Origin: Acidobacteriota bacterium
GTDB taxonomy: Bacteria > Acidobacteriota > Terriglobia > Acidiferrales > UBA7541
DNA: 32,198 nt
NCBI GenBank assembly: GCA_021780215.1
Contig: JAJXZD010000157.1
Location: 1-32,198, forward strand
Direction: 5' to 3'
Both the position numbers and the translations under genes were made by a program. Under the pieces are notes generated by a model. That model did no database searches and had not been told where the DNA came from. It saw only the letters and a list, made by a program, of their open reading frames with translations. Positions 1 through 32,198 of this stretch are shown in pieces (the stretch's first letter is position 1; each line of letters begins with the position of its first letter).

Positions 1-173
1 TGTACCACGCACGATTTGCACAGGCCGCGGCCGCCGCAAACGCTGGCAATGCGCACACCGTTGCGCCGCGCGCAATCGAGCAGGGTCTCTCCCGGAACGC
101 TCCGGACACGCTGCGCGCCCGGCTCGAAAATGACCTGGTAACCAGGCTGGCGGCTCGGCTCCGCCTGGCTCAT
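1..173 (-). CDS. Corrinoid-activating 2Fe-2S/ASKHA protein (RACo-type), N-terminal fragment
   Basis: Only the first 57 codons are present; the gene runs off the left edge. The translation opens MSQAEPSRQPGYQVIFEPG and contains a plant-type 2Fe-2S motif, CGGRGLCKSC, at about residues 46-55, preceded by the usual 'GETLLDCARRNGV' helix. This is the layout of the N-terminal ferredoxin domain of reductive activators of corrinoid proteins (RACo/RamA-like, DUF4445). These use ATP to rescue the inactive Co(II) form of corrinoid methyl carriers. The ATG overlaps the TGA of the upstream gene by four bases (ATGA), so the genes are probably translationally coupled. A weak GAGG lies about ten bases before the start. 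The neighbours (corrinoid protein, UroD methyltransferase, activation-domain protein) fit the role well. A generic 2Fe-2S ferredoxin cannot be excluded because the C-terminal domain is outside the window. Confidence 0.75.
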   Translation of the reverse strand, partial: MSQAEPSRQPGYQVIFEPGAQRVRSVPGETLLDCARRNGVRIASVCGGRGLCKSCVV

Positions 174-877
174 GGTGCCACGGCCTCGGCGAATACGGCC
201 CGGTGCGGGCAGCGCGCGCGGCTTTTGCACGTGGCGCAGGTTTCCTCGCGGCTCCACTTGAGCATCTTTTTCCCGAAGCCCATGACGGCGGTCACGCTCT
301 TGCGCGGCGAGAGCATGCAGGTGCCCGTGAGGGAGACGCCGATGCCGGCACCATCGGCGATATCGAGGAGCGCTTTCTGGTCGCGCAGATCGAAGTCATC
401 GTCGCCGGGGCTGAGCACGCCGCTCCAATCGAGCCCCTGGAACGATGCCTCCTCGTGAATTTGCCGCTCGAGCGCAGCGCCAAGACGATGAAGGGCCAGC
501 GTCCCGATATCATCCAGGATAACGGCGCGGAGACGATCGCCCTCAGTGAACCACTTGCTTACCTGATTTTCGAACACAGGGCCGAGAGTAAGCACAAAAG
601 CGGCAAGATGAGAGGCCCCGCGAAGCCGGTGGCCCAGCGAAGGGGCATGCATCCGCAGCCCGCCGGATACTTCCATCCATCCCGGCCCGGCTGCTATGAC
701 GTCGCGGACACCATAGCTGGCCCGTGGTTGCAGCCAGCGTTCCGCTTCCATCTGCGCGAGGATTTCAGAAACCCGCTCCCGCATGCGCGGCGAGTCCAGC
801 CGGGCGCGCCGCGCGCCCCATCCCGCGCTCACCTCTTCGAGGGTCAGCGACAGGGCCGGATTGACAATCGCTGGCAT
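170..877 (-). CDS. Vitamin B12-dependent methionine synthase activation-domain-like protein
   Basis: The product has 235 residues. It resembles the stand-alone relatives of the MetH reactivation domain that occur beside corrinoid methyltransferases and are thought to help reductive reactivation or handling of the corrinoid. Visible features are a hydrophobic core 'HLAAFVLTLGP', a conserved 'LDDIGTLALHRLGAALE' helix, the segment 'GDDDFDLRDQKALLDI', a 'TGTCMLSPRKSVTAVMGFG' segment, and a C-terminal cysteine cluster (CATCKSRARC) that could bind metal. I chose the ATG at 877 over an upstream start at 928 because GAAGG lies five bases before it and it begins seven bases after the end of the methyltransferase gene. 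The longer start would run deep into that gene. Its stop overlaps the next start as ATGA. Family assignment is from recall of motifs and context. Confidence 0.75.
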   Translation of the reverse strand: MPAIVNPALSLTLEEVSAGWGARRARLDSPRMRERVSEILAQMEAERWLQPRASYGVRDVIAAGPGWMEVSGGLRMHAPSLGHRLRGASHLAAFVLTLGPVFENQVSKWFTEGDRLRAVILDDIGTLALHRLGAALERQIHEEASFQGLDWSGVLSPGDDDFDLRDQKALLDIADGAGIGVSLTGTCMLSPRKSVTAVMGFGKKMLKWSREETCATCKSRARCPHRAVFAEAVAP

Positions 878-884
878 GAGACCT

Positions 885-2159
885 TCAGTAGACGCACTCT
901 TTGGCGAAGTCAAACATCGCCTGAACATTTTCGGATTTTGCTTCGTCCGGGATGCCGACTCCCGCGTCGAGGATCAGGCCGCCGCCCTCACCGGCGGTTT
1001 CAAACAGCTTCTTGCAGTAGTCTCGCACTTCCTGGGGCGTGCCGGCGATCAGCATGGAGGCGGGCACATTGCCGCGGATGCAGGCCGTGTCGCCCAGCAC
1101 CTTCTTCGCCTTGACCATATCGGCGCGCTCAAAGAAATAGACGCACTTGCCCCGTGGCACATCCTTGATCACCTCGAGCCGCGAAGTGCAGTCACCCTCC
1201 CACAGGACATGGGGGACCATCCCTTCCTGAATCAGTGCCAGCAGCACCCTCTGAAATTGCGGCCAGTAATAGGTGCTGAACTGCTTGGGAGACATGAATC
1301 CGTCGAGCCCCCAGTGCAGCGGAATGAAAATCATCCTCCCGCCAGCCTTCTTTGCCGCGGCAATCCCTTCCCGGGGAATCATTTCTACGAGTTTATCCAA
1401 AACCGCCACGAGGCGATCCTTGCTGCGGAACAGATCAAGCATCGCCCCTTTGGATCCCCTCAAATAATCGGCGACCACATCGAAAGGCGCATGGCTCGTC
1501 GCATGGCTGGCGCAAGGAAAACCGAGCGCCGTCAATTCCTCGATCATCCGAGCCATTGAGGCACGCATCTTCTGCATTTCCTCGCCGGCACGAATCATCG
1601 TCTCAAGGGCCCGGCGCACATCGGGCCGGGCATACACTTCCATGGAGAGCAGGATGCGGGTGTGGAGATTGACGGGATAACCCGGCAATTGAGCGAGAGG
1701 TTCCAAGGCGCGGGCCACGCGAGGGAGATACTTGTGAATCATGAATCCGGTGGGGTCTAGAAGATAATCCGCATACTCGCCGGCCTGCATATATTCGGCG
1801 TCGAGATATTGGAAGGGAACGTCCTCAGCCACTCCCGCATGCCCTGGCCATTCGAGTTGCTTATAGTCCAGGATGTCCATGGTGGGCCCGTGCGCCACCA
1901 TGGTCTGCACCGGATAATAGCCGTCGGGTTCCAGATCCACTACCGCCTTACGCACCGCTGCCGCCAGCCGGTCATAGTCATACATCGCTTCGCGGCAGGT
2001 CATTCCCGCATTGCGAGCCACCCAGAAATGAGAGAACAATATCGTCGGCAGACGGTCGGGAGTGCGAAGCTCGATGGCGTCCACAAGACGTTTCTCCCGT
2101 TCCGCGTACTGCGCGGCCGGCGATTTCTGTGCGCTCGCGCTGCTCAAGCAGGTACCCAC
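885..2159 (-). CDS. UroD-family corrinoid methyltransferase
   Basis: The product has 424 residues and belongs to the uroporphyrinogen decarboxylase (UroD) superfamily, which includes MtaA, CmuA-type and O-demethylase methyltransferases. These move methyl groups to or from corrinoid proteins, often with a zinc site. Visible signals are the N-terminal 'RLVDAIELRTPDRLPTIL' (as in UroD 'AL..E.PDR.P'), the 'PLHWGLDGFMSPKQF' stretch, and a possible metal-site region 'PHVLWEGDCTSRLEVI' near residue 335. The ending 'GGLILDAGVGIPDEAKSENV' is typical of UroD-like methyltransferases. It lies between the corrinoid protein and the activation-domain gene, so a corrinoid partner is nearly certain. The substrate is unknown; methoxylated aromatics are one guess. 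Start: GTG at 2159 overlaps the upstream gene by 16 bases. A TTG at 2147 (TTGA overlap) is an alternative. Neither has a clear Shine-Dalgarno sequence. Confidence 0.85.
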   Translation of the reverse strand: MGTCLSSASAQKSPAAQYAEREKRLVDAIELRTPDRLPTILFSHFWVARNAGMTCREAMYDYDRLAAAVRKAVVDLEPDGYYPVQTMVAHGPTMDILDYKQLEWPGHAGVAEDVPFQYLDAEYMQAGEYADYLLDPTGFMIHKYLPRVARALEPLAQLPGYPVNLHTRILLSMEVYARPDVRRALETMIRAGEEMQKMRASMARMIEELTALGFPCASHATSHAPFDVVADYLRGSKGAMLDLFRSKDRLVAVLDKLVEMIPREGIAAAKKAGGRMIFIPLHWGLDGFMSPKQFSTYYWPQFQRVLLALIQEGMVPHVLWEGDCTSRLEVIKDVPRGKCVYFFERADMVKAKKVLGDTACIRGNVPASMLIAGTPQEVRDYCKKLFETAGEGGGLILDAGVGIPDEAKSENVQAMFDFAKECVY

Positions 2160-2785
2160 CGTTTACAGAGAGACACGGCATCCATGGCGTTCAGACCGAA
2201 GGCGTCGGCTCCCGTGTAGTTCTTTACTGCGTCATCCACCTGCCCGCCACCGATCATGATCTTCAGATTATTCCGGAGTCCCTCTTCCTGAATAGTCTCG
2301 ACCGTCTTCTTCATCACGTCGAACTCCCGGGTGAGAAAGCCGCTGAGTCCGACGACATGCGGCTTGTTCTTCTTGATGCTATCAATGAAAGTTTCCACCG
2401 GCACGTCAATGCCCAGATCAATGACATTAAACCCGTTAATTTCCAGCATGAAGGTCACGATGTTCTTGCCGATATCGTGCAGGTCGCCCTGAACTGTGCC
2501 GATAATCACCGTGCCTGCCGCCGCTGACGCTTTTTGATCCTGCTTGATCAGAGGCTTGGCCATATCGCCAATGGCGCGGAGCATCTCCCCGGCGAGCATC
2601 AACTCGGGCAGGAAGTATTCCCCCTCCTCATAACGCTTGCCGACGAGCTCCATGGCTTCGCGGCAATGGCCGAGCAGAGTGACCGCATCATATCCGCTAT
2701 CGAGCATCTCCCGGGCCATGCTAACTGCCTCTTCCTCGCGCATATCGGCGATCGCTTGCACAAGTTCCGCGTGCTTGTCTCCCAC
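2144..2785 (-). CDS. Corrinoid (cobalamin)-binding methyl-carrier protein, MtaC/MtbC-like
   Basis: The product has 213 residues. It has the two-part layout of corrinoid methyl carriers: an N-terminal helical cap (about residues 1-85, with 'GEYFLPELMLAGEML') and a C-terminal Rossmann-like B12 domain. The cobalt-ligand motif DxHxxG is present as GDLHDIGKN, with Asp101, His103 and Gly106. The later 'VGLSGFLT' and 'MIGGGQV' segments match the SxL and GG nucleotide-loop motifs. It carries the methyl group between substrate methyltransferase and acceptor. Start: an upstream GTG at 2812 is open in frame, but a perfect AAAGGAGG sits seven bases before the GTG at 2785, so I use 2785. It is the first gene of the minus-strand operon and overlaps the next gene. 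Confidence 0.92.
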   Translation of the reverse strand: MGDKHAELVQAIADMREEEAVSMAREMLDSGYDAVTLLGHCREAMELVGKRYEEGEYFLPELMLAGEMLRAIGDMAKPLIKQDQKASAAAGTVIIGTVQGDLHDIGKNIVTFMLEINGFNVIDLGIDVPVETFIDSIKKNKPHVVGLSGFLTREFDVMKKTVETIQEEGLRNNLKIMIGGGQVDDAVKNYTGADAFGLNAMDAVSLCKRWVPA

Positions 2786-2790
2786 GGGCT

Positions 2791-2800
2791 TTCCTCCTTT
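2791..2800 (-). promoter_or_regulatory. Strong Shine-Dalgarno fixing the corrinoid-protein start
   Basis: On the minus strand the bases read AAAGGAGGAA, followed by GCCC and then GTG at 2785. This is a near-perfect anti-16S match at ideal spacing and argues against the in-frame GTG at 2812. Confidence 0.8.
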
Positions 2801-2876
2801 TATTTCAGGCACTTAGCCGACACTCGTGAACGGCCCTGGTTCTTTGCAGATAGCATCTCCCCGCGACCCGAGCCGT

Positions 2877-2905
2877 ATGCTAGCAGGCAAATGACTACCG
2901 AGCAA
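2877..2905 (-). promoter_or_regulatory. Candidate sigma-70-type promoter of the corrinoid operon
   Basis: On the minus strand a TTGCTC box (2905-2900) and a TAGCAT box (2882-2877) are 17 bases apart, and TGC precedes the -10 box (extended -10 style). Transcription would start near 2870, giving a leader of about 85 bases before the GTG at 2785. The boxes are imperfect and the call is by eye. Confidence 0.4.
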
Positions 2906-2938
2906 ACGCCTATGACATCAGAAGGGCGCGCCGCAAGC

Positions 2939-2954
2939 CGTGACCTGCGTCACA
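2939..2954. promoter_or_regulatory. CRP/FNR-like palindrome
   Basis: CGTGA-CCTGCG-TCACA matches the CRP-type half-sites TGTGA-N6-TCACA except at the first base. It lies between the divergent corrinoid and arsR operons, about 35 bases upstream of the proposed minus-strand -35 box. The regulator is not in the window. Confidence 0.4.
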
Positions 2955-2957
2955 GGG

Positions 2958-2970
2958 CGGAGTGACTCCG
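2958..2970. promoter_or_regulatory. Perfect 13-base palindrome in the divergent region
   Basis: CGGAGT-G-ACTCCG is a perfect inverted repeat with a single central base, three bases beyond the CRP-like site. It is a plausible operator for a dimeric regulator. The cognate protein is unknown. Confidence 0.35.
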
Positions 2971-2983
2971 GACACATACGCGC

Positions 2984-3000
2984 CAACATATGCAACATAT
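2984..3000. promoter_or_regulatory. Candidate ArsR operator (ATATG-CAA-CATAT)
   Basis: An AT-rich inverted repeat ATATG-CAA-CATAT (2988-3000) also contains two direct copies of CAACATAT (2984-2991 and 2993-3000). It lies just upstream of a possible -10 box TATTGT (3014-3019) facing arsR. ArsR-family proteins commonly bind AT-rich imperfect palindromes overlapping their own promoter, so autoregulation is a reasonable inference. Confidence 0.45.
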
Positions 3001-3119
3001 CTTAGTTAAGAAATATTGTAACCATCGTCGGCGCACAGCATCTAAATCAGCGCGTCCGTTCCTAGAGGTCGAATATACAGCTTTTTGTGCCCGACTTTCC
3101 CGCAAAGGAACACTCGAAG

Positions 3120-3548
3120 ATGCGAACGTCCAGGCAGCCCGCTCCTCCCGCTCCTACAGGGCGCTCCACGGGCCCGGCGCGGGATGCAGAGGCGGTTTAT
3201 TTTCTCCAGGCAGAGATCTGCCGCACGCTAGGCCATCCCCGGAGGATTCAAATCGTGGATTTGTTGTCCAGCGGCGAAAAGACTGCCTCGGAGCTGCGCG
3301 CCGTTTTGGGGATAGGAAAGGTCAATCTGTCACAGCATCTTTCCCTTCTCAAGCAAGCGGGACTGATTCAGTCCCGGCCGCGCGGACGGGAGACGCTGTA
3401 CCGCCTGGCAATCCCCGAGGTGACGGACGCTTGCCACATGATCCGCAGGGTATTGCGCGCGCGGTTACAGGAAGGATCGAGACTTGCAAAGGCTCTCCAA
3501 ATCACCAAGGCGGAGAACCAATCTCGCCGAGATATCGAGGATTTATGA
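3120..3548 (+). CDS. ArsR-family transcriptional regulator of the RND operon
   Basis: The product has 142 residues. A basic, proline-rich N-terminus (about 30 residues) is followed by a winged helix-turn-helix: 'ICRTLGHPRRIQIVDLL', then 'TASELRAVLGIGKVNLSQH' and 'LSLLKQAGLIQSRPRGRET' with the wing 'LYRL'. This is the standard ArsR/SmtB fold. The metal-sensing CVC motif in the recognition-helix region is absent ('ELRAVLGIG'), and only two cysteines are visible, so an arsenic or metal signal is not supported. It is the first gene of the operon, and its TGA overlaps the ATG of the tolC-like gene (ATGA). I chose the ATG at 3120 (AAAGGA ten bases upstream) over an in-frame GTG at 3087. It probably represses the efflux operon and possibly the divergent corrinoid genes. 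Confidence 0.82.
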   Translation: MRTSRQPAPPAPTGRSTGPARDAEAVYFLQAEICRTLGHPRRIQIVDLLSSGEKTASELRAVLGIGKVNLSQHLSLLKQAGLIQSRPRGRETLYRLAIPEVTDACHMIRRVLRARLQEGSRLAKALQITKAENQSRRDIEDL

Positions 3549-4927
3549 GCCCATGGACCATCACTCGCACCGCCCTGCTTGTCAGCCTGCTGGCCTGGGG
3601 ACTCGCGCCCGGCGCCGGAGCGCAAGAAACGTTCACCCTTGCCGCCGCGGTCCAGCAGGCGCTCCAGAGCAACCCTGAGTTCCGCAGTTCGCAGGATGCG
3701 GCGGATGCAGCGCGCGCCCGGGCGAACGAAGCGCGAGCCGGATGGTTTCCCCGGCTCGATTTCAGCCAGGGATTCACTCGGGGCGACAATCCGGTCTATG
3801 TGTTTGGAACGCTGCTGACTCAACGCCAGTTCACGCAAGCGGATTTTGCCCTGCCAAGCCTGAATACGCCGGAGCCACTCGACAATTTCCAGACGATGTT
3901 CAGCGGCCAATGGAATCTGTTCGATTCCGGACAAACCCACTTCCGTTCACAGGGTGCAAAACGGCTCAAAACCGCCGCGGATTTCGATACGGAGCAAGCC
4001 CGTCAGGACCTGATTATGGAAGCCATCCGCGATTATTACGGCGTAATGGTCGCCCGTGAGGATTGGAAGGCGGCCCACGGGGCGCTGCAAGCTGCGGAAT
4101 CCAACGAGCAGCGCGTGGAAAGGATGCATACCGCAGGACTGATCGTGGATTCCGATCTTCTGAGCGCGAAGGTCTTTCTGGCACAAATGAAGGACCGGGA
4201 AATCCGCTCGCAAAACAGCCTCGAATTGGCACAGATGACGCTGGCTCGCGTCATCGGGGAGTCTCTCACTGCGCGGCCTGAGCCGTCCGAATCACTCGGA
4301 GAACCCGCGCCTGCCTCCCGAACGCTCCAGGAATGGACGCAGACCGCTCTCGCACACCGTCCATCACTTCGGTCCGCGGAATTGCAGGCCGGGGCCGCCG
4401 CAAGCGCCACGAAATCCACGAAGGCGGAGTTTGGACCGAAGGTCGGTGTGTTCGCTGATTTCGAACGCGACGCGATGACTCTGGGCGCCGGCCCATCGGG
4501 AACGAATTGGACGGCAGGAGCGCGCCTGGATATCAATCTTTTTGCTGGCGGCGCCCAGCGAGCGCGCATGGCCGAAGCACAAGCCAATGAGGACAAGGCG
4601 CGGCACAGCCTGGAATGGCTCCAGTCCGGAGTGCTGCTCGAGGTCCAGCAATCCTATCTGGATATCTCGGCGGCAGCGCAGCGGGCCGCGGCCGCCCGCG
4701 ACGCCGTAGCCCAGGCTCAGGAGAGCCTGCATATCATTCAGACCCGTTACGAAGCGGGCCTCACCAACATCACTGAACTTCTCCGAGCGCAGACCGCGCA
4801 ACTCGAAGCTCGCACCGAATATTTATCGGCATTGCATGATTGGCAGGTGGCCCGCGCGCAACTCGAACGTTCCGCCGGTATCCTGACCGTCAGTTCCGCA
4901 CTTCTTCAAACGACGGGGGCACAATGA
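3545..4927 (+). CDS. TolC-family outer-membrane efflux protein
   Basis: The product has 460 residues, the usual size for the family. It begins with a signal peptide (MSPWTITRTALLVSLLAWG, likely cleaved after GAGAQ). Two outer-membrane efflux repeats follow, rich in long amphipathic helices. The first opens with 'FTLAAAVQQALQSNPEF'. The second contains 'ALAHRPSLRSAELQAGAAA' and later 'LHIIQTRYEAGLTNITELL', the classic C-terminal TolC/NodT signature 'Y..G...LLEL..AQ'. It forms the periplasmic-outer-membrane duct of the tripartite pump encoded by the next two genes. It starts inside the arsR stop codon (ATGA) with GAGG four bases upstream, and ends in another ATGA overlap. The substrate cannot be read from the sequence. 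Confidence 0.92.
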   Translation: MSPWTITRTALLVSLLAWGLAPGAGAQETFTLAAAVQQALQSNPEFRSSQDAADAARARANEARAGWFPRLDFSQGFTRGDNPVYVFGTLLTQRQFTQADFALPSLNTPEPLDNFQTMFSGQWNLFDSGQTHFRSQGAKRLKTAADFDTEQARQDLIMEAIRDYYGVMVAREDWKAAHGALQAAESNEQRVERMHTAGLIVDSDLLSAKVFLAQMKDREIRSQNSLELAQMTLARVIGESLTARPEPSESLGEPAPASRTLQEWTQTALAHRPSLRSAELQAGAAASATKSTKAEFGPKVGVFADFERDAMTLGAGPSGTNWTAGARLDINLFAGGAQRARMAEAQANEDKARHSLEWLQSGVLLEVQQSYLDISAAAQRAAAARDAVAQAQESLHIIQTRYEAGLTNITELLRAQTAQLEARTEYLSALHDWQVARAQLERSAGILTVSSALLQTTGAQ

Positions 4928-6143
4928 AACTGACCGGCACATACCGCGCACTTCCCCGCTCTCAGGCGGTCTTTGCAGCAGCATTTCTCTCCGCTGCGCT
5001 TGCCGGATGCGGATCCACCGCGCCGCGGCCGGAGCAGGTCGAGGCGGTGCCCGGCCTGACCGTTGAGGTTGTGCAGCCACAAACAATCCCGGACGAAATC
5101 GAGGTGCCCGGCTCTTCCATCGCTGCGGCAACAGCTCAATTGGCTGCTCGCACGACGGGAACGGTCACGCAGGTGCTCGCGCGCGAAGGGGATATCGTAA
5201 CGCGCGGCCAATTGCTCGCCCAGTTGGATGAGAGTGAATTGCTGGCGCGGAGGGACGCGGCCCGCGCCGCGCTGCAGCAAGCGTCGGCCGGAGTCGGCAT
5301 GGCAGCCCGCGGCCTGGCGGCAGCACAGGCGCAAGCGGGCATCGCCAAGAAAACGTACGATCGCTATGTCTATCTCCGTGATCAAAAATCTGTAAGCCCA
5401 CAGGAATTTGACGAGATCGAGGCAAAAAATCTCGCCGCCCAGGCCGGGTTGGCGCAGGCCGCAGCAGCCGAGCAGCAGGCAGAAGCCGCGAAGGCTGAGG
5501 CGCAATCGTCTGCGCGCGCCGCGGAAGACGTGGCCGGATATGCGCGCATTGTGGCTCCTTTCGATGGCCGAGTAGTCCGGCGCACCGTCGACCCGGGCTC
5601 CCTGGCAGCGCCGGGGATGGATCTCTTCGTCGTTGAGGACATCTCTCATTACCAGCTAAACGCAACGCTTCCTGCGGAAGCAATCGCCACGCACGGCGGA
5701 TTCACCGCGCGGGTCCGGAAGGGGTCGAAGGCGCGCGTGGAATTTGACGCTCTGCCCGGCCGCTCCTTTGAGGGAATCGTCGCCGAGCTGGAGGCCGGTG
5801 CGGATCCCCGCTCCCATACGGTGCAGGCGCGCATCAACCTACCCCGCGATTCGCAGATTCAATCCGGGCTGTTTGGCCGTGCGTGGTTCCAAAGGGGAGA
5901 GCGGCAGGCCATTCTGGTTCCGAAGACCGCCGTCATCGAGCGAGGACAGCTTCATGGCGTCTATGTGGCGGATGCCCGGGGAATCGCGCAATGGAGGGTG
6001 GTGACTCTGGGTCAGCCGTTCGCGGACCAGGTAGAGATTCTCTCCGGCGTGCAAGCGGGCGAGCAGATCGTCTCAAATCCCGGCGTGCAGGAACTTGACG
6101 GCAAGCGCGTCGGCACGGCATCGGGCGCACCGGAGGGGCGGCA

Positions 6144-6147
<4 letters not shown>
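4924..6147 (+). CDS. RND membrane-fusion (periplasmic adaptor) lipoprotein
   Basis: The product has 407 residues. The N-terminus carries a lipoprotein signal with lipobox LAGC (Cys29), so the protein should be anchored by lipid in the inner membrane facing the periplasm. After this come a lipoyl/barrel-sandwich half (about residues 75-105: '[18 protein letters not shown]', '[19 protein letters not shown]'), a long Ala/Gln-rich alpha-helical hairpin (about 105-200), the second lipoyl half ('[19 protein letters not shown]') and beta-barrel and membrane-proximal domains ('[19 protein letters not shown]'). This is the HlyD/AcrA arrangement. Start and stop are both ATGA overlaps with tolC and the pump gene. 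An earlier in-frame start at 4840 would lie within tolC and lacks a signal peptide at its N-terminus, so it is rejected. Confidence 0.93.
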
Positions 6148-9316
<3,169 letters not shown>

Positions 9317-9320
<4 letters not shown>

Positions 9321-9517
9321 AGCGCGAGCATTTGATTCGAATTATCGCTGGGACGTTTGTTCTCGTCTCGCTGGCGCTGGGGACCTGGGTGAGCCACTAC
9401 TGGTATTGGTTTACGGCCTTCGTGGGCGCAAACCTCTTGCAGTCCGGCATTACCAAGTGGTGCCTGATGGAGGATATCCTGAAGAAGCTTGGCCTGGGCG
9501 AAGGGCCGTCGTCGTAA
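9317..9517 (+). CDS. Small DUF2892-like membrane protein coupled to the RND pump
   Basis: The product has 66 residues. It has two hydrophobic segments, about residues 7-24 ('[19 protein letters not shown]') and 29-45 ('[17 protein letters not shown]'), followed by '[16 protein letters not shown]'. The combination 'F.GANL.QS..T..C....ILKKLG' is the signature of DUF2892/YgaP-like transmembrane proteins. It starts in the pump stop codon (ATGA) with GAGAGAGG upstream, so it is made together with the pump. Proteins of this family often follow sulfur-transfer or efflux genes, and their function is not well defined. Because it is the fifth gene of a tightly overlapping operon, a role as a small accessory subunit or membrane adaptor of the pump is an inference. 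The single Cys in the second half is conserved in position with relatives as I recall them. Confidence 0.8.
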
Positions 9518-9627
9518 GCACCGGCGTCATTGACCACGGGCGGCGCAGCTGCTGGAATGCCGCGGTGGAGAGTAACGGTTGCGCATGATCGTGCAAATAT
9601 GCGCCCGGCTTCCCTGCCCGCCTGCCG

Positions 9628-9633
9628 TAGAAT
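9628..9633 (+). promoter_or_regulatory. -10 box suggesting a leaderless beta-CASP transcript
   Basis: TAGAAT ends nine bases before the ATG at 9643, and no Shine-Dalgarno sequence lies between them. This spacing would put the transcription start at or next to the start codon. No convincing -35 box is seen. Confidence 0.35.
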
Positions 9634-9642
9634 ACCGGCGTC

Positions 9643-11040
9643 ATGGCCAGGATCACCTTTCTCGGGGCCGCAGGAACCGTCACTGGGTCGAAGTACCTCG
9701 TCGAAGCGGATGGAAAAAAGCTGCTCGTGGATTGCGGCCTCTTCGAAGGGCGCAGAGATCTGAAGCAGCGCAACTGGGAGCCGCTCCCTGTAAATCCGGC
9801 GACAATTGACTGGGTGCTGCTGACTCACGCCCACATTGACCATACCGGCTACCTTCCGCGGCTGCTGCGCGATGGCTTCCGCGGTCCGATCTACTCGAAT
9901 GCCGCGACGCGCGAACTTTGCGCCCTGCTGCTGCCCGATTCCGCGCACTTGCAGGAAGAAGACGCGGCCTACGCGGCCCGAAAAGGTTTCAGCCGGCATA
10001 AACCTCCGCTTCCGTTCTATACCGTCGCAGAATCGCAGGCCGCCCTCGCGCGATTTCATGACATTCCCCGCGCTGGGTCGTTCACGATCAGCCCTCAATT
10101 TTCTGTCCGGCCGCACGACGCCGGCCACATTCTCGGCTCATCGTGGCTCGAACTCACCATCACTGAGAACGGGCGACAGACCCTGGTGGTGTTCTCCGGC
10201 GACCTCGGACGGTATGACCAGCCGATCCTGAAAAATCCCGAATCTCCCGCGCGCGCCGATTTCCTGCTCTGCGAATCCACATATGGAGACCGCGATCATC
10301 CGTCCGGCTCGGTCCTGGACCAACTGGCGGATATCGTCTCCCAGACGGCCAAGCACGGCGGGGCTGTGGTGATCCCCGCGTTCGCCGTCGGGCGGACGCA
10401 AACCCTGCTCTACTATCTCCGCCAGCTTGAGGAAGAGCAGCGCATACCGCGCCTGCCGATGTATCTGGACAGCCCGATGGCCATCAATGTGACCGATCTG
10501 TACGAACGCCACCATGAGGACCACTCTCTGGAATTTAGCCGGGAAGAAGGCCAGGGCAACCACGACCCGCTCAACGTCCACGAAGTGCACATGACGCGAT
10601 CGGTTCAGGAGTCCAAAAATATAAATGATGTCGTGGCGCCCTGCGTAATTCTCTCCGCCAGCGGCATGGCCACGGGAGGGCGTGTGATGCACCATCTGGC
10701 GCGGCGGCTGCCCGATCCCCGCAGCGCCGTGCTGCTCGTCGGCTACCAGGCGGAAGGAACCGGCGGACGGGCCCTGTTGGAGGGCGCAAAGTATCTGCAT
10801 ATCCACGGCGAAGAAGTGCCGGTGCGGGCCCAAATTCACGAAATCGGCCAGCTCTCGGCGCACGCCGGAAAAAGCGAGTTGCTTCGGTGGCTCTCGGGAT
10901 TTCAGGCGCCGCCGCGGCAGACATTCCTCGTACACGGCGAGCCCACCGCGTTAAATTCCTTCCGCAGCACAATCCAGGATCAATTCCGCTGGCAGGTAGC
11001 AATTCCCGAACATCAGCAGTCGGTGGATTTGGCTCTTTGA
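9643..11040 (+). CDS. Metallo-beta-lactamase-fold / beta-CASP RNA-hydrolase-like protein
   Basis: The product has 465 residues. It belongs to the MBL-fold beta-CASP family (CPSF73/RNase J relatives). Motif 1 is 'VDCGLFEG', motif 2 is THAHIDHTG (His62, His64, Asp66, His67), and motif 3 lies near 'RPHDAGHILGSS' with the aspartate motif 'VVFSGDLGRYDQPIL'. The beta-CASP insert includes 'CESTYGDRDH', 'VVIPAFAVGRTQTLLYYL' and 'LDSPMAINVTDLY'. The closing motifs are 'SASGMATGGRVMHHL', 'IGQLSAHAGKSELLRW' and 'TFLVHGEP'. This set predicts a zinc-dependent nuclease acting on RNA in the cytoplasm. It is closer to the short bacterial CPSF-like proteins than to RNase J, which has an extra C-terminal domain. 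It is separated from the RND operon by 125 bases and converges with the aminotransferase gene 30 bases downstream. The true substrate is not known. Confidence 0.9.
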   Translation: MARITFLGAAGTVTGSKYLVEADGKKLLVDCGLFEGRRDLKQRNWEPLPVNPATIDWVLLTHAHIDHTGYLPRLLRDGFRGPIYSNAATRELCALLLPDSAHLQEEDAAYAARKGFSRHKPPLPFYTVAESQAALARFHDIPRAGSFTISPQFSVRPHDAGHILGSSWLELTITENGRQTLVVFSGDLGRYDQPILKNPESPARADFLLCESTYGDRDHPSGSVLDQLADIVSQTAKHGGAVVIPAFAVGRTQTLLYYLRQLEEEQRIPRLPMYLDSPMAINVTDLYERHHEDHSLEFSREEGQGNHDPLNVHEVHMTRSVQESKNINDVVAPCVILSASGMATGGRVMHHLARRLPDPRSAVLLVGYQAEGTGGRALLEGAKYLHIHGEEVPVRAQIHEIGQLSAHAGKSELLRWLSGFQAPPRQTFLVHGEPTALNSFRSTIQDQFRWQVAIPEHQQSVDLAL

Positions 11041-11070
11041 TGGCGTTGGGGCGCTCCCGCCTCGCGCTGT

Positions 11071-12270
11071 CTAGCGGGCAGGCCGAAGCTTGGTGAGCCG
11101 CTCGGCGGCGGCATCGAGGGTCTTGTCCGTCTTGCAAAACGTGAAACGCAGATAGTTGCGGCCATCGGCGGGATCGCGGTAGAAGCTCGACCCCGGAACT
11201 GCCGCGACACCAATCTCCTGCACCAGATATTTCGCGAAGGCGACGTCGTCGGGAAATCCGAAGGCGCTAATGTCGGTCATGATGTAATAGGCCCCGCGTG
11301 GTGTGAAGCAGCGGAAGCCGGCCTCGGTCAGAATCGCGAGCAGGCGGTCGCGCCGCGAAAGGTATGCGCGGGCGAGCTGTTCGTAGTACTCCGCGGGAAA
11401 TTGCAGGGCCGCGGCGCCCGCCTCCTGCAAGGGGGCAGAGGCACCGACAGTGAGAAAATCGTGTACCTTCCGGATGGCGGAAGTGATCTCCGGAGGAGCA
11501 ATGGCCCAGCCGACGCGCCATCCGGTCACGCTGTATGTTTTCGACAATGCGTTGATCGTAATGGTGCGCTCGCGCATCCCCTCGATGGCGGCGGGCGAAA
11601 TGTGCTGGGCGCCGTCATACACCATGTGTTCATAAATCTCGTCGGTGATGGCCACAGCTCCCCAGTGCGCGCAGAGAACGCGGATCGCTTCCAGCTCCTC
11701 GCGGCGGAAAACCTTGCCCGTGGGATTATTCGGAGTGTTGAGGATGATCGCCTTGGTCGCCGGGCCGAACGCGGCGGCCAACTCCTCGGGATCGAAGCTC
11801 CATTCGGGAGGATGCAGCTTCACAAAGCGGGGCGTTGCGCCGGAGAGGATCGCGTCAGGGCCGTAGTTCTCATAGAAAGGCTCGAAGACCACGACCTCGT
11901 CGCCGGGATTGATGATCGCCAGCATGGTCGAGATCATCGCTTCCGTCGCGCCGCAGCACACGGTGATTTCCCGCTCCGGATCCACGGATACTCCCTGGGT
12001 GCGCTCAAATTTCTTTGCGATAGCGTCACGCAGCGTCTTCGCGCCCCAGGTGATGGCGTACTGGTTGATGTCTCTGGCGATTGCTTCCCGCGCGGCGTTC
12101 TTGATCTCCGCTGGAGCGGGAAAGTCCGGAAAACCCTGAGAGAGATTCACGGCGCCGTGGCGGAGGGCCAGGCGAGTCATCTCGCGAATCACCGATTCGG
12201 TGAACTGCTCGGCTTTGCGCGAAAGCGCCGACCTAGCGGCTGTCGCTGGCGCCTGCTTCGCGGGGTTCAT
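11071..12270 (-). CDS. PLP-dependent class I/II aminotransferase (kynurenine/glutamine transaminase K-like)
   Basis: The product has 399 residues. It is a fold-type I aminotransferase that uses pyridoxal phosphate. Visible are the substrate-region 'VNLSQGFPDFPAP', cofactor-binding 'CCGATEAM' near residues 105-112, 'NTPNNPTGKVF' (Asn/Pro loop, 178-188), 'ITDEIYEHMVYDG' with Asp210 and Tyr213, the Schiff-base Lys244 in 'INALSKTYSVTGWRVGW', and the carboxylate-binding Arg in 'YLRFTFCK'. The SQGFPDF opening and the overall pattern match the kynurenine-oxoglutarate transaminase/glutamine transaminase K/YbdL group, so keto acids from methionine, glutamine or aromatic amino acids are likely substrates. 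The ATG at 12270 has GGAG seven bases upstream and overlaps the end of the lytic transglycosylase gene by 38 bases, which suggests co-transcription but not a shared pathway. Confidence 0.92.
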   Translation of the reverse strand: MNPAKQAPATAARSALSRKAEQFTESVIREMTRLALRHGAVNLSQGFPDFPAPAEIKNAAREAIARDINQYAITWGAKTLRDAIAKKFERTQGVSVDPEREITVCCGATEAMISTMLAIINPGDEVVVFEPFYENYGPDAILSGATPRFVKLHPPEWSFDPEELAAAFGPATKAIILNTPNNPTGKVFRREELEAIRVLCAHWGAVAITDEIYEHMVYDGAQHISPAAIEGMRERTITINALSKTYSVTGWRVGWAIAPPEITSAIRKVHDFLTVGASAPLQEAGAAALQFPAEYYEQLARAYLSRRDRLLAILTEAGFRCFTPRGAYYIMTDISAFGFPDDVAFAKYLVQEIGVAAVPGSSFYRDPADGRNYLRFTFCKTDKTLDAAAERLTKLRPAR

Positions 12271-14455
12271 GGTGCGCTCCGTAAAGATGCCGGTAGATGT
12301 CCGCGTTGCGCAAGACGATCTGGACGTAATCGCGGGTCTCCGTGAACGGGATGGAATCCACGAATTCAGCCGGCTCGCGATAGTTCTGTCCGGCAGTCCA
12401 CGAAGCTACGCGATCCTCTCCGGCATTATAGGCCGCCAGGGCCAGCTCCACGCTGCTGAATTGCTTCTGAAGATTGGCAACATAGGCGGTTCCCAGACGG
12501 ACGTTGTAATTCGGGTCGGTCAGGCGATAGCGCACATAGCGCACCCTGGTCTGACGCGCCAGACCCCGCGCCGTTTTCGGCAGGAGCTGCATCAGACCGA
12601 TGGCATCCGAAACGGAGCGCGCCTTGGGATTGAATGCCGACTCCTGATGGATCAGCCCGGCCACCAGCATCGGATCGAGTTTTTCACGCTCCGACCAGCG
12701 GCGAATCTCGTTGGCATACGGCAGGGCATACGCCGCCAGCCAGACCGGGCGAGGCACCTCGGCGAAGCTTCGCGATTCCAGCCGCGGATAGAGCCGCCGC
12801 ACGAGCACAATGGCCGCGCCGTAGCGCTCCGCCGCTACCGCTTCCTGCGCGGCTTCCAGCAGCAGATTGGCGTTGCCCGTAGCCGTGTATCCCGCCTGCA
12901 ATTCAGCCTCGGCGGAGGAGTCAAACGCAATCATTCGCAGGGCGCTCGCCCGCTTCTCCCAAGTCGTGGGCGGCGGATCGGAGAGGTCGAGCGATGCGGC
13001 TGGCGGAAGCGGCGGCAAGGCGGTGACTACAGCTGCTTCCTGCACAGGTCCCGGTCCGAGCGAGCGAAGCCGGACCTCGCCCAACTCGCCGAAATAGGCC
13101 TCTGGATAGCGGCCGGACAATTTCTTGTAATAGCTTCGCGCCAGAGGCGTGTCGCCCGATTCTTCCGCGAGCCGGCCGAGCCAATACAAAGTGTCCGGCG
13201 TATAAGACGACTCTGGAAACCGCTGCATATGCTCTGCGAGCAATTGCGCCGCATCCGGCTGGCGCTTCAACACGGCGGTCCACGCGACACGCCAGAGCGC
13301 CGCGTCCGCGTCCGGCGTGTTCGGGAAGAGCTTCGCCACGCGGACGTAATACAACGAGGCCTGATCGCGGGCCATCTGCACCCAATAATAATTCCCCGCC
13401 AGCATGAGCGACGCTTCAGCCCACTGGCTCGCTGGCGCCCGCGAAACCGCCGCCTCCGCTGCGGCAATCATTCCGGCCTCGTCATTTTGCGAACGGGAAT
13501 ATTCCGCCAGGGCGTGCTTCCGCTCCGCGTCCACATCCGGATCGCTGATTTGCAGTGCGGAAAGGTCCGCGGGGCCCGCGCCGAGCCGAAGCCCACAGGC
13601 CAGAATCCGCATCTCCGCGCGCTCCCGGTCCGCGCCGGCGAGTTCCGGCAGAACCTCCGAATATTCGTTGCGCGCGCGATTCCAATCGCCAGCAGTGTAA
13701 AACGTGGCGGCGAGGCTGAGCCTGTCTTTCACCGGGGGCTGCGGGAATTTGTCTCCCAGCGTATCGCGCAGGAATGCGGCCTTGCTGGCCGCTTCGCCCG
13801 CCTCCGAGCTTAGCGGAAAATTAAGATAGACCGACTGATAATCCGCGGCTGCGTCCAGGGTCTTCCCGGCCTGCTCACGCGCCTCAGCGCGAAGAAAGAG
13901 CAGGGCGGGAGTCTTCGCCGTGGGAGGATACGCATCGAAAGCTGCCAAGGCGTCCGCAGGGCGGCCGGCGTCCAAGGCCGCTTGGCCCAGCGTTTCGAGC
14001 GCCGGCTCGGTCATCAAGGAATCAGGAAATGTCTGGCGAAACTGCTGCAATTCGTCCAGCGCCGCGGAGCTGTTGTTCAGGGCGAGATCGGCCTGCGCCT
14101 TCCAGTACAGCGCGTAGTCGCCGAGCAGCGGCTCGTCCTCGGCGCGGGCGAGCCATTTCGCCGCCTGTGCGTACCGCGCCCGGCCGTAGTCGTAGCGCCC
14201 CAGCGCCAGCGCCGCGCGCATTCCCAGCACGCCCGAGGATTTTTGCGAGGCCAGGCCACTCAGCCGGCCGTAGGCCCAGTGGGAGTCCTTGTTGGTGAGC
14301 GCCCTGGCCAATGCCTCCAGGCTTTGCGACGAAACTCGTCCACCAGCGCCGCTGGGCGCGGCAGCCTTCGGGCGCGCCGGACAAGGAACGCTGAGGAGTG
14401 CCGCGAGGCCGACCGTGCCGGCAAGACGGAGGCCGTATTTCCTCGCGAAGGACTT
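12233..14455 (-). CDS. Soluble lytic murein transglycosylase (Slt-like)
   Basis: The product has about 740 residues. After a probable signal peptide ('KYGLRLAGTVGLAALLSV') comes a long alpha-helical TPR-like region (about residues 50-560, many 'A..W.AR...YY' repeats). The C-terminal SLT domain has 'GLIHQESAFNPKARS' with the catalytic Glu, 'SDAIGLMQLLPKTARGLAR', and 'AYNAGEDRVASW'. It cleaves peptidoglycan glycan strands in the periplasm, forming anhydromuramyl ends. The 5' end is unclear. The frame is open across the stop of the upstream gene, but no ATG, GTG or TTG occurs near the signal peptide. I place the start at about 14455, next to the upstream TAA. The first in-frame ATG (14662) and GTG lie well inside the upstream gene and would add a nonsensical N-terminal extension. 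A lost base or a rare start codon is possible. Confidence 0.85.
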   Translation of the reverse strand, partial: KSFARKYGLRLAGTVGLAALLSVPCPARPKAAAPSGAGGRVSSQSLEALARALTNKDSHWAYGRLSGLASQKSSGVLGMRAALALGRYDYGRARYAQAAKWLARAEDEPLLGDYALYWKAQADLALNNSSAALDELQQFRQTFPDSLMTEPALETLGQAALDAGRPADALAAFDAYPPTAKTPALLFLRAEAREQAGKTLDAAADYQSVYLNFPLSSEAGEAASKAAFLRDTLGDKFPQPPVKDRLSLAATFYTAGDWNRARNEYSEVLPELAGADRERAEMRILACGLRLGAGPADLSALQISDPDVDAERKHALAEYSRSQNDEAGMIAAAEAAVSRAPASQWAEASLMLAGNYYWVQMARDQASLYYVRVAKLFPNTPDADAALWRVAWTAVLKRQPDAAQLLAEHMQRFPESSYTPDTLYWLGRLAEESGDTPLARSYYKKLSGRYPEAYFGELGEVRLRSLGPGPVQEAAVVTALPPLPPAASLDLSDPPPTTWEKRASALRMIAFDSSAEAELQAGYTATGNANLLLEAAQEAVAAERYGAAIVLVRRLYPRLESRSFAEVPRPVWLAAYALPYANEIRRWSEREKLDPMLVAGLIHQESAFNPKARSVSDAIGLMQLLPKTARGLARQTRVRYVRYRLTDPNYNVRLGTAYVANLQKQFSSVELALAAYNAGEDRVASWTAGQNYREPAEFVDSIPFTETRDYVQIVLRNADIYRHLYGAHHEPREAGASDSR

Positions 14456-15299
14456 ACCGCCGCGGCGCCGGGGAGGGATACGGATACTCTCCCAGGGCTT
14501 CGCGATCGCCTTCGGCCAGGATTTCCACCATCCAGCGATGGAAATAATCCACCGGGTGGTCCAGAATCGCCTGGAAACGCCGATCGTATTCCTTGCGGGC
14601 TTTATCGAGTTCACTGCGGAGTCTATGGCAAATATCCTTGTGCTCGCGGCCCAATCGAACATCCTTCGGCCGCAATAATTTTATGTCCTGCATGGCCACT
14701 TTGGCTACCCGGCTAGCTCGGCGATGCAGATCCTGCAGCTCCGGCCCAAGGGCGGCAACATCAAAAGCCGGCGCCTCCTCGGCAAGCTCCCGTGCCCCTG
14801 TAGAATCAGATGCAGCTTGGACTGCGCCCGTCTCCAAAGAAACATCTACCGGCACCCCGGCCTCCTCCGCTACGGGAGAAGGCTCAAAAACTGCCGGCCC
14901 TGCCATCTCGACCGGCTCAGCCACCGCTGCGGGCGCACTGCCGCGGGTGTCTCGGCGTTCGGGAACGGCCTCGGCTGGAGCCTGCTGGTCCTGCGTGTTC
15001 AGTGCGACGGTCACAAAATTGGAAAGGACCGCGAGCCCTGCGGCGAGCGATGCAGCGGCCGTCTGGGCGCGGAGCATGGCGGGCAAGGCGTTGGTCGGTC
15101 GGCTCGAGGAACACGCCGCCACCAGGTCCGCATAGGCCTGATGGAGGTCGTCCGCAGTGCGCTGAAGAGGCGCGAGATTATCGCGCAAGGCGCGCGAAAC
15201 GGCATCCTCAAGCAATCGGTCCTGCATTTTGCGGCTTTCCGGCAAGGGCCCCGCCTCTTTCGGATTATGGAAACCGCTGCACGGAGTGTCAACTGCCAT
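14454..15299 (-). CDS. Hypothetical protein with acidobacterial-type C-terminal helical tail
   Basis: The product has 281 residues from the ATG at 15299. The middle is an Ala/Pro/Val/Glu-rich linker (about 85-185), which looks disordered. The N-terminal part (about 25-85) is helical, with a short hydrophobic stretch. The C-terminal 90 residues are charged and helical: 'RRASRVAKVAMQDIKLL', 'GREHKDICHRLRSELDKAR', 'YFHRWMVEILAEGDREALG'. I recall the same pattern (S-x-IKLYN ... YERL ... YF.DELV..LA.GD) as a C-terminal tail of many Acidobacteriota proteins, but I cannot verify this here. No function is assigned. Other possible starts are an ATG at 15227 (GGAAAG upstream) and an ATG at 15473. It is divergent from the cupin gene and overlaps the transglycosylase gene. 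Confidence 0.6.
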   Translation of the reverse strand: MAVDTPCSGFHNPKEAGPLPESRKMQDRLLEDAVSRALRDNLAPLQRTADDLHQAYADLVAACSSSRPTNALPAMLRAQTAAASLAAGLAVLSNFVTVALNTQDQQAPAEAVPERRDTRGSAPAAVAEPVEMAGPAVFEPSPVAEEAGVPVDVSLETGAVQAASDSTGARELAEEAPAFDVAALGPELQDLHRRASRVAKVAMQDIKLLRPKDVRLGREHKDICHRLRSELDKARKEYDRRFQAILDHPVDYFHRWMVEILAEGDREALGEYPYPSPAPRR

Positions 15300-15457
15300 T
15301 CCCGGAATGCGTTCCTGATTGTTGAGGGAGGGACTTCCCCGTCGCCGGGTGCGCGATCGAGGTTTTGCTTGCCTTCCTAGCGGGTGGTTCGTATCTTCTT
15401 CGTTACGCATCCTGCGGCCTGCTCCCCGGCACCGGGCCGCCAATACTTCGCCCAGGA

Positions 15458-15463
15458 TACAAT
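15458..15463 (+). promoter_or_regulatory. -10 box suggesting a leaderless cupin transcript
   Basis: TACAAT, one mismatch from TATAAT, ends eight bases before the ATG at 15472. No Shine-Dalgarno sequence is present at normal spacing. Leaderless transcription is the simplest reading. The -35 region shows no clear match. Confidence 0.35.
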
Positions 15464-15471
15464 CGGCCATC

Positions 15472-15975
15472 ATGCTGACACCCGAACAGATTCGCGATTT
15501 GCTGAAAATGCAGCCGCTGCCCGTCGAAGGCGGCTATTTCTCGGAAGCATACCGCTCCGCGCACACGTTGCCGAAATCGGCCTTGCCTTCGGGCTATTCC
15601 GGCGATCGCAGCCTGGCCACCTCCATCTATTACCTGCTGACCCCGGACACATTTTCGGCCATGCACCGCCTCCGCGGTGATGAGACCTTTCATTTCTATC
15701 TCGGCGATCCGGTCGAGATGCTCGCCCTGAAGCCGGACGGGACGGGCGAAGCCATCCTTCTTGGGCGGGAGATCAACGCGGGGATGCGCCTGCAACACAC
15801 AGTGACCGGAGGCACCTGGCAGGGCGCGCGCGTGGCCCCCGGCGGCAAATACGCCCTGCTGGGCACCTCCATGGCGCCCGGCTTTGACCCGGACGATTTC
15901 GAACCGGCCGGCCGCGCCGAACTCGCCGGTCGCTACCCCGCATACGCGGCGCTCATATATTTGTTGACCCGCTGA
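15472..15975 (+). CDS. DUF985 (cupin_5) family protein
   Basis: The product has 167 residues. The opening 'LTPEQIRDLLKMQPLPVEGG' and 'YFSEAYRS' are hallmarks of the DUF985/cupin_5 family (relatives of yeast Yml079w), a double-stranded beta-helix of the RmlC-like cupin class. Further family features are 'LATSIYYLLTPDTFSAMHRL', 'DETFHFYLGDPVEML', and 'GGTWQGARVAPGGKYALLGT' followed by 'MAPGFDPDDFE'. The His in 'MHRL' and the HFY region are in the usual pocket positions. No enzymatic activity is firmly established for the family; nucleotide-sugar or small-ligand binding has been proposed. I use the ATG at 15472. The frame is open upstream to 15319, but that part runs against the divergent gene and is compositionally different. 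Confidence 0.88.
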   Translation: MLTPEQIRDLLKMQPLPVEGGYFSEAYRSAHTLPKSALPSGYSGDRSLATSIYYLLTPDTFSAMHRLRGDETFHFYLGDPVEMLALKPDGTGEAILLGREINAGMRLQHTVTGGTWQGARVAPGGKYALLGTSMAPGFDPDDFEPAGRAELAGRYPAYAALIYLLTR

Positions 15976-16049
15976 GAGTCCGGCCCGCAAACAAGATTTT
16001 CTCGTCCTCGGCGCGCGGCTTGAACTGGACACTTCCCGCAGGGCCCGAT

Positions 16050-16079
16050 TTGGCTTCTTTCTCCGACAAATGCTATGCT
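16050..16079 (+). promoter_or_regulatory. ssrA promoter
   Basis: TTGGCT (16050-16055) and TATGCT (16074-16079) are 18 bases apart, and the -10 box is preceded by TGC (extended -10). The predicted start is a few bases before the mature tmRNA 5' end at 16092, as expected for a precursor trimmed by RNase P. Confidence 0.55.
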
Positions 16080-16091
16080 GATAGTACCGAC

Positions 16092-16447
16092 GGGGGCGAT
16101 ACGGTTTCGACGGAAGCTGTCGCGGCCCGAAGGCATGCCGGGCGCCACCTGCCCGCAATCGGGTGGAACAACACAACTGGCAACTCCCAGTTGGCTCTCG
16201 CTGCCTAATTAAAACCTAGGTAGCGCGTCTCCCCAGGTGATGCCTGCGCGCTTGGGATGAGGCGTCATACAGCGGGCTGGCCGGCGCGTTTCGGTCCGCA
16301 ACACGCCGGTAAGATCATCGGACTAGCCGGTGGCGCGTCTTGCCCGTTCTGAGCTCCCCCCGGCGAATCTTTCGGAATGGGATAAGCATGTAGTCTTCGG
16401 GTGGCAAGGCTTCTCGGACGGGGGTTCGACTCCCCCCGCCTCCACCA
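16092..16447 (+). ncRNA. ssrA: tmRNA (transfer-messenger RNA)
   Basis: The 5' end reads GGGGGCGATACGGTTTCGAC, the strongly conserved tmRNA start. The 3' end contains the T-arm GGGGGTTCGACTCCCCC and ends CGCCTCCACCA. GGGGGCG (16092-16098) pairs with CGCCTCC (16437-16443), leaving A plus an encoded CCA. The tag frame ends ...GNSQLALAA with stop TAA at 16206-16208; the best guess for the resume codon is GGC at 16179. A helix-5-like pair (AGCGCG with CGCGCT) follows, and pseudoknot regions lie in between. It is a one-piece tmRNA of about 356 bases. It rescues stalled ribosomes together with SmpB (not in the window). Confidence 0.96.
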
Positions 16448-16699
16448 TTCTAAGTTTCTGAGTCGCATTTAGTTAATCGACTCGCGTTTCGCGTGTGCCA
16501 GATTTGTGCCCGACCCCGCTGGAAACCCCGTGCGTTTTCTCACAGGAAGACCATCGCTTTCACTTTCGTGCGAGGCGACGACCGCAGGCGTATCGTTAGA
16601 GATGAGTCTGACTCGGCCTGTTTCAGCGGATAAACACGTCCTTCACCAAAGAACTAACTGGTCTTTGCCCCGCGACGTTCCTCTCCGTGGTCGTTCTCA
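16448..16699. other. Non-coding stretch after ssrA
   Basis: There are 252 bases between the tmRNA 3' end and the stop of the GIY-YIG-like gene. An inverted repeat GAGTCG ... CGACTC (16460-16465 and 16478-16483, 12-base loop) lies 12 bases after the CCA and could be an ssrA terminator or part of an attachment site, but there is no T-run. I see no credible gene here. Confidence 0.4.
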
Positions 16700-17299
16700 T
16701 TATCGTCGCGGTCGCGTGCTATGTGCCCGCGCGGGTCGATCCCGTCTTAGCGCTGCGGCGGGGTAGGAATACGGTTTGTATTTGGTCTCGTCATCGAATT
16801 TCGATGTATACCTCCATCCAGAGACTTCTGGTAAGAGGCTTCGATGGCAACCCCAATTGAGCACGTGGAACTCTTGTAGTTCCGAGTCTTTGTAGTCGAT
16901 GCCCTTTTGAGCGTTGTAAGCCGGAGTATGCGCGAGAATAAGCAACCTCTCCGCGCGGTCTATGTGCTCCTCCCACTCTGCATTTGACGGTGTGCCATTC
17001 CATCCACTGAGCCGCCCCACGTAGACTGATAAACGCTGACGGTCGCTGTGCCACCACCACAAATCAGTTTCTTCAGGCAGTCGATCCGCGAACTTCTGCC
17101 CGCTGGCTTTGCCGATGTAAAGCAGAGTATCCACGCCATATATGGCATGGCACCCATACACCTGATAAACGCCATAATCCGTTGGGCCATTCAGCTCGCC
17201 GACTGATTTATACATCAGCGGACGGTCAGACTTTTGCTTTCCTTCCCAGCTAAAAGGCCCCGCCCACTGGATGTGCACGACAGTAACTGGTTTGCTCAT
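16700..17299 (-). CDS. GIY-YIG-like domain protein, function unknown
   Basis: The product has 199 residues. An N-terminal part (about 1-40, 'VTVVHIQWAGPFSW') precedes a GIY-YIG-like core: 'YGVYQVYGCH' and 'TLLYIGKASGQKFADRL' match the two catalytic strands and the Arg-containing helix of this nuclease superfamily. These are followed by 'LWWWHSDRQRLSVYVGRL' and 'WEEHIDRAERLLILAHTPAYN', where the Glu/His region and the terminal 'PAYN' resemble the end of the domain. Members cut DNA in repair, restriction or homing contexts, but many short ones are uncharacterised. The start at 17299 is well supported by TGGAGGAAGC directly upstream. GC is lower than in the neighbours (about 54% by eye). Its position beside ssrA, a common integration site, hints at acquisition by transfer. 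No integrase is seen. Confidence 0.7.
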   Translation of the reverse strand: MSKPVTVVHIQWAGPFSWEGKQKSDRPLMYKSVGELNGPTDYGVYQVYGCHAIYGVDTLLYIGKASGQKFADRLPEETDLWWWHSDRQRLSVYVGRLSGWNGTPSNAEWEEHIDRAERLLILAHTPAYNAQKGIDYKDSELQEFHVLNWGCHRSLLPEVSGWRYTSKFDDETKYKPYSYPAAALRRDRPARAHSTRPRR

Positions 17300-17496
17300 A
17301 GCTTCCTCCAATGCCAGTAAACTCGCCGGTCCCGCCAATTTCAAGTCGAATGAGTTGGAATGTATGTGTCGTTTCTTCCCCGCGCCGCTGCGATCCTGAG
17401 CCTCGCTGTCTCCCGCGTCCACCCTCTCGATGCGGCCATCACAACATACGGTCGAGCATTTCGCCGGGCGGCTTGGTCCGTGGTACAAAGGATTGG

Positions 17497-18657
17497 ATGG
17501 GAGTGAGGACCGCAAGCAAGAAGGAGCATCGGAGGCGAGGGCGAAGTTTTTGGACTTTGGCCCGAGTGAGCATCGCCGGGCTGAGTCTCGGCGCCCTGCT
17601 ATGGAACATTCCGGCACAGGCGCAATCGCAGTCCCCTGCCGGCGCGCCCGAGCCTGTCCAGGGTGCGGCGAGCGCACCGGCCGCTAGCACTCCCGCCCAG
17701 CAGCAGGCCAATCCGCAGCCGGAGCAGCCTCTGGCAGGAGCCATCCAAGGAACTGTCCTGGACCAGAGCGGAGGCTCGGTTGTCGGTGCGAGCGTGGAAC
17801 TCACCGGCAAGGACGCATCGCAAAACCAGAAGGCGCAATCCGACGACACCGGGCAATTCAGTTTCAGCGGCGTTGCGCCCGGGGCTTTTCAGCTCACCGT
17901 TGCGGCGCCGGGCTTCGCCTCGCAGACCATTTCCGGGACCCTGGCTCCCGGGCAAGTGGAAATGCTCCCCCCGGTGACGCTGGCGGTGGCGGCCAACACC
18001 ACGCAGGTGCAGGTCGTCGTCACCCAGGAAGAGATTGCGGAGGATCAGCTCCAGCAGCAGGAAAAGCAGCGTGTGCTCGGGGTACTGCCCAATTTTTATG
18101 TCAGCTACATCCCCAATGCCGCCCCCCTCGACTCGAGGCAAAAATTCCAGCTCGCCTGGAAGACGCTTGTGGATCCGATCACGCTTGGCCTGACGGCCGG
18201 CGTCGCCGGCATGCAGCAGGAGGACGGACAATTCAGCGGTTTCGGGACGGGAGCGCAGGGCTACGGCAAGAGATTTGGAGCGGCCTACGCGGACCTGGTG
18301 AGCGGCACGGTCATCGGAAGCGCCATCCTGCCCTCGATTCTGAAGCAGGACCCGCGCTTCTTCTACCGCGGCAGCGGCACCAAGAAATCGCGATTCTTCT
18401 ATGCCCTCGCCAACGCCGTGATCTGCAAGGGCGACAACGGGCGCTGGCAGCCGAATTACTCGAGCATCCTCGGCAGCCTTGCGGCCGGTGGCATTTCCAA
18501 TCTCTACTACCCCACGCAGAATCGCAACGGAGTTGCGCTCACCTTTGAGAATACGCTGATCGGCATCGGGGCCAGCGCCGTGGGGAACGTGCTGGAAGAG
18601 TTTCTCGTCCCGAAGCTGACAAAGAATTTTCCCAAGGGCAATTCCTCCAAATCCTGA
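17497..18657 (+). CDS. Secreted protein with carboxypeptidase-regulatory-like domain
   Basis: The product has 386 residues. The N-terminus is basic (KKEHRRRGR), then hydrophobic ('VSIAGLSLGALLW'), and ends AQAQS: a signal peptide. A Pro/Ala/Gln-rich linker follows. A CnaB/carboxypeptidase-regulatory-like beta-sandwich lies at about residues 80-160, with 'GAIQGTVLDQSGGSVVGASV' as its typical opening. The C-terminal 190 residues ('RVLGVLPNFYVSYIPNA', 'ILPSILKQDPRFFYRGSG', 'LTFENTLIGIGASAVGNVL') form a separate domain that I recall from acidobacterial hypothetical proteins; no function is known. The ATG at 17497 has AAAGGA six bases upstream and gives the signal peptide. It converges on the TonB-dependent receptor gene. 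Confidence 0.75.
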   Translation: MGVRTASKKEHRRRGRSFWTLARVSIAGLSLGALLWNIPAQAQSQSPAGAPEPVQGAASAPAASTPAQQQANPQPEQPLAGAIQGTVLDQSGGSVVGASVELTGKDASQNQKAQSDDTGQFSFSGVAPGAFQLTVAAPGFASQTISGTLAPGQVEMLPPVTLAVAANTTQVQVVVTQEEIAEDQLQQQEKQRVLGVLPNFYVSYIPNAAPLDSRQKFQLAWKTLVDPITLGLTAGVAGMQQEDGQFSGFGTGAQGYGKRFGAAYADLVSGTVIGSAILPSILKQDPRFFYRGSGTKKSRFFYALANAVICKGDNGRWQPNYSSILGSLAAGGISNLYYPTQNRNGVALTFENTLIGIGASAVGNVLEEFLVPKLTKNFPKGNSSKS

Positions 18658-18779
18658 CGTCCATCGCGCGGGCCGGATGCGGGGCGGACACAAACGGCCA
18701 GCATAAGACGCTCGCTCCCCGGATAGACAGAGAAAGAAAAGGCGGGCGTGGCAGGACTTTGCGCCAGCCTTAAATTGGC

Positions 18780-18812
18780 GGGAGCGCGACCGGAGCCACG
18801 GCGCACGCTCCC
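18780..18812. terminator. Candidate terminator between convergent genes
   Basis: GGGAGCG (18780-18786) and CGCTCCC (18806-18812) form a perfect 7-base stem, followed on the plus strand by the T-rich CATTTTATTT. A smaller hairpin CGCCA ... TGGCG (18762-18780) precedes it. They lie in the gap between the plus-strand gene ending at 18657 and the minus-strand receptor ending at 18842, so they could serve either direction. The long loop lowers confidence. Confidence 0.4.
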
Positions 18813-18841
18813 ATCAGGCATTTTATTTGGCTTCCTCGCAC

Positions 18842-21800
18842 CTAGAACAGCAGCTTGAATCCGAGCTGAATCGCCCGCGCATCGCCCGACCCAATAATCG
18901 GATTTCCGGACGCAACGTCGGGCGTGGCGCACCCGCATCCGAACAGCCCCGGAGACATCGGGTTCCAGTAGCCGACTGTGCCGAAACCATTGGGTCCGCC
19001 GTAGGGGTTGGCAAACATTGGGTGATTCAACACGTTGAAGAACTCGGCCCGGAATTGCCCGGTCACACGCTCTCCAAAATGGAAATTCTTGAAGATGGAG
19101 AAATCCCAGTCCTGGAGGCCCGGCCCGGGGAAGAGATTTCGGCCCATCGCGCCAAAAGTCCCCAGGGCGGGTGGCACCATCACGGATCCGCCCTGATAGT
19201 AGCAGCCGAAGCTGTTCAGCGTGGAAATGGATGGGGCGTGCGCGGTGCATGCGGTGAAGGCGGCTTGCGTTTGCGCCTGGGTAAACGGGATGGGCGCTTT
19301 GCCGACGGCATTTTGGTAAGAAACGCATGAGATGTCTGTGGGGATGTCAAACGTCCCGTTGCAATAGGGGATCGCGTTGTAGGAAGCGGAGAAATTCGAC
19401 GGGTTCCCGTAGAAATTCCAGCGGTCCGTCAAAACTCCAGTCCCACTAATGTCGCCATTGGGAAGGCTGCTCACCGGGAGGCTGCTGTCCACGGTCCAAG
19501 GCTGGCCGCTCTGGATCGTCACGATGGAATTGATCTCCCAGCCTTCCAGCAACTGCAGCCGCGTTTTCTTTCCGGGAATTTCATAGGTGGTGGTCAGGGT
19601 GAAGTGGTGGCGGACGTCGAAATCGCTGTTCGCGTAATCCGCCGCGGGGTTCAGACTGTTCTGGGGCATCAGCGCGAAGGCATCGAGCGAGCTGAGGTCC
19701 AGAGCATGCGAGTAGGTATAGGAGGCGATGAACGACAGGCCGTGCGAGGAGTGCTGCGTCAGGGTCATCTGCAGGCCGTTGTAATTCGACCAGCCGATAT
19801 TCGACAGCATGTTGATGAAGCCCAGGTAGGGGAACTGCGCGGAATAAGGCCCCGATCCCGCGCTCGTCGATGGGGCCGGCTGGTTAACATTGGTGATCGT
19901 CTCCAGCCTCTCACCGTGGTTGCCGACGTATTCGACGTCCAGACCCAGCGTGCTGGTGAAACTATGTTCGATGCCGAAGTTCCAATTGGCAATGTAGGGA
20001 TTCTTGAAATTCGGCACCACGCCCAGAATGCCGCACCGGGCATAAAAAGCGCATGTTGGCGCGGTGGGCGGGAATACGACGCCGTTCCACTGAGACGGCC
20101 CGACGGCCGCAGCAACCACGCCGCTGTTGATCTTGCCGGTGCCCTGCGTGCTGCCGGAAGGCGTGACGAAAAGGAATCCCGTGGGGATCGTGCCGATGCC
20201 CGTCGCGGCTCCGTCTTGCGTGGCAAGCTGCCCAAAAAATTCACCCAGGAATGGGTGGTCGTACAGGATGCCGCCGCCGGCACGAATCGCTGTCGTTCCG
20301 TGGCCGGTCGGGTCCCAGGACATGCCCAGCCTGGGCGAGAAATTCTTTCGGTCGGGCTGAAAGATGGTGTTGATCTGCTGGCCGTATTGTTCGAGTCCGG
20401 CCGCCGGGCAGGAGGTGACGCCGACGTTGTTGGGAAGGTTGGGGCAGAAGTTGCCGAGCAAACCGTTGCGTTCGGTGGGAGGCGCGAAGTATTCGTAGCG
20501 CAGCCCCAGATTCAGGGTCAGGCGTGGATTCACGCGCCAGTCGTCCTGGAAAAATCCCGCTTCGGCCCACTGCACCAGATGCCGCGTGGGATTGCCCACC
20601 AACTGTAGCGCGGGAAAAGCGGCGTTGCCCGCCAGAAAATCCTCCAAGGCGCTCGAGCAACTGGTCGCCTGGTTGGGCGATGGACACATCAGGGAAGGTG
20701 CCACCGTGCCTCCTCCCGTAAAGCTGATCTGGCCTCGGCCAAAAGCATAACCGCCGGCGTCAGCCTCGATGCGCGACAGCTCAGCGCCGAACTTGAAGGT
20801 GTGGTTGCCGTGGATGTAGGTGACGTTGTCCAGCCAGTTATAGAGCGGCGATGGGCCATTGAAGTCCGGGCGCGTAAAGCTCGTGCCGAGCTCCGCGAAC
20901 GATCCGATGTTGATGGTCGGAAGCCCGCCCGGCGAGGTTATGCCGGTATTAATTCCGTAGGCCGTCGCCGGGACGCCGATATCAGCGTTCGAGATATTCT
21001 GGGTCATGCGGTTGAAGCCGAACCTGGCTTCGTTGACCCAGCGGGAGTTGGGAGTCCAGATCCAGCTGTAGTTGTTGGCCCAGTCCCGCATGGGAATGCT
21101 GGTCAGGAAAGCGGGATTTGCGTACGCGCGGTCTTCTCCAATGCCAAGGTAGTCGCTGACGAAGAGCATGCCACTGAGCGTGTTGTGATTGTTGATGTTG
21201 TAGTCAATCTTGGCAATGCCATTGTCGGTCCGGTCCGTGTTGGGAAACCCAAACGTCTCGGCCGGTGAGTTCGAAGCGTTCGCGGGATAGAGACCGAGGA
21301 GTTTTGTGCTGACCGCGCTGATCGGAATTCCCGCGGACGTGAGCGCCTTCTCCGCGTCGGGAATGCTATTCGCGCAATCACCACCGGTCGGGCATCCGGG
21401 AGAAGGAAGAGCCACCTGCGGGAGCGTCTCCGGCACAAACAGGCCGAAGGAGTTTCCAATCAGATCGCGGCGCCCTTCATAACCTATAAAGAAGAAGAGT
21501 TTGTTCTTGATGATCGGCCCGCCCACCGTGGCGCCGAAATTCTCCAGTTGAAGGGGCAATTGCGGCTGGCCAACGGGATTGAAGAAGTTGCGCGCGTCCC
21601 AGGAGCCGTCCCGCCCGAAGGCGTAGGCACTGCCATGCAGGCTGTTGGTGCCCGATTTGATCCCGACGTTGACTACTTCCCCCGCCTTCCAGCCGTATTC
21701 CGCCTTGGGGTTCTGTTCGAGATTGAACTCCTGGATGGCGTCTATCGGGAGGATGGAGCCTGCCTCGGTGATCGGAGTCGGCGCATTCACGACGGTCCAG

Positions 21801-22456
21801 CCGACGTTGTAATCGTTGTCCATCAAGCCGTCCACGTAATAGATCGTCGAACCGGCGCGAAGGCCATTGGTGCTCTGCGTCCACGCGCTGCCGCCCGGCT
21901 GGATGATCACGCCCGGACGGAGAGTAATCAGGTTCTGGAAGTTCCGGCCATTGAGAGGCAAATCGTTGATGGCCGTGTTGCTCAGCGTTCCGCCCAAGGT
22001 CGCGCTGGTCGTGTCCACCAGAGGAACCGCTTCGGAAACGGTGACCGTCTGTGTGGCCGCGCCGACCTCGAGGGTTACGTCCACGCGGGTGTCCGTGCCC
22101 ACCTGAACGACCACCCCTTGGTGCACGGCGGTCTTGAAGCCGGTGGCTTCGGCGCGCACGGTGTAGGTGCCGGGAATCAGAGCCGCGGCCACGTAGGCGC
22201 CGGCGCTGTCCGCAGTCAGCACGCGGGACACATTGGTATGATTGTTGGTTACCGTTACGCTCGCCCCCGAAATCACCGCGCCCGAAGGATCCGTCACTGT
22301 GCCTAGGATGCGCCCGAAATTGACCTGTGCGAATGCCGGAAGGCTCCCCAGCAAAATCACGCACACGCACAGCATCCCGGCTGCAATCCTGTTTTTCCGC
22401 CCAGCGAATCTCACCCCAACCCACCTCTGGCCGTAACCTGGATGTTCCGTGGACAT
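18842..22456 (-). CDS. Oar-like TonB-dependent outer-membrane receptor
   Basis: The product has 1204 residues. It has a signal peptide (about 22-43, ending AFAQ) and a carboxypeptidase-regulatory-like domain (about 48-130, 'GRILGTVTDPSGAVISGASV'). A TonB plug follows, with 'INDLPLNGRNFQNLITLRPG' and 'IYYVDGLMDN'. The remainder is a large beta-barrel of repeated aromatic strands ('NPRLTLNLGLRYEYFAPP', 'FSPRLGMSWDPTGHGTTAIR') and ends in '...LGFKLLF', a terminal Phe as used for outer-membrane insertion. This is the Oar/CarA-like class that is massively expanded in Acidobacteriota and imports complex ligands, mostly sugars or peptides, using TonB energy. ATG at 22456 follows AAGGGGGGACA; an in-frame TTG six codons earlier is less likely. 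It lies downstream of a two-component pair on the same strand, so control by that pair is plausible. The ligand is unknown. Confidence 0.92.
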   Translation of the reverse strand: MSTEHPGYGQRWVGVRFAGRKNRIAAGMLCVCVILLGSLPAFAQVNFGRILGTVTDPSGAVISGASVTVTNNHTNVSRVLTADSAGAYVAAALIPGTYTVRAEATGFKTAVHQGVVVQVGTDTRVDVTLEVGAATQTVTVSEAVPLVDTTSATLGGTLSNTAINDLPLNGRNFQNLITLRPGVIIQPGGSAWTQSTNGLRAGSTIYYVDGLMDNDYNVGWTVVNAPTPITEAGSILPIDAIQEFNLEQNPKAEYGWKAGEVVNVGIKSGTNSLHGSAYAFGRDGSWDARNFFNPVGQPQLPLQLENFGATVGGPIIKNKLFFFIGYEGRRDLIGNSFGLFVPETLPQVALPSPGCPTGGDCANSIPDAEKALTSAGIPISAVSTKLLGLYPANASNSPAETFGFPNTDRTDNGIAKIDYNINNHNTLSGMLFVSDYLGIGEDRAYANPAFLTSIPMRDWANNYSWIWTPNSRWVNEARFGFNRMTQNISNADIGVPATAYGINTGITSPGGLPTINIGSFAELGTSFTRPDFNGPSPLYNWLDNVTYIHGNHTFKFGAELSRIEADAGGYAFGRGQISFTGGGTVAPSLMCPSPNQATSCSSALEDFLAGNAAFPALQLVGNPTRHLVQWAEAGFFQDDWRVNPRLTLNLGLRYEYFAPPTERNGLLGNFCPNLPNNVGVTSCPAAGLEQYGQQINTIFQPDRKNFSPRLGMSWDPTGHGTTAIRAGGGILYDHPFLGEFFGQLATQDGAATGIGTIPTGFLFVTPSGSTQGTGKINSGVVAAAVGPSQWNGVVFPPTAPTCAFYARCGILGVVPNFKNPYIANWNFGIEHSFTSTLGLDVEYVGNHGERLETITNVNQPAPSTSAGSGPYSAQFPYLGFINMLSNIGWSNYNGLQMTLTQHSSHGLSFIASYTYSHALDLSSLDAFALMPQNSLNPAADYANSDFDVRHHFTLTTTYEIPGKKTRLQLLEGWEINSIVTIQSGQPWTVDSSLPVSSLPNGDISGTGVLTDRWNFYGNPSNFSASYNAIPYCNGTFDIPTDISCVSYQNAVGKAPIPFTQAQTQAAFTACTAHAPSISTLNSFGCYYQGGSVMVPPALGTFGAMGRNLFPGPGLQDWDFSIFKNFHFGERVTGQFRAEFFNVLNHPMFANPYGGPNGFGTVGYWNPMSPGLFGCGCATPDVASGNPIIGSGDARAIQLGFKLLF

Positions 22457-22676
22457 TGTCCCCCCTTGAAGCAATCCCGACCCTGGGCGCTCGCCTTGGA
22501 CTTACTGGCAAGTTCCGTCCAAACGCTGCTACCCTTGATTGCATCTCTGACAAGAGCGGAATAGGAGCATGGGCCAACTGGCAATGCAAATAGCCCCCGG
22601 CGCACGCGGCACCCTATCCTTACCGCCCTAATGGCGCCAAGCATACTCAAAATGGCCGTAGGAAAGCTGAATTCAA

Positions 22677-22694
22677 GATTAATTTTCGTTAATC
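22677..22694. promoter_or_regulatory. AT-rich inverted and direct repeat upstream of the receptor gene
   Basis: GATTAA-TTTTCG-TTAATC is a perfect inverted repeat. The same bases hold TTAAT twice exactly 10 bases apart (22679 and 22689), the spacing used by OmpR/PhoB-type response regulators. It overlaps the stop of the histidine-kinase gene and lies about 220 bases before the receptor start, in an AT-rich patch. It is a candidate binding site for the adjacent response regulator, or a weak terminator. Confidence 0.35.
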
Positions 22695-24197
22695 CAGGCA
22701 GGACCCCGCCGACGTCCCTAGATGAAATCCTCCTCTCTGGCGAACTCGAGGCGTGATTTTTCCGCTCTCCAATCGGCTTGTCGCATGGCTTGGCGGCACC
22801 GCAGGCAGGACCTGCTCCAGCGGTAGAGGCAAAATCACGGTAAACACAGAACCGCGACCCGGAGCCGTCTGGCATTCGATCGTTCCGCCGTGCGCGTGGA
22901 CAATCGCCTGTGCAATGGCCAGGCCCAGGCCGCCGCTCCGGGTTTCCACGCCGCTCGAACCTTGTGCCCGGTAGAAACGCTCGAAAATATGCGGCAGATG
23001 CTCCGGAGAGATTCCCGCTCCCTGATCCTCGAAACGCACCCGCACCGATCCATTGAGCCGGCCTAGTCCGACCTTGATCCTTGTGTCCGGAGGCGAATAT
23101 TTCACCGCGTTCTCGAGAAAGATAAGAAACAGCTCTCGCAGGAACGATTCATCGCCGCGCGAAACGACCTCCTGCTCCAAGTCCTGCTCGATGCAAATCC
23201 TCTTGGCCCGGCCGAGCGGAACAGCGATCTCGCAGGCCTCCTCGAGAACCTCGTTCAGATACACGGGGGCGCTGGCGATCTGGAGCTGGCCGGCGTCGGC
23301 CATGGAGAGAGTGAATAACGCCTCGACGATGTGGCTCAAATGGCGGAGCTCGCCATGGAGAATCTCGACCGTCCGGCGGCATTCCTCTGGATCCCGGTGC
23401 TCGGAGAGCAGCAGCTCGGTCTCCCCTCGGAGCACGGCCAGAGGCGTGCGCAGTTCGTGTGATGCATCCGACACGAACTGGCGCAACTGCTGCACCACGG
23501 CGATCACGCGGGCAAAAAGCTCATTGAAGGTGGTGGCCAACCGCCCCAGTTCGTCCTCGGAGGACGTGGCGAGACGCGGCGCCTGCATATCGGGGTGATG
23601 CGGGTCGGAAACCATCTGGGCCAGCCGGGCCGCATGCTGCGTCAAATCGGTGATGGGCGAAAGGCTGCGGCCCACGTACCACGCCGAAATCCCACCCATC
23701 AGCAACAGGCTGACCGGCAAAAGAATAAACAACATGCGGCGAAAGTTGCTCAGAACGGCTTCCACATCCCCAGTCGGCCCGGCGACGGCCAAGACCACAT
23801 GCCGATGCACCAGCACAAAGGGAATCAACTCCATCCGCAGCGGCCTGTGCGCTCCCCGCACCGTGCGGAAGACCGGCTTGCCGTCAACGAAATTCAGCGG
23901 CCCTACGTCAATCGGATGCTCTCTCCAGTTCCGCGACATGTTCAGGGGGGCGCCCGAGGCATCCATCAATTCCAGATACTCGTCCGGCAACTGCAGCGCG
24001 AAGAAGTCCTCATCCGGCGGATTCGTGGCGAGATCTTCCATCATGGGCACAGCCACTTCGTTGAGGCGGCGGTCGAGCTGCAATCGCAGCTCTCGGGAAA
24101 AAATCGAATAGACGATGGCGTAGGTGCAGACCAAGAACGCACCCACCACGAGGCAAAAAAGCAGCATCATGCGGAATCGCAGCGACCGCCGATTCAT
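22689..24197 (-). CDS. Sensor histidine kinase (CusS/heavy-metal-sensor-like)
   Basis: The product has 502 residues. TM1 (about 11-33) and TM2 (about 153-175) flank a periplasmic sensor domain of about 120 residues, followed by HAMP (about 176-230). The dimerisation domain has 'FVSDASHELRTPLAVLRGE' with phospho-acceptor His247, and the ATPase domain has the N box 'FLENAVKYSPPDT' (Asn363), G1 'EDQGAGIS' and G2 'SGGLGLAIAQ'. The C-terminal 30 residues are basic and unusual. It is an EnvZ-class membrane kinase. The ATG lies in the stop codon of the response regulator (ATGA), so the two are co-translated. Its sensor signal is not evident; the domain lacks the metal-binding residue clusters one would expect in CusS, so the metal label is only by similarity of architecture. 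Confidence 0.93.
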   Translation of the reverse strand: MNRRSLRFRMMLLFCLVVGAFLVCTYAIVYSIFSRELRLQLDRRLNEVAVPMMEDLATNPPDEDFFALQLPDEYLELMDASGAPLNMSRNWREHPIDVGPLNFVDGKPVFRTVRGAHRPLRMELIPFVLVHRHVVLAVAGPTGDVEAVLSNFRRMLFILLPVSLLLMGGISAWYVGRSLSPITDLTQHAARLAQMVSDPHHPDMQAPRLATSSEDELGRLATTFNELFARVIAVVQQLRQFVSDASHELRTPLAVLRGETELLLSEHRDPEECRRTVEILHGELRHLSHIVEALFTLSMADAGQLQIASAPVYLNEVLEEACEIAVPLGRAKRICIEQDLEQEVVSRGDESFLRELFLIFLENAVKYSPPDTRIKVGLGRLNGSVRVRFEDQGAGISPEHLPHIFERFYRAQGSSGVETRSGGLGLAIAQAIVHAHGGTIECQTAPGRGSVFTVILPLPLEQVLPAVPPSHATSRLESGKITPRVRQRGGFHLGTSAGSCLD

Positions 24198-24877
24198 CGC
24201 TCTCCACCCGGCAAGCCCAGGCGGTATCCGGTTCCGCGGACGGTGTGGATCAACTTGACCTGCTGTTCCTGATCAATTTTCTGCCGCAGCCGGTTGATGT
24301 AGACCTCGACGATGTTTGTATCGGTGTCGAAGCTGTGGGACCACACGTGCTCGATGATCTCCGAACGCTGCACCGCGTCCGGCGAGCGCACCATGAGGAG
24401 CTCAAGCAAGGCGAATTCCTTAAAGGTGAGCTGGATTGGGTCCGCCCCTCTCTTGACTGTCCGCCGCGGCCGGTCGAGCTCGAGGTCGGCGGCGCGGAGC
24501 TTGGGTCCGCCCCGATGAAATCCGCGGCGTATAAGTGCGCGGATGCGCGCATGCAGTTCGGCCAGCGCGAATGGCTTGGTCAGATAGTCGTCGGCCCCGG
24601 CGTCCAGCCCCTCGACACGCTGCTCGACCAAGCTTCGGGCCGTCAGCATCAGCACCGGCGTTTCGATGTCCGCGTCGCGGATTTCCCGGCACACCTCGAC
24701 CCCACTCAAGTTGGGCAGGCGAATATCGAGAAGGATTAGGTCGTAAACAGCACGGCCCACCAGATCCAGGGCCTTCTCGCCGCTTTCCGCCACGTCCACG
24801 GTGTAAAGATTCTCGCGCAGCGAGCGGGCGATGAAGCTGGCTACTTTTCTCTCGTCCTCAACCAGAAGGAGATGCAT
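24194..24877 (-). CDS. OmpR-family response regulator
   Basis: The product has 227 residues. The receiver domain has the acidic pair Glu7-Asp8, phospho-acceptor Asp51 ('LILLDIRLPNLSGVE'), Thr79 and Lys101 ('DDYLTKPF'). The C-terminal winged helix (about 128-223) shows 'LTFKEFALLELLMVRSPDAV', 'IIEHVWSHSFDTDTNIVEVY' and 'INRLRQKID ... VRGTGYRLG', the OmpR/PhoB DNA-binding pattern. It pairs with the downstream kinase via an ATGA overlap. The two form a two-component system that probably controls the adjacent receptor gene and perhaps others. The start ATG at 24877 begins directly with the conserved 'HLLLVEDER' of the receiver fold. Confidence 0.95.
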   Translation of the reverse strand: MHLLLVEDERKVASFIARSLRENLYTVDVAESGEKALDLVGRAVYDLILLDIRLPNLSGVEVCREIRDADIETPVLMLTARSLVEQRVEGLDAGADDYLTKPFALAELHARIRALIRRGFHRGGPKLRAADLELDRPRRTVKRGADPIQLTFKEFALLELLMVRSPDAVQRSEIIEHVWSHSFDTDTNIVEVYINRLRQKIDQEQQVKLIHTVRGTGYRLGLPGGER

Positions 24878-25021
24878 CGAGCACCCCGCGAGCTCTCCCG
24901 ATGCATCTAGCTACTACCCCAAAAGAGGCTGCGGAGTCAAATCTGAACGCGATATGGGAACACGCCCGCGGGAGGCCGCATGCGGGGTGTTGCGGTGCGT
25001 TGAACCGCGCGTTCGGAGTGG

Positions 25022-26380
25022 CTAGGGATGACCCGCCCCGGCTTCGCGGCTGTATGCCGTCGCATTTCGTTGGACGAGTTTGCTCATGCGAATCGCCAGC
25101 CAGCCGAAAATGCCGCACACGGAGCCTGAAATAATGATTTGCCGCGGCGCCCATCCGTGCGCCAGCAGCTTCCCTCCCAGCAGCGGCCCAACAATCGAGC
25201 CCAGCCGTCCCACTCCCAACGCCCAGCCGACTCCGGTCGAGCGAATGGCGGTGGGATAGAAGTTCGCCGACATCGCATTGAGCGCTGCCTGCCCTCCAAT
25301 CACCAGAAACCCCAGAAAAAAGGTCACCGTGAGGGCCAGGCCAAAGGGGTGCGTGAACAGGGCCACGGCCACCACAAACACCGCGGAAAGCAGAAAATCC
25401 GCCAGCAGGACAAAATAGGCGCCCAGTGCATTGATCAGCGAACCCTCCACAACACACGCCACCATTCCCCCAAAGCTCACAAACGCCGTCGCCAGCACCC
25501 CGTCGGAAACGGACATGCCCGATACCTTCAGAAGCGAAGGGAGCCAGCTATTGATGAAATAGAGCAATAGCAGATTCATGAAATTCGGAATCCACAGCAA
25601 AATTGTTCCCCAGGCGCGCCCCTCCGTGAACAAATGCTTCACCGGCGCACCCGCGCCACGCGGCGCGGAGCCCCCCTCCGCGAGGGCAATCTGCCCCGCG
25701 GCGAATGCCGGCGAAATTTTTGCCAGAATTTTCTCCGCTCGCTTTCTGTCCCCCGCGCGCTCAACCAGGAATTGAGCCGACTCGGGAAGCGCCCAAATCA
25801 AGACCACGGCAAGCGCCATCGGCACAATTCCGCCGACATAAAACACCCAAGGCCAGCCCGGCCCTGTAATCACCGCCGAACTGACCAGGCCGCAAATCAG
25901 TCCGCCAAGCGGCATCCCGATGAAAAGCAACACTACGATAATCGCCAGCAGGCGCTTGGGCGCGTATTCGGAGGCAAGGGCCACTGCGTTGGGCATTGCG
26001 CCGCCCAGTCCCAGCCCCGTGAGAAACCGAAAGACAAAAAATTCGTCGTAGGTCGTCGCGCGCCCATTCAGGATGGAAAACAAGGCAAAGGTCAGGGCCG
26101 AAAGGATGACCGGCCATTTCCGGCCCCAACGGTCCGCTATGGGCCCTGTGCCCATAGCGGCAACCATCAATCCAATCAGGCTCGCCGAAAGGATGAGGCC
26201 AAAGGAATGGACGGGGATGTGGGTGCTCTCGGCCACGGGTGTCGTCACGTAACCCATGGAAAGAGAGCCATAGCCATCCAGCACCAGCACGAAACCACAG
26301 AGCACAATCGTCGTGACCTGGTAACGGCTGAGCGGTTCGCGGTTAATGATCTCGCCTGCGGTCAGCGCTGGCGGCCCCAT
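25022..26380 (-). CDS. MFS transporter, aromatic acid:H+ symporter (AAHS)-like
   Basis: The product has 452 residues with 12 predicted membrane helices. The TM1 motif 'VLDGYGSLSMGYVTTPV' (Asp35) resembles the 'DGFD...IG' motif of PcaK/VanK-type aromatic acid carriers. The loop after TM2 has the MFS signature 'GPIADRWGRKWP', and TM4-5 carry 'RFLTGLGLGGAMPNAVALAS'. These indicate uptake of an organic acid with protons across the inner membrane, with aromatic acids such as vanillate, protocatechuate or benzoate as candidates. Other sugar/metabolite MFS groups with similar motifs cannot be excluded. The gene follows the LigW-like decarboxylase on the same strand (115-base gap), which supports a shared aromatic substrate. 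The start at 26380 has only a weak GAG upstream. Confidence 0.85.
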   Translation of the reverse strand: MGPPALTAGEIINREPLSRYQVTTIVLCGFVLVLDGYGSLSMGYVTTPVAESTHIPVHSFGLILSASLIGLMVAAMGTGPIADRWGRKWPVILSALTFALFSILNGRATTYDEFFVFRFLTGLGLGGAMPNAVALASEYAPKRLLAIIVVLLFIGMPLGGLICGLVSSAVITGPGWPWVFYVGGIVPMALAVVLIWALPESAQFLVERAGDRKRAEKILAKISPAFAAGQIALAEGGSAPRGAGAPVKHLFTEGRAWGTILLWIPNFMNLLLLYFINSWLPSLLKVSGMSVSDGVLATAFVSFGGMVACVVEGSLINALGAYFVLLADFLLSAVFVVAVALFTHPFGLALTVTFFLGFLVIGGQAALNAMSANFYPTAIRSTGVGWALGVGRLGSIVGPLLGGKLLAHGWAPRQIIISGSVCGIFGWLAIRMSKLVQRNATAYSREAGAGHP

Positions 26381-26495
26381 TTTCTCGTCACCCCTGGCAT
26401 GCCCGCATGGATTCCCTCATTCCGCGCACCTCTTCCCATTTTCGCTACAGGACTTGGCGCGCCGCAGCTACGGATCCGATACGCTTCCCTGCTCT

Positions 26496-27551
26496 TCAGG
26501 CCTGCTTGATGTGAAAGATACGCTCCGCGTTCTTGTGAAAGATTTTGTGTTTATCCGCATCGGAAATGGGGGCGGTGTTCATGAATTTGACTGCATCCGG
26601 CGATGTCTGGTACGGATAATCAATCGCCCACATGATATTGTCCGCTCCCAGCACCTCAATGCAGAATTTCAGCACCGGGTGCCAGTTCATGCCGCTCGTG
26701 GTGATCATGAAATTCCGCTTGAAATAATCGCTGGGGCGCTTTTTGAGTTTGGCCCGGTCGAATTGAATGGGAGCCATGCCGTGCATGTAGTCAATGCGGT
26801 AGAGCCAGTATGGCAACGCCTCGCCCATGTGCCCAAGAATAATCTTGAGCGAGGAAATCTGGTCGAACACGCCGCTGGTGATCAGACGCAGCGCGTGCAA
26901 TCCGGTCTCCGCCTGATAGCCCCAGATGGCATGCTCGAGATGGTCGGGGCGATAGGCGGCGGCCATCGCGGGGATCGGCGAGCGCGGATGAATATAGAGG
27001 GACGACTTCAGGCCGGCAATCGCTTCGAGCAGCGGCCAGTATTTCCGGTCGCTCAAGTACTCGCCGTTTGTGTGCGAATTGATGATGATCCCGTTCAGCT
27101 TCAGCTTCTGGATCGCCCGCTCAGCCTCTTTGATGGCCCCGGAAACGTCGTGCGGGGGAACCGTCGCCAGCCCCGCAAAGCGATCGGGATGGCGCCCGAT
27201 CGCGGCAGCCAGACGGTCGTTGGCGGCGATGGCTACTGCCAGGGCCTTCCCCGGCTCCATCATCTGCACGCCCGTCGAGGTCAGGGAGAGCAAATGCATA
27301 TCCACGCCGTCGCGATCCATGATGCGCATCCGCTCACCCTCCAGATCGAGCAGCGGTTTGTTCACCGGACCGTTGGGATCGGTCTGCACCTTCCACAAAA
27401 AAAGATCCGGATCATATTCCGTCTGCCGGGCCAGGACTTCACGCATTGCGTCCATTTGCTCCGGCACGGAAAACGCTTCCTCCGTGGCGATCCTCCGGAA
27501 ACCTGTCTTTCTTGCCTTCGCCTTTCCCGCCTTGGATGACTTGGGGCTCAT
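26496..27551 (-). CDS. Amidohydrolase-superfamily decarboxylase (LigW / gamma-resorcylate decarboxylase-like)
   Basis: The product has 351 residues. It opens after a basic leader with 'RRIATEEAFSVPEQM', the strand-1 metal motif of the ACMSD-like amidohydrolases that decarboxylate aromatic acids. The EEAF form (no His) is as in 5-carboxyvanillate decarboxylase LigW, whereas gamma-resorcylate decarboxylase has ExH. Further ligands are His188 in 'SLYIHPRSP', His241 in 'IILGHMGEALPYWLYRID', and Asp311 in 'MWAIDYPYQTS'. These fit the His and Asp metal ligands described for LigW. The predicted reaction is non-oxidative decarboxylation of a hydroxybenzoate-type acid, or its reverse. The ATG at 27551 has AGGAGGAA nine bases upstream. 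It is followed by the aromatic-type transporter. Whether the substrate is 5-carboxyvanillate itself is unknown. Confidence 0.85.
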   Translation of the reverse strand: MSPKSSKAGKAKARKTGFRRIATEEAFSVPEQMDAMREVLARQTEYDPDLFLWKVQTDPNGPVNKPLLDLEGERMRIMDRDGVDMHLLSLTSTGVQMMEPGKALAVAIAANDRLAAAIGRHPDRFAGLATVPPHDVSGAIKEAERAIQKLKLNGIIINSHTNGEYLSDRKYWPLLEAIAGLKSSLYIHPRSPIPAMAAAYRPDHLEHAIWGYQAETGLHALRLITSGVFDQISSLKIILGHMGEALPYWLYRIDYMHGMAPIQFDRAKLKKRPSDYFKRNFMITTSGMNWHPVLKFCIEVLGADNIMWAIDYPYQTSPDAVKFMNTAPISDADKHKIFHKNAERIFHIKQA

Positions 27552-27898
27552 TGAAAATTCCTCCTCTTCGTCAGTACGCGTTGATGGGGCTCAAAAAGCT
27601 GTTTCCCGGTCGCGGTGCCGCGCGTTAAGCCATGGTCCAACCGAATTAAAGTGGGGCACTGCTCCGGCCCGCGTTGCCGGGGTGCGCCAGTGTCTCCCGT
27701 TCCACCGCGCCAAAGGCCACGCGGCGCCCACTTATACGCCCCCCGTCACAATTTCACAAGCGCCGGGAAGGATATGCGGTGCTTGCCGTTGCAATTCCGG
27801 GCTTTTTCGCCAATCATGGGGCCTTGAGCTCGCGGCCCGGATTGGAGGTCGTAGGGCGAGGCATGGCGAAAACTGGCTTTAACAGAGGGGAAAACGGA
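27552..27898. other. Divergent intergenic region
   Basis: There are 347 bases between the decarboxylase gene (minus) and the M61 peptidase gene (plus). It holds the AGGAGGAA ribosome site of the decarboxylase and the GAGGGG site of the peptidase. I see no convincing -35/-10 pair, palindrome or small gene. Promoters for both genes presumably lie here. Confidence 0.5.
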
Positions 27899-29794
27899 AT
27901 GTCTCGGTTCTTTCGGAGTGAATGGCTTTTCTTCCTTGTGGTGGCGCTCTTTGTCGCAGGCTCTTTGCCGCTCCGGGCGCAAACTGCACCCGGACCAATC
28001 CGTCTCGAGGTAGACGCGACGACTGCCCCGCAGAAAATCATCCACGCCCATCTGCAGATGCCGGTGCGCCCGGGACCCCTCGTGCTCTGCTACCCGGAAT
28101 GGATTCCCGGCGAGCACATGCCTGACAATCCCATCATCAACCTGGTGGGACTCCGATTCACGGCCAACGGCAAGGCGCTTCCCTGGCGGCGCGACTTGAT
28201 CAACATGTTCGCGTTTCACCTGGTGATTCCGCAAGGCGTCACCTCTCTGGACATTAATCTTGATTTCCTGCTCTCCGCGCCGGCGGAGGGTTATACCGCA
28301 GGAGCATCCGCCACCGCTTCCCTCGAGGTGGTGAATTGGAATCAACTGGTTCTCTATCCGCAAGGCTATCCGGCGCAGGATCTGACCTTCGCAGCCAGCC
28401 TGCGCCTGCCCGCCGGATGGAAGTTCGGCACAGCCCTGCCGGTCGCGCACCACAGCGGCGATATAATCGAGTTCTCGCCGGTGCGCCTGAACCGGCTGGT
28501 GGACTCTCCGGTCCTGGCCGGCTACTACTTCCGGGCCATCGAGCTCACGCCGGGACAGAATCCACCCCACGAAATGGATATTGCCGCGGATAGCGCGGCC
28601 GATCTCGAGATGCCGGCAGACATGGAGTCGGAATACCGTCACCTGGTTGCGGAAACCGGCGCTTTGTTCGGAGCACGGCACTACCGGGATTATCACTTCC
28701 TGGTCACGCTGAGTGATCAGGTGGCGCACTTCGGCCTCGAGCACCATGAATCGAGCGATGATCGCACCTACGAGCGCAGCCTGATTGACAACACGCAGCG
28801 CCTCTACTTCGCCGACCTGCTCCCCCACGAATTCGTCCATTCCTGGAACGGAAAGTATCGCCGCCCTGCCGACCTGGTCAGCCCGGATTACCAGAAGCCC
28901 ATGCAGGATGATCTGCTCTGGGTCTACGAGGGGCTGACCGAATATCTAGGCGAAGTGCTGACTGCGCGCAGCGGGCTCTGGAATGCTCAGCAATCACAGG
29001 AGGCGCTGGCGTTTGTGGCGGCAACGGCCGATATAAGGCCCGGCCGCTCCTGGCGCCCCCTGCAGGATACGGCGGACTCAGCTCCCTTTCTCTATGACGC
29101 CGATCTTGACTGGTCCAACTGGCGCCGCGGCACCGATTTCTATCAGGAAGGCGAGCTTCTCTGGCTGGATGTAGACACCCAGCTGCGCCGTCTCTCGGGC
29201 GACAAGAAATCCATGAACGATTTCTGCCGCCTGTTCTACGGAGGCCCGTCCGGCAAGCCCCTGCTGAAGACGTACACCTTCGAGGACATCACGGCGGCTC
29301 TCCAGAGCCTCGTGCCCTATGACTGGGCCGGCTTCCTGCGCCAGCGGCTGGATTCCGTCTCGCCGCCCACTCCCACGGAGGCCATCGAAAACAGCGGCTG
29401 GAAAATCTTTTATAGCGACCAGTCCAACGAGAATCAGGACGTCACCGACGCCGTGCATGGCCGCGTCAACCTCACCTTCTCCGTCGGACTGTTGCTTCAG
29501 GACGACGGGACTGTCATCGACGTTATCCACGGCGGACCGGCCTATGCCGCTGGAATTGGCCCGGGGATGAAAATCACAGCCGTCAATGAGGAGTTGTTCA
29601 CGCCAGCCGCCCTGAAGGAAGCCATCACGGCCGCGCACTCCTCTTCAGCGCCGATCAAGCTGCTGGTGCTGAACGGCACGCAGTACCAGACCCGCGAGGT
29701 GTCGTATCACGGCGGCCTGCGTTATCCCCATCTCCAACGGGATACGTCTCGCCCCGATTATCTGAGTGAAATTTTCCATCCGCTGGCACCCTGA
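27899..29794 (+). CDS. Secreted M61-family (glycyl aminopeptidase-like) metallopeptidase with PDZ domain
   Basis: The product has 631 residues. A signal peptide (MSRFFRSEWLFFLVVALFVA, ending LRAQ) targets export. The N-terminal beta-domain (about 30-210) has 'WIPGEHMPDNPIINLVGLRF', typical of M61. The catalytic zinc motif is 'LPHEFVHSWNGKYRRP' (His310, Glu311, His314), followed by 'LWVYEGLTEYLGEVL', which supplies the third ligand Glu. The C-terminal PDZ domain (about 520-610) has 'GLLLQDDGTVIDVIHGGPAY' and 'AGIGPGMKITAVN'. It is a zinc aminopeptidase acting outside the cytoplasm on peptides, perhaps glycine- or alanine-rich. I chose the ATG at 27899 (GAGGGG eight bases upstream) over upstream in-frame starts (27674, 27863) because only this start gives a clean signal peptide. 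Confidence 0.92.
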   Translation: MSRFFRSEWLFFLVVALFVAGSLPLRAQTAPGPIRLEVDATTAPQKIIHAHLQMPVRPGPLVLCYPEWIPGEHMPDNPIINLVGLRFTANGKALPWRRDLINMFAFHLVIPQGVTSLDINLDFLLSAPAEGYTAGASATASLEVVNWNQLVLYPQGYPAQDLTFAASLRLPAGWKFGTALPVAHHSGDIIEFSPVRLNRLVDSPVLAGYYFRAIELTPGQNPPHEMDIAADSAADLEMPADMESEYRHLVAETGALFGARHYRDYHFLVTLSDQVAHFGLEHHESSDDRTYERSLIDNTQRLYFADLLPHEFVHSWNGKYRRPADLVSPDYQKPMQDDLLWVYEGLTEYLGEVLTARSGLWNAQQSQEALAFVAATADIRPGRSWRPLQDTADSAPFLYDADLDWSNWRRGTDFYQEGELLWLDVDTQLRRLSGDKKSMNDFCRLFYGGPSGKPLLKTYTFEDITAALQSLVPYDWAGFLRQRLDSVSPPTPTEAIENSGWKIFYSDQSNENQDVTDAVHGRVNLTFSVGLLLQDDGTVIDVIHGGPAYAAGIGPGMKITAVNEELFTPAALKEAITAAHSSSAPIKLLVLNGTQYQTREVSYHGGLRYPHLQRDTSRPDYLSEIFHPLAP

Positions 29795-29926
29795 AAAGCG
29801 GGACGCAACGCGAAGGCAGTCAAATCATTCACCGCCTTGTGGCGCCTTTCCGCCATTTCTGAGCGGCGTTTTCTTGCTGCGGGAACCAGCGAAACATCCC
29901 GTCTCGGTCGGAAAACAGCAAGCCAA

Positions 29927-29955
29927 TTGGATGCCCCGCCGAGAAATGACATAAT
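29927..29955 (+). promoter_or_regulatory. Promoter of the S9 peptidase gene
   Basis: TTGGAT (29927-29932) and CATAAT (29950-29955) are exactly 17 bases apart. Each differs from the sigma-70 consensus in few positions. Transcription would start near 29962, giving a leader of about 35 bases with GGGAGG just before the ATG at 29997. This suggests that the S9 gene has its own promoter and does not depend on the M61 gene. Confidence 0.6.
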
Positions 29956-29996
29956 CCAGCCTTCGCGCGACGGAAATCGCGCCGCCGGGAGGGCCC

Positions 29997-32075
29997 ATGC
30001 GAACGGCAAGCAAGATCATTGGCGCAATGGTAGCGGGGCTCCTTGTGGGATACGGAGCAGCGGGGCAGGCGCCTGCCAAGCGAGCCATCACCTTTCGCGA
30101 AATGATTGCCCTGCACCGCCTGAACGATCCGCAGATATCTCCCGACGGGCATTGGATCGCTTACACCGTTGCGACTCCCGATCTGCAATCCAACCGCGTT
30201 TCGAGCGATATCTGGCTCGTTTCTTCGGATGGACTTTCGTCCCACCAACTCACTCATGGTGAATCTGACAATCGGCCGCGCTGGTCGCCGGATGGCAAGC
30301 AGTTGGCGTTTCTTTCCTCCCGGGAGGGGACCGCGCAGGTCTTCACCATCTCGGCTGAAGGCGGCCAGCCTGTACAGATCACCTTTCTTTCCGGCGGCGC
30401 AGACAGCGAGCTCTGGTCCCCAGATGGAAAGTGGATTGCGTTCGCTTCCCGCGTCTATCCCGATTGCCCGGACGATACCTGCAATGTCCGGCGCGACCAG
30501 CGAAAAGAGGCCAGCCCCGTAAAGGCACGCATCTACGAACAACTGCTCTATCGCCACTGGACACAATGGTGGGACGGCAAGCGCAGTCATCTTTTCATCG
30601 TCTCTGCCGAGGGGGGAACGCCGCGAGATCTCACCTCGGGGGCAGATTTCGATGTGCCACCCTTCAGCCTCGACAGTCCGGAGGCCATCGCTTTCTCGCC
30701 GGACAGCAGCGAACTCTGCTTTACCGCAAAGGCCGCCAAGGACGCGGCAATCAGCACCAACAGCGATCTCTATATTGTCCGGGTTGCCGCCCCCAGCACC
30801 CCCCGCCGCATCACCACCAATCCCGCGGCGGATTGGGGCCCGGCTTATTCGCCCGACGGAAAGTGGATCGCCTACCGGGCACAAATGCAGCCCGGATACG
30901 AAAGCGACCGCTGGCGGCTTATGCTCTATGACCGCGCCGGAAGGAGGGCGATCAACCTGACCGAGAATTTCGATCGGAATGTGGACTCGGCAATTTGGTC
31001 TCCCGATAGCAAGACCATCTACTTCCAGACGGAAGATCATGCGGAGATGCCCATATATGCTATTGCCGCGAGGCCCGGCGCGTCTCCGCGAAAGGTGATT
31101 GCCAACGGCTTCAACGATGACCTGAGCATTGGTTCCGACGGCGGCCCGCTCGTCTTCACGCGCTCGAGCCTGGCCGCGCCCGCGGACGTCTTCACAGCCA
31201 ATGCGGATGGCTCCGCGGAACGGCAGCTGACTCATCAGAATGAAGCAGCCCTGGCGCAGCTCGATCTTCCTGGAGCGGAGCCTTTCTGGTTCGCGGGGGC
31301 CGGCGGGACTTCCGTGGAAGGGATCCTGCTCCGACCTCCGCAATTCGACGCCTCGCGGAAATATCCCCTGCTGCTGCTGGTTCACGGCGGACCTCAGAGT
31401 GAATGGGACGATGCCTGGGGTTACCGCTGGAACCCGCAGGTCATGGCCGCGCCGGGCTATGTCGTGCTGATGATCAACCCGCGCGGCTCATTCGGCTACG
31501 GCCAAAAGTTCACTGAGGAAATCAGCGGGGATTGGGGAGGCAAGGTCTACGAAGATTTGATGAAAGGCGTGGATGCGGCCCTCGCGAAACACCCCTTTAT
31601 AGATTCTTCGCGCATGGCGGAAGCGGGAGGCTCCTTCGGCGGCTTCATGACCGACTGGATTGCAACCCACTCCGGCCGGTTCAAGTGCCTGATCAGCCAT
31701 GCCGGTCCGTGGGATATGACGAGCATGTTTGGCTCGACGGAAGAGTTGTGGTTCATGGAATGGGAGTTTCGCGGGACGCCGTGGACGAACCCGTCACTCT
31801 ACCGCAAATGGTCGCCCAGCGAACACGCGGGGGCGCTCGGAAAATTCAGGACCCCGACGCTGGTGATCGGCGGCGAGCTTGATTTTCGTGTGCCGTACAC
31901 GCAGGACCTGGAATTCTTTACTGCGCTCCAGCGGCAGGGAGTTCCCTCCAAACTCGTCATCTTTCCGGACGAAGGGCATTTCATTTTGAAGCCACGCAAC
32001 AGCGAGCTCTGGTATAGGACATTCCTCGCCTGGCTGGCCCGGTACCTGCACGAATCCGGGAGCGGTAACCCCTGA
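29997..32075 (+). CDS. S9-family prolyl oligopeptidase / acylaminoacyl-peptidase-like serine peptidase
   Basis: The product has 692 residues. A short export signal is possible at the N-terminus ('KIIGAMVAGLLVGYGAAG'). The N-terminal half is a WD40-like/TolB-type beta-propeller with repeats such as 'SPDGHWIAYTV', 'RWSPDGKQLAFLSS' and 'WSPDGKWIAFAS' that gates substrate entry. The C-terminal alpha/beta hydrolase domain carries the catalytic triad: Ser546 in 'GGSFGGFMTDW', Asp629 in 'GELDFRVP' and His661 in 'PDEGHF', with the oxyanion region 'LLLLVHGGPQSEWDD'. This is the DPP/acylaminoacyl-peptidase group (S9C-like), which removes residues from short peptides. Start: ATG at 29997 with GGGAGG four bases upstream. 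Together with the adjacent M61 gene it points to peptide scavenging in the periplasm or outside. Confidence 0.93.
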   Translation: MRTASKIIGAMVAGLLVGYGAAGQAPAKRAITFREMIALHRLNDPQISPDGHWIAYTVATPDLQSNRVSSDIWLVSSDGLSSHQLTHGESDNRPRWSPDGKQLAFLSSREGTAQVFTISAEGGQPVQITFLSGGADSELWSPDGKWIAFASRVYPDCPDDTCNVRRDQRKEASPVKARIYEQLLYRHWTQWWDGKRSHLFIVSAEGGTPRDLTSGADFDVPPFSLDSPEAIAFSPDSSELCFTAKAAKDAAISTNSDLYIVRVAAPSTPRRITTNPAADWGPAYSPDGKWIAYRAQMQPGYESDRWRLMLYDRAGRRAINLTENFDRNVDSAIWSPDSKTIYFQTEDHAEMPIYAIAARPGASPRKVIANGFNDDLSIGSDGGPLVFTRSSLAAPADVFTANADGSAERQLTHQNEAALAQLDLPGAEPFWFAGAGGTSVEGILLRPPQFDASRKYPLLLLVHGGPQSEWDDAWGYRWNPQVMAAPGYVVLMINPRGSFGYGQKFTEEISGDWGGKVYEDLMKGVDAALAKHPFIDSSRMAEAGGSFGGFMTDWIATHSGRFKCLISHAGPWDMTSMFGSTEELWFMEWEFRGTPWTNPSLYRKWSPSEHAGALGKFRTPTLVIGGELDFRVPYTQDLEFFTALQRQGVPSKLVIFPDEGHFILKPRNSELWYRTFLAWLARYLHESGSGNP

Positions 32076-32082
32076 AATGGAA

Positions 32083-32105
32083 AAGGGCGGGATTACCCCG
32101 CCCTT
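32083..32105. terminator. Hairpin terminator after the S9 gene
   Basis: AAGGGCGGG (32083-32091), loop ATTAC, CCCGCCCTT (32097-32105) is a perfect 9-base GC-rich stem starting eight bases after the S9 stop. The plus-strand tail is only weakly T-rich. On the minus strand it lies 27 bases after the stop of a convergent gene, so it may act in both directions. Confidence 0.75.
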
Positions 32106-32132
32106 CTCATGCGTGAAGATATCTCTGCAAGA

Positions 32133-32198
32133 TTATCCGACCTTGAGTGCTTCCTCCCTTCCCCTGAATTCCACCCGCGTGACCTGATGTTTGTCAGA
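32133..32198 (-). CDS. C-terminal end of a convergent gene (partial)
   Basis: On the minus strand a frame open from the window edge gives 21 residues, SDKHQVTRVEFRGREEALKV plus a final G, and stops at TAA (32133-32135). Its composition looks coding, and it ends just before the shared hairpin, as expected for a convergent gene. I do not recognise the family. The call rests on position and composition only. Confidence 0.4.
   Translation of the reverse strand, partial: SDKHQVTRVEFRGREEALKVG

Follow-up and report, generated by a model that had tools for sequence, protein, structure and literature searches.

The left end of the window, a 32,198-nucleotide stretch that constitutes the whole of contig C63 of an acidobacterial genome, carries four genes of what is quite probably a complete corrinoid O-demethylase module for methoxylated aromatics, of the Mtv/Odm/Mto kind. 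The initial annotation had recognized a tightly packed corrinoid methyl-transfer operon in a putative acidobacterium, and its four genes are all confirmed on the minus strand between positions 1 and 2,785; the nearest named relatives of the genome are Terriglobia and Acidobacteriota MAGs, one of them labelled palsa. Reading leftward, the operon begins with a corrinoid protein (CP; 2,144–2,785; 213 residues), followed by MT1, a UroD-superfamily corrinoid methyltransferase (885–2,159; PF01208), ActL, a stand-alone protein with the MetH-activation fold, as judged by its match to PDB 1j6r, and a C-terminal CX2CX5C motif (170–877), and the first 57 codons of a RACo-type reductive activase (173 down to 1), which specify its 2Fe-2S domain (Fer2, PF00111, 29 bits). 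Neighboring genes of the operon overlap or lie no more than 7 bp apart.

The RACo gene is cut by the contig end. Over its first 126 bases, a second contig from the same genome, C158, matches the reverse complement of the window's left end exactly; one mismatch follows, located 3 bases from the window end. Joining the two contigs yields a complete RACo of 619 residues with Fer2, linker, middle, and C-terminal domains, the part on C158 (2–1,816) matching PF14574, PF17651, and PF17650. The RACo_C_ter domain, which the initial annotation expected in the left flank, has a single match in the genome, and this lies on C158. Starting 4 bp past RACo, C158 also encodes MT2 (1,821–2,729), a predicted pterin-binding methyltransferase of 302 residues (PF00809, 55 bits; NF005719, 103 bits) that most resembles the MetH folate domain and CH3-H4F:corrinoid-protein methyltransferases (AcsE/MetH-like). 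We infer the join from the 126-base overlap, and the same gene order is contiguous in congeners. With this predicted MT2, the operon is completed as CP-MT1-ActL-RACo-MT2. Thus, the suggestion that a second methyltransferase might lie beyond the left edge proved right, and the presence of a single methyltransferase, which had been read as a departure from established systems, gives way to an ordinary two-methyltransferase module, as in those systems.

The start codon of CP is a GTG that follows AAAGGAGGA. CP contains the motif DLHDIG, which corresponds to DxHxxG, matches the B12-binding (PF02310, 80 bits) and B12-binding_2 (PF02607, 53 bits) models, and is 77 to 79% identical to the CPs of congeners. 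Its match in the PDB is 4jgi (E 8e-50), which we take to be the CP of a putative O-demethylase from Desulfitobacterium.

MT1 matches the URO-D family (PF01208) with 76.7 bits. As the initial annotation had supposed, it is not the heme-pathway UroD: MT1 scores 36.2 bits against the HemE model, for which the cut-off is 302.95, a genuine HemE scoring 411 bits is encoded elsewhere in the genome, and the placement of MT1 in the tree likewise argues against this identity. MT1 also scores far below the cut-offs of the MtaA, MtbA, and CmuA models, and a plasmid collection scanned for CmuA-type references gave only weak UroD/HemE matches. The AlphaFold2 model of MT1 (pLDDT 94.9) matches the UroD fold and the M. 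mazei methyltransferase 4ay8.

By sequence, the best solved relative of MT1 is CdmB (E 5e-31; profile E 1e-67). That this relative is a haloalkane enzyme counts against an O-demethylase, and it favors a Cdm-like system in which MT1 funnels the methyl group of CH3Cl to Co(I)-CP and from there to folate. The component logic of the operon is also that of Cdm, where CdmBCA supply the same MT1, CP, and MT2 functions, and CdmB has itself been described as close to O-demethylases (PMC13222342). However, His282 and Glu321 of MT1 are conserved in all 106 relatives compared, whereas CdmB harbors Trp and Gln at these positions; the relatives were fetched with peptide patterns containing His282 and Asp286, the invariance of which is thus partly by selection, while Glu321 lies outside both patterns. 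CdmB also branches apart from MT1, on a long branch, in a tree that covers CdmB and HemE and leaves out the characterized MtvB, OdmB, VdmB, and MtoB. In addition, Cdm homologues have been found only in anaerobes (PMC13222342), and paralogs of MT1 sit in aromatic-degradation clusters. Collectively, these differences make a haloalkane system very improbable.

We also considered that MT1, as a UroD-type enzyme, might demethylate other donors, such as methylated thiols or selenols, amines, or methanol. The MT1 enzymes that act on amines and methanol are MttB/MtbB/MtmB and MtaB, respectively, and are not UroD proteins, which argues against such donors here. The UroD superfamily does include S- and Se-methyltransferases, in which a zinc site is formed by His-Cys-Cys, while O-methyltransferases of this type swap one or both cysteines for carboxylates or non-ligands (PMC10418091). 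The HxC...C signature of the S/Se-methyltransferase zinc site is absent from the window MT1 and from 104 of the 105 other relatives, and type 1 Mlp clusters, the system described in the same study, have been reported only from obligate anaerobes (PMC10418091). The own genomic context of the window copy names no substrate, which suits this alternative, and no aromatic-degradation gene immediately adjoins the operon; even so, we regard other donors as quite unlikely. Zinc motifs of acetogen MT1 enzymes (D-X27-C-X39-C and E-X14-E-X20-H) gave one chance-like match among 108 sequences and were set aside.

The genome encodes five MT1-like proteins, and two of the MT1 paralogs adjoin tannase/feruloyl esterase genes, one of these two being also next to a lignostilbene-dioxygenase-like gene (562 bits; model cut-off 800). 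Elsewhere in the genome are a LigM equivalog (758.7 bits; cut-off 580) and an intradiol dioxygenase. Within the genus, LigM above cut-off is found in all six genomes that bear MT1 and in 6 of the 14 without it, a comparison uncorrected for kinship. The context of the paralogs, the presence of LigM, the missing HxC...C signature, the invariant Glu321, and the differences from CdmB together favor O-demethylation of methoxylated aromatics, which are the most likely substrate class. The "substrate unknown" of the initial annotation is narrowed to this extent, and the assignment is putative.

In the corrinoid O-demethylase that we favor, MT1 would bind a methoxylated aromatic, probably derived from lignin or tannin, and Co(I)-CP would attack the ether methyl group, giving a phenol and CH3-Co(III)-CP. 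MT2 would then pass the methyl group to tetrahydrofolate, yielding CH3-H4F. Co(II) arising from accidental oxidation would be returned to Co(I) by RACo, using ATP and the 2Fe-2S cluster. ActL would aid RACo by docking or by relaying electrons, rather than by AdoMet-dependent remethylation.

No Pfam or NCBIfam model matches ActL. Its relationship to PDB 1j6r is detected by sequence (E 3e-6) and more strongly by profile (E 4e-16), and an AlphaFold2 model built from 25 sequences (pLDDT 89.8) gave 19 Foldseek matches below E 1e-3, all of which are MetH structures, with 1j6r at E 5e-11. ActL and the MetH reactivation domain or T. maritima TM0269 (1j6r) thus have the fold in common, with weak sequence similarity. 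ActL differs, however, in being a separate protein, always beside RACo, in its CX2CX5C motif, the three cysteines of which are invariant in all 25 sequences, and in the AdoMet motif RxxxGY, which is present in the 1j6r chain but whose Arg and Tyr are both replaced in every one of the 25 ActL sequences. From these features we infer that ActL assists RACo independently of AdoMet and perhaps carries an Fe-S cluster; on sequence grounds, zinc binding would be equally possible. Our literature search found no description of ActL in O-demethylase systems, and it is this subunit that is the little-described part of a module whose core is of a known kind. Its presence poses two questions: how cells that use oxygen maintain active Co(I), and why a fold resembling the MetH activation domain is retained beside RACo.

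The order CP-MT1-ActL-RACo-MT2 is contiguous in three congeners (G077, G078, and G068), the MT1 frame being broken in the G068 assembly, and in a further congener, G080, the five-gene order is interrupted by a contig end. In G083, CP-ActL-RACo-MT2 occurs without MT1, and an MT1 of a second type (C171-type) lies about 2.7 kb off; in G080 and G068 an MT1 of a third type (C143-type) is divergently oriented and adjoins CP. Because MT1 varies around CP, ActL, RACo, and MT2, the latter four appear to form the core of the module, and MT1 looks exchangeable. The C171-type paralog is 51% identical to a Moorella stamsii protein and 49% identical to a Desulfofundulus MT1. In the genome of the window, only one CP of this kind, with the only PF02607 domain of the genome, and one RACo are found, compared with five MT1-like proteins, and a single CP/ActL/RACo/MT2 core may therefore serve several MT1s, each for a different substrate. 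A scan of named genomes with gene mapping extended the distribution of the module to Beta-, Gamma-, and Alphaproteobacteria, among them a Sulfuritalea MAG and the cultured Azospirillum sp. TSO22-1, whose operon has six genes. In Proteobacteria the operon is often headed by MTHFR, as it also is in the acidobacterium G091, where MTHFR carries a DUF5981 (MetV-like) domain. The position of MTHFR at the operon head in these other lineages supports CH3-H4F as the product.

The genome of the window (2.97 Mb in 246 contigs, 92.8% complete) gives no match to acetyl-CoA synthase (PF03598) and has four COX1 matches, indicative of heme-copper oxidases. The host therefore does not qualify as an acetogen and can probably respire oxygen. 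Co(I) chemistry would be unusual in such a host, and this counts against the O-demethylase assignment.

The fate of the methyl group bears on a further reading, compatible with O-demethylation, in which the role of the module is mainly anabolic and the module and LigM supply the cell with the CH3-H4F from which MetE-type enzymes make methionine. MetE-type proteins are indeed encoded next to LigM. In addition, the genome has no match to MTHFR (PF02219), a single PF02607 domain, and no MetH signature, its PF00809 proteins being FolP and MT2 only, and canonical MTHFR is missing from 10 of the 12 LigM-bearing genomes of the genus compared with 3 of the 8 others. However, these absences come from a genome that is 93% complete, the association of LigM with MTHFR loss has a Fisher p of 0.06 with kinship uncorrected, MT1 and MTHFR coexist in G077 and G078, and the MTHFR that begins the operon in other lineages suggests oxidation of the methyl group. 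We thus hold a mainly anabolic role to be unlikely. The narrower idea that the module itself replaces MTHFR in the genus is not supported, since MTHFR is also lost in congeners without MT1.

Most work on corrinoid O-demethylation has concerned strict anaerobes, namely acetogens and methanogens. The characterized systems, Mtv of Moorella, Odm/Vdm of Acetobacterium and Desulfitobacterium, and Mto of Methermicoccus (described in PMC8630106), combine in one cluster a UroD-type MT1, a small corrinoid protein, a pterin-binding MT2, and a RACo-type activase, as does the operon described here. In all of them the methyl group passes to a pterin C1 carrier, a step that is predicted for the present operon as well. 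Unlike these systems, the operon resides in a host that lacks acetyl-CoA synthase and has heme-copper oxidases, it includes the extra ActL beside RACo, and one carrier is available to five MT1-like proteins. After the contigs are joined, it is ActL, the layout of one carrier with many MT1s, and the oxidase-bearing hosts that are still unusual. Cdm (PMC13222342) has the same overall logic and the closest solved MT1, but differs in the residues, tree position, and anaerobic distribution discussed above. LigM/DesA of Sphingobium carries out the same net chemistry, from aromatic methoxyl group to CH3-H4F, but belongs to the GcvT family, acts as a single protein with no corrinoid, and is unrelated in sequence.

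Lignin methoxyl groups are a large pool of soil carbon. That the complete module is encoded by oxidase-bearing acidobacteria and by many Proteobacteria, frequently together with MTHFR, suggests a broader path by which lignin methoxyl groups enter one-carbon metabolism. A metatranscriptomic study of peat from Stordalen Mire reported that Acidobacteriota express demethylation genes for methanol and methoxylated compounds (PMC10805028), and beyond that study we found in the open-licence literature no direct description of corrinoid O-demethylases in Acidobacteria or Betaproteobacteria. A bolder proposal, which we put forward as speculation and regard as rather unlikely, is that these operons constitute a distinct class of corrinoid O-demethylase in respiring non-acetogens (Terriglobia and Beta-, Gamma-, and Alphaproteobacteria), with a shared CP/ActL/RACo/MT2 hub and interchangeable MT1s. 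ActL would then represent an Fe-S variant of the MetH reactivation domain, marked by CX2CX5C; having abandoned AdoMet, it would pass electrons to the carrier, or dock the carrier, on behalf of RACo, and in the genus of the window CH3-H4F derived from methoxyl groups would feed methionine synthesis in place of MTHFR.

An Rfam scan of the window revealed no riboswitch before the operon, its sole match being a tmRNA. A divergent ArsR-family gene (3,087–3,548) was considered as a regulator of the operon, but the loci of the congeners show no such gene ahead of CP, and the ArsR gene is more likely associated with the efflux genes that come after it.

The methyltetrahydrofolate methyltransferase that completes the operon, MT2, is encoded on another contig of the same genome (G000 contig C158; stretch L009, 1821-2729). 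In this protein and in the window-type MT2s of L064 (from the congener G078) and L080, the segment that we take to correspond to the pterin site of MetH and AcsE reads D-[LV]-T-[IV]-G, whereas in the MT2s of another acidobacterium, G091 (L061), and Azospirillum (L107) it reads D-I-N-I-G or N-V-N-I-G. Judging from these residues, folate binding may differ between the two groups. An amidohydrolase follows MT2 in G091 (PF01979; L061, 3464-4657) and, by sequence similarity, in Azospirillum (L107, 10583-11758) and Aromatoleum (L101, 8502-9758).

Near the UroD-superfamily methyltransferase (MT1) of the C171 type, a flavoprotein resembling AprA/FrdA and a protein similar to 4Fe-4S ferredoxins are encoded in two genomes, G000 (contig C171; L010, 5245-7723) and its congener G083 (contig C48; L066, 8806-10994), and this pair could be the reductive partner of that MT1. 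Proteins that resemble PQQ-type dehydrogenases and contain cytochrome c parts lie directly downstream of an MT1 paralog in G000 (contig C18; L059, 2880-4778; Pfam) and of the complete G078 operon (L064, 12757-16917; recognized from sequence only), suggesting a possible link to alcohol oxidation.

G000 also encodes, in a minus-strand cluster on contig C77 (L057, 6807-14236) shared with two MetE-type proteins, a LigM equivalog (vanillate/3-O-methylgallate O-demethylase) scoring over the NCBIfam cut-off; a second, partial GcvT-type copy lies on contig C123. LigM-bearing genomes of the genus tend to lack a canonical MTHFR more often, with none in 10 of 12 compared with 3 of the 8 others (P = 0.06, kinship ignored).

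In the window, an ArsR-family regulator and, after it, efflux genes resembling TolC, HlyD and AcrB occupy 3087-9320 on the plus strand and run divergently from the corrinoid operon; no ArsR-family regulator was seen upstream of the corrinoid protein gene in congeners. The plus strand also carries a tmRNA gene (16092-16447; Rfam RF00023, 172 bits).
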